From an uncultured Pseudorhodobacter sp. (GTDB taxonomy: Bacteria; Pseudomonadota; Alphaproteobacteria; Rhodobacterales; Rhodobacteraceae): DNA of 64,000 nt. The translations under genes were made by a program, and so were the position numbers. The stretch lies in the NCBI GenBank assembly GCA_913062925.1, contig CAJXWJ010000003.1, forward strand, positions 1 through 64,000. Direction: 5' to 3'. Below, in pieces: positions 1-64,000 of this stretch; the stretch's first letter is position 1, and each line of letters begins with the position of its first letter. The notes below the pieces were generated by a model. The model did not search any database. It was given only the letters and a program-made list of their open reading frames with translations, and had not been told where the DNA came from.

Positions 1-38
1 GTAACCAGTTAAGGTTACAGGGCTTTCATTGCGACAAG

Positions 39-124
39 TGGTGCCCAGGAGAGGACTCGAACCTCCACGTCTTGTGAACACTGGTACCTGAAACCAGCGC
101 GTCTACCAATTCCGCCACCAGGGC
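39..124 (-). tRNA. tRNA-Leu (anticodon CAG)
   Basis: On the minus strand this reads as a class II tRNA. It has a 5' GCCCTGG acceptor, an anticodon arm CTGGT-TTCAGGT-ACCAG with anticodon CAG, a long variable arm, a GGTTCGAGTCC T-arm and an encoded CCA end. The acceptor stem has one T-T mismatch. The gene is preceded by a good housekeeping promoter. A weak inverted repeat (GTAACC/GGTTAC, positions 1-18) downstream may be part of its terminator, but the window edge prevents judging it. Confidence 0.95.
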
Positions 125-140
125 AGGTGTCGTGAGGGGC

Positions 141-169
141 GATGTAGACAAGCCGCTGCGGGGAGTCAA
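141..169 (-). promoter_or_regulatory. Promoter of tRNA-Leu
   Basis: On the minus strand there is TTGACT (164-169), a 17-nt spacer and TACATC (141-146), ending about 16 nt before the tRNA 5' end. This matches the sigma-70-type spacing seen at the other two tRNA genes of the window. Inference from sequence only. Confidence 0.55.
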
Positions 170-292
170 CGGGGTCTGTGGTGGAATTTAACAAAATTCC
201 AACTGAAATCGCGGCGGCGATTGCACTTGCCGCCTGCGCTCATGCGGATTATTCAGGCAAAGACTTTTTCAGCCTGTCAAAGAGGGTATCCC

Positions 293-1276
293 ATGAACAA
301 GCTTGTCACGATCTACGGCGGTTCAGGTTTTGTCGGTCGCTATATTGCGCGGCGAATGGCGAAAGCGGGATGGCGCGTTCGCGTTGCCTGCCGGCGTCCG
401 AATGAGGCACTTTTTGTCAAATCTTACGGCGCTGTCGGGCAGGTCGAGCCGGTGTTCTGCAACATCCGCGATGATGCCTCGGTGCGGGCGGCGATGGCGG
501 GGGCCTCGGCGGTGGTGAACTGCGTGGGCACCTTTGATCGCGGCGGCAAGAACAGCTTTGAAGCCGTGCAAGCCACGGGTGCAGGCCGGATCGCGCGGAT
601 CGCGGCCGAGCAAGCGATCAGCAGCCTTGTGCATCTGTCGGCGATTGGCGCCGATGTTGCGGGGGCCAGCCTTTACGCGCAGTCCAAGGGCGAAGGCGAA
701 GCGGCGATTTTGGCCGCCTTTCCAAGCGCAATGATCCTGCGGCCCTCGGTGATTTTCGGCAATGAAGACGGGTTCTTCAACCGCTTTGGTGCGATGGCCA
801 AGATGGGCCCGATCCTACCTTTGGTGGGCGGGGCGACCAAGTTTCAGCCGGTCTATGTCGATGATGTCGCAGCCGCCGCCGTCAAGGGCGTGATGGGCGA
901 GGCACATGGCATCTACGAGCTTGGCGGTCCTGATGTGGAAAGCCTAGGCCAGATCATCGCCAAGATGCTGGTGACCATCCAGCGCCGCCGTCTGGTGCTG
1001 AACCTGCCGTTCTTTGCCGGCAATATCATCGCCACGGCGCTGGATTTTGCATCTTTCTGCACCGGTGGGCTGTTTGCCAATAAAGTCGTGACCCGAGATC
1101 AGATTACCAGCTTGAAGTCAGACTCGGTTGTGTCTGAAGGCGCAAAGACGCTTGCAGATCTGGGAATCACCGCGACCGATTACGATGCTGTGGTGCCGGA
1201 ATATATGTGGTGCTACCGTCCCTCTGGGCAATATGCCGCAATCAAAGACTCGGCCAAAAACCTTAGAAAAGCCTAA
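293..1276 (+). CDS. Complex I NDUFA9-family NAD(P)-binding protein
   Basis: A 327-residue atypical extended short-chain dehydrogenase. The N-terminal Rossmann motif YGGSGFVGRYIARR binds a dinucleotide. A degenerate active-site stretch around LVHLSAIGAD...YAQSKGEGE keeps Tyr and Lys spaced as Y-x3-K. This matches the alphaproteobacterial homologues of the mitochondrial complex I accessory subunit NDUFA9, generally annotated as NAD-dependent epimerases and thought to be structural or cofactor-sensing. The start at 293 is chosen because the Rossmann fold begins right there and AGAGGG (281-286) serves as the ribosome-binding site; in-frame extensions upstream are not protein-like. It is followed 26 nt later by uppP, probably in one transcript. 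Confidence 0.85.
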   Translation: MNKLVTIYGGSGFVGRYIARRMAKAGWRVRVACRRPNEALFVKSYGAVGQVEPVFCNIRDDASVRAAMAGASAVVNCVGTFDRGGKNSFEAVQATGAGRIARIAAEQAISSLVHLSAIGADVAGASLYAQSKGEGEAAILAAFPSAMILRPSVIFGNEDGFFNRFGAMAKMGPILPLVGGATKFQPVYVDDVAAAAVKGVMGEAHGIYELGGPDVESLGQIIAKMLVTIQRRRLVLNLPFFAGNIIATALDFASFCTGGLFANKVVTRDQITSLKSDSVVSEGAKTLADLGITATDYDAVVPEYMWCYRPSGQYAAIKDSAKNLRKA

Positions 1277-1302
1277 AGCCTCCCCAATCAAAGGGCTGTG
1301 AT

Positions 1303-2097
1303 GTGACCTATTTTAATGATGTGCTCTTGGGTGTGGTCGAGGGTGTTACGGAATTCTTGCCGATTTCCAGCACGGGCCATTTGCTTTTGGTGGAACAATG
1401 GCTGGGTGCGCGCAGCGACACCTATAATATCGTCATCCAAGCCGGGGCGATTTTGGCGGTGACGCTGATTTATTGGCGCCGGATCATGGATCTTCTGCTG
1501 AACTGGCGGCAAGCCGAGCAGCGCGATTATCTGATCAAGCTGGCAATCGCCTTTCTGATTACGGCCGTTCTGGGCTTGATCGTCAAAAAGGCGGGCTTTG
1601 AGTTGCCGACCACCATCGCGCCGGTGGCTTGGGCCTTGGTGATTGGCGGCATCTGGATGATTGTGGCCGAGCATTTTGCCGCCAAGCAAGCCGACAGCGT
1701 GGCAATTACGCTGCGGGTGGCGATTGCGGTGGGTTTGGCGCAGGTGGTGGCGGGGGTGTTTCCTGGCACATCACGTTCTGCAGCGACAATTTTTGTGGCG
1801 ATGCTTTTGGGCACCTCGAACCGCGCGGCGGCGACAGAGTTTGCGTTTCTGGTCGGAATTCCGACGATGTATGCGGCAAGCGGCTATGAGCTGCTTGGTC
1901 AGTTTCGCCATGGCACCGGCGGCGAGGATTGGACAGCGCTTGGCATTGCTTTTGTTACCTCGACCCTGACCGCCTTTGTCGTTGTGAAATGGTTGCTGAC
2001 CTATATCCGAAGCCACCGTTTCACCGCTTTTGCGATCTATCGCATCGGCTTTGGCGGGCTGCTACTGGCACTTTTGGCGGCGGGCACGATTGGCTAA
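1303..2097 (+). CDS. uppP: Undecaprenyl-diphosphatase UppP (BacA)
   Basis: A 264-residue integral membrane enzyme that dephosphorylates undecaprenyl pyrophosphate, recycling the lipid carrier for peptidoglycan and polysaccharide synthesis. The hallmark motifs are present: EGVTEFLPISSTGHLLL near the N-terminus and PGTSRSAATI with the following hydrophobic segments near residues 155-185. It starts at GTG 1303, because an ATG two bases upstream is out of frame and hits a stop at once; AAAGGG lies just upstream. It also confers bacitracin tolerance in known family members. Length is normal. Confidence 0.95.
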   Translation: MTYFNDVLLGVVEGVTEFLPISSTGHLLLVEQWLGARSDTYNIVIQAGAILAVTLIYWRRIMDLLLNWRQAEQRDYLIKLAIAFLITAVLGLIVKKAGFELPTTIAPVAWALVIGGIWMIVAEHFAAKQADSVAITLRVAIAVGLAQVVAGVFPGTSRSAATIFVAMLLGTSNRAAATEFAFLVGIPTMYAASGYELLGQFRHGTGGEDWTALGIAFVTSTLTAFVVVKWLLTYIRSHRFTAFAIYRIGFGGLLLALLAAGTIG

Positions 2098-2171
2098 AGC
2101 GCGAATCAGGGGGCGGTTTTGCCGGTAGGTAACAAAAGCTGACCTAGTTTCGATGCATATGGGTGATAATT

Positions 2172-2200
2172 CTGACATTCAGGCTGAAAAATCGTTAAAT
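2172..2200 (+). promoter_or_regulatory. Putative promoter of the glt cluster
   Basis: CTGACA (2172-2177), a 17-nt spacer and TTAAAT (2195-2200) lie about 80 nt before gltD in a 180-nt intergenic space. Five of six and four of six bases match the sigma-70 consensus. No clear operator was recognised. Confidence 0.5.
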
Positions 2201-2280
2201 AGGTAACTCATACTGACTTTTATTCCGATCCGGCTTTCAGTATCAACGCGCGACGGGGAAATTCCACCAAGGGGCGCATG

Positions 2281-3717
2281 ATGGCCGGTCAGAAAATGCT
2301 TAAATTTGTCACTCTGCACAAAGAGATGCCGCAGAAGCGTTCTGCTGATCTTCGCGCGCAGGATTTCGACGAGATTTATCGCGAATTCGCCGCTGAAAAA
2401 GCCGCCGAGCAGGCCAGCCGTTGCAGTCAATGCGGCGTGCCTTACTGCCAATCGCATTGCCCCTTGCACAACAACATTCCCGACTGGCTGCGCCTGACTG
2501 CCGAGGGCCGTTTGGAAGAAGCCTATGATCTGTCACAGGCCACCAACACCTTCCCCGAGATTTGCGGCCGGATTTGCCCACAGGATCGCCTGTGCGAAGG
2601 CAATTGCGTCATCGAGAATTCGGGCCATGGCACCGTGACCATTGGTTCGGTCGAAAAATATCTGACCGACAAAGCTTGGGAAATGGGCTGGGTCAAAAGC
2701 ATCAAGCCGCGTAACGAGCGGACGGAATCGGTGGGCATCATTGGCGCGGGGCCGGGCGGTTTGGCCGCGGCTGACGTTCTGCGCCGCGCGGGCGTGCAGG
2801 TGACGGTCTATGACCGCTATGACCGTGCGGGCGGTTTGCTGACCTATGGCATCCCCGGCTTTAAGCTGGAAAAGCCAGTGGTGATGCAGCGGATCGAACA
2901 GCTGGAGCTGGGTGGCGTGCAATTTGTGCTGAACTGCAAAGTTGGCGAAGATCTGTCGTTTGACGCCATTCGCGGCCAGCATGATGCGATTTTGATCGCG
3001 ACCGGCGTCTATAAGGCCCGCGATATCGAAGCGCCGGGCGTTGGGGCCAAGGGCGTTGTGCGCGCCTTGGATTATCTGACCGCCAGCAACCGCAAAAGCT
3101 TTGGCGACGAGGTGCCGGAATTCGACTCGGGCGAGCTGAACGCAACCGGCAAGCGGGTTGTGGTGATCGGCGGCGGCGATACGGCGATGGATTGCGTGCG
3201 CACTGCCATTCGCCAAGGCGCTGTTTCGGTGAAATGCCTGTATCGCCGCGACAAGGCGAATATGCCCGGCAGCCAGCGCGAAGTGCAAAACGCTGAAGAA
3301 GAAGGCGTTGATTTCGTTTGGCTTTCTGCGCCCAAAGGCTTTACCGGCGGCGAGGTCGTGGACGGCGTTATGGTGCAAAAGATGCGCCTGGGCGCGCCAG
3401 ATGCCTCGGGTCGGCAATCGCCCGAAGTGATCGAGGGTGCCGATTATATCGAGCCTGCCGATCTGGTGGTGCAAGCGCTGGGATTTGAACCCGAAGCGGT
3501 GCCAAGCCTTTGGGGCGTGCCCGATTTGGCCGTGACCCGTTGGGGCACCATCAAGGCTGATTTCCGCAGCCATGCCACCAATCTGGACGGCGTCTATGCG
3601 GCCGGCGACATCGTGCGTGGCGCAAGCCTTGTGGTCTGGGCGATCCGCGATGGCCGCGAAGCTGCCGACTCGATCCTGACCTATCTGGCACAGCCTGCCA
3701 GCGTGGCGGCGGAATAA
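2281..3717 (+). CDS. gltD: Glutamate synthase (NADPH) small subunit
   Basis: The beta subunit of NADPH-GOGAT feeds electrons from NADPH through FAD and iron-sulfur clusters to GltB. The N-terminal cysteine clusters CSQCGVPYCQSHCP and CGRICPQDRLCEGNC are intact. They are followed by the FAD fold IIGAGPGGLAAADVLRRAG and the NADPH fold VVVIGGGDTAMDCVRTA. About 478 residues, the normal size. Two adjacent ATGs (2278, 2281) are possible; 2281 is preferred for spacing to AAGGGG. gltB follows, separated by one inserted gene, in the gltD-x-gltB order. Confidence 0.95.
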   Translation: MAGQKMLKFVTLHKEMPQKRSADLRAQDFDEIYREFAAEKAAEQASRCSQCGVPYCQSHCPLHNNIPDWLRLTAEGRLEEAYDLSQATNTFPEICGRICPQDRLCEGNCVIENSGHGTVTIGSVEKYLTDKAWEMGWVKSIKPRNERTESVGIIGAGPGGLAAADVLRRAGVQVTVYDRYDRAGGLLTYGIPGFKLEKPVVMQRIEQLELGGVQFVLNCKVGEDLSFDAIRGQHDAILIATGVYKARDIEAPGVGAKGVVRALDYLTASNRKSFGDEVPEFDSGELNATGKRVVVIGGGDTAMDCVRTAIRQGAVSVKCLYRRDKANMPGSQREVQNAEEEGVDFVWLSAPKGFTGGEVVDGVMVQKMRLGAPDASGRQSPEVIEGADYIEPADLVVQALGFEPEAVPSLWGVPDLAVTRWGTIKADFRSHATNLDGVYAAGDIVRGASLVVWAIRDGREAADSILTYLAQPASVAAE

Positions 3718-3788
3718 GCGCAGCTGATCCCTTGCGTCAGACAATTCGTGATGGGTCAAAGCGATTGACCCAATCTTTAGGTGGCAAA

Positions 3789-4496
3789 ATGAAAGCGTTG
3801 ATTTCGATCTCTGTGCTCTGCCTTTCCTCTCCGGTATTTGCCGGCAGCTTTACGCCGCCCGAAGGCTGCACCACCACGCTGACCGTGCAATCGCGCGGCT
3901 GCTATGTGGCGAATTATTACAGCTGCCAAGCCGATGCCAATGGCGACCAATGGCGCGCTGATTATGATCAGGATGGGGTGTTTTACCTCTCAAAGATCGA
4001 CCGCGAAACGCAATGGGTCGAAAGCTATGACATGAACCCGCAGGTGAAACAGACGCTGGACCCAAACCCCGCAGATCCCGCCAATTTCACCAGCCTGCTG
4101 GCGACGGGGCGCGATGATTTCGAATTTGGCCTCAGCAAAGACAATGGCGAACAAACCTACGTCAAAGGCTTTGACAAGCTGACCGGCCTGACTGCCACCA
4201 TCGACGGTGTCACGCTTCAGGTCACCGAATACGAGTTTGTCGAGACCGACACCGCTGGCAACGAGCTGCGCAAATCGCGTGGCCATGAATATGTCAGCCC
4301 CGAGTGGCGCAATTTCTTTGCAGGCCCCTCGGAGTGGTGGAACGGCAGCGAATGGCTGCCGATGGATAGCAGCCCTGTTCAGTTCATCCTGCCCGGCGAA
4401 AAAGGTTTCGCCGCGACCCAACCCCTTTTTGAATGCGACGCAGTGATGTCATCGCTGCCCTACAACCCGGAGATTGCACGCCATGACGACCTATGA
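3789..4496 (+). CDS. Secreted protein of unknown function between gltD and gltB
   Basis: A 235-residue protein that begins with a typical Sec signal peptide (MKALISISVLCLSSPVFA, likely cleaved before GS). The mature part is rich in Trp, Tyr and acidic residues and has Cys residues early (CTTTL, GCYV, SCQAD) and one near the end (FECDAVMSS), suggesting periplasmic disulfides. The start at 3789 places the signal peptide at the N-terminus; longer in-frame forms would bury it. Its end overlaps the gltB start by 14 nt, implying translational coupling with glutamate synthase. I do not recognise the family. A periplasmic protein has no obvious role in GOGAT. Confidence 0.75.
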   Translation: MKALISISVLCLSSPVFAGSFTPPEGCTTTLTVQSRGCYVANYYSCQADANGDQWRADYDQDGVFYLSKIDRETQWVESYDMNPQVKQTLDPNPADPANFTSLLATGRDDFEFGLSKDNGEQTYVKGFDKLTGLTATIDGVTLQVTEYEFVETDTAGNELRKSRGHEYVSPEWRNFFAGPSEWWNGSEWLPMDSSPVQFILPGEKGFAATQPLFECDAVMSSLPYNPEIARHDDL

Positions 4497-7400
4497 TGAC
4501 GCTTGGGTAAAAGCCGAAGAAGCAAAGCGGGCTTGGATGGACGCAAACGGGCTTTACAAGACCGAAGACGAGCATTCGTCTTGCGGCGTGGGGCTTGTGG
4601 TTGCGATTTCGGGCAAACCCTCGCGCAAGGTGGTGGAAAACGGCATCAACGCGCTGAAGGCGATTTGGCACCGCGGCGCGGTGGATGCTGACGGCAAAAC
4701 CGGCGATGGTGCGGGCATTCATGTGCAAATTCCAGTGCCGTTCTTTTACGACCAAGTGCGCCGCACCGGCCATGAACCCGATGTAAAAAAGCTGATCGCG
4801 GTCGGCCAAGTGTTCTTGCCGCGCACCGACTTTGGCGCCCAAGAGCGCTGCCGCACGATTGTAGAAACCGAAGTGCTGCGGATGGGCCATTATATCTATG
4901 GCTGGCGGCATGTGCCGGTTGATATCTCGGTTCTGGGTGACAAAGCCAATGCGACCCGCCCCGAGATCGAGCAGATCTTGATCCGCTGCGAAAAAGACAT
5001 CGACGACGAGCAGTTCGAGCGCGATCTTTACATCATCCGCCGCCGGATCGAAAAGGCGGCTTTGGCAAGCCAGATCCAAGGCATGTATCTGTGCAGCCTG
5101 TCGTGCCGCTCGATCATCTACAAGGGCATGATGCTGGCCGAACAGGTGGCGGTGTTCTACCCCGACCTGATGGACGACCGGTTCGAATCTGCCTTTGCGA
5201 TCTATCACCAGCGCTATTCGACCAATACCTTTCCGCAGTGGTGGTTGGCCCAGCCCTTCCGCATGTTGGCCCATAACGGCGAGATCAACACGCTGAAAGG
5301 CAACGTCAACTGGATGAAAAGCCATGAGATCCGCATGGCATCCAACAACTTTGGCGACAATGCCGAAGATATCAAACCGATCATTCCGGCGGGCACCTCG
5401 GATTCTGGCGCGCTGGATGCGGTGTTCGAGGTTTTGGTGCGCTCGGGGCGCAACGCGCCTTTGGCGAAAACCATGCTGGTGCCAGAGGCTTGGTCAAAGG
5501 CCACCACCGATATGAAACCGGCTTGGGCCGATATGTATGCCTATTGCAACTCGGTGATCGAGCCTTGGGACGGACCTGCGGCTTTGGCGATGACCGATGG
5601 CCGCTGGGTCTGCGGCGGGCTTGATCGCAACGGTTTGCGGCCGATGCGCTATGTCGTCACCGGCGATGGCTTGCTGATTGCGGGTTCGGAAGCAGGCATG
5701 GTTCCGGTCGAGGAATCGACGATCCGCGAAAAGGGCGCGCTTGGGCCGGGGCAGATGATTGCTGTCGATATGGCGACGGGCAAGCTTTATCACGACGTTG
5801 CGCTGAAAGATAAACTGGCAGCAGCACAGCCCTATGGCGAATGGATCGAAAAGATCGTCGATCTGGGCGAATTGCTGCGCGATGTGCCCGAAGAACCCCT
5901 GTTCCAAGGCGCCGAACTGCGTCAGCGCCAAATCGCGGCGGGCTTTACCGTGGAAGAGCTGGAACAGGTTCTGGCCCCCATGGCCGAAGATGGCAAAGAG
6001 ATGATCGCCTCGATGGGCGATGACACGCCTTCGGCTGTGCTGTCTTCGGTTTACCGTCCGTTGTCGCATTTCTTCCGGCAGAACTTCTCTCAGGTCACCA
6101 ACCCGCCGATCGACAGCTTGCGCGAAGGTCGGGTGATGAGCCTGAAAACCCGCTTTGGCAATCTGCGCAACGTGCTGGATGAGAACAACGCCCAGAACGA
6201 GATTTTGGTGCTGGAAAGCCCCTTCTTGGCCAATTCGGAATTCGAGGTTCTGGTCAAACGCTTTGGTGATCAGGTTGCCTTTATCGACTGTACCTTCCCC
6301 GTAAACGCGGGCCCAGATGCGCTGCGTCAGGGGCTAGAGCGTATTCGTGCCGAGGCTGAAGACGCGGTGCGGTCGGGGGCAGGGCAATTGGTGATGACCG
6401 ATCAGCACCAGAGCGCTGAACGGGTTGCGATGCCGATGATCTTGGCAACAAGTGCGGTGCATTCGTGGCTGACCCGCAAGGGGCTGCGGACCTTCTGTTC
6501 GATCAACGTGCGGTCGGCGGAATGTATCGACCCCCACTATTTCGCGGTGCTGATCGGCTCGGGGGCCACCACGGTGAACGCCTATCTGGCGCAGGATTCG
6601 ATTGCTGACCGCATTCGTCGCGGCTTGATCGAAGGCAGCTTGCTGGATGCGATGCGGCGCTATGGCAATGCCGTCGATGCGGGTCTGTTGAAGATCATGT
6701 CAAAGATGGGCATCTCGGTGATCTCGTCTTATCGCGGGGGGCTGAACTTTGAAGCCGTGGGCCTGTCGCGCGCCATGGTGGCGGAATATTTCCCCGGCAT
6801 GCAAAGCCGGATTTCCGGTATCGGTCTGCAAGGCTTGCAGCTGAAGGTCGAAGAAGTTCACGCCAAGGGCTGGCTGGGTGGCGCTGATGTGCTGCCGATT
6901 GGCGGGTTCTATAAGGCGCGGCGCTCGGGCGAAAAGCACGCTTGGGAAGCGCAGACCATGCATATGCTGCAATCGGCCTGCGACCGTGCGTCTTTCGACA
7001 TTTGGAAGCAATATTCGGCGGCCATGCGGTCGAACCCGCCGATCCATATTCGGGATCTGTTGGACATTAAGGCATTGGGCAAGCCCGTGCCGATTGAAGA
7101 GGTGGAAAGCATCACCTCGATCCGCAAGCGGTTTGTGACACCGGGCATGTCGCTGGGGGCGCTGTCGCCCGAGGCGCACAAGACCCTGAACGTCGCGATG
7201 AACCGCATTGGTGCGAAATCTGACAGCGGCGAGGGCGGTGAAGATCCCGCACACTTCCTGCCAGAGGCCAATGGCGACAACCCAAGCGCCAAGATCAAAC
7301 AGGTGGCCTCGGGCCGCTTTGGCGTGACGGCGGAATATCTGAACGCCTGTGAAGAGCTGGAAATCAAGGTCGCCCAAGGCGCAAAGCCCGGCGAAGGCGG

Positions 7401-9021
7401 CCAGCTGCCCGGCATGAAAGTCACCGAGCTGATCGCGCGGCTGCGCCATTCGACCAAGGGCGTGACGCTGATCTCGCCACCGCCGCACCATGACATCTAT
7501 TCGATCGAAGACTTGGCGCAGCTGATCTATGACCTGAAACAGATCAACCCGCGCGCCAAGGTGACGGTAAAGCTGGTGTCCTCTTCGGGCGTCGGCACCA
7601 TTGCGGCGGGTGTGGCCAAGGCCAAGGCCGATGTGATCCTGATCTCGGGCCATAACGGCGGCACCGGCGCAAGCCCTGGCACCTCGATCAAATACGCGGG
7701 CCTGCCTTGGGAGATGGGCCTGACCGAAGCGCATCAGGTGCTGGCAATGAACAACCTGCGCGAGCGGGTGACGCTGCGCACCGACGGTGGTTTGCGCACA
7801 GGCCGCGACATTGTCATGGCGGCGATGATGGGGGCCGAGGAATATGGCATCGGCACCGCCGCGCTGATCGCGATGGGCTGCATCATGGTGCGTCAGTGCC
7901 AAAGCAACACCTGCCCCGTGGGCGTCTGCACCCAAGACGCAGCGCTGCGCGGCAAGTTCACCGGATCGGCGGATAAGGTTGTCAATCTGATCACCTTCTA
8001 TGCGCAAGAAGTGCGCGAGATTTTGGCGCAGATCGGTGCGCGGTCGATGGATGAAATCATCGGGCGGGCGGATCTGTTGTCTCAGGTCTCGCGTGGGTCG
8101 GCGCATCTGGATGATCTGGATTTGAACCCGCTGTTGATCACCGTCGATGGGGCGTCAAAGATCACCTATGACCGCACCAAGCCGCGCAACCATGTGCCCG
8201 ATACGCTGGACGCCGAAATTGTCAAAGACGGCGCGCGCTTCTTTGAAGATGGCGAAAAGATGCAGCTGTCTTATGCGGTGCGCAACACTCTGCGCACCAT
8301 CGGCACCCGCGCCTCTAGCCATATCGTCAAGCGCTTTGGCATGAAGAACAGCCTTCAGCCGGATCATCTGACGGTCAAACTGTCGGGGTCTTGTGGCCAA
8401 TCCTTGGGGGCTTTTGCGGTGCAGGGGCTGAAGCTTGAGGTGATGGGCGACGCCAATGACTATGTTGGCAAGGGCCTGTCGGGGGGCACGATTGTGGTGC
8501 GGCCGCAGATGTCTTCGCCGCTCAAGGCCGAGGAAAACACCATCATCGGCAACACCGTGCTTTATGGCGCGACGGCGGGCTATCTTTATGCCTCGGGTCG
8601 CGCGGGCGAGCGTTTTGCGGTGCGCAACTCGGGCGCGCATGTGGTGGTCGAGGGCTGTGGGTCGAACGGTTGTGAATATATGACCGGCGGTGTCGCGGTG
8701 GTTCTGGGCCGGATTGGCGCGAACTTTGGCGCGGGCATGACCGGGGGGATGGCCTATGTCTACGACCCGCAGGGCGTGGCGGAAGACTTTATGAACAGCG
8801 AAACCGTGCTGACTTGCGCCGTGGCGCATCCCTATTGGGAAGCACAGCTGCGCGATCTGATCCAGCGGCATCACGCGGAAACCGGCTCGCGGATTGCGGA
8901 ACGGATCTTGGGCAATTGGGTCGCCGAGCGTGCTAATTTCTTGCAGATCTGCCCGAAAGAAATGCTGCCGCATCTGGCGCATCCTTTGTCGAATGAAGCA
9001 GAAAAAGTGCCTGCAGAATAA
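4483..9021 (+). CDS. gltB: Glutamate synthase (NADPH) large subunit
   Basis: A 1512-residue alpha subunit of GOGAT, converting glutamine plus 2-oxoglutarate to two glutamates. A short propeptide precedes Cys34 in EHSSCGVGLV, the N-terminal nucleophile of the class II glutaminase domain after processing. The central and FMN-binding synthase domains follow (SGHNGGTGASPGTSIKYAG). The 3Fe-4S cysteines lie in GCIMVRQCQSNTCPVGVC, and a C-terminal GXGXG beta-helix domain closes the protein. Start 4483 (MTTYDDAW) is preferred over 4474 because it places the propeptide at typical length. A strong terminator follows the gene. Confidence 0.97.
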   Translation: MTTYDDAWVKAEEAKRAWMDANGLYKTEDEHSSCGVGLVVAISGKPSRKVVENGINALKAIWHRGAVDADGKTGDGAGIHVQIPVPFFYDQVRRTGHEPDVKKLIAVGQVFLPRTDFGAQERCRTIVETEVLRMGHYIYGWRHVPVDISVLGDKANATRPEIEQILIRCEKDIDDEQFERDLYIIRRRIEKAALASQIQGMYLCSLSCRSIIYKGMMLAEQVAVFYPDLMDDRFESAFAIYHQRYSTNTFPQWWLAQPFRMLAHNGEINTLKGNVNWMKSHEIRMASNNFGDNAEDIKPIIPAGTSDSGALDAVFEVLVRSGRNAPLAKTMLVPEAWSKATTDMKPAWADMYAYCNSVIEPWDGPAALAMTDGRWVCGGLDRNGLRPMRYVVTGDGLLIAGSEAGMVPVEESTIREKGALGPGQMIAVDMATGKLYHDVALKDKLAAAQPYGEWIEKIVDLGELLRDVPEEPLFQGAELRQRQIAAGFTVEELEQVLAPMAEDGKEMIASMGDDTPSAVLSSVYRPLSHFFRQNFSQVTNPPIDSLREGRVMSLKTRFGNLRNVLDENNAQNEILVLESPFLANSEFEVLVKRFGDQVAFIDCTFPVNAGPDALRQGLERIRAEAEDAVRSGAGQLVMTDQHQSAERVAMPMILATSAVHSWLTRKGLRTFCSINVRSAECIDPHYFAVLIGSGATTVNAYLAQDSIADRIRRGLIEGSLLDAMRRYGNAVDAGLLKIMSKMGISVISSYRGGLNFEAVGLSRAMVAEYFPGMQSRISGIGLQGLQLKVEEVHAKGWLGGADVLPIGGFYKARRSGEKHAWEAQTMHMLQSACDRASFDIWKQYSAAMRSNPPIHIRDLLDIKALGKPVPIEEVESITSIRKRFVTPGMSLGALSPEAHKTLNVAMNRIGAKSDSGEGGEDPAHFLPEANGDNPSAKIKQVASGRFGVTAEYLNACEELEIKVAQGAKPGEGGQLPGMKVTELIARLRHSTKGVTLISPPPHHDIYSIEDLAQLIYDLKQINPRAKVTVKLVSSSGVGTIAAGVAKAKADVILISGHNGGTGASPGTSIKYAGLPWEMGLTEAHQVLAMNNLRERVTLRTDGGLRTGRDIVMAAMMGAEEYGIGTAALIAMGCIMVRQCQSNTCPVGVCTQDAALRGKFTGSADKVVNLITFYAQEVREILAQIGARSMDEIIGRADLLSQVSRGSAHLDDLDLNPLLITVDGASKITYDRTKPRNHVPDTLDAEIVKDGARFFEDGEKMQLSYAVRNTLRTIGTRASSHIVKRFGMKNSLQPDHLTVKLSGSCGQSLGAFAVQGLKLEVMGDANDYVGKGLSGGTIVVRPQMSSPLKAEENTIIGNTVLYGATAGYLYASGRAGERFAVRNSGAHVVVEGCGSNGCEYMTGGVAVVLGRIGANFGAGMTGGMAYVYDPQGVAEDFMNSETVLTCAVAHPYWEAQLRDLIQRHHAETGSRIAERILGNWVAERANFLQICPKEMLPHLAHPLSNEAEKVPAE

Positions 9022-9027
9022 AGTCAG

Positions 9028-9048
9028 GGCCCCCGCAAGGGGGCCTTT
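9028..9048 (+). terminator. Rho-independent terminator of gltB
   Basis: GGCCCCC-GCAA-GGGGGCC, a 7-bp GC stem with a tetraloop, is followed by TTTGGTTTT. It begins 7 nt after the gltB stop. Confidence 0.85.
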
Positions 9049-9099
9049 GGTTTTGACGGGGACTTGACCCGCGCGCAGGCTTAAGGCCTAAGTTCACTT

Positions 9100-9834
9100 A
9101 TGGTTGCAACGCCCAAATCCCGATCGAAAGCCAAACCTGCACCGCAGGACAAGCCGCCCTTACAGGCGCGGCTGCGGGTCTGGGCCAAGCGCTTGGCGCT
9201 GGGCGTGGTGGGCTATTTCGGTGTGCTGATCTTGCTGTTTAGTCTGGTTCCGCCGCCGATCAATCTTTATCAGATCAGCGAAAGCTGGCGCTTGGGCGGG
9301 ATTTCCAAGCAATGGGTCAGCTGGGAGGCCATTGCTCCGGTGATGGGGCGGTCGGTGGTGGCGGCCGAGGATGCGAATTTCTGCCAGCATTGGGGCTTTG
9401 ATCTGACCGCCATTCGCGCAGCCGTTGATGGCGGCGGCCAGCGCGGCGGATCAACCCTGACGCAGCAAGTCGTCAAAAACGTGCTGTTGTGGCAGCAGCG
9501 CAGCTATATTCGCAAAGCGCTAGAGGCTTTGCTGACACCAGTGATCGAATTGGTCTGGAGCAAGCAGCGCATTCTAGAGGTCTATCTGAACGTGGCCGAA
9601 TTTGACGAAGGCGTGTTTGGTGTGCAGGCGGCGGCGCGGCATTACTTTGGCGTCGATGCGGATGCGTTAAGCGCGCTTCAGGCTGCACGGCTGGCAGCGG
9701 TCTTGCCCAACCCGAAAGAACGCTCGGCCTCCAAGCCCACCGCCTTTATCCGCAAGCGCACCGCCGCGATTATTTCAGGCGCCGAGACCATCGCCGTCGA
9801 TGGCCGTGCCGCTTGCTTCCAGTTGCGCGACTAA
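9100..9834 (+). CDS. mtgA: Monofunctional biosynthetic peptidoglycan transglycosylase
   Basis: A 244-residue GT51 glycosyltransferase polymerising lipid II into glycan strands without a transpeptidase domain. A single N-terminal membrane anchor (about residues 30-52, LGVVGYFGVLILLFSLV) is followed by the GT51 motifs: AAEDANFCQHWGFD with the catalytic Glu, RGGSTLTQQVVKNVLL, and KQRILEVYLNVAEFDEGVFGVQ. Length and order of motifs are normal for MtgA. The short basic, Pro/Lys-rich N-terminus is cytoplasmic. It stands alone between the gltB terminator and a GST gene. Confidence 0.93.
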   Translation: MVATPKSRSKAKPAPQDKPPLQARLRVWAKRLALGVVGYFGVLILLFSLVPPPINLYQISESWRLGGISKQWVSWEAIAPVMGRSVVAAEDANFCQHWGFDLTAIRAAVDGGGQRGGSTLTQQVVKNVLLWQQRSYIRKALEALLTPVIELVWSKQRILEVYLNVAEFDEGVFGVQAAARHYFGVDADALSALQAARLAAVLPNPKERSASKPTAFIRKRTAAIISGAETIAVDGRAACFQLRD

Positions 9835-9909
9835 CCCTTATAGTGGTTGAATTCCGCCAATCTTCGCGCCATTGAAGAGCAAACCCTGAATGCAAAGTCT
9901 GACAGCTTT

Positions 9910-10575
9910 ATGATCCGCCTCTATCACTTTCCCCTCTCGCCATTCAGCCGCAAGGTGCGGTTGACGCTGGCCGAAAAGAAGCTTGAGGTCGAGCTGATCG
10001 AAGAGCGTTACTGGGAAGCCTCGCCTGATTTTATGCGCCGCAACCCTGCGGGCAAAGTGCCGGTGCTGCGGATCGACACCAAGACGCTGTCGGAAAGCCA
10101 GGCGATTTGCGAATATCTGGAAGAGTCGGTGCCGAACCCGCCCTTGATGCCGCGCGATCTGGACGGCAGGTTTGAAGTGCGCAGGCTTTGCGCTTGGTTT
10201 GACGATAAGTTCAACGCCGAGGTGACCTCGAAGCTGCTTTATGAGCGTGTGAATAAAAAGATCATGGGGCAGGGCTACCCGGATTCAAAGAACGTCAAGG
10301 CGGGGGCGGTGCGGATCAAATATCATCTGGATTACATGGCCTGGCTGCTGGATCAGCGGCGCTGGCTTGCCGGGGATGTGATGACGCTGGCCGATTTGAC
10401 CGCGGCGGCGCATCTGTCTTGTCTGGATTATATTTCGGATGTCGATTGGAACCGGTCTGCCGTGGTCAAGGATTGGTATGCCAAGATCAAGTCGCGACCG
10501 GCGTTTCGCACCCTGCTTGCCGATCAGATCCCCGGGTTTCCGCCGCCCGCCCATTATGCCGATCTTGACTTTTGA
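9910..10575 (+). CDS. Glutathione S-transferase family protein
   Basis: A 221-residue protein. The N-terminal thioredoxin-like domain is recognisable by YHFPLSPFSRKVRLTLAEKK, by the cis-proline segment NPAGKVPVLRID and by the glutathione-contacting SESQAICEYLEE. An all-alpha C-terminal domain carries WLAGDVMTLADLTAAAHLSCLDYI. The Ser/Cys-type active site (SPFSRK) is seen in bacterial GSTs and glutaredoxin-like members. The substrate cannot be told. The start at 9910 puts the GST fold at the N-terminus; an in-frame TTG upstream (9847) would add a non-conserved tail. It is followed by a hairpin-rich repeat and queG. Confidence 0.85.
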   Translation: MIRLYHFPLSPFSRKVRLTLAEKKLEVELIEERYWEASPDFMRRNPAGKVPVLRIDTKTLSESQAICEYLEESVPNPPLMPRDLDGRFEVRRLCAWFDDKFNAEVTSKLLYERVNKKIMGQGYPDSKNVKAGAVRIKYHLDYMAWLLDQRRWLAGDVMTLADLTAAAHLSCLDYISDVDWNRSAVVKDWYAKIKSRPAFRTLLADQIPGFPPPAHYADLDF

Positions 10576-10576
10576 G

Positions 10577-10625
10577 ACCACCCGCGGGGGTTTCACACCC
10601 CCGCACCCCCGTGGGATATTTAGAG
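10577..10625. repeat. REP-like intergenic hairpin element
   Basis: GCGGGGG-TTTCACA-CCCCCGC (10584-10604) forms a perfect 7-bp stem. It is followed at once by CACCCCCGTGGGATATTTAG. This layout resembles the GC-rich extragenic elements that I recall recurring after genes in Rhodobacteraceae genomes. It could also slow transcription between the GST gene and queG, but it lacks a clean T-run. Only one copy was seen in this window. Confidence 0.45.
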
Positions 10626-10629
10626 ACAG

Positions 10630-11661
10630 ATGAATGAGGCGCTGAAACAGGCTTTGACGGCGCGGGCTTTGGAAGAGGGCTTTTCCAAGCTGGGCATCTG
10701 TGCGCCGGATGCGGCACCTAAGACGGCAGAGCGGTTGCGGGCGTTTTTGGCCGCGGGGCATCATGGCCAGATGGCTTGGATGGCCGAGCGCGAGGCTTGG
10801 CGCGGCAATGCAGCGGCACTTTGGCCCGAGGCGCGCTCGGTGATCATGTTGGCGGAAAGCTATACGCCGCAGGGTGATCCGCTGGCGGTTTTGGCAGAGC
10901 GGGATCGCGCGGCGATTTCGGTCTATGCTCAGGGCAAGGATTACCACGATCTGGTGAAGCGGCGGCTGAAGCGGCTGGGTGGCTGGTTTGCGGGCGTGTC
11001 GGGGGCCGAGATCAAGGTCTTTGTCGATACCGCGCCGGTGATGGAGAAGCCCTTGGCGCAGGCCGCAGGGCTGGGCTGGCAGGGCAAGCACAGCAATCTG
11101 TTGGCGCGCGATCTGGGCAATTGGGTGTTTCTGGGGGCGATTTTCACCACCGCAGACCTGCCCAAGGACCCGCCAGAGGTCAGCCATTGCGGGTCTTGCA
11201 CCGCCTGTCTGGATATCTGCCCGACCAAGGCTTTTCCCGCGCCCTATCGCTTGGATGCGCGGCGCTGCATTTCCTATTTGACCATCGAGCATCGCGGGCC
11301 GGTTGATCTGGAGTTGCGCGCATTGATGGGCAATCGGATCTATGGCTGCGATGATTGTCTGGCGGTTTGCCCTTGGAACAAGTTTGCCCAAAGCGCCAAG
11401 GATCTGGGCTATCAGCCGCGGGTGGGTGCGCCGGCGCTTGCGGAGCTTGCGCAATTGGACGATGCGGCGTTTCGGTTGCGCTTTGCCGGTAGCCCGATCA
11501 AGCGGATTGGGCGGGACCGCTTTGTGCGTAATGTGCTTTATGCGATTGGCAATTCCGGCACTGCTGCTTTGATGCCGCAGGCTGTGGCCTTGCTGCAAGA
11601 CGCCGATGCGGCGGTGGCCGATGCAGCGCTTTGGGCGGTGCAGCGGTTGCAAGCCCTGTAA
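10630..11661 (+). CDS. queG: Epoxyqueuosine reductase QueG
   Basis: A 343-residue cobalamin- and iron-sulfur-dependent enzyme performing the last step of queuosine synthesis in tRNA. Two ferredoxin-type 4Fe-4S motifs are visible: [16 protein letters not shown] and [14 protein letters not shown]. The N-terminal half contains the conserved segment around [14 protein letters not shown] and a [26 protein letters not shown] stretch typical of QueG. The C-terminal HEAT-like tail ([19 protein letters not shown]) is also expected. The ribosome-binding site is weak (AGAGACAG). Confidence 0.95.
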
Positions 11662-11677
11662 TAGGCCGCATGCCGCC

Positions 11678-11706
11678 TTGCTCTTGGTGGGAATTCCCAG
11701 TATTCG
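11678..11706 (+). promoter_or_regulatory. Putative argG promoter with palindromic spacer
   Basis: TTGCTC (11678-11683), a 17-nt spacer and TATTCG (11701-11706) lie about 28 nt before argG. The spacer contains the perfect 12-bp palindrome TGGGAATTCCCA (11688-11699), a possible operator. Its regulator is unknown. Confidence 0.4.
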
Positions 11707-11734
11707 CAGGCGAAACCCGTGATGGAGCCCTGAC

Positions 11735-12967
11735 ATGTCCGCACCTAAAAAAGTCGTCCTCGCCTATTCTGGTGGGCTTGATACCTCGATCATCTTGAAA
11801 TGGTTGCAGACCGAATATGGCTGCGAGGTTGTCACCTTTACTGCCGATCTGGGGCAGGGCGAAGAATTGGAGCCCGCGCGCGCCAAGGCCGAGCTGTTGG
11901 GGATCAAGAAAGAGAACATCCATATCGTCGATGTGCGCGAAGAATTCGTGCGCGATTTCGTTTTCCCGATGTTCCGCGCCAATGCTTTGTATGAAGGGCT
12001 TTATCTGCTGGGCACCTCGATTGCGCGGCCGCTGATCTCGCAGCATCTGGTGCGGATTGCGGCGGAATGTGGCGCTGATGCGGTGGCGCATGGTGCGACC
12101 GGCAAGGGCAATGATCAGGTGCGGTTTGAACTTTCGGCCTATGCGCTGAACCCTTCGATTCGCGTGATTGCGCCTTGGCGTGAGTGGGATCTGACCAGCC
12201 GCACCAAGCTGATCGAATTTGCCGAGGCGAACCAGATTCCGATTGCCAAGGACAAGCGCGGCGAAGCGCCTTTCTCGGTGGATGCGAATTTGCTGCACAC
12301 CTCTTCCGAAGGCAAAGCCTTGGAAAATCCGGCCGAGATGGCACCGGAATATGTCTATCAGCGCACGGTTTCGCCCGAGGATGCGCCGAACACCCCGGAA
12401 TATATCGAAGTCAGCTTTAAGCGCGGCGATGCCGTGGCGATCAATGGCGAGGCGATGTCGCCTGCCACCATCCTGACGCGGTTGAACGCTTTGGGTGGCG
12501 CGCATGGCATCGGGCGGTTGGACTTTGTGGAAAACCGTTTTGTCGGCATGAAGTCGCGCGGCATTTATGAGACCCCCGGCGGCACGATCTTGCTTGAGGC
12601 GCATCGTGGCATCGAGCAGATCACGCTGGATGCGGGCGCTGGCCATCTGAAAGACAGCATCATGCCGCGCTATGCCGAGCTGATCTATAACGGCTTTTGG
12701 TTCAGCCCCGAGCGCGAGATGTTGCAGGCCTTGATCGACAAGAGCCAGGATCATGTCACCGGCACCGTGCGGCTGAAGCTTTACAAGGGTTCGGCGACCT
12801 GCGTTGGGCGTTGGTCCGAGCATAGCCTTTATTCTGAAAAGCACGTCACCTTTGAAGAAGATGCCGGCGCTTATGACCAGAAGGATGCGGCGGGCTTTAT
12901 CCGTCTGAACGCGCTGCGCCTGAAACTGATTGCGACACGCAATGCGCGGGTGGCTGACAAGGGCTAA
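11735..12967 (+). CDS. argG: Argininosuccinate synthase
   Basis: A 410-residue ATP-dependent ligase joining citrulline and aspartate in arginine synthesis. The N-type ATP pyrophosphatase P-loop is [15 protein letters not shown]. The family signature [17 protein letters not shown] and the segment [36 protein letters not shown] are present. Length is standard. It has its own promoter candidate and a strong terminator, so it is likely monocistronic. Confidence 0.97.
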
Positions 12968-12988
12968 GGCCTGACAGATCTGAAGAAA

Positions 12989-13016
12989 GCCGCGCCAGAT
13001 CTTGGCGCGGCTTTTT
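12989..13016 (+). terminator. Rho-independent terminator of argG
   Basis: GCCGCGCC-AGATCTT-GGCGCGGC is followed by TTTTT, with flanking AAA/TTT extending the stem. It lies between argG and the convergent sulfotransferase-like gene and may serve both. Confidence 0.85.
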
Positions 13017-13024
13017 CATGGGCG

Positions 13025-13741
13025 CTAAAGCTTATGCGCGGTTAGCTTTTCGTAATAGGGCAGCGCCTGATCAACCAGATCGGCGTAGTGCTTGGCCAGA
13101 TCGGGCAGGGCGGCTTCGGGGTCTTCAAACCCTGTCGAGCGATGCACCGCGTTATACCAATGCGGCGCCCAGATGCCGTCATAGGGTTTCGGCCCTACCG
13201 TCCAATGCAGCATCTTTTCGGTAAAGCTGATCCCCAGCGCCGCGCAAAGCCCTGACAGCGCGCGCGCTGGGTTGGCGCGGATATCGGCGCTGTCGATCAC
13301 CAAAGGCGCATGGCCCAGCTGATCGGCAATCTGGTCGAACAGGTCGGCCTGTTGTTGAAAGCCAATATCGGCAAGCGTCGGGCCTTCGCGTTTCTTGGCA
13401 TAGCTTGCCACAACGCGAGCGGGGTGGCGGATCAGGAAGACATTGGTCAGATCACGCATGAAATCGCGCGGAAAGCCGGGGATCATATGCAGGGTCATGT
13501 GTTTTTGGTAAAACAGGCTCTGACCTTGCGGAATTGGGCCAATGCAATCGGCGGCAACCTGCAAAGGGTCGGTGCTTTGCGAGGCGATCACCTCTTGCTG
13601 CATCGGGTGCGCAAGGCCGGTTGCGGCCAGATAGGCTGCGTAAAACGGCTCGTCCACCACAGCGCAATCGCCACGCGCGGCGAAAGCATACATCATCGCG
13701 GTTGACAGGTTGCGTGGGCCTGACCACATCGCGATTTTCAT
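13025..13741 (-). CDS. Sulfotransferase-fold protein paired with an aminotransferase
   Basis: A 238-residue P-loop protein. The N-terminal MWSGPRNLSTAMMYAFAARGD resembles the 5' PAPS-binding loop of sulfotransferases. The central segment FLIRHPARVVASYAKK resembles the 3'-phosphate-binding motif (R-x-P-x4-S-x-Y). The true substrate is unknown; such proteins are often annotated sulfotransferase family or branched-chain aminotransferase-associated. It overlaps the end of the upstream aminotransferase gene in an ATGA junction, so the two are translationally coupled. Confidence 0.75.
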   Translation of the reverse strand: MKIAMWSGPRNLSTAMMYAFAARGDCAVVDEPFYAAYLAATGLAHPMQQEVIASQSTDPLQVAADCIGPIPQGQSLFYQKHMTLHMIPGFPRDFMRDLTNVFLIRHPARVVASYAKKREGPTLADIGFQQQADLFDQIADQLGHAPLVIDSADIRANPARALSGLCAALGISFTEKMLHWTVGPKPYDGIWAPHWYNAVHRSTGFEDPEAALPDLAKHYADLVDQALPYYEKLTAHKL

Positions 13742-14637
13742 GCGCCGACCATGGCTTTGTAAAGGTCGCGAATGCGCTGGGTGACGGGGCCCATCTGGCC
13801 GCTGCCAATCTGGCGACCGTCGATCTGGCTGACAGGGGTTTGCGCGCCAAAGGTGCCGGTCAAAAACGCTTCATCGGCGGAATAGGTTTCGACCAACGAG
13901 AAGTTTTTCTCGAACACCGGAATGTCATTGGCACGGCACAGGTCGATCACCTTTTGCCGTGTGATGCCGTTCATGCAGTAATCGCCGGTCGAGGTCCAAA
14001 CCTGACCCTTGCGCACGATAAAAAAGTTGCAAGCGTTGGTGGTGTTCACAAAGCCATGCACATCCAGCATCAGGCCCTCGTCGGCACCGGCCTTTTCGGC
14101 GGCGATGCACGCCAGAATGCAGTTCAGCTTGGAATGCGAGTTCAGCTTGGGGTCTTGGGTCATCGGCAGGCCGCGCAGATGTGGCACCGTGGCCAGACGG
14201 ATCGGGCGCGGCATATTGGGGCGGCTGTGTTCCATGATGATCACCATGGTCGGGCCTTGCTGCGACAGTTTTGGGTGCTGAAACGGCCGGGTCTTGACGC
14301 CGCGCGTCAGCATCAGCCGCGCATGGGCGTCGGTGGTCATGCCATTGGCAGCTTGTGTCTCTAACACGGCGGAAATCACTTGATCTGGCGTCATGCCGAT
14401 ATCAAGATCAATCGCCTTGGCCGCTTCGAACAGCCGCGCGATATGTTCGTCTAGAAAGGTCCAGCGGCCGTTATAAAGACGAATTCCCTCCCAAACGCCA
14501 TCGCCCAGCATAAAGCCGGAATCATAGACCGAAACCGTCGCTTGGGCTTTCGGCACGATCTTTCCGTTCACATAGATCAGGATCGTTTCGTTGCGGGCGT
14601 CGTCTTCGGCTTGGTGGGTCGAGATATGGTCTGTCAT
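13738..14637 (-). CDS. PLP-dependent class IV aminotransferase (IlvE/Dat-like)
   Basis: A 299-residue fold-type IV aminotransferase. The probable PLP-binding lysine lies in LNSHSKLNCILA. The class signature is seen at EGLMLDVHGFVNTTNACNFFIVRKG and GITRQKVIDLCR. Branched-chain or D-amino-acid aminotransferases have this layout, and the substrate cannot be decided. Start 14637 (MTDHIST) is chosen because the region upstream codes for an unconserved Ala/Lys-rich tail. It is coupled to the sulfotransferase-like gene downstream, suggesting a shared pathway. Confidence 0.8.
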   Translation of the reverse strand: MTDHISTHQAEDDARNETILIYVNGKIVPKAQATVSVYDSGFMLGDGVWEGIRLYNGRWTFLDEHIARLFEAAKAIDLDIGMTPDQVISAVLETQAANGMTTDAHARLMLTRGVKTRPFQHPKLSQQGPTMVIIMEHSRPNMPRPIRLATVPHLRGLPMTQDPKLNSHSKLNCILACIAAEKAGADEGLMLDVHGFVNTTNACNFFIVRKGQVWTSTGDYCMNGITRQKVIDLCRANDIPVFEKNFSLVETYSADEAFLTGTFGAQTPVSQIDGRQIGSGQMGPVTQRIRDLYKAMVGA

Positions 14638-14708
14638 TTTAGCCTCCGCTTTGGCGCAGGCTATTGTGCCGCGCGCCAAAGGCCAAGGGGCTGCGTCGCT
14701 AAACGGCC

Positions 14709-15401
14709 TTACAGAGACATTTCCGCGATGATCGCACGGGCGGCGGCGGCGGGATCGGCGGCTTGCCAGATCGGGCGGCCCACCACGATGTGATCGACAC
14801 CATCGGCGATGGCTTGAGCCGGGGTGGCGACGCGCTTTTGGTCACCAAGGGCGGCGCCTGCGGGGCGCACACCGGGGGTGACGATCAGCTTGCCCTTGGC
14901 TTGCGGCAAAGCGCGGATCGCTGCGGCCTCTTGGGGGCTGGCGATGACGCCATCGGCACCTGCCTCTAGCGCGCGGGCGGCGCGTTCCAGCGTGATTTCG
15001 CGCAGATCGCCCGGCTTGATCAGGTTGGCATCCAGATCGGCACGGTCCAGCGAGGTGAGAATGGTAACAGCCATGATCTTCAGATTGGTGCCCGCCTTGC
15101 CCTCGGCTGCGGCGCGCACAACCTGCGGGTCGCCGTGCACGGTCAGCAGATCCAGATCATATTGCGCAAGGCCACGCACGGCGGCTTCGACAGTGGCACC
15201 GATGTCGAACAGCTTCATATCCAGAAAGATGCGCTTGCCATGTTCGGCCTTCAGCTCGTTTGCCAGCGCAAGCCCGCCGCCTGTCAGCATCCCCAGACCG
15301 ATCTTGTAAAACGACACCGCTTTGCCAAGCCGACCAGCAAGCTCGAGGCCCTGCAAGATATTTGGCACATCAAGCGCGACGATAAGACGGTCATCAGACA
15401 T
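14709..15401 (-). CDS. pyrF: Orotidine 5'-phosphate decarboxylase
   Basis: A 230-residue TIM-barrel enzyme making UMP from OMP. The catalytic Asp-Lys array is visible in RLIVALDVPN, KIGLGMLTGGG and FLDMKLFDIGATVEAAVR. The C-terminal phosphate-binding loop is VVGRPIWQAADPAAAARAI. The start at 15401 (MSDDRL) matches the family; a longer frame upstream is not conserved. The size is typical of the proteobacterial short form. Confidence 0.95.
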   Translation of the reverse strand: MSDDRLIVALDVPNILQGLELAGRLGKAVSFYKIGLGMLTGGGLALANELKAEHGKRIFLDMKLFDIGATVEAAVRGLAQYDLDLLTVHGDPQVVRAAAEGKAGTNLKIMAVTILTSLDRADLDANLIKPGDLREITLERAARALEAGADGVIASPQEAAAIRALPQAKGKLIVTPGVRPAGAALGDQKRVATPAQAIADGVDHIVVGRPIWQAADPAAAARAIIAEMSL

Positions 15402-15511
15402 GGGCTGGCTCCTATGATTTTGCCCGTCATGGCGGGTAAGGGGCCAAGCTGTCAAGCAGGCACGCGGTTTAGACTGCGCCCAGCCCCCGCAAATTGACTG
15501 CGGGTCAATCG

Positions 15512-16153
15512 TTACAGACTGCGGACAAGCAGGCTTTCGATCAGCGTGGGCAGATCCGCAAAATCGGTAAAGCTGGCGACATGGGGCAGCTCTGCGACAG
15601 CAGTTTTGCGATAGCCTTCGGTGAATAAGACAAAGCGCACGGCGGCGCGGCTTGCGGTTTCGGCATCCACCTCGCTGTCACCAATATAGATATCGGGGGT
15701 GCAGGCGTGCAGTGGCGCTGGGTCCGGCTTGCGGCGGGGTAGACTGTCGCCGCCAATCACTTGGTCAAACAGCGCCGCAATCCCCATCTGTGCCAAACAT
15801 GCCCGCGCAGGCGCTTCGGGTTTGTTGGTGCAAAGCGCAAGGCTATGTCCTGCCGCATGCAAAGCCGCAAGCGCCCCTGCCACGCCGGGATAAAGCACCG
15901 TCTCTTGCCCATTCACCGCGTCATAATGGCGCGCAACGCAAGGTGACAGCTCGGCATGGCGCGCAGGATCAATCCCGCGCGCGGCCATGACCAAAGTCAC
16001 CAGATGCGGCAGGCCGTTGCCGATAAAGCCAATCACCTCGGACAGGGACAGCGGCGCCAGCCCCTCTTCCACCAGCATCAGATTGACCGCCGCGCGAATA
16101 TCTGGCGCGCTGTCGATCAAGGTGCCGTCAAGGTCAAAGACGATCCGCGCCAT
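15512..16153 (-). CDS. gph: Phosphoglycolate phosphatase (HAD family)
   Basis: A 213-residue haloacid-dehalogenase phosphatase. Motif I is FDLDGTLIDSAPD, motif II is LCTNKPEAPARACL and motif III/IV is YIGDSEVDAETASRAAVR. Gph clears 2-phosphoglycolate. Its start lies 4 nt after the rpe stop on the same strand; the rpe-gph pairing is common in proteobacteria and supports the assignment over a generic HAD phosphatase. The start at 16153 begins directly with the HAD fold. Confidence 0.88.
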   Translation of the reverse strand: MARIVFDLDGTLIDSAPDIRAAVNLMLVEEGLAPLSLSEVIGFIGNGLPHLVTLVMAARGIDPARHAELSPCVARHYDAVNGQETVLYPGVAGALAALHAAGHSLALCTNKPEAPARACLAQMGIAALFDQVIGGDSLPRRKPDPAPLHACTPDIYIGDSEVDAETASRAAVRFVLFTEGYRKTAVAELPHVASFTDFADLPTLIESLLVRSL

Positions 16154-16157
16154 TAGC

Positions 16158-16844
16158 TTACCGTGCCGCTTCGGCTGCGGCGCGAATGGCGCGGATATTT
16201 TCGCCATAAGCGGCAGGATCGGCCACAGACCCGCCCTTGAACACGGCAGAGCCCGCAACCAAAACATCGGCCCCAGCTGCGGCCACCAAAGGCGCGGTTT
16301 GCGTCGTGATCCCGCCATCGATTTCAATATGGATCGGACGATCGCCAATCATCGCGCGCAGGCTGCGGATTTTCGCCGTCATGTCGATAAACTTCTGCCC
16401 ACCAAAGCCGGGGTTCACCGTCATCACGCAGATCAGATCGGTCAGATCCAACAGATGCGCCACCGCTTCGGCAGGCGTGCCGGGGTTCAGCGCCACGCCT
16501 GCCTTCATGCCGGCGCCGCGAATGGCCTGAAGCGTCCGGTGAATATGCGGGCCTGCTTCAACATGTGGCGTCAAAATATCGGTGCCCGCGGCCGCAAAGG
16601 CGTCGATATAAGCATCGACCGGCGAGATCATGATATGCACATCCATCACGGTTTTCACATGTTTGCGAAAAGCCGCAACCGCGGGTGGGCCAAATGTGAT
16701 ATTGGGCACGAAATGGCCATCCATCACATCGACATGCACCCAATCGGCCCCCTGCGCCTCGATCGCTTGGATCTCGCGGCCGAAATCGGCGAAATCGGCG
16801 GAAAGGATCGAGGGGGCGATTTTGATGGATCGGTCAAAACTCAT
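16158..16844 (-). CDS. rpe: Ribulose-phosphate 3-epimerase
   Basis: A 228-residue TIM-barrel enzyme interconverting ribulose 5-phosphate and xylulose 5-phosphate. Signature segments are APSILSADFADFGREI, VHVDVMDGHFVPNITFGP, MTVNPGFGGQKFI, IEIDGGI and LVAGSAVFK. All catalytic Asp/His positions are present. It is first of a two-gene unit with gph. Confidence 0.96.
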   Translation of the reverse strand: MSFDRSIKIAPSILSADFADFGREIQAIEAQGADWVHVDVMDGHFVPNITFGPPAVAAFRKHVKTVMDVHIMISPVDAYIDAFAAAGTDILTPHVEAGPHIHRTLQAIRGAGMKAGVALNPGTPAEAVAHLLDLTDLICVMTVNPGFGGQKFIDMTAKIRSLRAMIGDRPIHIEIDGGITTQTAPLVAAAGADVLVAGSAVFKGGSVADPAAYGENIRAIRAAAEAAR

Positions 16845-17042
16845 GCTTTGGCTCCTTGGGCTGAGACTGTGCGGCCAGTGGCTTACTTTTACCTTGTGTC
16901 ACGCCGCCGAATTGATCCGCAAGGCCTTGTGGGCGAAACTTTGAGAGCCAGCGAGGCGTTTTCTCGCCGTGTGATTTGTGTCAAAGCAGGCAAAGCGAGG
17001 CAGGCTTAGACTGCGGCCAAGCAAAAAGACATCGGAGGAAAG

Positions 17043-18107
17043 ATGGATCTGAGCAGCTTGCTTGACTATGTGAACGAGGCAAATCTGGCCGCGTTTTTTG
17101 GCCTGCTGACGGGTGTGGTCTTTGGGGTCGCAGCGCAGCGGTCATCGTTTTGTCTGCGCGCAGCAACGGTTGAATTTGCACGCGGCAGACTGGGGCCAAG
17201 AATGTCGGTGTGGCTGCTGACCTTTTCCACCGCCGTGGTCTGGGTGCAGGGCGCGCAAAGCCTAGGGCTGTTTCGCGCTGAAGATGCCCGCATGATGGCG
17301 GTTGCCGGATCTTGGTCGGGCGCAGTGATTGGCGGGCTGATGTTTGGCGCAGGCATGGTCTTGGCGCGGGGCTGTTCGGGACGGCTGTTGGTTTTGGCGG
17401 CCACGGGCAATCTGCGGTCGCTGATCGCCGGGCTGATTTTTGCGGTGGTGGCGCAGATGAGTCTGCACGGCTGGCTGGCGCCTTTGCGCGGCGCTTTGGC
17501 GGGGCTTTGGGTGACGCCAAGTGGACGCAATATCAACCTTTTAGCGGCTCTATCCCTGCCCGATTGGTCGGGAGTGCTGCTGGGGCTGGCGGTTGCGGCG
17601 CTGGCCTTGGTCTTGGCGCGGCGCAACCAGATTGGCGCGCGGGTCTTGGTCTTTGCCTCGGGCGTTGGCTTTGCTGTGGCACTGGGCTGGGTGTTGACCT
17701 TTTCGCTGGCACAGGTGGCTTTTGATCCTGTCAGCGTCACCTCTGCGACCTTTTCAGGACCATCGGCCAAGACCTTGATGTTCTTTTTGGTGCCAGATGC
17801 GGTGCCAGAGTTTGACATTGGCCTTGTTCCCGGCGTCTTCCTTGGCGCATTTCTGGCCGCAGCTGTCAGCAAAGAGCTAAGATTTCAGGGTTTTGAGGGC
17901 ATAGGCCAGATGCGTCGCGCGATGGCGGGGGCGGCGCTGATGGGTTTTGGCGCGATGCTGGCAGGCGGATGCGCGATTGGCGCAGGGGTTACAGGGGCCT
18001 CGATCTTTGTCGCAACGGCTTGGCTGGCGGCATTGTGCATGTGGATCGGCGCAGCGCTTACCGATTTCTTCGTCGATCAGCCCAAGACGGGGCGCGGCAG
18101 CGCTTAA
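17043..18107 (+). CDS. YeeE/YedE (TsuA-like) sulfur transport family membrane protein
   Basis: A 354-residue polytopic membrane protein with roughly nine to ten hydrophobic segments. The family cysteines are visible in RSSFCLRAA, LARGCSGRLL and AGGCAIGAGVTG. YeeE/TsuA members import thiosulfate through such Cys relays, and that role is inferred here by family. A strong ribosome-binding site GGAGGAA precedes the start. The gene is divergent from rpe and convergent with a GntR regulator, overlapping its stop by 4 nt. No partner TusA-like gene is adjacent. Confidence 0.85.
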   Translation: MDLSSLLDYVNEANLAAFFGLLTGVVFGVAAQRSSFCLRAATVEFARGRLGPRMSVWLLTFSTAVVWVQGAQSLGLFRAEDARMMAVAGSWSGAVIGGLMFGAGMVLARGCSGRLLVLAATGNLRSLIAGLIFAVVAQMSLHGWLAPLRGALAGLWVTPSGRNINLLAALSLPDWSGVLLGLAVAALALVLARRNQIGARVLVFASGVGFAVALGWVLTFSLAQVAFDPVSVTSATFSGPSAKTLMFFLVPDAVPEFDIGLVPGVFLGAFLAAAVSKELRFQGFEGIGQMRRAMAGAALMGFGAMLAGGCAIGAGVTGASIFVATAWLAALCMWIGAALTDFFVDQPKTGRGSA

Positions 18108-18754
18108 GAGGCAAGATGCCGCAAGCCTTGGGTGACATCGGTGCGCACCGCCAGCCGCAACCCAGGGTCATCCCCTGCCCGCAGCGCCGCCAGAATCATC
18201 CGGTGGTGCTGCGGCACCTCGCGGCGGCGCAGCTTTTGGTAAAGCGCGCGCATGGTGGGCCCCAGCTGCAACCAAACCGTTTCGCACATTGCAAGCATCG
18301 CTGGCGTCTGCGCGCGCAGATAAAGCGTGCGGTGAAATTCCAAATTGGTGCGGACATAGCCCACAGCATCTTGATTCATCACAGCTTCTTGGTTCAGCGC
18401 ATTGATCGCAGCCAGCCGGTCGATCAGCGCGAAATGCGCGCGTGGCAGCGCGCGGCTGGCCATCTCGGGTTCCAGCAAAGACCGGATCACCGCCAGCTCT
18501 TCGATGCGCTCGGGCGTCAGCTCTGGCGTTGAAACCCGCCCCGAGGACGACATGGTAAAGGCGCCCTCGGCCACCAAACGCCGCACCGCATCGCGCGCAG
18601 GCGTCATCGAGACGCCAAACTGTTCGGCAATGCCGCGAATCGTCATCGCCTGCCCCGGCGCCAATTCACCGTGCATCACCTGCATCCGCAGGCTGCGATA
18701 AAGCCGCTCGTGGGCGGCGGCGTTGGGGTCTGCAAGGCGCGGAATGATCGGCAT
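18104..18754 (-). CDS. GntR-family transcriptional regulator (FCD type)
   Basis: A 216-residue regulator. The N-terminal winged helix is AHERLYRSLRMQVMHGELAPGQAMTIRGIAEQFGVSMTPARDAVRRLVAEG. A helical FCD ligand-binding domain follows (VIRSLLEPEMASRAL, TNLEFHRTLYLRA), with the His/Asp metal-ligand pattern typical of FadR-C folds. The effector and target are unknown; its convergent neighbour is a sulfur transporter and the downstream gene is a metallopeptidase. Start 18754 is preferred because the upstream extension overlaps the neighbouring gene. Confidence 0.88.
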   Translation of the reverse strand: MPIIPRLADPNAAAHERLYRSLRMQVMHGELAPGQAMTIRGIAEQFGVSMTPARDAVRRLVAEGAFTMSSSGRVSTPELTPERIEELAVIRSLLEPEMASRALPRAHFALIDRLAAINALNQEAVMNQDAVGYVRTNLEFHRTLYLRAQTPAMLAMCETVWLQLGPTMRALYQKLRRREVPQHHRMILAALRAGDDPGLRLAVRTDVTQGLRHLAS

Positions 18755-18786
18755 GCGCGCAGCCAAGCACCGTCTTGGCCCCGCGG

Positions 18787-19491
18787 TCAATCCCCCTCGA
18801 AGGCCTCGGTCTCAAAGCGGATCGTTTGCAGGGCATGGCCTTCGCGTTTCAGCCAAGCCCGCTCGACCTGCCATTGCGGGAAAAGCCGCTCGACCACCGC
18901 CCAAAACCTTGGCGAGTGGTTCATTTCCAGCATATGCGCCACCTCATGCGCCGCGACATAGTCCAGCACGCGGGGCGGGGCCATAATCAGCCGCCAAGAA
19001 TACATCAAAGCCCCCTGCGAGGTGCAAGACCCCCAGCGCGACCGGGTGTCGCGCAGGCTGACCTGCGCCACGCGGCGGCCGATTTGGGTGGCGTAGTGAT
19101 CCGAGGCGGCCACAAGCCGGTCTCGCGCCCGCACCTTCAGATAGGCCGCCACACGCGCCGCCACGCGGTCAGGCGCACCCGGCACCAGCAAAAGATCACC
19201 CTCTTGGCGCACCGACCGCCCCGCTGCCGCAGTCAGGGTCAGCAGACGCCCCTCGAAAGGGATCTGCGCGCCTAGGCCCACAGCCACCACCTGCGGCAAT
19301 CGCGCCAAGGCCGCCCTGATCCAGCCCTCTTGTGCGCGGGCAAAGGCCAAGGCCTCGGCCTCGCGCGCGCGCAGCGGCAGTGTAAGCGAAACCTGCCCCG
19401 TGGTCTGGCTGATGCGCAGCGAAAATCGCCGCGCCCGCGCCGAGCGCTTGATCGTGATCGAAACAGCAGGAGAACCGGGGATCAGCAGCAT
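18787..19491 (-). CDS. YgjP-type (DUF45) zinc metallopeptidase
   Basis: A 234-residue protein. The zinc-binding motif HEVAHMLEMNHSPRFW (HExxH plus a downstream His) follows the family segment SRWGSCTSQGALMYSWRLIMAPPRVLDYV. This is the YgjP/SprT-like M48-related family; cellular substrates are unknown. The N-terminal part carries a conserved beta-rich region (IKRSARARRFSLRIS). It stands alone upstream of the GntR gene on the same strand. Confidence 0.85.
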   Translation of the reverse strand: MLLIPGSPAVSITIKRSARARRFSLRISQTTGQVSLTLPLRAREAEALAFARAQEGWIRAALARLPQVVAVGLGAQIPFEGRLLTLTAAAGRSVRQEGDLLLVPGAPDRVAARVAAYLKVRARDRLVAASDHYATQIGRRVAQVSLRDTRSRWGSCTSQGALMYSWRLIMAPPRVLDYVAAHEVAHMLEMNHSPRFWAVVERLFPQWQVERAWLKREGHALQTIRFETEAFEGD

Positions 19492-19643
19492 AGGGCCTCT
19501 GGACAGAAAGATTCAGCATAGCTATCTGCAAGACAGCCGCAACTGCTTCGAAAAGCCTTTGACACTCGGGCCGTCTTATGGCAAGCGACTGCATTCTGAA
19601 TTGATGGCCCCGCCTTGGGGCCTGCCTGAATAAAGGGGATACC

Positions 19644-19982
19644 ATGCCTTTGGCAGAATGGGGAACCAAGCGCATTTGCCCGACGACCGGCAAGCGCTTT
19701 TACGACCTGAACCGCACGCCTATCGTCAGCCCCTATACGGGCGAAGTCGTTGATATCGAATCGGCACGCCGCAAAATGGCCGCCGCCGTGATCAGCCGCG
19801 TGCAGCCAGAAAAAGACGACGACGCCGTTCTGGTCGACGATCTGGATGCCGACGATGATCTGTTGGTCGCCGACGAATCCGACGACGCAGATCTGGACGA
19901 CGAGCTGCTGGAAGATGACGCAGACGATACCGTTTCGCTTGATGATCTGGCCGATGTGGCCAGCAACGAGGAAGACGTTTAA
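19644..19982 (+). CDS. TIGR02300-type FYDLN acidic protein
   Basis: A 112-residue protein. The conserved N-terminus carries WGTKRICPTTGKRFYDLN and is followed by SPYTGE, a zinc-ribbon-like head. The last ~50 residues are almost purely Asp/Glu. This family is widespread in alphaproteobacteria, with unknown function. The gene precedes tRNA-Ala. An AAGGGGAT ribosome-binding site is present, and a small GCCCC/GGGGC hairpin (19608-19622) lies just before it. Confidence 0.9.
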   Translation: MPLAEWGTKRICPTTGKRFYDLNRTPIVSPYTGEVVDIESARRKMAAAVISRVQPEKDDDAVLVDDLDADDDLLVADESDDADLDDELLEDDADDTVSLDDLADVASNEEDV

Positions 19983-20020
19983 CCGCTTTGAGAAGGGCGC
20001 GAAAAGCCTGCATTTTTCCC

Positions 20021-20049
20021 TTGCACCGCCTCGCGCCCTCCCCTAAACA
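20021..20049 (+). promoter_or_regulatory. Promoter of tRNA-Ala
   Basis: TTGCAC (20021-20026), a 17-nt spacer and TAAACA (20044-20049) lie about 33 nt before the tRNA. Same architecture as the other tRNA promoters in the window. Confidence 0.6.
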
Positions 20050-20082
20050 ACGCTCACGACGCGCCCAACGTCGGATAAGGAT

Positions 20083-20158
<76 letters not shown>

Positions 20159-20183
20159 AACCACCTAAATCAAACAGAAAAAC

Positions 20184-20210
20184 GGGCCGCTTTTAGCGGC
20201 CCTTTTCTTT
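20184..20210 (+). terminator. Rho-independent terminator of tRNA-Ala
   Basis: GGGCCGC-TTTTA-GCGGCCC is followed by TTTTCTTTT, 26 nt after the tRNA CCA end. Confidence 0.9.
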
Positions 20211-20244
20211 TGCCTTTACGGTTTTCACGCCCCGCTGATTGGTT

Positions 20245-20276
20245 GCCCCCGCGCAGCGCCTGCTGCACGGGGGGGC
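20245..20276 (-). terminator. Hairpin downstream of dctM (possible terminator)
   Basis: An imperfect GC-rich inverted repeat (GCCCCC..GCAGC / GCTGC..GGGGGC) lies 11 nt after the dctM stop. It lacks a T-run, so it may be a stabilising or Rho-assisted element. Confidence 0.4.
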
Positions 20277-20286
20277 TTGGGCCGTG

Positions 20287-21681
20287 TTATTTGATGATGG
20301 TCTCGGGGCCCATCATCAGCGTGGGCAGCCATGTCGACAGGATCGGGATATAGGTCACCATGATCAGGAACACGAAAAGGATGCCAAGGAAGGGCAAGGC
20401 AGCCTTAACCACCCGCATGATCGACATCCCCGCCACGCCCGATGTGACAAAAAGGTTCAGACCCACCGGCGGCGTGATCATGCCGATCTCCATATTGACC
20501 ACCATGATGATGCCCAGATGGATCGGATCGACGCCAAGGCTGATCGCAATCGGGAACACAATCGGCGCAACGATGACGATCAGGCCCGAAGGCTCCATGA
20601 ACTGGCCACCGATCAGCAGAATCACATTCACCACGATCAGGAAGGTGATCTTGTCCAAACCAGCCGAGAGCATGGCATTGGCCACCGCCTGCGGCACTTG
20701 TTGATCGGTCAGCACTTGCTTGAGAATCAGCGCATTGGCGATGATGAACATCAGCGTGATGGTCAGCTTGCCCGCGTCATAAAGCATGCGCACCGTGTCG
20801 GGGTGGTAGAGGCTGGTCAGCAGAGCTTGCGGATGACGCAACAGGCTTTTGCGCGCGCCGCCGTCTTGCCCCGCCAGCGGCCCGATATCGCGGTAGATAA
20901 AGCTTGCCACGATAAAGGCATAGACCGAGGCCACTGCCGCCGCTTCGGTCGGGGTAAAGATCGCACCTGTGATGCCAGGAATGCCGTAGATGCCGACCAT
21001 GATGATCACCACCAGCAAAAGCCCCCAGAAGGCATCGCGGAACGAGGCCCAAACCTCGCCCCAGCCCATCCACTCGCCCTTGGGCAGCTTTTTGACCACG
21101 GCGATGATATAGATCGCCGCCATCAGCATAAAGCCCGCGATCAGGCCGGGGATAACCCCCGCCAAGAACATCCGGCCGACCGAAACATCGGTGGCGCTGG
21201 CATAAACCACCATGACGATCGAGGGCGGGATCAGAATGCCCAAGGTGCCAGCGTTACAGATCACGCCGGCGGCAAAGTCCTTGGTATAGCCCATTTTGCG
21301 CATCGCCGCGATCACGATGGACCCAATCGCAACCACGGTGGCCGGCGACGACCCCGACAGTGCGGCAAACATCATACACGCCAAGACCCCCGCAATCGCC
21401 AAACCGCCGGGCAAATGCCCGACCACGGCAATCGAAAACCGGATGATCCGCGCCGCAACTCCGCCTGTGGACATAAAGCTGGAGGCCAGAATGAAAAACG
21501 GGATCGCCAGCAGCGTGTAATGCCCAGCCATACTGCTGTAAAACGTCTGCGCAATCGAGGCGAGCGAGGTATCGCTGAAAAACAGCAAGAACAGCACCGA
21601 CGACAAACCCAGCGCCACCGCAATCGGAACACCGATCATCAGCAGCAGGATAATGCCTAGAAATAAGACCAAAACATGCAT
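20287..21681 (-). CDS. dctM: TRAP transporter large permease subunit (DctM type)
   Basis: A 464-residue membrane protein with about 12 hydrophobic segments. It begins HVLVLFLGIILLLMIGVPIAVALG, the usual DctM start, and contains the conserved GSSPATVVAIGSIVIAAMRKMGY and AGTLGILIPPSIVMVVYA segments. It forms the Na+-coupled translocation channel with DctQ. It is 3 nt from the end of dctQ, the last gene of dctPQM. There is an internal hydrophilic insertion (about residues 265-295, DGGARKSLLRHPQALL). Substrate is unknown; C4-dicarboxylate or another organic acid is likely. Confidence 0.93.
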   Translation of the reverse strand: MHVLVLFLGIILLLMIGVPIAVALGLSSVLFLLFFSDTSLASIAQTFYSSMAGHYTLLAIPFFILASSFMSTGGVAARIIRFSIAVVGHLPGGLAIAGVLACMMFAALSGSSPATVVAIGSIVIAAMRKMGYTKDFAAGVICNAGTLGILIPPSIVMVVYASATDVSVGRMFLAGVIPGLIAGFMLMAAIYIIAVVKKLPKGEWMGWGEVWASFRDAFWGLLLVVIIMVGIYGIPGITGAIFTPTEAAAVASVYAFIVASFIYRDIGPLAGQDGGARKSLLRHPQALLTSLYHPDTVRMLYDAGKLTITLMFIIANALILKQVLTDQQVPQAVANAMLSAGLDKITFLIVVNVILLIGGQFMEPSGLIVIVAPIVFPIAISLGVDPIHLGIIMVVNMEIGMITPPVGLNLFVTSGVAGMSIMRVVKAALPFLGILFVFLIMVTYIPILSTWLPTLMMGPETIIK

Positions 21682-21684
21682 GGA

Positions 21685-22362
21685 TCAGGACTCTCGGTTA
21701 AGGGCGGCGACGCTTTCGACAGCATCTTCGGCTTCGTGGCTGACGATCAGGCTTTCACGGCTGCCCGCCAAAATTTCACGCGTGGCCTGCACAAGCCGCA
21801 GCAGCAGCAGGCTGATGCCCAGCGGCAGGATGAAATAGGGGATAAAGCGCGGCAGCTTTTCCCACTCTTCGCCCTGATTGATCCAACCTGCCAGAAATTC
21901 CAAAAACCACGGCATCGGGATTTGTTCGGTGATGTAGAACGCGCGGTCGCGGGTCGAGGCGTCAAAGCCTGTCGGGAACCAGCGCCCCGTTGTAACCTGA
22001 AATCCGGCAAAAGGCGCCCAGTAATCCCATGCGCCCTTCAACATCAGCAGCGCATAAAAGATACAGACCGCCGCCGACAGCAAGGCCACAGCGCGCTTGG
22101 GGCCCGCGGGTAAAAAGCTGGTCGCAGCATCGACGCCCAAATGCGCGGTGACGCGAAAGGCATGGCTGACGCCAAAAATCACCAGCCAAGCAAACAGGAT
22201 CAGCGTCGCCTCAAGCCCCCAGATGAAACCCGAGTTGAAGCCATAGCGCAGCACAACGTTGATAAAGGTGATCAGGGTCATCAGGCCTAAAAGCGTGGCA
22301 ATCGCCGTCTGCTCCCAGACATCAATACGGCGCCGCGGGGCGCCTTTGGGGGTGTCGCTCAT
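21685..22362 (-). CDS. dctQ: TRAP transporter small permease subunit (DctQ type)
   Basis: About 225 residues with four hydrophobic segments (ATLLGLMTLITFINVVLRYGF, LEATLILFAWLVIFGVSHAF and two more), longer than the common 160-180 because of a central insertion and a C-terminal tail. DctQ scaffolds DctM and contacts the binding protein. Of two adjacent ATGs (22365, 22362), the second gives better spacing to GAGG. A strong hairpin lies between dctP and this gene. Confidence 0.9.
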   Translation of the reverse strand: MSDTPKGAPRRRIDVWEQTAIATLLGLMTLITFINVVLRYGFNSGFIWGLEATLILFAWLVIFGVSHAFRVTAHLGVDAATSFLPAGPKRAVALLSAAVCIFYALLMLKGAWDYWAPFAGFQVTTGRWFPTGFDASTRDRAFYITEQIPMPWFLEFLAGWINQGEEWEKLPRFIPYFILPLGISLLLLRLVQATREILAGSRESLIVSHEAEDAVESVAALNRES

Positions 22363-22388
22363 CATGCGCCTCGTTCAGGAGTGGGGTG

Positions 22389-22419
22389 CAGCATGGCCCA
22401 AACGGCTTGGGCCATGCTG
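22389..22419 (-). promoter_or_regulatory. dctP-dctQ intergenic stem-loop
   Basis: CAGCATGGCCCAA-ACGGC-TTGGGCCATGCTG is a perfect 13-bp stem with a 5-nt loop in the 66-nt space between dctP and dctQ, with no T-run. Such hairpins raise binding-protein mRNA relative to permease mRNA by 3'-end protection or partial termination. Confidence 0.75.
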
Positions 22420-22428
22420 ACTTTTGAC

Positions 22429-23433
22429 TTAGTGCTTGGCGTTGATCGCTTGCACGGCGTCGATGTTGTCTTGGCCGACATCGTCCAAGAACTGCGCCCA
22501 AACTGGCTTCATAGCATCGACCCAAGCCTGACGCTGCTCTGGCGACAGTTCACGAATCACAGCACCGGCATCCAAGATCGCCTGACGCGATTTGGCTTCC
22601 AGACCGTTGACGTTGGCGTTGCCCTCGACCGTGACCTCACGCATGATCTGCATGAACTGATCGCGCACCTCTGGGGCAAGGCTGTCAAGGAAATCGACCG
22701 AGCTTACGACCAGATAATCCAGCACGCCGTGGTTGGTTTCGGTGGTGCCGTCCTGAACTTCAAAGAACTTCTGGCCATAGATGTTGGACCAGGTGTTCTC
22801 TTGGCCATCGACAACGCCGGTTTGCAGCGCGCCGTACACTTCCGAGAAAGCCATCGGCTGCGCCGAGGCACCCAGCGCCTGCATCTGAGCGACCAGCACA
22901 TCAGACGGCTGCACGCGCATTTTCAGACCCGAGGCATCAGTTGGCAACAGCATCGGCTTGTTGGCCGAAAACTGCTTCATGCCCGAGTGCCAGAATTCCA
23001 AGCCCGCCAAACCGCGACGCTCCATCGAGGATTTCATCGCCTGACCGGCTTCACCCAGCTGGAATTCGTCAACCGAATCGATGTTCTTGAACATGAAGGG
23101 CAGATCGAACAGGCGGAAGACTTTGGTGAAAGCTTCAAACTTCGACAGCGACGGCGCAGCCAGCTGCACGTCGCCCTGAAGCATGGCTTCCAGAACCTTG
23201 TCGTCATCATAAAGCGTCGAATTCGGGTAAAGCTCCATGCAAAGCTTGCCGTTCATCTCGGTGTTGACGCGGTTGGCCAAAGCCTGCGCGGCCAGACCCT
23301 TTGGGTGCTTATCAAGGTTGGTGGTGAAGGAAAATTTCACCACGGTCTCGCCCGGATCGCATTCAGCAGCCGAAGCAATCGCAGTGGTCGACAAAAGAAA
23401 GGCCGCCGAAACGGCAGCGGTCAAGAATTTCAT
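22429..23433 (-). CDS. dctP: TRAP transporter solute-binding protein (DctP type)
   Basis: A 334-residue periplasmic receptor. The signal peptide is MKFLTAAVSAAFLLSTTAIASA, cleaved before AECD. The mature part carries the DctP-family core: VKFSFTTNLDKHPKGLAAQALANRVN, GLKMRVQPSDVLVAQMQALGASAQPMAFSEVYGALQTGVVDGQENTWSNIY. The conserved Arg of MRVQ normally binds the ligand carboxylate, so an organic acid is expected. The ribosome-binding site GGGAGGAG is strong. Upstream lie tandem DctD-type palindromes. Confidence 0.95.
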   Translation of the reverse strand: MKFLTAAVSAAFLLSTTAIASAAECDPGETVVKFSFTTNLDKHPKGLAAQALANRVNTEMNGKLCMELYPNSTLYDDDKVLEAMLQGDVQLAAPSLSKFEAFTKVFRLFDLPFMFKNIDSVDEFQLGEAGQAMKSSMERRGLAGLEFWHSGMKQFSANKPMLLPTDASGLKMRVQPSDVLVAQMQALGASAQPMAFSEVYGALQTGVVDGQENTWSNIYGQKFFEVQDGTTETNHGVLDYLVVSSVDFLDSLAPEVRDQFMQIMREVTVEGNANVNGLEAKSRQAILDAGAVIRELSPEQRQAWVDAMKPVWAQFLDDVGQDNIDAVQAINAKH

Positions 23434-23625
23434 GTGAACTCCTCCCAGAGTATCGACGCCAGACAGGGTCCAGCATGTGACTTGCGCCCGAAGTTCGGAC
23501 GATGATCAAAGTGTTTAGATCAGGCGATGCTTGGGCAATAGAAAGTTTTTTAACGATCTAATTGGGGATTTTTTCTTTTTTTATCCGCATATTAGGCAAA
23601 TTTCCTCCAACCCGCAGCACAAACA

Positions 23626-23685
23626 CTGTGCGGAAATCCGCACAGCTGTTAGCGCCTAACCGGCGTAAACCCGCACAGACTGTGC
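23626..23685 (-). promoter_or_regulatory. Tandem DctD-like upstream activator sites for dctP
   Basis: Site 1 (23626-23645) is the perfect palindrome CTGTGCGG-AAAT-CCGCACAG. Site 2 keeps one full half-site CCGCACAG (23671-23678) with a degenerate partner; its centre is 33 bp from site 1, about three helical turns. A second small palindrome GTTAG-CGC-CTAAC (23648-23660) lies between. The motif corresponds to the DctD upstream activating sequence as I recall it from Sinorhizobium meliloti dctA, where tandem strong and weak sites are known. No proper -24/-12 sigma-54 promoter was found downstream. Confidence 0.7.
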
Positions 23686-23688
23686 CCG

Positions 23689-24231
23689 TTAGCCAATCGG
23701 CTGGGCAGCAAGTGCTGCGGCAATATCGGCGTCAATCGGCGTGTCAAAGCTTTTCACCAGACAGCCCAGAATCCGATACAAACCGACCGTCGCAATCACA
23801 TCAAACAGCCCATCGACGCCGACCAAATCCACCAGTTCGGCTTGCAGATCGGCGGGCAAACAGGCCGCGTCAATCAGCGCATCCACCGCGCGCACCAAGA
23901 TCGCATCGGCCCCCGAAAGCCGCGCCACATCACCGCGCAGCGACAAGATCCGCGCATCGCTTAAGCCCGAGGCCCGCCCCCGCACCACATGATGCGCCCA
24001 TTCATATTCGGCCTGCAACCGCACGCCGGTGCGCAAGATCACCACTTCGCTGCGCTCGGCGCCAAGGCTGGTTTTGACCACAACATGATCGCGGAAATCC
24101 GCCCAGGCCCGCAGCAGGGCCGGATGATGCGCCATCACCCGATAGACATTCAGCCGCCCCGCAAAGCCGCCGCGCATATCGGCAATCTGGCTTGGCCAAT
24201 CGGCATCGCTTAGCGGCATGAAATCTTGCAT
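23689..24231 (-). CDS. Carboxymuconolactone decarboxylase-family protein
   Basis: A 180-residue all-alpha protein of the CMD/AhpD superfamily. The recognisable core runs from RVMAHHPALLRAWADFRDHVV through LGAERSEVVILRTGVRLQAEYEWAHHVVRGRASGLSD, with the conserved Glu-Trp-x-His of CMD proteins. No CxxC redox pair is present, so a hydroperoxidase role is unlikely. It sits between dctD and dctP, a rare place for such a gene. Its job may relate to the transported substrate. Start 24231 is preferred over 24234 for spacing to AGGAGA. Confidence 0.75.
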   Translation of the reverse strand: MQDFMPLSDADWPSQIADMRGGFAGRLNVYRVMAHHPALLRAWADFRDHVVVKTSLGAERSEVVILRTGVRLQAEYEWAHHVVRGRASGLSDARILSLRGDVARLSGADAILVRAVDALIDAACLPADLQAELVDLVGVDGLFDVIATVGLYRILGCLVKSFDTPIDADIAAALAAQPIG

Positions 24232-24246
24232 CATCGTCTCCTGAAA

Positions 24247-25473
24247 TCAGCTGCGAAACAGCTCTGGCCGCAGCCCGTGCCGCGTCAGCTTGTCATAAAA
24301 GGTCTTGCGCGGCACCTGCAAGGCTTGCGCGGCCAGCGTGGCATTGCCGCCGGCGCGGCGCAGCGCTTCTTCCAGCAAAGACCGCTCGACCCGCGCCAAT
24401 TGCTCGGCCAAACCGGTGCTGGGCTCGGTCTCATCCTCGGTCAGCCCCATGGCAAAGCGCATCGCCTCATTCATCACCGAACGTGCATTGCCGGGCCAAT
24501 CACGCGCCATCAGCCGGGCGATGGTGGCCTCGGAAATCACGGGTTCGGGCAGGGCGGCTTGCTCGCAGGCCTGTGCAACATAGGTGCGAAACAACACGCC
24601 AATATCTTCGGGCCGCTCGCGCAGCGGCGGGATCCGCAGGCGCATGGCGTCAAGCTTATAGAACAGGTCATGCAAAAACCGCCCCGCCTGCGCCTCGGCC
24701 GCCAAATCCTGACAGGTGCCCGCCAAGACCCGCGCGGGGTGGTCGCCTTCCATCAGATCCAACAAGGCAAACTGGCTTGAAGGGCTTAGTCCGCCAACCT
24801 CATTGATAAAAATCGACCCCCCCTCGGCCGTCTCGAAGGCCTGCGCAAGGCTGGCTGGCGTCACCGACCCCGCCGCAAGCCGCTGAAACGGGCGCGCAGC
24901 AGTTGCTGATAGCATATGTATGATCTCGGCAATCTTGGGGATACTGCTGCCAGGCTCACCTGTGATCAGAACTTCGGCGCTGGTGCGAGCAACAACCCGC
25001 ACGCGGTTGCGCAGATCTTCCGAGACCGCCGAGGTGCCATAAATCATCCGCGCCGCCGCATCCGAAGATTGCAATTGCTTGCGCAGCAGCCGGTTTTCCA
25101 GCACCAGCGCGCGGCTGCGCAGCGCCTTTTCCACCACCGCAATCAGATCAGAGGGCGCGCAAGGCTTTTCCAGAAAATCAAACGCTCCCTTACCAACCGA
25201 GCGCACCGCCATCGGAATATCGCCCTGCCCCGAGAGCAAAATCACCGGCAACTCGGCGTCAATCTTTTGCGCATAATCCAGCAGCGCAAAGCCGTCTTTG
25301 CCGGGCATGCTGACATCGCTGACGATAACACCTTGGAATTTATCGCTGATATGATCCTTGGCCTCGATATAGCTGCCCGCCAGAATCGGCTGCAAATCGG
25401 CCAGCTCCAGCGTCTGGCCCAAGGCCTGACGCACGGCGCGGTCGTCATCAACAAGAAGAACGGTACGGATCAT
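24247..25473 (-). CDS. dctD: DctD-like response regulator with degenerate sigma-54 activation domain
   Basis: A 408-residue protein. Receiver domain (1-120): VDDDRA and the phosphoacceptor Asp53 in VIVSDVSMPG, plus Lys in EKPC. AAA+ region (about 145-340): Walker A is reduced to GEPGSSIPK (canonical GETGTGKE), the GAFTGA loop is absent because the stretch RPFQRLAAGSVTPASLAQAFETA bridges directly to Walker B, and Walker B reads SIFINEVGG with Asn for Asp. The Fis-type helix-turn-helix (GGNATLAAQALQVPRKTFYDKLTRHGL) is intact. It is about 40 residues shorter than classical DctD. It cannot be expected to hydrolyse ATP or remodel sigma-54, and probably acts on sigma-70 promoters or as a repressor. 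It overlaps dctB by 4 nt. Confidence 0.85.
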   Translation of the reverse strand: MIRTVLLVDDDRAVRQALGQTLELADLQPILAGSYIEAKDHISDKFQGVIVSDVSMPGKDGFALLDYAQKIDAELPVILLSGQGDIPMAVRSVGKGAFDFLEKPCAPSDLIAVVEKALRSRALVLENRLLRKQLQSSDAAARMIYGTSAVSEDLRNRVRVVARTSAEVLITGEPGSSIPKIAEIIHMLSATAARPFQRLAAGSVTPASLAQAFETAEGGSIFINEVGGLSPSSQFALLDLMEGDHPARVLAGTCQDLAAEAQAGRFLHDLFYKLDAMRLRIPPLRERPEDIGVLFRTYVAQACEQAALPEPVISEATIARLMARDWPGNARSVMNEAMRFAMGLTEDETEPSTGLAEQLARVERSLLEEALRRAGGNATLAAQALQVPRKTFYDKLTRHGLRPELFRS

Positions 25474-27218
25474 GCGGCCTTCTCGCCCGCCGAGGCGGCA
25501 AGTTCAACGCAAAACTCGGCCCCACCGGCCGGAGGGTTACGACCGGTAATGCTGCCGCCAAAGCTTTCGATGATGCCATAGGAAATCGACAAGCCGAGCC
25601 CCATGCCTTCGGCCTGCCCAATGGCTTTGGTGGAATAAAACGGGTCAAACATCCGTTCGGGTTCGGCGATGCCAGGCCCCGTATCGCTTAGAGTCAGACG
25701 CACCCGCCCCTCGGCTTGGCTGATGTGCAGGCGCAACCGCCCGCCCTCTTGTCCCGCCATCGCATCCAGCGCATTGGCGATCAGGTTCAGCACCACCTGC
25801 TGCAAGCGCACCTCGCCGCCGCGCACCATCACCGGCTGGGTGGGCGGGCGGTATTCAAGCGCCACACCATCTTGGCGCATTCGCGGCTGAGTGATTTCCA
25901 GCACAGCCGCAACTGCGGCCACCAGATCGACATCGGAAAAGCCTTCAACCTCTTGACGCGCAAAGGCACGCAGATTGCGGATGATCCGCCCCATCCGCCG
26001 CGCAAGATCCGAGATTTGCAGCAGATTTGCCGCGGCTACCTCTGGTTTGCCGCGCTCGATAAAGGCCGCCCCATTTTCGGCAAACGACCGGATCGCCATC
26101 AGTGGCTGGTTCAGCTCGTGACTAAGGCCCGCTGCCATTTGCCCCAGCGCCGAAAGCTTGCCAGCGCGGATAAGATCGGCTTGCGCCAGTGTCAGCTCTT
26201 TGGTGCGTGCGGCAACCCGCTCTTCCAGCGCAGTATTGGCGCGGGCCTCGACCTCTAGGCGCTGCGCCAAGCTGCGGCGCCGCTCGGAAACCATGAAAAG
26301 CGCCGCGCCAAAGATCAGACACAGCGCCGCAGCCGTCGCCGCCTGCATCAGCGCGGTCTGCAAGGCGGGGGCGGCATCCAGCAAAATCTCTCCCCGCATC
26401 GCAATCACCGGCAAAGGCTGCGTCAAATGCAGCGCCAGTGAGGGCAGATAGGGCCCAGCCTTGATCGCCCAAACCGAATGCTCTGCGATGGTATATTCGC
26501 GCAACGGCGGAAAGGGCTGGATCATTTCGGGCGGCACGGCTGGCAGCACATCGGGAATCAGATGCTGTGCCCGCAGCACCAATTCATCGCGGTTCGAGAC
26601 AAAGATCACCCCTTCGGCATCGGTGAAAAACGCAGATTCCGCCTCGCCTCGGCTTGCGACTTCAACGGTTTCCACATCCAGCCGGATGGTGACAGCGGCG
26701 ACCACCGGCCCCTCTGGCGAGAACACCGGCGCCGCATAGATAAAAATCCGGCGCTGATGGCTAGCATCCAGCATATGCGCCATACCAATGGTGCCATTCA
26801 GCGCACGGCGCAGATAATCAGGAATGCCGTTGTCAGCGGCCACCCCTGCGCGACGGCTGGAAGAGGCCAGAACCCGCCCCTCGCGGCTGACAAGTTCGAT
26901 GCGATCCGATCCCGTGCGATCGGCGGCAGCCAGCAACAGCGCATTGGCCGGTGCCGCCGCCGTAACCGAAGGGGATTTTAGGCCGACCAAAGGCATCAAG
27001 GTTGGATGATCGGCAAAGAACACCGCCAACTCGCGATAGCGCTGTAACTCTCCGGTCAGACGGCCCGAGGCAAGCGACAGATCAGCAGCCCCGCGCTCGC
27101 TCAGACGATCCAGACCATCGCGCAACGAGATCCAAGCCACCAGCGCGGCAAAGCCCATCGCCATGACGAAAAACAGCGTCATGATCGAGGATTGCGCAGT
27201 TTTAGACGAAACGGGCAT
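25470..27218 (-). CDS. dctB: DctB-like sensor histidine kinase
   Basis: A 582-residue membrane kinase. An N-terminal transmembrane helix (IMTLFFVMAMGFAALVAWISL) is followed by a ~260-residue periplasmic double-Cache sensor region (FFADHPTLMPLVGLKSPS, NGTIGMAHMLDASHQRRIFIYAAPVF). A second transmembrane helix (LMQAATAAALCLIFGAALFMV) and a coiled linker come next. The kinase core has the H-box GLSHELNQPLMAIRSFAENG, N-box LQQVVLNLIANALDAM and G-boxes DTGPGIAEPERMFDPFYSTK and GMGLGLSISYGIIE. It pairs with the adjacent DctD-like regulator and probably senses the TRAP substrate. Confidence 0.93.
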   Translation of the reverse strand: MPVSSKTAQSSIMTLFFVMAMGFAALVAWISLRDGLDRLSERGAADLSLASGRLTGELQRYRELAVFFADHPTLMPLVGLKSPSVTAAAPANALLLAAADRTGSDRIELVSREGRVLASSSRRAGVAADNGIPDYLRRALNGTIGMAHMLDASHQRRIFIYAAPVFSPEGPVVAAVTIRLDVETVEVASRGEAESAFFTDAEGVIFVSNRDELVLRAQHLIPDVLPAVPPEMIQPFPPLREYTIAEHSVWAIKAGPYLPSLALHLTQPLPVIAMRGEILLDAAPALQTALMQAATAAALCLIFGAALFMVSERRRSLAQRLEVEARANTALEERVAARTKELTLAQADLIRAGKLSALGQMAAGLSHELNQPLMAIRSFAENGAAFIERGKPEVAAANLLQISDLARRMGRIIRNLRAFARQEVEGFSDVDLVAAVAAVLEITQPRMRQDGVALEYRPPTQPVMVRGGEVRLQQVVLNLIANALDAMAGQEGGRLRLHISQAEGRVRLTLSDTGPGIAEPERMFDPFYSTKAIGQAEGMGLGLSISYGIIESFGGSITGRNPPAGGAEFCVELAASAGEKAA

Positions 27219-27230
27219 CGTGGTCAGCCT

Positions 27231-27623
27231 TTACAGCAAGCCGCGCTCTTCCAGCACTTTGCGCGCAACGCGAAAGCACTCAAGCCCCTGCGGCACGCCG
27301 CAATAGATGCCGATCACATGAATGATGGCGCGAATTTCCTCGACTGAAACGCCGTTGTTCAGCGCGCCTTTGCAGTGGATTTCCCATTCGTGCATCTTGC
27401 CCAGCGCGCCGATCATCGACAGGTTCATCATCGAGCGGGTCTTGGCGTCGATCACCCCATCGCCCCAGCCAAAGCCCCAGCACCAAGCTGTCATGGCTTC
27501 CTGAAACGGGCGGGTGAAATCATCAGCCGCGGCAAGGTTCTTTTCGACATAGTCGGCCCCAAGCGTGGCCTTGCGTTGGTCAAGTCCCAGCACAAACAGA
27601 TCTTCGTCAAATGTCACAGCCAT
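27231..27623 (-). CDS. Carboxymuconolactone decarboxylase-like protein
   Basis: 130 residues, the size of PcaC-type 4-carboxymuconolactone decarboxylases. Motifs: FQEAMTAWCWGFGWGD, KTRSMMNLSMIGALGKMHEWEIHCKGALNNGVSVEEIRAIIHVIGIYCGVPQGLECFRVA, including the conserved Glu-Trp-x-x-His. Start 27623 (MAVTFDEDL) is chosen; the upstream frame is not conserved. It ends 12 nt before dctB on the same strand and so probably leads the dctBD operon. PcaC itself works in protocatechuate breakdown; the substrate here is unproven. Confidence 0.8.
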   Translation of the reverse strand: MAVTFDEDLFVLGLDQRKATLGADYVEKNLAAADDFTRPFQEAMTAWCWGFGWGDGVIDAKTRSMMNLSMIGALGKMHEWEIHCKGALNNGVSVEEIRAIIHVIGIYCGVPQGLECFRVARKVLEERGLL

Positions 27624-27698
27624 GGTGCCTCGTGCAAATTGGGTCAATCTGGGCAGTAGACAGCATTCGCGAAGCCGCAGCAACCAAGCCCAAAACGC

Positions 27699-27733
27699 AA
27701 AAGGCGCAGCAAGTTTCCCTGCCGCGCCCTTTT
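27699..27733 (-). terminator. Rho-independent terminator of rplY
   Basis: On the minus strand AAAAGG-(G)-CGCGGCA pairs with TGCTGCG-CCTTTT, followed by GCGTTTT. It lies 20 nt after the rplY stop. Confidence 0.75.
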
Positions 27734-27752
27734 TGGTGTGCCGTGCGAAAGA

Positions 27753-28346
27753 TTACTCTTCGCCGGTTTCCACATAGCCCGCAGGCGCCGTCACATTCGC
27801 CACAACAAAGTTGCGCGCGATGGTTGGCTTTGCGCCAGCTGGCAGAGTGATGTCATTGATGTGGATCACATCGCCGATTTTGCGGCCGGTCAGGTCAACA
27901 GTGACATGATCCGGAATATCGCCTGCCAGAACTTCCAGCTCGACTTCCGAACGCACCACGGTCAACGTGCCGCCACGCTTCAAGCCTGGGCTTGCTTCGT
28001 GGTTGATGAATTCAACGTGGATATAAAGGTTGATGCGGTTTTCATCGTGCAAACGCATCAAGTCGATGTGCGTTGGCTGATCCTTAACCACGTCGCGCTG
28101 AACACCGCGGCAGATCACATGCACATCTTCCATGCCTTCGACCTTCAGATTGAAGAGCGACGACAGAAAACGGCCTGCGCGCAGGCGCTTGAGCAGAGCG
28201 TTGTAAGGGATTTGAATCGCTTGCGGTGCAACATTGTCACCATAAACGATGCCAGGTACGTAGCCGTCACGACGGGCTTGGCGGGCGGCCCCCTTGCCTG
28301 TCCCCGCGCGTACCTCGGCGTGAAGATCCATGATCTCGCGTGCCAT
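27753..28346 (-). CDS. rplY: 50S ribosomal protein bL25 (general stress protein Ctc form)
   Basis: A 197-residue long-form bL25/TL5. The N-terminal 5S rRNA-binding domain contains [27 protein letters not shown] and the C-terminal CTC beta domain contains [30 protein letters not shown]. Start 28346 (MAREIMDL) matches other Rhodobacteraceae proteins. In relatives pth and ychF usually follow; here ychF is 11 kb away and pth is not in the window, so the cluster has been broken up. Confidence 0.95.
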
Positions 28347-28712
28347 AGGGTAGTTCTCCAATATATGTCCGCCAACGTTCAAGGGTGCATGGCGCGACCT
28401 CGGGGTCCATAGCGGGGAATCACCTTGAAGGAAAGCAGGAATTGGCACGTTTGCGGGCTATTTTGCGGTTTTTAACCTGGATTAGAAGGCGTTTTCCCGT
28501 CTTGAGGCCGCCAAGCCATGTGCAAGCGACCAATTGCGGTCCGCAGTAAGCTGCAACTTTTTCTGATCAGCAAGCGGATCAGATTGCCCCTTAAGTCGCG
28601 CCAAAGACCGCTGGCGTGCGAGTTGCAAACCTGCATAGTCAAGGCTCAAGACCTTATTCCGCCACCCTCAGTTGCCAGTGGTTGCCACTATAAACAACAC
28701 AAGGAGCCTCAG
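28347..28712. other. 366-nt intergenic region between divergent rplY and a membrane-protein gene
   Basis: No convincing ORF. It contains the inverted repeat TCTGATC-AGCAAGCG-GATCAGA (28562-28583). Near the plus-strand gene there is a direct repeat GTTGCCA (28671-28677 and 28681-28687), whose second copy lies in AGTGG-TTG-CCACT (28677-28689) directly abutting a TATAAA -10-like box (28689-28694). These suggest a regulated promoter for the downstream membrane protein. No clear -35 was found. Confidence 0.4.
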
Positions 28713-29102
28713 ATGAATACGGCAACGCGCTTCATCCTCTTTGCTCTCGCCTTCAACATCATCGTTCTGGTGCCCGTCGTGTCGGTTCTCATGCTCGATT
28801 TGACAGCCGCAGGCCGAGGTTTCGGGCTGCTGACAGACGGGCGCTTAATTCTCACCTCGATCTATATGGCCATCGCAATCATAAGCGCTGCGTTGATTGT
28901 TATGCATGTAAAACGCCTAACTTGGGCGATGCCAATGAGTGTTGCGCTCTTTGCCGTGCAGATCACTTACAAGCTGATCACTGTTCCAATGGTTGGCCTG
29001 TCAAATCCTGTCGTGATCTCAAACATTGTCGTTGTCGCGGTGCAGGTTGTGGCGCTGACAAACCTGTGGCGGGCGCTACGCGGATCTAAAGCGGCCCTCT
29101 AA
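28713..29102 (+). CDS. Small four-helix membrane protein of unknown function
   Basis: 129 residues with four predicted hydrophobic segments: FILFALAFNIIVLVPVVSVLM, LILTSIYMAIAIISAALIVM, AMPMSVALFAVQITYKLI and VISNIVVVAVQVVALTNLW. The ribosome-binding site AAGGAG lies 8 nt before the ATG, fixing the start and excluding the longer frame upstream. I do not recognise the family. It stands alone between rplY and the catabolic operon end and is somewhat less GC-rich than its neighbours. Confidence 0.75.
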   Translation: MNTATRFILFALAFNIIVLVPVVSVLMLDLTAAGRGFGLLTDGRLILTSIYMAIAIISAALIVMHVKRLTWAMPMSVALFAVQITYKLITVPMVGLSNPVVISNIVVVAVQVVALTNLWRALRGSKAAL

Positions 29103-29122
29103 AGCAGGGGGCAGGCGGGAGA

Positions 29123-30133
29123 TCAGCGGCTCTGGTAGCAGGGCAGCAGGTCACCCGGTTGGGGGCGAGCCTCAAAGATAGCGCGAGCAATGGCGCGGCT
29201 CAGGCAGAGTGCTGCGGCGTGGCCAATTTCAAGCATCTGCGCATCGCTGGCGGGGCTGCCCGAGCCCGTAGAGAGGCCAAAGACAAGGTCTCCGTCGCTT
29301 GGCGTATGCGCGGGCACCACGGCGCGGGCGATGCCATCATGTGCGGCAACGGCAAGCCGGTGGCACTGCGCCTTGGTCAGCGCGCGGTCGGTGGCGACAA
29401 CGGCGATGGTGGTATTGGCGCGCGCGCCAAGCAATGCGGCCAGTTTCGCCGAAACCAGCGGCCCGCCCAATCCGCCGCGTGGGTCTGGCCCCAAACCGCC
29501 AAATTCGCCATCTATCTCATAGGGCGCGGCCCAGAAATGGCGCTCGCCCGGCGTGGTAACACTGCCTACGGGGTTGGCTGCGACCAGCGCACCCACAGTG
29601 GTGCCATCGCCCAACACAATCGAGGCCGAGCCAAGCCCGCCCTTCTGCATCGCCGCAAGCGCGCCAGTGCCAGCCCCCACGCTGCCAAGCGCAAAATCCA
29701 CATCCGCAGCCAGAAGGGCCGCACGGCCCAATGCACGATAGGGGTTCTCGGTCCAGTTTTTATCGCCGCCGTTCAACAGATCAAACAAGATCGCACCCGG
29801 CACCAGCGGGATCAGCGCCTCGCCCAATTGCAAACCCCTGCCCGCCGCGCGCAGCCCGTCCATCACGCCCGAGCAGGCATCCAGCCCCCAAGCAGACCCG
29901 CCCGAAAGTACCAGCGCATCGACCGCCGCGATGGTCTTGTCGGGGGCCAGAAGATCGGTCTCACGCGTGCCAGGCGCCCCCCCCATGACATGGACGGAAG
30001 CCACAAAGGGTGCCTCAGAAGTCAGCACCGTCGTGCCAGAGCGCAGGCTTTCGTCTTGCGCATGGCCCACCCGCACCCCTTTCACGTCGGTGATCAGATT
30101 GCGGGGCCCAGGTTTATATGCAGCGACCACCAT
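29123..30133 (-). CDS. P1-family Ntn hydrolase (DmpA/NylC-like aminopeptidase or amidase)
   Basis: A 336-residue member of peptidase family P1, self-processing N-terminal-nucleophile enzymes that hydrolyse N-terminal L-residues, beta-peptides or amides. The predicted autocleavage site lies before Thr241 in ARAN-TTIAVVATDRALTKAQC. The oxyanion and substrate regions LVLSGGSAWGLDACSGV and GSVGAGTGALAAMQKGGLGSAS are conserved, as is HTPSDGDLVFGLSTG. The start at 30133 has a perfect GGAGGT ribosome-binding site and overlaps the SDR gene by 20 nt. It is the last gene of the eight-gene operon and probably the amide-cleaving step. The exact substrate is unknown. Confidence 0.85.
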   Translation of the reverse strand: MVVAAYKPGPRNLITDVKGVRVGHAQDESLRSGTTVLTSEAPFVASVHVMGGAPGTRETDLLAPDKTIAAVDALVLSGGSAWGLDACSGVMDGLRAAGRGLQLGEALIPLVPGAILFDLLNGGDKNWTENPYRALGRAALLAADVDFALGSVGAGTGALAAMQKGGLGSASIVLGDGTTVGALVAANPVGSVTTPGERHFWAAPYEIDGEFGGLGPDPRGGLGGPLVSAKLAALLGARANTTIAVVATDRALTKAQCHRLAVAAHDGIARAVVPAHTPSDGDLVFGLSTGSGSPASDAQMLEIGHAAALCLSRAIARAIFEARPQPGDLLPCYQSR

Positions 30134-30851
30134 CGACCTCCATCGCAACGCCAGTGATCATCGAGGCCTCATCCGAGCACAGAAAGCAAGCGGCATTGCC
30201 CATATCCTCGGGCGTAGAAAAGCGGCCAAGCGGGATGGTTGAAAGGAACTTGGCGCGGATTTCCGGCGTGTCCTGTCCCATAAAGGATTTCAGCAGCGGC
30301 GTTTCTCCTGCCACTGGATTGAGCGCATTCACGCGAATGCCAAAAGGCGCAAGTTCGACAGCCAAAGACCGCGTCGCCGTAATCACCCAGCCTTTTGACG
30401 CATTATACCAGCTAAGGTTAGGGCGCGGCGAAACTCCCGCTGTTGAGGCGATGTTCAAAATATTGCCAGCACGCTGCGCCTTAAAGCCAGGCACGAAGGC
30501 CTGCGTCATCAGATAAATCGCCTTCATATTGACGGCAAAAATCCGGTCAAAATCGGCTTCGGTTACCGTCTCGGTTGGGTTGGGCAGATGGGTGACGCCG
30601 GCATTGTTGACGATAATATCCACCGGTCCGATTGCCAAGGCGGCATCCCGCAGCGCCTCGACACTGGCGCGGTCTGCGACATTGCACTGCTGGGCGGTGC
30701 CGCCGATCTCGCGCGCAACGGCCTCGGCAGCAGCGCCATTGATGTCGGCGAGTATCACATGCGCGCCTTCGGCCGCGAATTTCCGGGCGATACCCGCACC
30801 AAAGCCCGACCCCGCGCCAGTGACTATGGCAATCTTTTTATCCAGTCTCAT
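30114..30851 (-). CDS. SDR-family NAD(P)-dependent alcohol dehydrogenase
   Basis: A 245-residue classical SDR. The cofactor motif is TGAGSGFGAGIARKFA, followed by NNAG at VDIIVNNAGV. The catalytic residues are Ser in LNIASTAGV and Tyr/Lys in SWYNASKGW. Asp in VILADINGAA after beta-2 suggests NAD(H) preference. The C-terminal DGGRCI is typical. It follows the aldehyde dehydrogenase by 4 nt and has GGGTGAG as ribosome-binding site. In context it would oxidise a hydroxyl group to an aldehyde, or act the other way round on a ketone. Confidence 0.88.
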   Translation of the reverse strand: MRLDKKIAIVTGAGSGFGAGIARKFAAEGAHVILADINGAAAEAVAREIGGTAQQCNVADRASVEALRDAALAIGPVDIIVNNAGVTHLPNPTETVTEADFDRIFAVNMKAIYLMTQAFVPGFKAQRAGNILNIASTAGVSPRPNLSWYNASKGWVITATRSLAVELAPFGIRVNALNPVAGETPLLKSFMGQDTPEIRAKFLSTIPLGRFSTPEDMGNAACFLCSDEASMITGVAMEVDGGRCI

Positions 30852-30855
30852 GTTC

Positions 30856-32304
30856 TCACCCATGCCAAGTTGCGACGGTCTTAAGTTGCGAAAATCCGTA
30901 CAGCGCCTCAAAGCCCTTTTCGCGGCCATGACCAGATTTTCCAACCCCACCAAAGGGCAGCTCGACCCCGCCCCCCGCGCCGTAATTGTTCACAAAAACC
31001 TGTCCTGCGTGCAGTGCTTTGGTCAGCCGCATTTGCCGTCCCCCGTCGCGCGTCCAGACCGAGGCGACAAGTCCATAGTCAGTGGAATTGGCGATGCGCA
31101 GGGCATCGGCTTCGTCGTCAAAGGCGATAAGCACCTGCACTGGACCAAAGATTTCCTGCTGCGCCAGACAATGATCGCTGGGCACTTCGGCAAATAATGT
31201 CGGCCGCATATAATGCCCCAATGCGCTGGCCTCCGGCGTCAGCACCCCCTGAGCGGCGATCGTCAGATCCGCGCCTTTCGCCAAAAACCCCTGCACGATA
31301 TCCTTTTGACGCGCCGAGATCAGCGGACCAACACGCGGATCTGACAGCGCCGGTCCAACCGTCAGCGCGCCATAGGCCGCGACCATCCGTTTGCGCACCT
31401 CGTCATAGACGCCCCGCTGCACCAAGATGCGCGACGACGCCGAACAGGTTTGACCCGCATTTTGGATGCCAGCATTCACCAAAAACGGCAAAGCCCGGTC
31501 AAGATCAGCGTCATCAAACACAATTTGCGGCGACTTGCCCCCCAGTTCGAGCGTCACCGGCACCACATTTTGCGCTGCCGCGGTCTGGATCAGCACCCCT
31601 ACCCCAACCGAACCCGTAAAGGACAGATGCTGGATGCCCGGATGTCCCGCCAGCGCCGCTCCTGCCTCGGCGCCCAGACCGGTCACAACGTTCAGCGCCC
31701 CCGCAGGCAGCCCTGCCTCTTGCGCCAAAGCCGCAAAAGCGAGAGCGGTCAGACAGGCCTCCTCGGCGGGTTTCAGCACGCAGGCATTGCCCATCGTCAG
31801 CGCCGCCCCGACCGAGCGGCCAATGATCTGCATCGGATAGTTCCATGGGATAATATGGCCGGTCACGCCTTGCGGCTCGCGCAGAGTGTAGACGGTATAG
31901 CCCTCCAGATAGGGAATCGTCTCACCTGTGATCTTATCGGCCGCACCGCCGTAGAACTCCATATAGCGGGCCAGGGCCACGGCATCGGCGCGCGCCTGTG
32001 TCAGGGGTTTGCCAACGTCGCGGGCCTCAAGCTGCGCCAACTCCTCGGTTCGGGTCAGAATCAGCTGACCCAGACGGGTCAGAATGCGTCCACGTTCAAG
32101 CGCGGTCATCCGCCCCCAATCGCCTGCGCGCGCGGCATGGGCGGCCTGAACAGCGCGGTCAATCTCGGCGGCGCCGCCCAGCGCGATATGGGTCAGCAGC
32201 GCGCCTGTCGAAGGATCATGCAGCGGTAGGCATCGGCTGCCTGGTGTCCAGACTCCGCCGATCAGATGGCAGGCGGCAGGAATGCCAAAAGCTTCAAGAG
32301 GCAT
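30856..32304 (-). CDS. NAD(P)-dependent aldehyde dehydrogenase
   Basis: A 482-residue ALDH superfamily enzyme. The catalytic Glu253 lies in TLELGGKSPQ and the nucleophile Cys287 in NAGQTCSASSR. The Rossmann stretches IIPWNYPMQIIGRSVGAALTMGNACVLKPAEE and FTGSVGVG are intact. It belongs to the broad betaine/phenylacetaldehyde-type group, so the substrate is not predictable from sequence. It overlaps the ABC ATPase gene by 11 nt and directly precedes the SDR, giving an alcohol-aldehyde-acid oxidation pair. Confidence 0.93.
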   Translation of the reverse strand: MPLEAFGIPAACHLIGGVWTPGSRCLPLHDPSTGALLTHIALGGAAEIDRAVQAAHAARAGDWGRMTALERGRILTRLGQLILTRTEELAQLEARDVGKPLTQARADAVALARYMEFYGGAADKITGETIPYLEGYTVYTLREPQGVTGHIIPWNYPMQIIGRSVGAALTMGNACVLKPAEEACLTALAFAALAQEAGLPAGALNVVTGLGAEAGAALAGHPGIQHLSFTGSVGVGVLIQTAAAQNVVPVTLELGGKSPQIVFDDADLDRALPFLVNAGIQNAGQTCSASSRILVQRGVYDEVRKRMVAAYGALTVGPALSDPRVGPLISARQKDIVQGFLAKGADLTIAAQGVLTPEASALGHYMRPTLFAEVPSDHCLAQQEIFGPVQVLIAFDDEADALRIANSTDYGLVASVWTRDGGRQMRLTKALHAGQVFVNNYGAGGGVELPFGGVGKSGHGREKGFEALYGFSQLKTVATWHG

Positions 32305-33898
32305 CAGGGGCTTTCCTTATGTCAGGAAGCTGCGGCACGGCGGCCAACAGCTTGCGGGTATAGGGATGTTGCGGATAGGCAAAGACTTGTTCGGTCGGCC
32401 CCTGCTCGACGATCTCGCCGGCTTGCATGACCATCACGCGGTCGGTGATTGTGCGGACAACGCTTAGATCATGGCTGATAAACAGATAGCTCAGCGGGCG
32501 ATTGCGGCAAAGCTCGGCCAGCAAATCCAGCACCTGCGCCCGCACCGAGACATCCAGCGCCGAAACCGCCTCGTCAAAAACGATCAGCGCGGGATCGTTG
32601 ATCAGCGCGCGGGCGATGGCAAGGCGCTGCCTTTGACCGCCCGAAAACTCGTGGCTGTATTTATCGGCATCTTCGGGCCGCAGCCCCACCGCTGTCAGCG
32701 CATCGGCAATCTTGGCGCTGCGCGCTGCGCCCTGGGGCGGATTTTCCAGCAGATGAAACGGTTCGGTGATCAGGCGGCTGACGCGGTGGCGCGGGTTAAA
32801 GCTGCCATAGGGGTCTTGAAACACCACCTGCATTTGGCGGCGCACAGCCAGATTGGGCAGATTTCCCGTCCAAACCGGCGCGCCCCCCAGCAGGATCACG
32901 CCCGATTGCACCGGTTCAAGCCCCAAAATCGCACGGGTCAAGGTGGATTTTCCACAGCCAGATTCGCCAACCAATCCCAGACGCTCGCCGCGGTTCAAGG
33001 TAAAGGACACCGCTTTGACGGCCTGCGTTTCTAATCTGGGGCCAAAAAAGCCATGCCGCGCGCCGCGATAACTGCGAGTGACGTTCCTGACCTCTAACAG
33101 CGGCACCGGCGGCGGCGGCTTGGGCAGGTCAACCCGATGCGTCGAGGCCGCAAAGAGGGCCTTGGTATAGGGATGGTGCATATCGCGAAAAACTTGCGTC
33201 GTTGCGCCAGTTTCCACCACCCGCCCGCGCTGCATCACCACGATACGATCAGCAAGATCAGCGACCACGGCAAGATCATGGGTGATCATCAACAGCCCCA
33301 TGCCAAAGTCTTTGGTCAGATCTCTTAACAACTCAAGAATGCGGGCCTGTGTGGTGACATCCAGCGCCGTCGTGGGTTCATCGGCAATCAGCAAACGGGG
33401 GCGCAAGGCGATGGCCATGGCGATGACCACGCGCTGGCGCTGCCCCCCCGACAGCTCATGCGGATAGCGCCCAAGCGGAAAGCGCGCCTCGGGCAGGCCG
33501 ACGCGCGTCAACATGGCGCGGGCGCGCGAAAGCGCCTCGTGACGCGAAACTTTTTCGTGGATGCGAATGGTTTCAGCCACTTGCGCACCAATAGTCTGAA
33601 CAGGGTTTAGCGCCGTCATCGGCTCTTGGAACACCATGCCAATCCGACGGCCACGCAGACTGCACATCTGCGCCTCGCTCAGGGCCAGCAGATTGCTTCC
33701 CTCCAGCGCAATTTTGCCGCTGGTTTGCGCGCCCTGTGGCAGCAGCCCCATGGTGGCAAAGGCCGTCATTGACTTGCCCGATCCGCTTTCACCCGTAATC
33801 GCCACAATCTCGCCCGCGGCAACGTCAAGCGAGACCTCATGCAAGATCGCAGTGCCGTGGATCGAAAGCGACAAGTTCTGAATGGACAGCAAACTCAT
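32294..33898 (-). CDS. Fused dipeptide/oligopeptide ABC transporter ATPase (DppD-DppF)
   Basis: 534 residues with two complete ATP-binding cassettes. First: Walker A GESGSGKSMT, signature LSGGQRQRVVIA, Walker B LLIADEPTTALD. Second: Walker A GESGCGKSTL, signature FSGGQRQRLAIA, Walker B LIVFDEAVSALD. The second ends in the oligopeptide-type C-terminal extension (HPYTRKLLAAVPQLP). In most systems these are separate DppD and DppF proteins; the fused form is known but less common. It energises import through DppBC. ATGA overlap with dppC. Confidence 0.95.
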   Translation of the reverse strand: MSLLSIQNLSLSIHGTAILHEVSLDVAAGEIVAITGESGSGKSMTAFATMGLLPQGAQTSGKIALEGSNLLALSEAQMCSLRGRRIGMVFQEPMTALNPVQTIGAQVAETIRIHEKVSRHEALSRARAMLTRVGLPEARFPLGRYPHELSGGQRQRVVIAMAIALRPRLLIADEPTTALDVTTQARILELLRDLTKDFGMGLLMITHDLAVVADLADRIVVMQRGRVVETGATTQVFRDMHHPYTKALFAASTHRVDLPKPPPPVPLLEVRNVTRSYRGARHGFFGPRLETQAVKAVSFTLNRGERLGLVGESGCGKSTLTRAILGLEPVQSGVILLGGAPVWTGNLPNLAVRRQMQVVFQDPYGSFNPRHRVSRLITEPFHLLENPPQGAARSAKIADALTAVGLRPEDADKYSHEFSGGQRQRLAIARALINDPALIVFDEAVSALDVSVRAQVLDLLAELCRNRPLSYLFISHDLSVVRTITDRVMVMQAGEIVEQGPTEQVFAYPQHPYTRKLLAAVPQLPDIRKAPDAS

Positions 33899-34716
33899 GT
33901 GCGGGTCACACGAATACGGGGGTCGAGCAAATCGCGCAGCCCGTCGCCCATCAGATTAAGCCCCAAAACCATCAGCACGATCGCCATCCCCGGCACCAAT
34001 GCCACATGCGGCGCGATACTGGCCAACGTTTGCGCATCCGCCAACATTCGGCCCCAGCTGGCAATCGGCGGCTGCGCCCCAAGCCCGATATAGCTCAGCG
34101 CGGCCTCGGCCAAAATGCCCAAAGAGAACTGGATGGTGCCCTGCACGATCATCAGATTGGCGATGTTGGGCAGGATATGCTCGACCGAAATACGGCTGGC
34201 CGATTTGCCCGAAACGCGGGCCGCAAGAATGAAGTCACGCGACCAAAATGACAGTGCCGAGCCACGGGTCAAACGGGCAAATACTGGCACGTTAAAGATG
34301 CCTATGGCGATGATCGCATTCATCGCGCCGGCGCCAAAAACGGCAGTGATCAAAATGGCAATGACAAGGCTGGGAAAAGCAAAGATCAGGTCATTGCCGC
34401 GCATAATCACCTCATCCAACAGCGAGCCACGCCGCGCCGCCGCCAGCAATCCGAGCGGCACGCCCAGCCCCATGCCAATGCCCACCGCCAAAAGCGCCAC
34501 CGCAATCGAGGTGCGTGTGCCCATCATCACCATCGACAGCATATCGCGACCCAGCTGATCTGTGCCCAGCCAATGCATCGCACTGGGCGTTTGCAGCCGC
34601 GACGAAATCGACAGAATTTCAATATCATAGGGCGTCCAAAACAGGGACAAGGCCGCGCCACCAAGAAACAGCAACGACAAAAACCCTCCGATCAGCAGGC
34701 TGCGCGGCAGTCTCAT
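33895..34716 (-). CDS. Peptide-type ABC transporter permease (DppC type)
   Basis: 273 residues with six hydrophobic segments. The EAA loop with AEAALSYIGLGAQPPIASWGRMLADAQ is the DppC/OppC signature. The N-terminal region includes LGTDQLGRDMLSMVMMGTRTSIAVALLAVGIG. It partners DppB in the membrane. ATGA overlaps on both sides indicate tight translational coupling. Confidence 0.93.
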   Translation of the reverse strand: MRLPRSLLIGGFLSLLFLGGAALSLFWTPYDIEILSISSRLQTPSAMHWLGTDQLGRDMLSMVMMGTRTSIAVALLAVGIGMGLGVPLGLLAAARRGSLLDEVIMRGNDLIFAFPSLVIAILITAVFGAGAMNAIIAIGIFNVPVFARLTRGSALSFWSRDFILAARVSGKSASRISVEHILPNIANLMIVQGTIQFSLGILAEAALSYIGLGAQPPIASWGRMLADAQTLASIAPHVALVPGMAIVLMVLGLNLMGDGLRDLLDPRIRVTRT

Positions 34717-35660
34717 TTGCGCAACCTCAGCCGTGGATCGACAGCCGCATAGGTCAGATCAATCACAAAGTTCACCACGATCACCACAAAGACCAAAAGC
34801 ATCACCACGCTTTCCACCACGATCAGATCGCGCGCCGAGATCGCCTGAAAGATGAGCCGCCCCAGACCCGGCAGAAAGAAGATCTGCTCGATCACAATGC
34901 CGCCTGCCAACAAGAACGAGAATTGCAGCCCGATGATGGTCAGCACAGGAATAAGCGCATTGCGCAAGGCGTGGCGCCAAAGCGCCTGCCGCCGGCTGAG
35001 CCCTTTGGCGCGGGCGGTGCGAATGAAATCCTCTCCCAGCATATCCAGCAACGACGAGCGCATCACCCGCGCCAAAATCGCAGCCTGCGGCAGCGCCAGC
35101 GCCACGGCAGGCAACAGCAGCGATTTCAGCCCCGATAAAAGCCCACCCTCCCAGCCTGCAAAGCCGCCCGCCGAAAACCAGCGCAATTTAATAGCAAAAA
35201 TCATCACAAGGATCATTGCGAACCAAAAGTTTGGTACAGCGACACCCAATTGCGTCGCGCCCATAACACCAAGGTCGCCCAATTTGCCGCGCCGACTGGC
35301 GGCGTAGATCCCGGCAGGAAAGGCAATGACAATCGTCAGGGTCAGCGCAAACAAGGCCAATGGCAGCGAGACCCAGACGCGGTCTGCGATCATCGCAGCA
35401 ATCGGAGTGCGATAGGTATAGGATTGACCAAAGTCGCCCTGCATCATGCCTGTGGTCCAGGCAAAATACCGTTCTGGCAAGGACATATCCAGCCCCAGCT
35501 CGCTGCGCAGGGCGGCAAGTGTGTCGGGGCGGGCATTCACCCCCAGCATATAGGCGGCTGGATCTCCGGGCACGACCTCGACCACGGTAAAGATCACTAT
35601 CGAGGCCACAATAAGGCTAAGGCAAAGCGAGATCAGGCGACCCATCGTATACCGCATCAT
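34713..35660 (-). CDS. Peptide-type ABC transporter permease (DppB type)
   Basis: About 315 residues with six hydrophobic segments. DppB features: MGRLISLCLSLIVASIVIF, the periplasmic region with PGDPAAYMLGVNA, and the EAA segment DFIRTARAKGLSRRQALWRHALRNALIPVLTIIGLQ. An in-frame TTG at 35666 or ATGs at 35660/35657 are possible starts; 35660 is chosen, with AGGGAG 10 nt upstream. It is separated from the binding-protein gene by two strong hairpins. Confidence 0.92.
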   Translation of the reverse strand: MMRYTMGRLISLCLSLIVASIVIFTVVEVVPGDPAAYMLGVNARPDTLAALRSELGLDMSLPERYFAWTTGMMQGDFGQSYTYRTPIAAMIADRVWVSLPLALFALTLTIVIAFPAGIYAASRRGKLGDLGVMGATQLGVAVPNFWFAMILVMIFAIKLRWFSAGGFAGWEGGLLSGLKSLLLPAVALALPQAAILARVMRSSLLDMLGEDFIRTARAKGLSRRQALWRHALRNALIPVLTIIGLQFSFLLAGGIVIEQIFFLPGLGRLIFQAISARDLIVVESVVMLLVFVVIVVNFVIDLTYAAVDPRLRLRK

Positions 35661-35692
35661 CGCCAAGCAGCTCCCTGAATATATACAAAACG

Positions 35693-35746
35693 AAGGGCGC
35701 GCAGACCGCGCCCTTGATGCGGCGGCACCCGATTTGGGGTGCCGCC
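35693..35746 (-). promoter_or_regulatory. Double stem-loop between dppA and dppB (attenuator-like)
   Basis: Stem 1, GGCGGCACCC/GGGTGCCGCC (35721-35746), has 10 bp and a 6-nt loop. Stem 2, AAGGGCGCG/CGCGCCCTT (35693-35715), has 9 bp and a 5-nt loop, and on the minus strand is followed by CGTTTTG, a weak terminator tail. Transcribed after the binding-protein gene, they probably cause partial termination or protect the upstream mRNA, raising receptor over permease levels. Confidence 0.75.
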
Positions 35747-35753
35747 CATCCGA

Positions 35754-37229
35754 TTAGGGCCAAGACACCGCCGTAAGGTCGATGGCCGCAGTCGGTTGGT
35801 TCAGCCACAGGCCGTTGATGCCTGCACGCGCAACGGTCGGCACCGCCAGCTCGAACAAATAGCCGTTGACGTAATCCTCTGCGATCATCGTCTGCGCCTG
35901 CGCCAGCAAAGCCGAGCGCGCGGCCGGATCGGTGGTCGAGGTCAACGTCGTCATCAGTGCTTGCAGCGCGGGATTGTCGTATTGGAAGTAATATTTCGGG
36001 TTGGCATAGATGCCGATATCCATAGGTTCGGTATGGCTGACGATGGTCATCCCGAAATCATGGCCCTTAAAGGTATTTTCCAACCATTGCGCCCATTCCT
36101 GGTTCTCGATCTCGGCCGTGATCCCAACCGCGCGCAGCTGGGCCGCGATGATCTCGCCCCCCCGACGCGCATAAGAGGGCGGGGGCAGCTTGAGCGTCGT
36201 GGTAAATCCGTCAGGCAAACCCGCCTCGGCCAAGAGGGCGCGCGATTTTTCCGGATCATAGGCCGAGAGAGCAGTCAGATCGACATAATCAGGATTATGC
36301 GGCGCGAAATGCGTGCCAATTGGCGTGCCTATGCCATACATCGCGCCGTCGATAATCGCCTGACGGTCGATGGCATGGGCCACAGCCTGCCGCACCAAAA
36401 CATTATCAAAGGGTGGCAAGGCGTTGTTCATCGCCAAAATCGTCTCGCCTTCGGTATTGCCGACAAGCACCTGAAAGCGGGGGTCAGCTTCGAATTGCGG
36501 CAGATTTTCCGGCGCAGGAAAGCCAACGAAGACGTCCACATCCTCGGCCATAACAGCGGCAAAGGCCGCGGTCGGGTCGGAAATAAAGCGGAAGCTGGCG
36601 CTGTCCAATGTGGCGGGTGTTCCCCAATAGGTTGGGTTCCGCACAATGTCGATGCGATCCCCCTGCACCCAGTTCGAGAACATGAAGGCGCCGGTGCCAA
36701 TCGGTTTGGTCGCCGCCGTCTCGATGCTTTCGGGCGCCACAATCACCGCGTCCCCCCAGGCGAGATTGAACAGCAGCGACCCGTTTGGGGCATTAAGCGT
36801 GATCTGTACCGTCAGCGGATCAACAACGCTGACCTCAGCAATGCTGGAGAAAAGCGCCTTTTGAGCATTGGTGCTGTCTTCCGCCCGCGCCCGATCAAGG
36901 CTGAACTTGACGTCTTCGGCATCCATCGTGGTGCCATCGTGGAAGGTCACGCCAGACTGAAGATGAAAGGTATAGCTTAGGCCATCGCCGGAAATCTCCC
37001 AGCTTTTCGCCAGTCCGGGCACCACCGAGCCATCTGACATAAACCGCGTCAGGCCCTCGAAAATATTGGAATAGACCACCGAATCGATGGCCTGTGCCGC
37101 CCCTGCGGTTGGGTCAAGGTTTGGCGGCTCTAGCTGCATGGCCACACGAAGATTGGTATTTTGCGCCATCGCAACGCTTGCAAACAGCGATGCTGAACCG
37201 GCCAGAAGAAGGTTCGTCAGATATTTCAT
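35754..37229 (-). CDS. Peptide-type ABC transporter substrate-binding protein (DppA/SBP_bac_5)
   Basis: 491 residues. Signal peptide MKYLTNLLLAGSASLFASVAMA, cleaved before QNTN. Family 5 core: LRVAMQLEPPNLDPTAGAAQAIDSVVYSNIFEGLTRFMSDGSVVPGLAKSWEISGDGLSYTFHLQSGVTFHDGTTMDAEDVKFSLDR is the standard lobe I; the rest is canonical. Ligands of this family include di- and oligopeptides, opines and other amides. The ATGA junction with the M20 hydrolase gene and a GGGGAG ribosome-binding site fix the start. Confidence 0.93.
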   Translation of the reverse strand: MKYLTNLLLAGSASLFASVAMAQNTNLRVAMQLEPPNLDPTAGAAQAIDSVVYSNIFEGLTRFMSDGSVVPGLAKSWEISGDGLSYTFHLQSGVTFHDGTTMDAEDVKFSLDRARAEDSTNAQKALFSSIAEVSVVDPLTVQITLNAPNGSLLFNLAWGDAVIVAPESIETAATKPIGTGAFMFSNWVQGDRIDIVRNPTYWGTPATLDSASFRFISDPTAAFAAVMAEDVDVFVGFPAPENLPQFEADPRFQVLVGNTEGETILAMNNALPPFDNVLVRQAVAHAIDRQAIIDGAMYGIGTPIGTHFAPHNPDYVDLTALSAYDPEKSRALLAEAGLPDGFTTTLKLPPPSYARRGGEIIAAQLRAVGITAEIENQEWAQWLENTFKGHDFGMTIVSHTEPMDIGIYANPKYYFQYDNPALQALMTTLTSTTDPAARSALLAQAQTMIAEDYVNGYLFELAVPTVARAGINGLWLNQPTAAIDLTAVSWP

Positions 37230-38554
37230 GTCTTAATCTCCCCTTTGTTATTTCCCGTCAGCAACAGAGCCGCAAGGCTTTGAGCCATGACCGCTGCACT
37301 GTCCATCATATCCTCAACCCCGACATATTCATCGGGTTTATGCGCGAGTTCGAGCAAGCCCGGGCCATAGGCCACACAATTCTTCAGCTTGCCGATCCGG
37401 TCGATATGCTTTTGATCGTAGCTGCCCGGCGAGGCTACGAATTCCGCCTCTTTTCCCATCACCGAGGCAATGGCCGCCGCAACCGTACGCGCCACAGGCG
37501 CATTGCGGTCGGTCATCGAAGGGATCACATGGTTCAACTCTTTCATGGCGTAATCGAACTTTGGTCGATCGCGTTTCAACCCATCGAGCAGGCCGACAAT
37601 CTCATCGCGCACGCTGTCCAGAGTTTCTTCGACAAGATAGCGCCGATCAATGATGATCCGACAGCTGTCTGGCACACAATGCGAAGGCAGCGCCGTCGAG
37701 CCGGCCAAACGCTCTGGTTGGCCGCCGTGAATCGAATTGATGTTCATCGTCGAAGACCGCGCGCCTTCGGGCACTACCGGCATTTCAGTGCGCCGCGCCG
37801 CCATGGCCGGATAAAGCCGATCCTCAAAAATATCTAACACCGCCCCCATGTGTCGCACGGCACAGTCACCCAAAAATGGCATCGAGCCATGCGCAATTTC
37901 GCCAAATGTCTCGATCTCGGCCCACCAGCCGCCGCGATGACCAAGGCAGACGCGGTCTTTTTGCAAGGGCTCGGGGATGATGACATGCTGCACACGCTTG
38001 GGCGAAAAGAACCCCTGCTCGGCCAGATAGGCAACGCCGCCATAGCCGCCTGATTCCTCATCGGCAGTGCCGGAAATTTCGATCGCGCCCGCAAAATCAG
38101 GGTAGACCTCTAAAAAAGCCTCGACCGCAATAACAGAGGCCGCAAGCCCCCCCTTCATATCGCAAGCGCCGCGCCCATAGATCTTGCCGTCGCGCAGCAG
38201 CCCGCCAAAGGGGTCAACCGTCCAGCCCGCGCCAACGTCAACGACATCGATATGGCTGGTAAAATGCACGCAATCGCCACTGTATTTGCCCTCGCGCCGC
38301 GCCACGACGTTCCAGCGCGGATAGGCATCGCAATCTCCGGGCGTTCCAAAGGCGCGGATCAGCTGCGTCTGAAACCCCGCGCCGCGCAAACGCCGGTCAA
38401 GGTAGTCGCAGATCTCGCGGTAATTCTCCCCTGGCGGATTCAGCGTCGGAATGCGGATCAAATCCTGCGTCAAAGCAATCAGATCATCACGCCGATCCGC
38501 AAGAGCGGCGGTCAGAGCAGCAAAGCGGGGTTCGGTTGGGGCAAGCTTTTCCAT
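37226..38554 (-). CDS. M20-family hydrolase (ArgE/DapE-like deacylase)
   Basis: A 442-residue metal-dependent amidase/peptidase. First metal site HIDVVDVG with the Asp of GRGACDMKGGLAASV; second site TADEESGGYGG; C-terminal His in SPGSYDQKHI. A dimerisation domain lies between. ArgE/DapE relatives remove N-acyl groups from amino acids or cut short peptides. Start 38554 (MEKLAPTEP) lacks a recognisable ribosome-binding site; a longer upstream frame is basic and unlike a protein of this family. It leads the operon, 53 nt from the divergent regulator. Confidence 0.88.
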   Translation of the reverse strand: MEKLAPTEPRFAALTAALADRRDDLIALTQDLIRIPTLNPPGENYREICDYLDRRLRGAGFQTQLIRAFGTPGDCDAYPRWNVVARREGKYSGDCVHFTSHIDVVDVGAGWTVDPFGGLLRDGKIYGRGACDMKGGLAASVIAVEAFLEVYPDFAGAIEISGTADEESGGYGGVAYLAEQGFFSPKRVQHVIIPEPLQKDRVCLGHRGGWWAEIETFGEIAHGSMPFLGDCAVRHMGAVLDIFEDRLYPAMAARRTEMPVVPEGARSSTMNINSIHGGQPERLAGSTALPSHCVPDSCRIIIDRRYLVEETLDSVRDEIVGLLDGLKRDRPKFDYAMKELNHVIPSMTDRNAPVARTVAAAIASVMGKEAEFVASPGSYDQKHIDRIGKLKNCVAYGPGLLELAHKPDEYVGVEDMMDSAAVMAQSLAALLLTGNNKGEIKT

Positions 38555-38578
38555 AAGCGACAGTTTGACGCAGGACAA

Positions 38579-38609
38579 ATACGGTATCAATACCGTATCA
38601 ATACGGCAT
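38579..38609. promoter_or_regulatory. Triple ATACSGTAT operator in the divergent promoter region
   Basis: ATACGGTAT (38579-38587), ATACCGTAT (38590-38598) and ATACGGCAT (38601-38609) repeat every 11 bp, separated by CA. Each 9-mer is itself a palindrome around a central G/C (the third has one mismatch), and the first two form a perfect 20-bp inverted repeat. The third overlaps the regulator's ATG (38608). Position and symmetry suggest binding of a dimeric HTH protein, probably the adjacent PAS-LuxR regulator. Confidence 0.65.
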
Positions 38610-39162
38610 GGACAGTTCCGCTCTCGCCTTCGCCAGCCTCGCCTATGACGCCGCCCCAACCGGCATCGTGCTGACCGAACAGCGGGTGATCCGAACCTGC
38701 AACCAGACCTTTGCGCGACTTTTGGGCTATGGCGTGCCCGATCTTTTGGGGCAGTCCTTTCGCATTCTCTATGGCTCGGACGAGGAGTTCGAAAGCATCC
38801 GCGACATCGGCCTAACCGTGCTGCAAGAGACCGGCGATTACACCGACGAACGCTTGGTGCGCCACCGCGCCGGTCATGGCATTTGGTGCCGCTTTCGCGC
38901 GCGCACCTTGGTGCCGCATGCGCCGCTTGAACGGGTGGTGATGAGCTTTGCGCCAATCCACGAGGCCGAACCGATCAGCCTGTCGAAACGCGAACGCCAA
39001 GTGCTAGAGCTGATGAACCGGCGGCTGACCAGTAAGGAAATCGCGCAGCGGCTAGAGCTTAGTCCCCGCACCATCGAAGATGTGCGCGGGCGGCTGATCA
39101 AGCGCTTTGGCGTGCGCCGCGCCACTGATCTGCTGGGCCGCCTGCGCGGCTTGGACCATTAG
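38608..39162 (+). CDS. PAS-LuxR transcriptional regulator
   Basis: 184 residues. N-terminal PAS fold (about 10-120): AAPTGIVLTEQRVIRTCNQTFARLLGYGVPDLLGQSFRILYGSDEEFESI and HGIWCRFRARTL. C-terminal LuxR/NarL helix-turn-helix (about 125-184): LSKRERQVLELMNRRLTSKEIAQRLELSPRTIEDVRGRLIKRFGV. No receiver domain, so it likely senses a ligand or redox state through PAS. It is divergent from the eight-gene catabolic operon and presumably controls it and itself. The start codon lies inside the operator array and has no Shine-Dalgarno sequence, so the mRNA may be leaderless. Confidence 0.87.
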   Translation: MDSSALAFASLAYDAAPTGIVLTEQRVIRTCNQTFARLLGYGVPDLLGQSFRILYGSDEEFESIRDIGLTVLQETGDYTDERLVRHRAGHGIWCRFRARTLVPHAPLERVVMSFAPIHEAEPISLSKRERQVLELMNRRLTSKEIAQRLELSPRTIEDVRGRLIKRFGVRRATDLLGRLRGLDH

Positions 39163-39311
39163 CCAGCCAGAAAGCGGATGAAAACGCCAAAACCGCACCC
39201 CTAAACCGCGCGGTTAGGATGAAAAATCATGCGCAAATAAGACTGCTCCACAAGCAAACCCAAGCAGAAAGCCTATCAGCCACCAAATAATCTTATGATA
39301 TCAAGGATAAA

Positions 39312-39401
39312 TGGCGGAAGCGGTGGGATTCGAACCCACGGTAGGGTTCCCCCTACGCTCAGTTAGCAACCGAGTGCTTTCGGCCTCTCAGCCACGCTTC
39401 C
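39312..39401 (-). tRNA. tRNA-Ser (anticodon GCT)
   Basis: On the minus strand: acceptor GGAAGCG/CGCTTCC, discriminator G, encoded CCA, anticodon arm CTCGG-TTGCTAA-CTGAG with anticodon GCT, long variable arm and T-arm GTGGGTTCGAATCCCAC. Confidence 0.96.
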
Positions 39402-39410
39402 GTTGAACTT

Positions 39411-39439
39411 CATTTAGCGATCTGGGCGAGGCTGGGCAA
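39411..39439 (-). promoter_or_regulatory. Promoter of tRNA-Ser
   Basis: On the minus strand TTGCCC (39434-39439), a 17-nt spacer and TAAATG (39411-39416) end about 10 nt before the tRNA 5' end. Confidence 0.55.
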
Positions 39440-39493
39440 GAGGGAAAGTTTCAGATGTTTTCCGCAGTTGCTGGCCCTTGGCAACCGCCAGCA

Positions 39494-40591
39494 TCAGCCA
39501 GAGAACAGGAAATGCAGCACATCGCCGTCTTTGACCTCATAGGTTTTGCCCTCGACGCGGAACTTGCCAGCCTCTTTCGCGCCCGCTTCACCCTTGCCAG
39601 CGACATAGTCGTCATAGGCGATGGTTTCGGAACGGATAAAGCCCTTTTCAAAGTCGCCGTGGATCACACCTGCGGCGCGCGGGGCAAGCCAGCCTGACTC
39701 GATTGTCCAAGCGCGGGCCTCTTTGGGGCCGACGGTGAAATAGGTGCGCAGGCCCAGCAGTTGGTAACCCGCCTTGATCAGCCGGTCGAGCCCGGCTTCG
39801 GTCAGGCCCATTTCTTCCAGAAACATCGCTGCTTCGTCTTCGGCCAATTGGCTGATTTCTTCTTCGATCTTGGCCGAGATCACCACAGACCCAGCACCCT
39901 GTTCGGCGGCCATTTTGGCGACGCGGTCCGATTGGCTGTTGCCCTTGGCGGCGCAGGATTCCTCGACGTTGCAGACGTAAAGCACTGGCTTTGCGGTCAG
40001 CAGTTGCAGCATATCCCACTGGCGACGATCATCGGCGGCAATCGTCAGCGTGCGCGCTGGTTTGCCTGCGTTCAACGCAGCCAAAGCGGCGGTCAGCAGG
40101 CGGTGCTGATCTTGGGTGTCTTGATCGCCGCCGCGCAGTTTTTTCGCCAGATTGGTGATGCGGCGTTCGATGCTGTCCATATCGGCCAGCATTAGCTCGG
40201 TTTCAATAGTTTCGGCATCGGCGACCGGGTCGATGCGGCCTTCGACATGGGTGATGTCGCCATCTTCAAAGCAGCGCAGCACATGGGCCACGGCATCGCA
40301 TTCGCGGATATTTGCCAGAAACTGGTTGCCTAGACCCTCGCCCTTGGATGCGCCGCGCACAAGGCCTGCGATATCGACAAAGGTCATGCGGGTTGGGATG
40401 ATGGTTTTCGATCCGGCGATGGCGGCAAGCTTGTCCAGCCGCGCATCGGGCACGGCCACTTCGCCAACATTGGGCTCGATGGTGCAAAACGGAAAGTTGG
40501 CGGCTTGTGCTGCCGCAGTGCGGGTCAGCGCGTTAAACAGCGTTGATTTGCCGACGTTTGGCAGACCCACGATCCCCATTTTGAAACCCAT
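39494..40591 (-). CDS. ychF: Redox-regulated ATPase YchF (Obg-family)
   Basis: 365 residues. P-loop GLPNVGKSTLFNALT, switch region with MTFVDIAGLVRGASKGEGLGNQFLANIRECDAVAHVLRCF, a coiled-coil insertion and a C-terminal TGS domain (LRTYFTVGPKEARAWTIESG). The nucleotide-specificity motif NVEE is at YVCNVEES, typical of the ATP-preferring YchF. Ribosome-associated, involved in stress and translation-initiation control in known members. Monocistronic here, away from its usual rplY-pth partners. Confidence 0.96.
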   Translation of the reverse strand: MGFKMGIVGLPNVGKSTLFNALTRTAAAQAANFPFCTIEPNVGEVAVPDARLDKLAAIAGSKTIIPTRMTFVDIAGLVRGASKGEGLGNQFLANIRECDAVAHVLRCFEDGDITHVEGRIDPVADAETIETELMLADMDSIERRITNLAKKLRGGDQDTQDQHRLLTAALAALNAGKPARTLTIAADDRRQWDMLQLLTAKPVLYVCNVEESCAAKGNSQSDRVAKMAAEQGAGSVVISAKIEEEISQLAEDEAAMFLEEMGLTEAGLDRLIKAGYQLLGLRTYFTVGPKEARAWTIESGWLAPRAAGVIHGDFEKGFIRSETIAYDDYVAGKGEAGAKEAGKFRVEGKTYEVKDGDVLHFLFSG

Positions 40592-40781
40592 AGCGGCACC
40601 CTCTTTGCTTGACCGTCTGCGGCATAGGCAGCACAGGCGCTGCGGTCAAGGCTTTCCAGCGCCGCAACGGCTGCAATCGCTGGGCTTTGGTGGCTTTCTG
40701 AAGGCTTGCACGGCAAGGGGCATTGATTTTCCTTAAGCCGCCGTGCAAACCGATTGCGGACGAATAGGGATGGGCCGCCAG

Positions 40782-41573
40782 ATGACCAGAATCGACGACA
40801 CTTTCGCGCGGCTTAAGTCGCAAGGCAAAAAGGCTTTCGTGTCTTATATCATGGCGGGCGATCCCGATGTCGCAACGTCTTTGGCGGTGATGCGCGGCCT
40901 GCCAGCCGCTGGGGTGGATATCATCGAGCTGGGCTTGCCCTTTACCGATCCTATGGCTGATGGGGCGACGATCCAGCTTGCAGGGCAGCGTGCGCTGGAA
41001 GGCGGCATGACGCTGGATAAGACCTTGCAAATGGTGCGCGATTTCCGCGCCGAAGATAACATCACACCGATCGTGATGATGGGCTATTACAACCCGATCT
41101 ATGCGCGCGGGGTGGATCTGTTTTTGACCCAAGCAGTGTCAGCTGGCATTGACGGGCTGATCATCGTTGATCTGCCACCCGAAGAAGACGACGAGCTGTG
41201 CATTCCAGCGCAAAAGGCGGGGATGAATTTCATTCGCCTTGCCACGCCAACCACCGACGCCAAGCGTTTGCCAAAGGTGCTGCAAAACACCTCGGGCTTT
41301 GTTTATTACGTCTCGGTCACCGGCATCACTGGTGCGGCGGCGGCGCAGGCGGCGGATGTGGGGCCAGAGGTGGCGCGGATCAAGCAATCGACCGATCTGC
41401 CAGTGATCGTGGGCTTTGGCATCAACACCCCCGAGGCCGCGCGCACCATTGCAGGCGTGGCAGACGGCTGCGTGGTGGGCTCGGCCATCGTCAAGGAAAT
41501 CGCCTCGGGCAAGCCCTTGGCCGAAGTTCTTGCCTTTGTCGCAGCGCTTGCCGCTGGTGCGCATTCGGCCTGA
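40782..41573 (+). CDS. trpA: Tryptophan synthase alpha subunit
   Basis: A 263-residue TIM barrel cleaving indole-3-glycerol phosphate. Catalytic Glu in [19 protein letters not shown] and Asp in [14 protein letters not shown]; phosphate loop [11 protein letters not shown] and GCVVGSAIV. Start 40782 (MTRIDDTF) has the usual length; an upstream frame is not conserved. trpB and trpF are not adjacent, as in other Rhodobacteraceae, which split the trp genes. Confidence 0.95.
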
Positions 41574-41697
41574 GCCCGTTTAACCAACCTTGCGGCGATC
41601 CTGCATAGGGTCGCCTGCAACAGAAGCCTTGCAAAACTGCGGATGATTGGTCACGATAGCTTACCAATTTTAGCAGTTTACAGCGATAGGGCCCGCC

Positions 41698-42861
41698 ATG
41701 GCAGTCATCACCTGCATCGACGATCTGAAGACGCTTTACAAAAAGCGCACCCCGAAGATGTTTTACGATTATGCAGAGTCGGGCAGCTATACCGAGCAGA
41801 CCTTTCGTGAAAACACCTCGGACTTTGCCAAGATCCGCCTGCGTCAGCGCGTGGCGCGCGATCTGACCGGGCGCTCGACCGCCAGCACGATGATCGGCGA
41901 GGCGGTCTCGATGCCAGTGGCGCTTGCGCCGGTTGGGTCCACAGGCATGCAGCGCCCCGATGGCGAGATCAAGGCCGCGCGCGCGGCCGCAGCCTTTGGC
42001 GTGCCCTTTACGCTGTCGACCATGTCGGTCTGCTCGATCGAGGATGTCGCGGCCCATAGTCCGACGCCGTTCTGGTTTCAGCTTTATGTGATGAAGGACG
42101 AAGATTTCGTCGATGCGATCATTGAACGCGCGCGCAAGGCCAAATGCTCGGCCTTGGTGGTGACGCTGGATCTGCAAATTCTGGGGCAGCGGCACAAGGA
42201 TCTGAAAAACGGTCTGACCACGCCGCCCAAGCTGACGCTGCCCAATATCTTAAACATCATGACCAAACCGCAATGGGCGATGGAGATGCTGGCGACCCCG
42301 CGCCGCACCTTCCGCAATATCGTCGGCCATGCCAAGGGCGTGACCGATCTGGCCAATCTGTCGGCCTGGACCAACGAGCAATTCGACCCCTTGCTGACCT
42401 GGGATAAGGTCAAACGCATTCGCGACCAATGGGGTGGCAAGCTGATCCTGAAGGGCATTCTGGATGCTGATGACGCCCGCATGGCAATGGATGTCGGTGC
42501 GGATGCGATTATTGTATCGAACCACGGCGGGCGGCAATTGGACGGCGCGCTGTCCTCGATCCGCGTGCTGCCCTCGATTGTGGCGGCGGTGGGCGATCAG
42601 ACCGAGGTTTACCTCGACAGCGGTATCCGCTCGGGTCAAGATGTGCTGAAAGCGCTGGCTTTGGGGGCGAAGGGCACCTTCATTGGCCGCAGCTATATCT
42701 ACGGCTTGGGCGCGATGGGGCAGGCGGGTGTGACCAAAGCGCTTGAGATCATTCACAAAGAGCTGGATATCTCGATGGCGCTTTGTGGCGTGCAAAAGGC
42801 GGTCGAGTTGAACCGCGAGCATGTGCTGGTGCCGCGCGATTTTGAAGGCGACTGGGTCTAA
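41698..42861 (+). CDS. lldD: FMN-dependent L-lactate dehydrogenase / alpha-hydroxy acid oxidase
   Basis: A 387-residue flavoenzyme. FMN and substrate motifs: PVALAPVGSTGMQRPDGE, PFWFQLYVMKDEDF and the active-site SNHGGRQLDGALSSI with the catalytic His. The C-terminal GALGAKGTFIGRSYIYGL phosphate site is present. LldD oxidises L-lactate to pyruvate and feeds electrons to quinone; other alpha-hydroxy acids are possible substrates. No LldR or permease is adjacent. Its end overlaps the convergent MFS gene by 4 nt. Confidence 0.9.
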   Translation: MAVITCIDDLKTLYKKRTPKMFYDYAESGSYTEQTFRENTSDFAKIRLRQRVARDLTGRSTASTMIGEAVSMPVALAPVGSTGMQRPDGEIKAARAAAAFGVPFTLSTMSVCSIEDVAAHSPTPFWFQLYVMKDEDFVDAIIERARKAKCSALVVTLDLQILGQRHKDLKNGLTTPPKLTLPNILNIMTKPQWAMEMLATPRRTFRNIVGHAKGVTDLANLSAWTNEQFDPLLTWDKVKRIRDQWGGKLILKGILDADDARMAMDVGADAIIVSNHGGRQLDGALSSIRVLPSIVAAVGDQTEVYLDSGIRSGQDVLKALALGAKGTFIGRSYIYGLGAMGQAGVTKALEIIHKELDISMALCGVQKAVELNREHVLVPRDFEGDWV

Positions 42862-43997
42862 CCCCGCCTTGTGATCGCGCGTCCCAGCAGCGGCACCAGC
42901 GCCAGCAGGCAGGCGGCAAAGACAAAGGCAAAGCGCAGGCCGAACTGGCCTGCGATCATGCCGACCAAGGGCGGGCCGAAGAAATAGCCGAAATAGCCAA
43001 ACAGGGTCGCGCGCGCCACCGCCCGCGCTCTTGCGGCCGGGTTGGCCTTTTGGCCGACCAGCGAAAAGGCGGTCGGCGCAATCACCGATGATCCGATGCC
43101 CATGATCACAAACCCCGCATAGGCCATCGCGGGGCTGACCGCGGCGGCCGCCGTCAGCGCACCCGTGGCCGAGATCACCGCACCGCCGGTCAGCAGCCAA
43201 AGCGCGGGCAGGCGGCTGGCAAGACCTTGGCCAAACAGCCGCGCGATACCCATGGTAATCGCCATCAGCGCAGGCCCCAAAGCGCCCGCAGTGGCACTGC
43301 CGCCCAAGGTTTTCTCGATATGCAGCGCCGACCAATTCTCGGCGGCGTTTTCGGTCATAAAGGCCACCAAGACCATCGCCCCACCCAGAACCGGCAGCCA
43401 GCCCAGATGCGCCGCCCCTTGCCCCTTGGGGCGGGCCAGCCCGTCGATCCGGCCATCGGCTTCGATGCTGGCCAGCGACAGCAGCAGCGCCAGCCCGGCC
43501 ATCAGCGCAAAAACCTCTGGCGGCCCAAAGCCCGCCTGCCGCAGCGCGCCGGTGGCCAAGGCGCCCCCCGCATAGCCAAAGCTATAGGCGGCGTGGCTGA
43601 GGTTCATCAGCGGCGCGCCACGGGCATTTTCCAAGGCCGCCACCCGCGCGTTCATCATCACATCGGTCAAGCCGGTGCCCGCACCCGCCGCCATCATCGC
43701 CAGCGGAAACAGCGCAAGACTGGCCTGACCGGGCAGCACAAAGCCCAGACACATCAGCGTGCAAGACAAAGGCAAGGCCGCGCGGCCAAAAGCCACCCCC
43801 GCCAAGGGCGCCAGCAGCATGGCAACCACCGCCGCAATCGGCGTCAGAAACAGCATCAGACCCAGCTGCGCCTCATCCACCGCCAGCATGGTCTTAATAT
43901 CAGGCAGATCCGCGGCAAACGTGCCCCAAAGCACCCCCATGGCTGCAAAGGCCGCAACAGCAGGACGGGCAAGGCGCAGGGTGGCAAGGGCGGTCAT
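42858..43997 (-). CDS. MFS transporter
   Basis: A 379-residue membrane protein with about 11-12 hydrophobic segments. N-terminal GVLWGTFAADLPDIKTMLAVDEAQLGLMLFLTPIAAVVAMLLAPLAG resembles the MFS family with motif A degenerate after helix 2 (AGVAFGRAALP). The substrate is unknown; relatives include fucose-permease-like and drug-exporter-like proteins. Start 43997 (MTALATLRLARP) is chosen over 44045 because the first helix begins soon after. Confidence 0.82.
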   Translation of the reverse strand: MTALATLRLARPAVAAFAAMGVLWGTFAADLPDIKTMLAVDEAQLGLMLFLTPIAAVVAMLLAPLAGVAFGRAALPLSCTLMCLGFVLPGQASLALFPLAMMAAGAGTGLTDVMMNARVAALENARGAPLMNLSHAAYSFGYAGGALATGALRQAGFGPPEVFALMAGLALLLSLASIEADGRIDGLARPKGQGAAHLGWLPVLGGAMVLVAFMTENAAENWSALHIEKTLGGSATAGALGPALMAITMGIARLFGQGLASRLPALWLLTGGAVISATGALTAAAAVSPAMAYAGFVIMGIGSSVIAPTAFSLVGQKANPAARARAVARATLFGYFGYFFGPPLVGMIAGQFGLRFAFVFAACLLALVPLLGRAITRRG

Positions 43998-44102
43998 CGG
44001 CTCTCCGGTTCTTCGGCAAAGCCATAGCGCAGGCCAAAGCGCCAAACTATCCCCGCAGCGACCCTGCGCGCGATTTATATACCCGCTGCGGCCGGTCGCC
44101 GC

Positions 44103-46298
44103 TTACTCCGACTTTGATCGATATTCGTAGCGGTAGCTGTAATTGTAGCGATATCGATAGCCAGAGGTGTTTGTCGGCTCATAGCCATTCAAAACCGCAC
44201 CCGTGATTTTTACGCCAGCGCCTTCAAGCGTGCGCTGCGTGGCCTCGATCTCACCAATCTGGGTGACGCCATAGCGGGCCACAATCAAAGTGCCACCGGC
44301 AATGCGGCCAAGCACCGCGGGGTCGGTCACTGCCAAAACAGGCGGTGTGTCAATCAAGATCAGGTCAAATTCTTTGTCCAACAGCGCCAAAAGCTCTGTC
44401 ATCCTCGGCCGCATCAGCAATTCAGCTGGGTTTGGCGGAAAGCGGCCGGTGCCGATAAAGCTCAGGCCCTCCACCGGACCCTGGATCATCACCTCGGCCA
44501 AGGTTTTTTCCTCGGCCAGATATTGCGCAAGGCCAGGGGTGTTTTTGGGCTGATTAAAGAACTTGCGCAAATGACCGCGGCGCAAATCGCCATCGATCAG
44601 GCAAACGCGCTGGCCGCCCTGCGCCATCACCACAGCAAGATTGGCTGAGGTGAAGCTTTTGCCAACACCTGGAGCAGAGCTGGTCATCACAAGCGACTTT
44701 GTTGGAGCATCGAGCATGCCGAAATGCAGGCTGGTGCGCAAAGATCGAAACGCCTCAATCGCAAGACTTGTGGGGTCTTGGATTGCCAAAATCGGATGGC
44801 GATCCGACTTTCGGCTGCGCGAGGTGTCTGCGCCGGCAACATAATTTACCGTGGCAAAGACCGGCAAACCAAGCTGCTCAATCTGATCTGCCCCCTGCAC
44901 ACCGCGCCGCAGCCAATTGCGCAGCAAAACATTCCCGATCCCAACCATCCCCCCCAACAGGAAAGAAAGCGCCAAAATCAAAGAGCCGCGCGGCGCCACG
45001 GCGGCATCGCTGGCCTGCGCCAAATCAATAATGCGAACCGAGCCAATATTGCTGGCGCGCACAACCCGCGTCGACTGGGCCTGACTTTGCAAATCGGTGT
45101 AGACCTTTTGCGCCAGCTCTAATTTATCTGTCATGTTCAGGATATTACGCTGAGTCTCGGGCAGCTTTTCGGTTTCCTGTCGCAATTGGTCCAGCTGCGC
45201 CTGCAAACGCGCACGGTTGTTCAGCAGCTGCTGATAGACAGGGTGGTTCGGCGTATAGCGCTGTTTTATCTCATCTTCCTGCGCCTGAAGCGCTTGCAGG
45301 TCGGTGTTGATCCTATCAACCTGCGTCAGCAAAGATTGGCTTTCAAAGCTTAGATCGACAACCTGCGCTTGGCGGCGATAGTCGTTCAGTTCATTCTCGG
45401 CATCGCGGACCGCTTTTTCAGCGATCGGCAATTGCGTTTCCAAAAACTGCAAACCGCTGTCGGCGTTTGCGACGCCGCGATCAATGTTTTGTTTAACATA
45501 AGAATCCGCAATCGCGTTCAAAACCCGCTCGGCATAAAGCGGGTCACCCGCCTTAAATTGAAGCTGCAAAACCCCAGATCCGCGGCCTTGTTCAGATATT
45601 GTCAGCGCTTGGCGGACGGCTTCAAGCGTCTTGGACTCATCGCGCTGCATCACCAGAAATTCGCGTCCAACGGCCCCTGTCAAAGAAGCCACCCGCAGCG
45701 CAAAGGTCTGGTCTGCATTGGTCAAAGTCAGGCCAACTTGACCGGTCACAACCTCATTATCAGGCAGCGTAACGCTAAAGCTGTTTTCGCCAGTGATGGT
45801 CAGCGCAATCGGCTCTTCTACCCAAGCCGCCGTCACCTGCAACAAATCAAGCGCAATGCTGCTGTCGGGCCGCGCATAGGCCGGCAAGCCTGGAATCGGC
45901 AGACCATAGTGCTTCACCGCAACGCCGATCACAGGCATCAGCAGCGGTTCTGCCTGCCAATCCAGATGTAGCTTTGCCACCGCTTGGCCCAGCACCAGAC
46001 GCGAGCCGATGATCTCGATCTCGGTTGTGGTTTGCGCCCCGGTATCACTCAGCCCCAAAAGCTCGGTCGGCAGGCCCATCTGGCTCGACTTGCTCTCCAA
46101 CTGCACCAGCGCATCCGCCTGATAAACCTTGGCAGTGGTCACAAAAACAAACACACCAAGACAGGTGCCAAGAACCACCCAAAGCGCAATCAGCCATTTG
46201 CCGACCCAGATCGTCTCAATAAGTTGGCCCAGATCAATCTCATCAAGACCTTCATCTGCGGCGGCTGCTGTGCTTTGTCTTGCCATACGCGTCCTCAT
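44103..46298 (-). CDS. Polysaccharide co-polymerase / tyrosine autokinase (Wzc/ExoP-like)
   Basis: 731 residues. Wzz-type N-terminus with a transmembrane helix (KWLIALWVVLGTCLGVFVFVTT), a long periplasmic coiled coil (about 270-400) and a second helix (GSLILALSFLLGGMVGIGNVLL). The cytoplasmic BY-kinase carries Walker A MTSSAPGVGKSFTSANLAV, Walker A' VCLIDGDLRRG and Walker B FDLILIDTPPVL. The tail is a tyrosine cluster with seven Tyr alternating with other residues (YRYRYNYSYRYEY). Such kinases control chain length and export of exopolysaccharide. It overlaps wzb by 4 nt (ATGA). Confidence 0.92.
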   Translation of the reverse strand: MRTRMARQSTAAAADEGLDEIDLGQLIETIWVGKWLIALWVVLGTCLGVFVFVTTAKVYQADALVQLESKSSQMGLPTELLGLSDTGAQTTTEIEIIGSRLVLGQAVAKLHLDWQAEPLLMPVIGVAVKHYGLPIPGLPAYARPDSSIALDLLQVTAAWVEEPIALTITGENSFSVTLPDNEVVTGQVGLTLTNADQTFALRVASLTGAVGREFLVMQRDESKTLEAVRQALTISEQGRGSGVLQLQFKAGDPLYAERVLNAIADSYVKQNIDRGVANADSGLQFLETQLPIAEKAVRDAENELNDYRRQAQVVDLSFESQSLLTQVDRINTDLQALQAQEDEIKQRYTPNHPVYQQLLNNRARLQAQLDQLRQETEKLPETQRNILNMTDKLELAQKVYTDLQSQAQSTRVVRASNIGSVRIIDLAQASDAAVAPRGSLILALSFLLGGMVGIGNVLLRNWLRRGVQGADQIEQLGLPVFATVNYVAGADTSRSRKSDRHPILAIQDPTSLAIEAFRSLRTSLHFGMLDAPTKSLVMTSSAPGVGKSFTSANLAVVMAQGGQRVCLIDGDLRRGHLRKFFNQPKNTPGLAQYLAEEKTLAEVMIQGPVEGLSFIGTGRFPPNPAELLMRPRMTELLALLDKEFDLILIDTPPVLAVTDPAVLGRIAGGTLIVARYGVTQIGEIEATQRTLEGAGVKITGAVLNGYEPTNTSGYRYRYNYSYRYEYRSKSE

Positions 46299-46732
46299 TT
46301 GCCTTTCAGCCGCTGTGCCCAGGCTGTCGCCGCGGACTCGATCTTCTCAAACGTCAGTTGGTGAAATTCCCGCGACGTCCGATAAGGGTCTTCGATCGCA
46401 CGCGCGCCGGACCAATGATCAAGAAGCATGGTTTTTCCCAAAAGTTGCGGCGCAAGCCGGCCAATTTCCTGCCGATGCCCAGCCTCCATCACAAGAATAA
46501 GATCCTGTTTGGCCCCAAGCTCTGGGGTGAATTGTCGTGCCTTATGCCCAGCAAGACTGACCCCGTGATCCAGCGCGACCTCGGCCGCCGTCGCATCGGC
46601 AGCATGGCCAACCAAAGCGCCGATCCCGGCCGAGGTGACGGTCAGATCAGGCAGCTTTGCTTGCAGTACCCGCTCTGCAACGGGAGATCGGCAGATATTA
46701 CCGACACAAACAACCAGAACCGAGGTTATCAC
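46295..46732 (-). CDS. wzb: Low-molecular-weight protein tyrosine phosphatase (Wzb-like)
   Basis: 145 residues. The P-loop VCVGNICRSPVAERVL carries the CX5R active site (C-V-G-N-I-C-R-S) and the general acid Asp lies in IEDPYRTSREFH. It dephosphorylates the tyrosine tail of the Wzc-like kinase. The GTG start at 46732, 11 nt after wza, puts the fold at the N-terminus; an upstream frame would overlap wza. Confidence 0.88.
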   Translation of the reverse strand: MITSVLVVCVGNICRSPVAERVLQAKLPDLTVTSAGIGALVGHAADATAAEVALDHGVSLAGHKARQFTPELGAKQDLILVMEAGHRQEIGRLAPQLLGKTMLLDHWSGARAIEDPYRTSREFHQLTFEKIESAATAWAQRLKGK

Positions 46733-46743
46733 CTGTCTATGCC

Positions 46744-47808
46744 CTAATTTGTAATGGTTTGGGCGGCGCGGGTCGCTGTTACAGTCGGCAGCAACCCCGA
46801 AATCGTATCGTTCCATCGCGACAAGGGCGAGCGCACCACATAAACAACATCCGCGGGTTCCAGCACAAAGCGCGTGCCCAACAGCAGGCCTGTCGGTGAT
46901 AAGGTTTCAAGTTGGAATACCGTCATCCGGCCGTTAACAAGGCGAAACACAAAAACGCCGCGGGCATCTGCACGGGTCTCGTTCAGACCGCCTTGTCGCG
47001 TGATCGCCTGCGTCAAAGTGATGGGTTCTTGCGACAGATCAATTGCAGCAGGCTTCGAGATTTGGCCCAGCAGATAGGCCTCTTGCGCCCGCCGCCGTGT
47101 CACGGTGACAACGTCACCCGCACGCAGCAGCGGATTGTTTTGCTCGAGCCCCGCATTCAGAAAGCCAGCCAAATCAATCGTGTAAAGCCGGCCGCCGCGT
47201 TGCAGCGAAACCGCCCGCGTATCTGCGGCTTCGGTCAAGCCACCCGCCGCGTTGATCGCCGTGATTAAGGTGGTCGGCGCAAGTGTTATGGCCTGACTGT
47301 TCGGCGCTTTTACCTCGCCCGCGACAACAACCCGCTGCGAGTTAAAGGCCGCGACACGCACTTCAACCTGTGGGCTGGGAATAAAATTTGCCAACCGCTC
47401 TGCCACTTCGGCGCGGACATCGCTAGCGGTGCGACCGCCCGCCTCGACTTCACCGATAAAGGGATAGTTAAAGCTGCCATCCGCCTGCACATAAAAACCA
47501 CTGTCTTCGGCAGCACCACGCGGCCCGACGGGCAGCATCAATTCAGGATGATCAAAAACAATGACATTCAACAGATCGCCCGATCCGATCCGATAATCCG
47601 AAGCCTTGCCAACCGGCAAAGCAGAGCGGGCATAGCCGCGGGCAGGCTGACTAAAGGTGTCAATATTCGAGGCGTCAAGGCGAACAATCGCGACATTTTC
47701 AATCGCCGTCTTTTGTTGATCCGGGGTAACCGGAAATTCAACAAAACCTTGAGAGCAAGAGGCAAGGCCTGACGAAATCACGAGCGCCATTAATACTTTT
47801 GCCAACAT
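46744..47808 (-). CDS. wza: Polysaccharide export outer-membrane lipoprotein (Wza-like)
   Basis: 354 residues. Lipoprotein signal MLAKVLMALVISSGLASCSQ with lipobox LASC. Poly_export domain DYRIGSGDLLNVIVFDHPEL, followed by SLBB-type repeats (VVVAGEVKAPNSQAITLAPTTLITAINAAGGLTEAADTRAVSLQRGG and AYLLGQISKPAAIDL). It forms the outer-membrane channel for capsule or exopolysaccharide export with the Wzc-like protein. Confidence 0.93.
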   Translation of the reverse strand: MLAKVLMALVISSGLASCSQGFVEFPVTPDQQKTAIENVAIVRLDASNIDTFSQPARGYARSALPVGKASDYRIGSGDLLNVIVFDHPELMLPVGPRGAAEDSGFYVQADGSFNYPFIGEVEAGGRTASDVRAEVAERLANFIPSPQVEVRVAAFNSQRVVVAGEVKAPNSQAITLAPTTLITAINAAGGLTEAADTRAVSLQRGGRLYTIDLAGFLNAGLEQNNPLLRAGDVVTVTRRRAQEAYLLGQISKPAAIDLSQEPITLTQAITRQGGLNETRADARGVFVFRLVNGRMTVFQLETLSPTGLLLGTRFVLEPADVVYVVRSPLSRWNDTISGLLPTVTATRAAQTITN

Positions 47809-47920
47809 TCATAAAACCTCTTGATCCTTCCCCCGTGTGTTAACTGAAAAAATTGATCGAAGGAACTCAAAAATCCACCCAAGATTCAATCTTGGATTGA
47901 ATGCTGCTATTTCTTTATAT
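47809..47920. other. Intergenic region between capD-like gene and wza with a small palindrome
   Basis: CCAAGAT-TCA-ATCTTGG (47879-47895) forms a 7-bp stem; on the minus strand GATTTTT follows 5 nt later. It could be a weak terminator after the CapD-like gene or an operator for wza. The region is AT-rich compared with its neighbours. No clear promoter was identified. Confidence 0.35.
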
Positions 47921-49879
47921 CTATTCTGCCGCCAGCTTTGCAGAAACTGCGTCACTGTCTTTTTGAAGCCACACCAGATCGCTGACCTCTGATGCTGCAT
48001 GATAGTCGATTTGGCCAAGCGTAAGCAGGTGCTTGATCTTTGGCACATCTTGATCAGCGCAAGCCTCGGCTAATGCTTGCAGTCTAACATTAAGATCCTC
48101 CCAGGACAGCAGCGCCTCTTGGGCTTTGGAAATCTGCGGATGTTCCGTCGGGGTTGCGCGATTGCACAGTAAAAGCTCTTCATAAAGCTTTTCGCCAGGC
48201 CGCAGACCGGTAAAATAAATCGCAATATCACCATCAAGCGGGGCATCAACAGCGGCGCCTTCGTTCTGGATCACCGGTTTTAATCCAGAAAGCCAGGCGA
48301 TGCGCAGGGCCAGATCCAGAATTTTAACTGGCTGGCCCATATCAAGCACAAAAACTTCGCCGCCCTGCGACAGGGCTCCGGCTTGCAGCACCAGTTGCGC
48401 CGCCTCGGGGATGGTCATGAAATAGCGGGTAATCTGGGGATGCGTAACCGTGATCGGCCCGCCTTCCGCAATTTGACGGCGAAACAGCGGAATAACCGAG
48501 CCGGATGAGCCTAAAACATTGCCAAAACGCACCATCGAAAACCGCGTTCTGGTCTGACGCGCAGCCCATGCCTGACAGACCAGCTCGGCCATCCGCTTGC
48601 TTGCGCCCATGACATTGGTGGGGCGCACGGCCTTATCGGTGGAGATCAGAATAAAAGCTTCAACCCGTTCAAGAACAGCAGCCTCTGAGAGGGTCACCGT
48701 GCCGAAGAGATTGTTCCGAATGCCTTCTAAGACGTTCTGCTCGACCATCGGCACATGCTTATAGGCGGCGGCATGATAAAGCGTTTGCACCCCCCAGCCC
48801 GCCAGCACCGATCTGACGCGTTGAAAATCGCAGACCGACCCCAACACTGGCACGATCTGGATGGTTTGACCTTTGGCAGCCGCAAGCAGTTCAGCATGAA
48901 TTTGGTAAAGCTGAAATTCAGACATCTCGAACAGGATCAGGGTTTTAGGGCGCGCCAAAAGAATCTGGCGGCACAATTCCGAGCCAATCGAGCCGCCCGC
49001 CCCAGTGACCATAACAACCTTGGCTTCGATCATCTGCTGTATCAAATCAGCTCGTGGCGTCACAGGATCGCGACCAAGCAGGTCTTCAATCGCAATCTCG
49101 CGCAGGTCAGAGACTTTGGCCTTGCCCGAAACAAGATCTGACATCGCAGGCACGGTCTGGAGCCGAACCGGCAGCGGTGCCAAAGCATCCAACACAGCTT
49201 TGCGTGCAGCGCGATGCAGGCTTGGCATGGCCAGCAACACGGTTTTTGCCTGCGTTTTGTCAATCAAACGGGGCAGATCCTTCGGCGCATGGACGCGCAG
49301 ACCGCCGATCTCGGAGCCCTGAAGATCGGGTGCATCATCGACAAAAGCCCTTGGCGCAAAGGCAGGCCCATGCTGCAAAGACGCAAGCAGCTGCCGCCCC
49401 GAAGAGCCTGCGCCATAGATGATAACAGGCGCGCGCGGCTGCGCCTGACTTAACAAAAACAGACTGCGCATCGCCATTCGCCCGCCCGCGAGGAGATAGA
49501 AGGCCAGTAAAGTATAGATCACGGGCACAGACCTTGGCAGCGCCAGCCCCAACAGCTGGGCGCCAATCAGCATCAGCAGGCCCGAAGCAAGGCAGCCAAT
49601 CAGAATAGCCTGCAAAACAGCACTGTCGGCATAGCGCAGAATGGCGCGGTAAAATCCCAAATGGACAAAGAGGCCAAGGGTTGGTGGCAGCATAACGGCC
49701 AATATCAGCCAAACATCCGGCCAAGGCACCGCCGACAGATTGCCAAGTCGCAGCATCATCGCCACACAGAGTGACAGGCCCAGCAGGGTGATATCAGCAA
49801 TGACTTGCAAACAGCGTTTAGACCCGCGTGGCAAGGAAAGCAGCCGCTTTATCGCAGGAGAGAGGGCCGAAAGCACCAT
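47921..49879 (-). CDS. Nucleoside-diphosphate-sugar dehydratase/epimerase (CapD/WbpM-like)
   Basis: 652 residues. Four to five N-terminal membrane helices (LLGLSLCVAMMLRLG, AVMLPPTLGLFVHLGFYRAIL and others), a degenerate Rossmann-like domain (APVIIYGAGSSGRQLLASL) and a full C-terminal SDR domain (VMVTGAGGSIGSELCRQIL). Members convert UDP-GlcNAc to 4-keto-6-deoxy sugars for O-antigen or capsule. The active-site motif must be checked for the usual Met/Lys substitutions. It begins the polysaccharide operon, 112 nt from wza. Confidence 0.9.
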   Translation of the reverse strand: MVLSALSPAIKRLLSLPRGSKRCLQVIADITLLGLSLCVAMMLRLGNLSAVPWPDVWLILAVMLPPTLGLFVHLGFYRAILRYADSAVLQAILIGCLASGLLMLIGAQLLGLALPRSVPVIYTLLAFYLLAGGRMAMRSLFLLSQAQPRAPVIIYGAGSSGRQLLASLQHGPAFAPRAFVDDAPDLQGSEIGGLRVHAPKDLPRLIDKTQAKTVLLAMPSLHRAARKAVLDALAPLPVRLQTVPAMSDLVSGKAKVSDLREIAIEDLLGRDPVTPRADLIQQMIEAKVVMVTGAGGSIGSELCRQILLARPKTLILFEMSEFQLYQIHAELLAAAKGQTIQIVPVLGSVCDFQRVRSVLAGWGVQTLYHAAAYKHVPMVEQNVLEGIRNNLFGTVTLSEAAVLERVEAFILISTDKAVRPTNVMGASKRMAELVCQAWAARQTRTRFSMVRFGNVLGSSGSVIPLFRRQIAEGGPITVTHPQITRYFMTIPEAAQLVLQAGALSQGGEVFVLDMGQPVKILDLALRIAWLSGLKPVIQNEGAAVDAPLDGDIAIYFTGLRPGEKLYEELLLCNRATPTEHPQISKAQEALLSWEDLNVRLQALAEACADQDVPKIKHLLTLGQIDYHAASEVSDLVWLQKDSDAVSAKLAAE

Positions 49880-50039
49880 CTTAACAATACTTTATATGAA
49901 AAAGGTCAGCATCTAATACATCTCGAGCATAGCCAGAGTGTCTGAAGAAACCCTTTTCAAAACCAGTATTCCACCAAGGCGCTTACAACAATTTGCCTAA
50001 ATTTCTACGAGCATCAGGCCTAAGCCAGATGCCCGCACC

Positions 50040-51473
50040 TTAGGTTTTTTGGTTTGGCGCCAGATCAATCACATCGTCTTCAACCTCGGCGGCTTTGGGT
50101 TGTCCCACCAGCAGCGGCAAAAGTTCGGCCCCCGTCGCACTTTGACCCGAGGTTTCGACCGGATCGCGCCAGCTGAGGGTGTCAAAGCCGCCGCAATTCT
50201 CGCAGATCGGCTGCCAAGTGGCGTGGATGGCCTGACATTTATCGCAGCACCACTGCGGGCCACGCGGAGCGGTCAGCGCGCGCGACAACCAGCCGCGCAC
50301 AACCGCCTCGTCAGAGCCTTCGCCGCGTTCAACCGCCGCCATGATCGCAAGCGCCCGCTGCGTTGGCCGCGCGGTGGGCAGATCGCCCAGCGCACGACGG
50401 GCCGCCGGATAATCTTCGGCGGCGATGTTCAGCTCGGCCAGCAAGAGTTTGGTCTGGTCGCTGTCACCATGCTGCGAGGTCAGTGCGGCAAAGCGTTTCA
50501 AACGCTGAACCGGGGTCTCTTCAGGCTCTATATCGGCAAAAGCAGCGGCAATTTCGGGATGCGGCAGCACGCTCCAGGCCTTTTTCAGAATGCGCGCCGC
50601 CGCTTTCTTATCGCCCTTTTCAATCAAGCCACGCCCCGCCATCACCGCCGCCGGAATCAGATCGGGCGAGCGTTTGTTGGCCTCGATCGCGGCCTCGCGG
50701 GCCTCGGTGCTGGCGGTTTCATCCATCACGCCGCGCGCCTCTTGCAGCGCAAGCACGGCGTCGCGACGACGGTAGACATCCTTGGGCAGGCTACCGGCCT
50801 TCAGCTTGGCGCCCAAAGTGGTTCGCGCGCCTTTCCAATCGGCTTTTTCTGATTGCAGTTTTAGCAAAATATCCTGCGTCTCGGCATGCTTGGGCTTCAG
50901 CGCAAAGGCCTTTTCAGCCAAGGCAAGGGCTGTGTCGGTATCACCCTCGGCCAGCTTTTGCCGCAGCAAGCCGCGCACGCCGACAAAGCGCGTCGCCTCA
51001 TTGCTGACCAAAGCGCGATAGGCCGCGGTGGCGCGTTTTGTATCGCCTGCGGCCTCGGCGGCTTGGGCCACCAATAGCGTTGTCAGATCAGGACTTTCCA
51101 AAAACTTCTCGGCACGCTGAGCACGGATCAGCGCCAAACGCCCCTCGCCCGAAGCCAGCGCCATCAGCCCTTCAGACAGCGCCTGATAGCCCTTTCTTTC
51201 ACGATTGCGGTCGAAATAGCGCGAAATCGCGGTTTCATCGCCGTTCAAAAAGCGCAGCGTTGCAACCAAAAGGCCGGTCAGCTTCATCACCAGCCACAGC
51301 AGCGCAACCAAAAGCAAAAGCACAATGGCGGCTTGCAATGGCCCCAGACTGAATTCCCAGCCCGCCACCGCAATCCGCACCCCTTCGGGCGATTGCAGCA
51401 GCAGATCGGCGCCATAGGTCAGCCCCGCAATCGCGGCAATAAACAGCAAAACTTTAATCAAAGACCACAGCAT
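50040..51473 (-). CDS. hemY: HemY-family TPR membrane protein with C-terminal zinc-ribbon motif
   Basis: 477 residues. Two N-terminal transmembrane helices (LIKVLLFIAAIAGLTYGADLLL, LGPLQAAIVLLLLVALLWLVM), then TPR-like helical repeats (about 95-370). Near the C-terminus, CDKC...CENC (about 410-427) forms a zinc-ribbon/rubredoxin-like knuckle followed by an acidic tail. Alphaproteobacterial HemY proteins sit downstream of hemD, but their biochemical role in heme synthesis is unproven. Start 51473 (MLWSLIKVLL) begins at the first helix; GTG/ATG further upstream overlaps the preceding gene. Confidence 0.85.
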   Translation of the reverse strand: MLWSLIKVLLFIAAIAGLTYGADLLLQSPEGVRIAVAGWEFSLGPLQAAIVLLLLVALLWLVMKLTGLLVATLRFLNGDETAISRYFDRNRERKGYQALSEGLMALASGEGRLALIRAQRAEKFLESPDLTTLLVAQAAEAAGDTKRATAAYRALVSNEATRFVGVRGLLRQKLAEGDTDTALALAEKAFALKPKHAETQDILLKLQSEKADWKGARTTLGAKLKAGSLPKDVYRRRDAVLALQEARGVMDETASTEAREAAIEANKRSPDLIPAAVMAGRGLIEKGDKKAAARILKKAWSVLPHPEIAAAFADIEPEETPVQRLKRFAALTSQHGDSDQTKLLLAELNIAAEDYPAARRALGDLPTARPTQRALAIMAAVERGEGSDEAVVRGWLSRALTAPRGPQWCCDKCQAIHATWQPICENCGGFDTLSWRDPVETSGQSATGAELLPLLVGQPKAAEVEDDVIDLAPNQKT

Positions 51474-51483
51474 AGCAGACCCC

Positions 51484-52488
51484 CTATTGACCCAAGGCTG
51501 CGGCAAGGCCCGCAACAGCTGTTTCACCGGCAAGCCGGGTTTCCGCCAATGCCTGCCAAGCCGCCATTTCAGCCAGTGCCGGCGCTGGCAGGGCGGCGAT
51601 CTCGGTCAAAGCCGTGGCCAGATCGTGGGCGCGCAAGGCCGCTTCGGCGCGCGACAGCACTGCATCGGGATCGGTGCCTGCGCGCGCAGTGGTCGAGCGT
51701 GCCCCGGTCTGCGTGCGCAGAAAATTCGTGGCGCGATCAGCCCAGCTTTGCCCCATATCGGCCCGCAGTGCCGCATCCAAAGCGGCGCGGGCGGCCTCTG
51801 GGAAGGCTTCGGTCAAACCGGCAAGCGTCGGCAAACCCGTTTGCGCATGATCAGACAGCGCCGCAGGCACATCGGCCAGCCCCGCCAGCGCCGCCGCATA
51901 GGGCGCGCCGCTGTCCAAGGCGGCCTGCACCTCGGCCAAAGCCAATGTCGCGCGGGCTAGGGCCGAGGTCGCCTCTGCCTCGGCCTTGATCTTATCGGCG
52001 GCGGCTTGCGCATCGGCCATCATCGCCTGAATGGCTGCGGCATCAACGGCACCTGCAGGGGCCTGTTTCAGCGCATCAATTTGCGCCTGCATCTCTTGCA
52101 GCGCGGCGGTTGGGGCCGCCTGCGCAGCGGGGCGCGTCTCCAAAGCTTGGATCTTTGCAGCCAGATCAGCAATTTGCACCGCAAAAGCCGCCGTATCCGG
52201 CAAGGCCGCCAGCTTGGCCTGCAAATCCGCGGTTTCGGCCTGCTGCGCCGCAAGCGCTGCCTGCAAAGCCGAGGTATCCTGAAGCGGCCAGCCCTTTGGC
52301 ACATATTGCGCCAGACCAAAGCCAATACCCGCCGCAATCACGCCCCCCAGCAGACCGCCAACCAAACCGCCACTGCGCTTTGTGGGTTTGGGCTTGGGCG
52401 TCGGTTCGACCTCTGCCTCTGCCTCGGGTTCGGGCAGCACGACGGGTTCTGCCTCGGGCGTGATCGCTTCTGGTTCTTTGTCTGACAT
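51484..52488 (-). CDS. Mitofilin/Mic60-like inner-membrane protein
   Basis: 334 residues. An acidic/Pro-rich N-terminal tail, one transmembrane segment with Gly repeats (GGLVGGLLGGVIAAGIGFGLAQYV), a long Ala-rich coiled coil (about 75-200) and a C-terminal mitofilin-like helical domain. In alphaproteobacteria the Mic60 homologue is encoded next to hemD and hemY, as here, and bends inner membranes (intracytoplasmic membrane formation in phototrophs). Start 52488 (MSDKEPEAITPE) agrees with that family. The gap to hemY is 10 nt, so co-transcribed. Confidence 0.85.
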   Translation of the reverse strand: MSDKEPEAITPEAEPVVLPEPEAEAEVEPTPKPKPTKRSGGLVGGLLGGVIAAGIGFGLAQYVPKGWPLQDTSALQAALAAQQAETADLQAKLAALPDTAAFAVQIADLAAKIQALETRPAAQAAPTAALQEMQAQIDALKQAPAGAVDAAAIQAMMADAQAAADKIKAEAEATSALARATLALAEVQAALDSGAPYAAALAGLADVPAALSDHAQTGLPTLAGLTEAFPEAARAALDAALRADMGQSWADRATNFLRTQTGARSTTARAGTDPDAVLSRAEAALRAHDLATALTEIAALPAPALAEMAAWQALAETRLAGETAVAGLAAALGQ

Positions 52489-52539
52489 GATCGCCCCACT
52501 CTTTGCTTTGCCCAAGTTAATGCCCTGAGGCGGCAAGGT

Positions 52540-53250
52540 TCAAGAACCAAGCGCTTGCTGCGTCACTTGGGCCAAGGCTTGCCGCAGCGATGCAGCGTCT
52601 GGCTGCTGGGCCACCGCAACACCCTGCGCTGGAATATCCAGCTCTGCAAGAACGGCCAAACTTAGCGCCGCCACAAAGACCGGAGCCGAAGCCATAATGC
52701 GGCGGTATTCCGCGCAAAACAGCTTGGCCGAACGCGGCGAAAACAGCGGCAACAGAACCGGTGCCGCGCCCTGCAACAAAGCCACAGCCTGCGGGGTCAG
52801 CGGCAAGGGCTTTTGCCGGTAGACTTGGGCCAAAACTGGCTCTAATCCTGCCGAAATCAGAGCATCACGCAGGCTGGTTGCGGCCTCTTGCGCCTGTAAC
52901 AACAACAGCGGCCCCTTCAGGTTTTGTGCCAGGATCAAAGCCGCCAGATCCGCCGCATTGCCATCCGCCGAGACCGCCTGCCAGCCCTGCGCAGCGGCTG
53001 CAAGCGCGGTGCGTTTGCCGACACAAAAGGCGCGCTCTGGCAACGAAACCCGCAAACCCGCCGCCGCCTGCACCCCGGTTTCCGAGGTAAAGATCATCGC
53101 CGCATAGGGTTTTTGCGCAATCTTGGGCCGCAGAAACTCTGGCTCCATCAGCGGCGAGATCACGACATCGCCGATCAGGCCATGCGCAAACCGCTGGCTT
53201 TGCGCCAAAGGCCGCGTCAACAGAAAGCTGGCTTGGGATTGTCTGACCAT
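52540..53250 (-). CDS. hemD: Uroporphyrinogen-III synthase
   Basis: A 236-residue two-lobed enzyme closing the tetrapyrrole ring of uroporphyrinogen III. Sequence conservation in this family is low; the supporting segments are [51 protein letters not shown] and [13 protein letters not shown]. Position before the mitofilin-like and hemY genes strongly supports the call. hemC is absent from its usual upstream place; tsaD is divergent. Confidence 0.85.
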
Positions 53251-53295
53251 GCCCTAGGTGTTACCTGCGAAGAGGGCAGCAATCAACGGCGGAAC

Positions 53296-54393
53296 ATGGC
53301 AAACACACTGACCTTTCTGGGCATCGAGTCGAGCTGTGATGACACGGCCGCAGCGGTTGTGCGCCATCAGCTGGGCGGCTCGGCGCAGGTTCTGGCCTCG
53401 ATCGTCGAAGGCCAGACGGCGCTGCATGCCGATTTTGGCGGTGTTGTGCCAGAAATTGCCGCCCGCGCCCATGCCGAGCGGCTGGATCATTGCGTCGAAC
53501 GCGCCTTGTCACAGGCGGGGATGCGCTTGGCAGATCTGGACGGTATCGCGGTCACCGCAGGGCCGGGGCTGATCGGCGGTGTGCTGTCTGGGGTGATGTT
53601 GGCCAAGGGGCTGACGGCGGCGACGGGCTTGCCGCTGGTTGGCGTTAACCATTTGGCCGGCCACGCGCTGACGCCACGGCTGACCGATGGGCTCGCCTTT
53701 CCCTATCTGATGCTGCTGGTTTCAGGCGGTCATTGCCAGTTTCTGATCGCGCATTCCGCTGATAAATTCGAACGCCTTGGCGGCACCATCGACGATGCCC
53801 CAGGCGAGGCTTTTGACAAAACCGCCAAGCTTTTGGGTCTGGCGCAACCCGGCGGGCCGCTGGTGCAGGCCGAAGCGCTGCATGGCGATGCCAAACGCTT
53901 TGCCTTTCCGCGGCCGCTGCTGGATCGGGCGGGCTGCGATATGTCTTTCTCGGGGCTGAAGACCGCACTTTTACGGGCGCGCGACGCGATCCTTGTAGAA
54001 AAAGGCGGGCTGACGGTTCAGGATCGGCGCGATCTTTGCGCAGGGTTTCAGGCAGCCGTTGCCGATGTTTTGGCCGAGAAAACCCGCCGAGCTTTGGCAG
54101 TCTATCTTGCGCTTTCGCCCGAGGTGCCCGCCTTTGCCGTTGCGGGTGGCGTGGCGGCAAATACCGCTATACGCGCCAAGTTAGAGACGGTTTGTGCCGA
54201 TAACGGCGCTGCGTTTTTTGCCCCACCTTTGGCGCTTTGCACTGATAATGCGGCGATGATCGCTTGGGCGGGGATCGAGCGGTTTCGGTCAGGTGGGCGC
54301 GATGATGCCAGCCTTTCCGCCCGCCCGCGCTGGCCTTTGGACGCCACAGCCGCCCCTATGCTTGGGTCGGGCAAAAAAGGGGCAAAGTCGTGA
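53296..54393 (+). CDS. tsaD: tRNA N6-adenosine threonylcarbamoyltransferase TsaD
   Basis: 365 residues. ASKHA fold; metal-binding His pair in [14 protein letters not shown]; substrate motifs [53 protein letters not shown] and [13 protein letters not shown]. It performs the final transfer to make t6A37 in ANN-decoding tRNAs. Start 53296 ([13 protein letters not shown]) has GGCGGAA upstream. Its stop overlaps the gpsA GTG start. Confidence 0.96.
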
Positions 54394-55340
54394 TCGGCAT
54401 CCTTGGCGCAGGCGCTTTTGGCACGGCTCTTGCGGTCGCCTTGGGGCGCGAAGGCCGCGATGTGCGGCTTTGGGCGCGGGATGCGCATCATGTCGCCACG
54501 ATGCGCAAAGCTCGAATGAATGCAGCGCGATTGCCGGGCATTGGCTTTCCTGAATCTGTCTCTGTTACAGCGGAAATAGACGATATTCTGGGTGCAAAGG
54601 CGATCTTACTAGCGGTGCCGATGCAGGCGCTGCGCGGGCTGTTGGGCGCCGAGCCGCGCTTGAACGGTCATGTGTTGGTGGCCTGCTGCAAGGGGGTCGA
54701 TCTGACCAGCTTGCAAGGCCCAGCCGGATTGATCGCGGCGGCTTGTCCTGATGCGCGCGTTGGCATTCTGACCGGACCCAGCTTTGCCAGCGACATCGCC
54801 AAGGGCCTGCCGACCGCGCTGACGCTGGCCTGCCACGACGGCGAGGCGCTGCAAAACCTGCTGTCGACGCCTGCGCTGCGACTGTATCGCAGCGAAGATA
54901 TCATCGGGGCGGAACTGGGTGGCGCGTTAAAGAATGTGATCGCGATTGCGGCCGGCGTGGTGATTGGCGCGGGCTTGGGCGATTCGGCGCGCGCGGCGCT
55001 GATGGCGCGCGGCTATGCCGAGATGACGCGCTTTGCCATCGCCCATGGCGCCGAGGCCGAAACGCTTGCCGGCCTGTCGGGCTTTGGCGATCTGGTGCTG
55101 ACCTGCACCTCGGCGCAGTCGCGTAACTTCCGCTATGGTCAGGCTTTGGGCAGCGGCACTGGCTTTGACGCTTCGGTCACTGTCGAGGGGGCTGCGACGG
55201 CAAAAGCAGTCTCTAACATCGCCAAAAAGACCAATATCGAAATGCCGATCACCGATATGATTGCCGCGTTGATCGGCCAAACTATAACTCTGCCGCAGGC
55301 GATTTCCGCCCTGCTGTCTCGCCCATTAAAACAGGAGTAA
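54390..55340 (+). CDS. gpsA: Glycerol-3-phosphate dehydrogenase [NAD(P)+]
   Basis: 316 residues. Rossmann motif [22 protein letters not shown], conserved substrate region with [31 protein letters not shown] and the catalytic Lys in [31 protein letters not shown]. Supplies sn-glycerol 3-phosphate for phospholipids. Start is GTG 54390, a 4-nt overlap (GTGA) with tsaD, indicating coupled translation. Confidence 0.95.
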
Positions 55341-55343
55341 CCC

Positions 55344-55616
55344 ATGCGTGCTGCTTTGATCTGCCTTGATAAACCCGACCACCTGCAAATTCGCCTTGAT
55401 AATCGCAGCGCCCACCTTGGCTATATCGAGGCGACGGGCGTGGTGGAAATGGCCGGGCCTTTCCTGAGCCCCGAAGGCCAGATGACCGGCAGCCTTGTGG
55501 TGGTGAATGTCGAAAACCTGGCCGCAGCACAGGATTGGGCCGCGAATGACCCCTATGCTTTGGCTGGGCTGTTTAGTTCGGTAACAATTACCGAGTGGAA
55601 AAAGGTTATCGGATGA
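55344..55616 (+). CDS. YciI-family protein
   Basis: 90 residues. ALICLDKPDHLQIRLDNRSAHLGYIEATG, GPFLSPEGQMTGSLVVVNVENLAAAQDWAANDPYALAGLFSSVTITEWKKVIG: the YciI dimeric ferredoxin-like fold with the conserved Asp-Pro-Y/F segment (NDPYA). Function unknown; related to muconolactone isomerase folds. The tsaD-gpsA-yciI-EVE string is frequent in Rhodobacteraceae. Its stop overlaps the next ATG (ATGA). Confidence 0.9.
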   Translation: MRAALICLDKPDHLQIRLDNRSAHLGYIEATGVVEMAGPFLSPEGQMTGSLVVVNVENLAAAQDWAANDPYALAGLFSSVTITEWKKVIG

Positions 55617-56032
55617 AGTTTTGGCTGTTCAAATCCGAGCCAGACACTTGGGGCTGGCACGACCAGCTTGCCAAGGGCGATCTGGGCGAGGAATGGGGCG
55701 GCGTGCGCAACTATCAGGCCCGCAACAATATGCGGGCCATGCAGCTGGGCGATCTGGGGTTTTTCTATCATTCCAACATCGGCAAAGAGATCGTTGGCAT
55801 TGTCGAGGTCTGCAAGCTCTCGGCGCCTGACAGCACTACAGAGGATCCGCGCTGGGATTGTGTGCATATCCGCGCGGTCCGAGCCTTGGCAAAACCCGTG
55901 ACGATGGAGCAATGCAAAGCAACGGTGGGCTTGCAGGATATGGTTCTGGTGAAAAACGCACGGCTTTCGGTGCAGCCTGTGACGCAGGAAGAGTGGCAGA
56001 TCATTTGCGAAATGGGCGGAACTGCGCCGTAA
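55613..56032 (+). CDS. EVE domain-containing protein
   Basis: 139 residues. MKFWLFKSEPDTWGWHDQL starts the EVE/PUA-like fold; GVRNYQARNNMRAMQLGDLGFFYHSN and IVGIVEVCKLS follow, with aromatic cage residues typical of modified-base readers. Thymocyte nuclear protein 1 relatives bind modified cytosine in DNA or RNA. Start 55613 overlaps the YciI stop. Confidence 0.9.
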   Translation: MKFWLFKSEPDTWGWHDQLAKGDLGEEWGGVRNYQARNNMRAMQLGDLGFFYHSNIGKEIVGIVEVCKLSAPDSTTEDPRWDCVHIRAVRALAKPVTMEQCKATVGLQDMVLVKNARLSVQPVTQEEWQIICEMGGTAP

Positions 56033-56038
56033 TTTTGG

Positions 56039-56070
56039 AAAAGGGGGCCCATTACCCCTAAAGGACCCCC
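56039..56070 (-). terminator. Terminator of the candidate small RNA / bidirectional terminator
   Basis: On the minus strand GGGGGTCC pairs with GGGCCCCC (one G-T wobble), loop of 12 nt, followed by TTTT. On the plus strand the stem is weaker (a C-A mismatch) and is followed by TTCC, so it probably also stops readthrough from the EVE gene. Confidence 0.7.
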
Positions 56071-56138
56071 TTCCACCCCACGTGCTCCCTCAGCACCACA
56101 CGTGTTCTGTAATAAGGTCCCGGGCCTACTGCCCTGCT
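56039..56138 (-). ncRNA. Candidate ~100-nt small RNA between EVE and DUF2853 genes
   Basis: On the minus strand a promoter-like box pair points to a start near 56138, and the transcript would end in the T-run of the hairpin at 56039-56070. Internal pairing possibilities: outer GGCCC/GGGCC, next GGACC/GGTCC, and the terminal hairpin GTGCT-GAGGG-AGCAC (56082-56096) flanked by two CACGTG palindromes (56079-56084, 56099-56104). It contains no ORF. A rod-like RNA with an internal bulge recalls 6S RNA, but the conserved 6S segments were not recognised. Strand and ends are inferred. Confidence 0.5.
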
Positions 56139-56143
56139 TGATT

Positions 56144-56172
56144 ACACTAAAAGATGCGGCTCTTGCGTGCAA
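56144..56172 (-). promoter_or_regulatory. Promoter of the candidate small RNA
   Basis: On the minus strand TTGCAC (56167-56172), a 17-nt spacer and TAGTGT (56144-56149). The -35 box equals that of the tRNA-Ala promoter, and the spacing equals all three tRNA promoters in this window. Confidence 0.5.
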
Positions 56173-56251
56173 ATGCAAAGCCATAAAGGTTTAAGTCAAA
56201 TACAATGTTGAGCCGCAGACCCGCCAAAGGCTGACGGGCCAGCGGTGTGGA

Positions 56252-56596
56252 TTACTTGCTGTAGATCGCTTCTTTGCCAAAGTGCTTGGTCAGCATATAA
56301 TAGACCACCGCACGGTACTTATGCCGCTCGGACCGGCCATAGGTGTCGATCACAGCGTTGATTGCCTGCATCAAGTTCTCGCCCTCTGGCAGGCCCAACT
56401 TCTTGATAAGAAAGTTCTTTTTGATGGTTTCCAGCTCGGAGGCATCGCTGCCTGCAACGGTGGAGGCATCACTGTTATAGATCGCAGGGCCGCAGCCGAT
56501 GGTGACTTTGGCCAGCAGATCCATATCTGGTGAGATATTACATTTTGTCTTCAAATCATCAGCATATTTGGCGATCAGTTCGGCACGCTTGCTCAT
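56252..56596 (-). CDS. DUF2853-family protein
   Basis: 114 residues, mostly helical: MSKRAELIAKYADDLKTKC, NISPDMDLLAKVTIGCGPAIYNSDASTVAGSD, and GRSERHKYRAVVYYMLTKHFGKE. The protein matches the small conserved DUF2853 family, of unknown function. Start 56596 with AAGGA upstream; the longer upstream frame is not protein-like. Convergent with the EVE gene, with the candidate small RNA in the 219-nt gap. Confidence 0.85.
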   Translation of the reverse strand: MSKRAELIAKYADDLKTKCNISPDMDLLAKVTIGCGPAIYNSDASTVAGSDASELETIKKNFLIKKLGLPEGENLMQAINAVIDTYGRSERHKYRAVVYYMLTKHFGKEAIYSK

Positions 56597-56730
56597 TACA
56601 AAATCCTTTGTTCCACTAGGTCGAGAGTCAATCTGCCCAAAATTTGACAGGATGAGCAAAGCTTAAGCGAGGCAGAGGGCCACTCAAAGGGAAAAATTTG
56701 ATCAGCTTCCCCCTTAGGCGGAGGAATGAC

Positions 56731-56756
56731 AAAGGCCCGACTTGCGCCGGGCCCTT
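56731..56756 (-). terminator. Rho-independent terminator of ahcY
   Basis: On the minus strand GGCCCG-GCGCAAGT-CGGGCC is followed by TTTGTCATT, 23 nt after the ahcY stop. Confidence 0.7.
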
Positions 56757-56775
56757 GAAACCGCTGAAGCGGGAT

Positions 56776-58158
56776 TTAGTAGCGGTAATGCTCGGCCTTG
56801 AACGGGCCTTCGATTTTAACGCCGATATAGTCGGCCTGATCTTTGCGCAATTCAGTCAGTTTCACGCCGATTTTCTTCAGATGCAGACGGGCAACTTTTT
56901 CGTCCAGCTCTTTCGGCAGAATATAGACGCCGGGCTGATAGTTGCTGCCGTTGGTCCAGAGTTCGATTTGCGCCAGAACTTGGTTGGTGAAAGAGGCCGA
57001 CATCACAAAGGAAGGGTGGCCGGTGGCATTGCCAAGGTTCAACAGGCGGCCTTCGGACAGCAGGATGATCCGCGCGCCCGAGGGCATTTCGATCATATCG
57101 ACTTGGTCTTTGATATTGGTCCACTTGTGGTTTTTCAGCGCCGCAACTTGGATTTCATTGTCAAAGTGGCCGATGTTGCCGACGATCGACATGTCTTTCA
57201 TCTCGCGGATATGCTCGATGCGGATCACGTCTTTGTTGCCGGTGGTGGTGATAAAGATATCGGCGCTTGCGACGACGTCTTCCAGCAGCACAACTTCAAA
57301 GCCATCCATCGCGGCTTGCAGCGCGCAGATCGGATCCACTTCGGTGACCTTGACGCGGGCACCAGCGCCTTGCAGGCTGGCGGCCGAACCTTTGCCGACA
57401 TCGCCGTAACCGCAAACCACGGCAACTTTGCCTGCCATCATGGTATCGGTGGCGCGGCGAATGCCGTCGACGAGGCTTTCTTTGCAGCCGTATTTATTGT
57501 CGAACTTCGACTTGGTGACCGAATCGTTGACGTTAATTGCAGGGAAAGGCAGCTCGCCCTTTTTGTGCAGATCATAAAGACGGTGAACGCCGGTGGTGGT
57601 TTCTTCGGACACGCCTTTGATCGCGGCTTTGGTTTTGGCGAACCAACCGGGGGATTCTTTCATCCGCTTTTGGATCTGCGCTTTGATCACGACTTCTTCT
57701 TCGGAAGAGGGCACCGAAAGTACGTCTTCGCCGGCTTCCATCCGTGCGCCAAGCAGAACGTACAGCGTCGCATCGCCGCCATCGTCCAGGATCATATTCG
57801 CGCCTTCGGGGAACATGAAGGAGCGATCAAGGTAATCCCAATGTTCAGTCAGCGACTGGCCTTTTACCGCGAAAACCGGCGTGCCGCCTGCTGCAATGGC
57901 AGCTGCGGCGTGGTCTTGGGTCGAGAAAATGTTGCAAGATGCCCAGCGCACATCGGCGCCCAGCTCGACCAGCGTTTCGATCAAGACAGCGGTCTGGATC
58001 GTCATATGCAGCGAGCCAACAATCCGCGCGCCTTTCAAAGGCTTTGAAGCGCCGAACTCTTCGCGGCAGGCCATCAGGCCCGGCATTTCGGTTTCGGCGA
58101 TGGTCAATTCTTTGCGGCCATAATCGGCCAAGGCGATGTCTTTAACGATATAGTCCAT
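56776..58158 (-). CDS. ahcY: Adenosylhomocysteinase
   Basis: 460 residues. NAD-binding motif [27 protein letters not shown], substrate residues in [16 protein letters not shown] and [21 protein letters not shown], and a C-terminal HYRY that completes the neighbouring subunit's NAD site. It hydrolyses S-adenosylhomocysteine to adenosine and homocysteine. Start 58158 ([10 protein letters not shown]) is the family start. In Rhodobacter capsulatus ahcY lies next to the hvrA-regA cluster; here three genes intervene. No SAH riboswitch consensus was recognised upstream. Confidence 0.97.
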
Positions 58159-58295
58159 ATCTCTACCTAGATGACTTCTATTTTGCCGCGCAGGTAGCAT
58201 GAACAGGGCTTTTAAGCAATGTGACATGCCTGCGCCAAAACCTCGCTTTTGACGCAAAGCGATGCTATTGCCACAGGGCGAGTGTCGGAGGAATG

Positions 58296-59624
58296 ATGTG
58301 GACCTGGTTTAGAACCCCTGCGCGGCTGGTTCCAACGGCGTTTTTGCTGGTGATCTTGTTGGGCACTGCGCTGCTGAGGCTGCCGATCTCGCAGGCGGGC
58401 TCGGGTGAGACCAGTGTTTTGCAGGCGCTATTTACGGCCACCTCTGCGGTGGCGGTCACGGGTCTGGTTGTTGTGGATACCGCCAAGCATTGGTCGCTGT
58501 TTGGTGAGGCTGTGATCTTTGCGCTGTTTCAGATTGGCGGCGTGGGCATCATGACCAGCTCGACGCTGCTGGTGCTGATGGTGTCGCGGAAACTGAGCCT
58601 AACGCAGCAGATTATGGTGACAACCGAAAGCCGCGGCATCGTGATGGGCGATGTGAAAGCGGTGCTGACGCTGGCCATCGGTGTGATGCTGACGGTCGAG
58701 CTTTTGGTCGCAAGCGTGATGGTGCCGCATTTTCTGGGTCGTGGCCTTAGCTTGCCTGCTGCGCTTTGGCAGGCGATGTTTAACGCAAGCGCCGCGTTTA
58801 CAAATGCTGGTTTTTCGATCTACCCGGGCGGCATGGCATCCTTTATCCACGACCCTTGGCTGTTGATCGCAATCATGGTGGCGGTGCTGATCGGCGGGCT
58901 TGGTCTGCCAGTCTATTACGACCTGCGCCATTTGCACGGGTCACAGCACAAACTGTCGCTGCACAGCAAATTGACGCTGATCACCACAGGCGCGCTTTTT
59001 GCGCTGTCCTTCGTGCTGACCGCGGGGTTTGAATGGAGCAATCCGCAAACCCTTGGGCTTTTGCCGCTGCAAGAACGCTTGGTGAATGCCGCCTATCACG
59101 GTTTTATGGCGCGCTCTTGTGGCATGAACACTTTGGACATGACCGCCATGACCGAAGAAAGCCTGTTGTTGACCTATGGCATGATGCTGATCGGTGGTGG
59201 CTCGGCTTCGACGGCAGGAGGGATTAAAGTCTCTACTCTAGCGATTTTGGTCCTAGCAGTCTGGCACGAGGTGCGCGGCAATCAGGATCTGACCGCCTTT
59301 GGCCGCAAGGTGTCCGCGATCGTTCAGCGAGAGGCGCTTTCGGTCTTGGTGCTGGCGGTGGGGATGCTGTTTGCGGGCATCATGGCATTGCGGATCCTGT
59401 CGGATCTGCCGCTGCGGCAGGTGGTGTTCGAGGCGATCTCGGCCTTTGCCAATGTCGGGCTTTCAATGAATGCAACAGCGCTTTTCCCGCCGGCAGCGCA
59501 GGTGGTGCTGATTTGTTTGATGTTTATTGGCCGCGTCGGCACCATCACCGTGGCCGTGGCCTTGGCGCTGCGCTATCGTCGGGCCAGCTATCACTATCCG
59601 GAGGAACGTCCAATTGTTGGGTAA
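58296..59624 (+). CDS. ktrB: K+ uptake membrane subunit (TrkH/KtrB family)
   Basis: 442 residues with four pore repeats (M1-P-M2). Selectivity-filter glycines appear in [49 protein letters not shown] and [15 protein letters not shown]. Shorter than E. coli TrkH (483) and closest to Na+-dependent KtrB. Two adjacent ATGs (58293, 58296); the second sits 4 nt from GGAGG and is preferred. It overlaps the downstream RCK subunit by 11 nt. Confidence 0.9.
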
Positions 59625-60300
59625 ACTGTTTGGCCGCAAAGCCGAGTCGAGAGACGATTCCGTGGTTGTGATCGGCATGGGCCGCTTTGGCAAATCGGTG
59701 GCGACCAGTCTGGCGCAGCTGGGCCACGAGGTGCTGGGCATCGACGAGAATGCCGAGTTGGTGCAGGAAATGTCGGGCACGCTGACGCATATGGTGCAGG
59801 CCAATAGCACCTCGGTTGAAACGCTGCGGCAGCTGAACGTCGGCAATTTTACCCATGCGGTGGTGGCGATCGGGTCAGATCTTGAGGCCTCGATCCTGTC
59901 GGTTTTGGCACTGTCGGAACTGGGAGTGCCTGACATTTGGGCCAAGGCAATCAATGAACGCCATGGCCGGATTTTGCAGCGCACCGGCGCGCATCACGTT
60001 ATCCAGCCCGAAAAGCTGATGGGCGAGCGGGTGGCGCATTTGGTAACCTCGAAACTGATGGAATATATTACCTTTGACGACGATTTTGCCATCGCCCAAG
60101 CCCATGCCCCGCAAGACAGCATCGACAAAACCTTACAGGAAAGCGCGCTGCGCCAGCGCTATAATGTCACCGTGGTGGGCATCAAACGGCCGGGCGAAGA
60201 TTTCACCTATGGCCAGCCCGAAACCATGGTGCGACACGGAGATGTGATGATTATTGCTGGGAAAATCCACGATGTTGAAGCCTTTGCAGGCAAAAGCTGA
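59614..60300 (+). CDS. ktrA: K+ uptake regulatory RCK subunit (TrkA/KtrA type)
   Basis: 228 residues. RCK_N Rossmann fold VVVIGMGRFGKSVATSLAQLGHEVLGIDENAELVQEM, binding a nucleotide, and an RCK_C domain (YNVTVVGIKRPGEDFTYGQPETMVRHGDVMIIAGKIHDVEAF). One RCK pair, half the size of E. coli TrkA, as in KtrA/KtrC. The start is TTG 59614, supported by GGAGG (59600-59604) and absence of any closer ATG; the ORF begins inside ktrB, so translation is coupled. Confidence 0.9.
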   Translation: MLGKLFGRKAESRDDSVVVIGMGRFGKSVATSLAQLGHEVLGIDENAELVQEMSGTLTHMVQANSTSVETLRQLNVGNFTHAVVAIGSDLEASILSVLALSELGVPDIWAKAINERHGRILQRTGAHHVIQPEKLMGERVAHLVTSKLMEYITFDDDFAIAQAHAPQDSIDKTLQESALRQRYNVTVVGIKRPGEDFTYGQPETMVRHGDVMIIAGKIHDVEAFAGKS

Positions 60301-60893
60301 TGCCGAAACAGCCGCGGGCGTGGCAACGCATGCTGTCAGGGCGCAGGCTTGATCTGCTGGATCCAACCCCGATGGATATCGAGATTGACGATATCGCGCA
60401 TGGTCTGGCCTTTGTCGCGCGTTGGAATGGCCAGACGCGGGGCGATTGGCCCTATTCGGTGGCCGAGCATTCGCTTTTGGTCGAGCAGATTTTTAGCCGC
60501 CAAACCGCCACCTCGCCAAGATGGCAGCTTGCTGCGCTTTTGCACGACGCGCCAGAATATGTGATTGGCGATATGATTAGCCCAGTAAAAGCCGCGATTG
60601 GGCAAAGCTATGGCGAGCTTGATCTGCGGCTGACCGCAGCGGTGCATATTCGCTTTGGGCTGCCAGCGGTGCTGCCTGTTGAAATAAAAAAGGCGATCAA
60701 GGCGGCGGATAAAGTTTCGGCTTGGTTAGAAGCAGTACAAATCGCAGGTTTTAGCGAAAGCGAAGCAAATAAGCTGTTTGGCAAGCCCGAGACTTCGGTT
60801 TTGCGGGGCTTAAAAATTCATCTTCGCGCGCCCACAATTGTGCGCGAAGATTTTATAAACCGTCACAGCCAGCTGCTTGTGGCGATAGGGTAA
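60300..60893 (+). CDS. HD-domain hydrolase (YfbR-like)
   Basis: 197 residues. HD motifs: Trp-Pro-Tyr-SVAEHSLLVEQIF with the first His, LAALLHDAPEYVIGDMISPVK with His-Asp, and a C-terminal Asp in IKAADKVSAWLEA. The YfbR group are 5'-nucleotidases acting on deoxyribonucleotides; substrate here unproven. Its ATG overlaps the ktrA stop by one base, so probably co-transcribed with the K+ uptake genes. Confidence 0.88.
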   Translation: MPKQPRAWQRMLSGRRLDLLDPTPMDIEIDDIAHGLAFVARWNGQTRGDWPYSVAEHSLLVEQIFSRQTATSPRWQLAALLHDAPEYVIGDMISPVKAAIGQSYGELDLRLTAAVHIRFGLPAVLPVEIKKAIKAADKVSAWLEAVQIAGFSESEANKLFGKPETSVLRGLKIHLRAPTIVREDFINRHSQLLVAIG

Positions 60894-60896
60894 AAT

Positions 60897-60921
60897 GAAA
60901 AAGGGCCGCATGTTGCGGCCC
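60897..60921 (-). terminator. Terminator between hvrA and the HD gene
   Basis: GGGCCGCA-TGT-TGCGGCCC is a perfect 8-bp stem. On the minus strand it is followed by TTTTTCATTTT, a strong terminator for hvrA, and may also stop the convergent HD-gene transcript. Confidence 0.85.
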
Positions 60922-60928
60922 AAATCCT

Positions 60929-61243
60929 TTAAAGCGACAACTCTTCTGGTGTTTTTCCGGCAGCCAAAGCCTCATTGAACCAACGAGGCTTGCGTCCGCG
61001 GCCAGACCAGGTGTCAGACGAATCATCTGGATTCGCGTATTTTGCAACCGCTGGGGAGCGTTTGCGTGGTACGGTAACCCCAGCCAAATCGGCAAGGGAA
61101 AACCCCTTGGCGCGAGCAATTTCTTCAAGTTCTGCAATAGCTTCTTTGCGCTTACGGTCTTCAAAAGATGAAATAGCCTTAGCAACTTGGGATTGTAAAT
61201 CTTTCAGTTCCTTAAGGGAGAGATCGTTAATATCAATAGTCAC
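60929..61243 (-). CDS. hvrA: H-NS-family trans-acting regulatory protein HvrA
   Basis: 104 residues. N-terminal coiled coil (LSLKELKDLQSQVAKAISSFEDRKRKEAIAELEEIARAKG) for oligomerisation, and the C-terminal H-NS DNA-binding core YANPDDSSDTWSGRGRKPRWFNEALAAGKTPEEL. In Rhodobacter capsulatus HvrA is an H-NS-like protein that adjusts photosynthesis and nitrogen-fixation genes and lies directly after regA, as here. The gene is less GC-rich than its neighbours, which is common for H-NS-family genes. Confidence 0.95.
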   Translation of the reverse strand: MTIDINDLSLKELKDLQSQVAKAISSFEDRKRKEAIAELEEIARAKGFSLADLAGVTVPRKRSPAVAKYANPDDSSDTWSGRGRKPRWFNEALAAGKTPEELSL

Positions 61244-61307
61244 GTTGACATCCTTTTTACATCATCATGTCTTTTAGTAAGTGATTTAATTTAATCAATC
61301 AATAATT

Positions 61308-61862
61308 CTATTTCGGGCTGCGCTTTGCAAGGATTCTTTGCAAAGTCCTGCGATGCATTGAAAGTCTGCGCGCAGTTTCAGATACGTTGCGATCACACAT
61401 CTCATACACGCGCTGGATGTGTTCCCAACGCACGCGATCGGCCGACATCGGGTTTTCTGGCGGTGGCGGCATCATTGCGCCCTTAGCCAAAAGGGCATTT
61501 GTGATGTCATTCGCGTCAGCGGGTTTTGAAAGATAATCTGTCGCGCCGAATTTAACAGCAGCAACCGCCGTCGCAATTGCACCATAGCCCGTTAAAACTA
61601 CGATCCGGCTATCTGGGCGACGCTCGCGCAGCGTTTCGACGACATCTAACCCATTGCCATCTTCAAGCCGCAGATCAATGACGGCATAGGCCGGCGGACG
61701 CGCCATCGCAATTGCACGACCTGCGGCAACCGAACTTGCAGTTTCAGGTGCAAAACCACGCTTTTCCATTGCCTTTGCAAGCCTTTTTACAAAAGCCTCG
61801 TCGTCATCAACCAAAAGCAAAGACCGATCCGGCCCCAGCTCTACGCCAAGATCTTCAGTCAT
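61308..61862 (-). CDS. regA: Redox response regulator RegA (PrrA/ActR)
   Basis: 184 residues. Receiver domain with Asp63 in VIDLRLEDGNGLDVVETL (the known phosphorylation site number), the Pro-rich hinge MMPPPPENPMSADRVRWEHI and the C-terminal Fis-type helix-turn-helix RNVSETARRLSMHRRTLQRILAKR. Start at ATG 61862, preceded by GAGGG; a GTG four codons upstream is less likely. It is the global regulator of photosynthesis, CO2 and nitrogen fixation and respiration in Rhodobacter. 64 nt from hvrA. Confidence 0.97.
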   Translation of the reverse strand: MTEDLGVELGPDRSLLLVDDDEAFVKRLAKAMEKRGFAPETASSVAAGRAIAMARPPAYAVIDLRLEDGNGLDVVETLRERRPDSRIVVLTGYGAIATAVAAVKFGATDYLSKPADANDITNALLAKGAMMPPPPENPMSADRVRWEHIQRVYEMCDRNVSETARRLSMHRRTLQRILAKRSPK

Positions 61863-61926
61863 AAGTTCCCTCACATTCCACTCTGACCATATCTAGGTCG
61901 CAATGCTGTCTTGGTCAAATAAGCTG

Positions 61927-62547
61927 TCAACTGTGATCAATAAAACAAGCCGTGCGATCGGCCATTTGTTGCGCCGTATCGTCTCGACCAAAGAAATCAG
62001 CAAAGCCTGTCCCGGGCAACATTAGATAAGTAAAGGTAGAGTGATCCATCAGATAATATTGATCACTGCTATCTTGTTTCTTGAAATAGGTTTTATAGGC
62101 TTTTGATGCGGCCTTAATCTGATCTTCGGTGCCAGTGAGACCAACCATCTTTGGGCTTAGGTTGGCGCTGAATTCCTTAACCACGGCGGGCGTATCGCGT
62201 GCGGGATCAATGGTGATGAACACAGGCGTCACATCATAGCCTTTGTCTGCCAGCAGATCGACAGCCTCGACGTTGCGGGCATTGTCCAAGGGGCAGACAT
62301 CGGGGCAAAAGCTGTAGCCAAAATAAACAAGCGAAGGCTTGGCCAGAACCTCTTTATCGGTGACGGTCTTGCCAGTGCTGTCGATCAGCGTGAAAGCACC
62401 ACCAATCGCGCCACTGCCACCTGCAACGGTTGCGCTTCGGCATTCGGCAAAGCGATCATTGCTTTGCTGGTTCCAGACCATAAGCGCTGTCCCGCCCAGC
62501 AGACCGGCCACTGCTGCAATTGCCAGCGCGGAATAAACCTTTAGCAT
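61927..62547 (-). CDS. senC: SCO1/SenC/PrrC family copper protein
   Basis: 206 residues. N-terminal membrane anchor (YSALAIAAVAGLLGGTALMVW), a thioredoxin-like fold with the copper ligands CPDVC in YFGYSFCPDVCPLDN and the His in DHSTFTYLML. Helps assemble the CuA or CuB site of cytochrome oxidase and influences RegB signalling in Rhodobacter. Start 62547 (MLKVYSALA) is chosen because the upstream ATG lies within the GGAGGTGAGG ribosome-binding region. Confidence 0.95.
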   Translation of the reverse strand: MLKVYSALAIAAVAGLLGGTALMVWNQQSNDRFAECRSATVAGGSGAIGGAFTLIDSTGKTVTDKEVLAKPSLVYFGYSFCPDVCPLDNARNVEAVDLLADKGYDVTPVFITIDPARDTPAVVKEFSANLSPKMVGLTGTEDQIKAASKAYKTYFKKQDSSDQYYLMDHSTFTYLMLPGTGFADFFGRDDTAQQMADRTACFIDHS

Positions 62548-62633
62548 TGCCCTCACCTCCATGGTTGCGCGGAAATTTCGCGTCTATGGGCTTTGTTAGA
62601 ACCTGAAACCCGCGCAAAAGGCCAGAGCTGACC

Positions 62634-64000
62634 ATGTCAAACCCCCGTGACATTTTCACCCAAAGTGATGATTTTCGCACCGAGCAGAATGATTGGCTGC
62701 GGCTGCGGACACTTATTTTGCTGCGCTGGACTGCAATTTTTGGCCAGCTTGCGGCGCTTGCGGTGGCAACCCAGTATTTCGCGCTTCAGCTGCCGCTTGG
62801 CCTGTGCTTTCTTGCCATAGGTTTAGCGATTATTGCCAACCTGCTGGCTGTGTTTATTTTCCCAGCGAACAAGCGTCTGAGCGAGGGGGAAGCCATGCTG
62901 ACGCTGGTCTTCGATCTGGCGCAGCTTGGGTTTTTGCTGTTTTTGACCGGCGGCCTGACCAATCCTTTTGCGCTGCTGATCCTTGCACCGGTGATTGTCT
63001 CGGCCACGGCTCTGCGGCTGCGCAGCACGATTGTATTGGGGATTTTGGCCGCAGGCATTGTGACGCTGATTGCGGTCAAGAACCTACCACTGCGTTATCG
63101 CGACGGCAGCGACTTTGCTATCCCCGAGCTGTTTGCTTTTGGATTTTGGATCGCGCTTTTGATTGGTATTGGCTTTTTAAGTGTCTATTCGCGCCGAATC
63201 TCAAGCGAGATGCGATCTATGTCGGATGCGCTTTTGGCAACGCAAATGGCCTTGGCACGGGAACAAAAGCTGACCGATCTGGGCGGCGTGATCGCTGCGG
63301 CGGCGCATGAGTTGGGCACGCCGCTTGCGACAATAAAGCTGGTCAGCACCGAATTGATTGACGAGCTTTCCGATCAGCCAGACTTGGCGGAAGATGTTTT
63401 ACTGATCCGAGACCAGGCGGATCGCTGCCGTGACATTTTGCGGTCTATGGGCAAGGCGGGCAAGGACGATCTGCATATGCGGCAGGGCTTGCTCTCGGCG
63501 GTGCTGCGCGAAGCGGCAGAGCCGCATCTGGATCGCGGCAAAACGGTTCACTTTTCGGTGACCGCTGCGGCGCAATCGGGGCTGCGTGAACCTGAAATTC
63601 TGCGCCGCCCCGAGCTTATTCACGGTCTGCGCAATTTGGTGCAGAATGCCGTCGATTTTGCGCGGGACAGGGTCTGGATCGACGCGCACTATAGCGACAG
63701 CCGCTTGCGGATTTTGATTGTCGATGACGGGCCAGGCTATCCCTCACAGGTGATTGGTCGCATCGGCGACCCCTTTGTGCGCTCGCGGCGCGATCCGCGT
63801 GACCTGAGCCGACCAGGCTATGAGGGCATGGGGCTGGGGCTGTTTATTGCCAAGACCTTGCTAGAGCGAACGGGGGCAGAATTGTCTTTCGCCAACGGCA
63901 GCGACCCGTTTTTGCAACCCGAAGAACGGCCCGAGCGCAGCGGCGCGATTGTCGAGGTGGTCTGGCCAAACGCGGTGATTATTGCCGAAAGCCGTGCAGG
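62634..64000 (+). CDS. regB: Redox sensor histidine kinase RegB (PrrB), truncated by window end
   Basis: 455 complete codons are visible; known RegB proteins are about 460 residues, so only a few are missing. Six hydrophobic segments carry the conserved quinone-site motif GGLTNPF. The H-box AAAAHELGTPLATIKL has His225, and the redox-active Cys265 lies in RCRDILRSMGKAGKDD, both at the same numbers as in Rhodobacter capsulatus. N-box RNLVQNAVDFARD and G-boxes VDDGPGYP and GMGLGLFIAK follow. It phosphorylates RegA; divergent from senC-regA-hvrA across 86 nt. Confidence 0.95.
   Translation, partial: MSNPRDIFTQSDDFRTEQNDWLRLRTLILLRWTAIFGQLAALAVATQYFALQLPLGLCFLAIGLAIIANLLAVFIFPANKRLSEGEAMLTLVFDLAQLGFLLFLTGGLTNPFALLILAPVIVSATALRLRSTIVLGILAAGIVTLIAVKNLPLRYRDGSDFAIPELFAFGFWIALLIGIGFLSVYSRRISSEMRSMSDALLATQMALAREQKLTDLGGVIAAAAHELGTPLATIKLVSTELIDELSDQPDLAEDVLLIRDQADRCRDILRSMGKAGKDDLHMRQGLLSAVLREAAEPHLDRGKTVHFSVTAAAQSGLREPEILRRPELIHGLRNLVQNAVDFARDRVWIDAHYSDSRLRILIVDDGPGYPSQVIGRIGDPFVRSRRDPRDLSRPGYEGMGLGLFIAKTLLERTGAELSFANGSDPFLQPEERPERSGAIVEVVWPNAVIIAESRA

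Follow-up and report, generated by a model that had tools for sequence, protein, structure and literature searches.

A DctD-like regulator beside TRAP transporter genes of Rhodobacteraceae lacks the sigma-54 contact loop and the catalytic Walker A lysine

DctD of S. meliloti drives the symporter DctA from a perfect -24/-12 target promoter, and carries the GAFTGA sigma-54 contact loop, the Walker A motif GETGSGK and the Walker B motif LDE. Other response regulators of the NtrC family have departed from this scheme. HupR of Rhodobacter capsulatus acts with IHF and sigma-70 at hupSL through sites near -150 to -160, and is active when unphosphorylated. It is listed among the NtrC-family response regulators that have lost the interaction with sigma-54 (PMC3162934). 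R. capsulatus NtrC is likewise without GAFTGA and uses sigma-70 in a phosphorylation-dependent manner, ATP binding being reportedly needed (PMC10274813). V. cholerae VpsR combines an NtrC fold lacking GAFTGA with regulation through sigma-70 and does not need ATP, whereas Caulobacter NtrC, which also lacks GAFTGA and acts at sigma-70 promoters, keeps Walker A and Walker B and requires both (PMC10274813). Sigma-70-acting degenerate proteins of the NtrC family are thus already known (R. capsulatus NtrC, HupR and VpsR), and the DctD group analyzed here adds a variant to them. Our literature search returned no description of this group as sigma-54 independent, a result that does not prove that none exists.

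The window is a stretch of 64,000 nucleotides from an uncultured Pseudorhodobacter sp. (assembly GCA_913062925.1, contig CAJXWJ010000003.1, positions 1 to 64,000). For the regulator gene, the coordinates, strand and length given in a preliminary description of this DNA were right, and the locus is arranged as follows:

25470..27218, minus strand: DctB-like membrane sensor histidine kinase (HisKA and HATPase_c), overlapping the regulator start by 4 bases
24247..25473, minus strand: DctD-like response regulator, 408 aa (ORF list, Pfam, alignment, AlphaFold2)
24919..24960, minus strand: degenerate Walker A GEPGSSIPK and the next helix, residues 172-185, with Ile178 for the catalytic Lys and an invariant Lys180
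24796..24810, minus strand: Walker B stretch FINEV, residues 222-226, with Asp changed to Asn (alignment)
22429..23433, minus strand: dctP, TRAP solute-binding protein, the target gene (PF03480, TIGR00787)
21685..22365, minus strand: dctQ, TRAP small permease, target operon (PF04290)
20287..21681, minus strand: dctM, TRAP large permease, target operon (PF06808, TIGR00786)

The regulator is composed of a receiver domain (residues 5-114, with Asp53 at the phospho-acceptor position), a degenerate AAA+ core (residues ~145-284) without L1/GAFTGA, L2 and the Walker A Lys, an AAA lid (residues 285-342) and a Fis HTH (residues 359-398, PF02954). The receiver and the HTH are therefore intact, as the preliminary description had it, and the paired DctB kinase that it took to be normal is so by domain content. 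Two genes of the carboxymuconolactone-decarboxylase family flank the kinase-regulator pair, one of them lying between the regulator and dctP, an arrangement seen only in the window (23689-24234 and 27231-27683) and in its nearest named relative, L043 (5392-5931 and 2018-2416).

The window regulator resembles S. meliloti DctD in family, receiver and Fis HTH, including an almost identical recognition helix (PRKTFYDKLxRHG), yet it adjoins a TRAP system and differs in GAFTGA, both Walker motifs and the target promoter. Its core finds its best Pfam match in PF14532 (Sigma54_activ_2), and the canonical PF00158 matches only piecewise. In the alignment to S. meliloti DctD, a first deletion of ~19-20 residues takes out L1/GAFTGA, and a second, separate deletion of ~12 residues takes out L2 in the stretch from Walker B to sensor I; the GAFTGA region is thus absent as had been claimed, but not as the single block of ~40 residues proposed. 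Walker A, correctly read beforehand as GEPGSSIPK, aligns gap-free, with Ile178 in the place of the catalytic Lys. A shift of GAFTGA or of the catalytic Walker residues to other positions was considered and rejected, none being seen in the alignments.

The extent of these lesions was counted in 113 aligned co-directional TRAP-linked orthologs. GAFTGA is absent from the window regulator and from all 113, and the catalytic Walker A position is occupied by T, I, N, V, S or M and in no case by K, so the survey of TRAP-linked DctDs in Rhodobacteraceae that had been suggested recovered the same losses throughout. The Arg finger (FRxDL, residue 267) is replaced by N, S, H or L in the window regulator and its orthologs. 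By contrast, the Walker B sequence FINE, also read correctly, is peculiar to a few members: it is NE in the window regulator, but D is kept in 108/113, E in 111/113, and N occurs in 4/113. GSS in place of GTG or GSG in Walker A is nearly unique to the window genome. As judged from the alignments, what the whole family shares is the loss of both loops and the replacement of the Walker A Lys and of the Arg finger, and the Walker B change is late and local. Against this background, Asp53 is D in 113/113 orthologs, Lys103 is present in 113/113, and Lys180, two residues past the catalytic Lys position, is invariant (113/113).

The AlphaFold2 model of the regulator is well folded (mean pLDDT 89.9), and its core superposes on FlrC, FleQ and NtrC1 at 1.5-2.2 Å over ~205 residues; comparison of the model with the VpsR structure 7v2b gave a Z score of 25.0 over 341 residues (rmsd 7.6, ~20% identity). 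As modeled, the regulator retains the AAA+ fold but not the motor parts, and ATP hydrolysis appears very unlikely given the loss of the Walker A Lys and the Arg finger. The invariant Gly172, Gly175 and Lys180 suggest, however, that the AAA+ remnant is not idle. Measured against group-1 bEBPs, the regulator lacks GAFTGA, the Walker A Lys, the Walker B DE, the Arg finger and a -24/-12 target. It shares with DctD its position in the tree, a paired kinase with an adjoining dicarboxylate transporter, and a predicted operator before the transporter; with the sigma-70-acting degenerate regulators it shares an NtrC architecture devoid of GAFTGA. On these features, the regulator is best regarded as a DctD by descent that is no longer a sigma-54-dependent activator.

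Orthologs were collected from 198 genomes, one per genus, of the same bacterial family as the window, and 80 named loci were added, ranging from Pseudorhodobacter to Celeribacter, Ruegeria, Octadecabacter and Shimia. An ortholog of the co-directional type, called by E-value, is found in 84/198 family genomes, and the regulator is full-length in about 80/198 sampled genera. Synteny is strong in the 80 named loci (kinase in 79, dctP in 76, dctM in 70), and the order kinase-regulator-dctP-dctQ-dctM is retained in nearly all loci of sufficient length. The dN/dS ratio between the window regulator and its two nearest relatives is ~0.05-0.2 in every domain, pointing to purifying selection on the group. 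Since the loss of GAFTGA and of the Walker A Lys is common to every co-directional ortholog and dN/dS is low, the lesions are not a matter of chance. The Celeribacter loci L057, L065 and L070 have a pair of dctP genes after the regulator, and one ortholog in a nearly closed genome (G009:C3:908070-909293) has an internal TAA, possibly marking a recent pseudogene.

All sampled TRAP-linked regulators of the family form one clade (SH-aLRT 99) nested within DctD diversity, among DctA-linked and TRAP-linked DctDs, and the clade is recovered whether the loop columns are included or excluded. It comprises a second TRAP-linked group, likewise without GAFTGA, with genes oriented divergently to dctPQM (L124-L127, L129, L132, L133 and L135). 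In this divergent subclade the Walker A Lys is mostly kept (Arg in L125 and L132) and Walker B is lost, whereas the subclade of the window has lost the Walker A Lys; in L123, L1 alone is lost, and GATGTGK and LDE are still present. This distribution suggests that L1 was lost first and that the ATPase then decayed by two different routes. Operators of the divergent group, where paired, lie ~41 bp apart as opposed to 33.

The loop lesions of GAFTGA-less DctDs differ from one another: in Paracoccus the lesion amounts to 3 residues, in Sphingomonas parapaucimobilis to 7 and in the TRAP clade to ~19, and L164 has substitutions. For the DctD rows, parsimony counts four changes on the best tree, of which only two are forced by strongly supported branches. 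In Paracoccus, a plasmid-borne, DctA-linked DctD (L144 and L178-L181) has lost GAFTGA by a small deletion; its dctA is preceded by tandem DctD operators 31 bp apart and by no -24/-12 element, and the proteins are annotated as sigma-54 dependent. Separately, GAFPGA, with Thr changed to Pro, is fixed in a clade of DctD relatives (L128, L130, L131, L136, L137, L140, L169 and L170); in L170, the one member whose TRAP target could be examined, no -24/-12 is present there.

Scanning for -24/-12 elements showed no enrichment over shuffled sequences in the 200 bp preceding dctP, whereas the positive control, S. meliloti dctA, scored as perfect, and a sigma-54 promoter at dctP was rejected on this basis. 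In a comparison across Alphaproteobacteria with alignment-anchored transporter starts, GAFTGA and -24/-12 went together. A strong -24/-12 precedes the transporter gene in 12/13 loci with a GAFTGA-bearing DctD, including one that is TRAP-linked (L162), but in 0/8 loci with GAFTGA-less or GAFPGA proteins, though operators are mostly kept, and at only 1/88 target genes of the TRAP clade (Mann-Whitney p 1.8e-4 and 9e-9, uncorrected for kinship). A -24/-12-like match at the TRAP-clade locus L059 (score 14.4) is possibly due to chance.

The dependence on rpoN was addressed by genome comparison, with presence defined as a full Sigma54_DBD profile match. Such a match was obtained in 61/198 family genomes, and the profile search gave no full match in 66 of the 84 that carry the regulator. 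In 18 of these, nearly complete or closed and several of them in 1-10 contigs, Sigma54_CBD is absent as well, a search that detected 6/6 rpoN-positive control genomes. Sigma-54 independence in rpoN-less species is therefore close to proven. The window's own genome does contain rpoN, so sigma-54 independence there is argued from orthology and from its own promoter. Taken together, the alignment, the 87/88 targets without a strong -24/-12 and the 66 genomes without detected rpoN bear out the proposal that the regulator cannot act as a classical DctD. More broadly, rpoN is not recognizable in about two thirds of the sampled genera, most of which still carry several NtrC-family proteins. Among seven NtrC-family proteins examined in the window genome, GAFTGA or GSFTGA occurs only in L001 and L002; NtrC (L006), NtrX (L003), a PgtA/DctD-like protein (L004), a MobR-like protein (L005) and the window regulator are without it, NtrC and NtrX being proteins separate from the window regulator.

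The region upstream of dctP contains the following predicted elements:

23660..23677, minus strand: distal predicted DctD operator TGTGCGGGTTTACGCCGG, 3 mismatches in 12, at -244 from the dctP start and 33 bp from the proximal operator
23627..23644, minus strand: proximal predicted DctD operator TGTGCGGATTTCCGCACA, a perfect palindrome, identical to the S. meliloti dctA site
23569..23594, minus strand: IHF-like site TAATATGCGGATAAAAAAAGAAAAAA, at +50 from the start of the proximal operator
23533..23538, minus strand: candidate -35 TTGCCC of dctP, weak by consensus, placed from the conserved TTTTTCTTGA of orthologs
23510..23515, minus strand: candidate -10 AACACT, weak, with a 17-bp spacer, placed from orthologs

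The predicted operator is a tandem of TGTGCG-N6-CGCACA, identical to the DctD site of S. meliloti dctA, where the tandem arrangement likewise has a 33-bp spacing; this identity is consistent with the almost identical recognition helix. The perfect 18-base pattern has a single match in the 3.15-Mb window genome, upstream of dctP. Tandem operators lie 32-34 bp apart in 81/88 loci and 40-41 bp apart in 6, and the match quality of 82 loci was never attained by shuffled sequences. A scan reported the operator palindrome as terminator-like, a signal that we attribute to its symmetry and regard as artefactual.

Downstream of the operators, unsupervised motif search returned TAA-N5-TGAaAA. This motif agrees with the IHF consensus YAANNNNTTGATW and is phase-locked to the operator at +60 or, a helical turn closer, at +50; 7 loci have a perfect IHF match as compared with 0.3 expected, all in the same orientation. 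A second motif, the -35-like TTTTTCTTGA, lies 54-56 bp past the IHF-like site in 40/87 loci and is matched at >=7/10 positions (that is, at least seven) in 31/87 as compared with ~6 expected. The match to TATAAT peaks at a 17-bp spacer from this motif, and the -10 is weak throughout the loci. The layout of operator, IHF-like site and TTTTTCTTGA thus resembles an activated sigma-70 promoter. A consensus sigma-70 scan of the window called no promoter at dctP and missed the -35/-10 given above, so the promoter call in the window rests on the orthologs.

Physiological data are available from Ruegeria pomeroyi, whose dctMPQ genes SPO2626-2628 mediate the uptake of fumarate, succinate and malate (PMC10130141). 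Judged by gene order, SPO2629/SPO2630 would be the orthologous regulator and kinase pair; SPO2630 has been named both a sensor (PMC4809877) and a regulatory protein (PMC10041152). Growth of the SPO2630 mutant on fumarate and succinate is impaired nearly as much as that of the dctM and dctP mutants, the first percentage column of the published table reading 96.9/81.8 (fumarate/succinate) for SPO2630, 99.1/92.6 for dctM and 96.7/75.2 for dctP (PMC10130141), and a fitness study grouped SPO2630 and another dctD with TRAP genes (PMC10041152). This phenotype supports positive control by the regulatory pair, without singling out the regulator's own role and with polarity as a possible contribution.

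We consider it likely that the protein is a phosphorylation-controlled, ATPase-dead and sigma-54-independent DctD, acting from upstream sites to activate dctPQM with sigma-70 RNA polymerase. The kinase would sense an extracellular ligand and phosphorylate Asp53, as the intact receiver and the mutant data imply. The phosphorylated regulator would then bind the conserved tandem operators via its Fis HTH, ~140 and ~175 bp upstream of the putative start, and IHF, to judge from its motif and helical phasing, probably bends the DNA between operators and promoter. The shape of the promoter and the rpoN-less hosts suggest that the promoter is a weak one at which the bound regulator recruits or stabilizes sigma-70 RNA polymerase. 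Remodeling driven by ATP hydrolysis would be absent, and the AAA+ remnant would serve instead as a folded assembly and contact module. The contact with sigma-70, the binding of DNA and of IHF, activation as opposed to repression, and the role of the AAA+ remnant are what we infer from these features. In a bolder version, which we hold to be unlikely, a P-loop with its Lys moved by two residues (Lys180, with the invariant Gly172 and Gly175 and a nearly invariant Glu225) would bind a nucleotide or second messenger without hydrolysis and gate operator assembly, in an IHF-looped, motorless drive of sigma-70.

Alternative readings were weighed against the same evidence. The regulator could sit on the DctD operators as a repressor or anti-activator, keeping dctPQM off until the kinase releases it. 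Such a protein would tolerate the loss of the activation machinery, and E. coli TyrR represses at some promoters. Repression is also on record for some promoters of Caulobacter NtrC (PMC10274813). Repression is nevertheless improbable: operators at ~-140 and ~-175 that are phase-locked to an IHF-like site have the layout of activation, and the R. pomeroyi regulatory-pair mutant resembles a transporter mutant and not a de-repressed strain. If another factor of the sigma-70 family (for example an RpoH-like one, whose -35 likewise contains CTTG) read dctP and the regulator were its co-activator, the conserved -35-like element, which reads TTTTTCTTGA, and a -10 that is poor by the TATAAT standard would be accounted for; but a 17-bp spacer with a weak -10 is ordinary for activated sigma-70 promoters, and we find this quite improbable.

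Continued service to sigma-54 where rpoN exists, for instance in a mixed hexamer with a GAFTGA-bearing activator, is very improbable. The window genome does keep rpoN and two GAFTGA-bearing activators, yet neither the window nor its relatives show a -24/-12 at dctP, a subunit that has lost the Arg-finger position and the Walker A Lys should poison any mixed ring, and the same protein and promoter layout recur in genomes without rpoN. Decay of the regulator into a pseudogene or relict is scarcely credible. One family copy (G009) has an internal stop and the Walker motifs of the window are worse than those of relatives, but the regulator is full-length in about 80/198 sampled genera, dN/dS is well under 1 in every domain, the receiver, Lys180 and HTH are invariant, and the operators are conserved.

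With sigma-70-dependent activation as the preferred reading, the regulator can be placed among the degenerate members of its family. R. capsulatus NtrC, the parallel offered in the preliminary description, holds for the loss of the loop and for remote tandem sites, but not for the nucleotide, since that protein reportedly needs ATP binding (PMC10274813) and the window regulator lacks the Walker A Lys; it also appears to belong to another orthologous group, that of nitrogen control. HupR serves a hydrogenase regulon, and the likeness to it is drawn from descriptions. VpsR was crystallized as a c-di-GMP binder, according to the title of 7v2b, and controls different genes. On balance, the regulator would seem nearest to VpsR in its ATP-independence and nearest to HupR in promoter layout.

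Collectively, the analysis describes a regulator group that is clade-wide, very probably ATPase-dead, matched by a change of promoter, and present in genomes without detected rpoN. Most members of the family that carry it thus combine a protein that databases label a sigma-54 regulator with a genome where rpoN was not detected, and regulon predictions that rely on the label are wrong. The group offers a natural experiment on the release of a regulatory protein from its sigma factor: lesions of protein and promoter coincide while the DNA sites stay, and the loop lesions differ among the TRAP clade, the DctA-linked proteins of Paracoccus, Sphingomonas and one further family. It also poses the mechanistic question of how an enhancer-binding protein without a motor may activate ordinary RNA polymerase over a distance of more than 100 bp.
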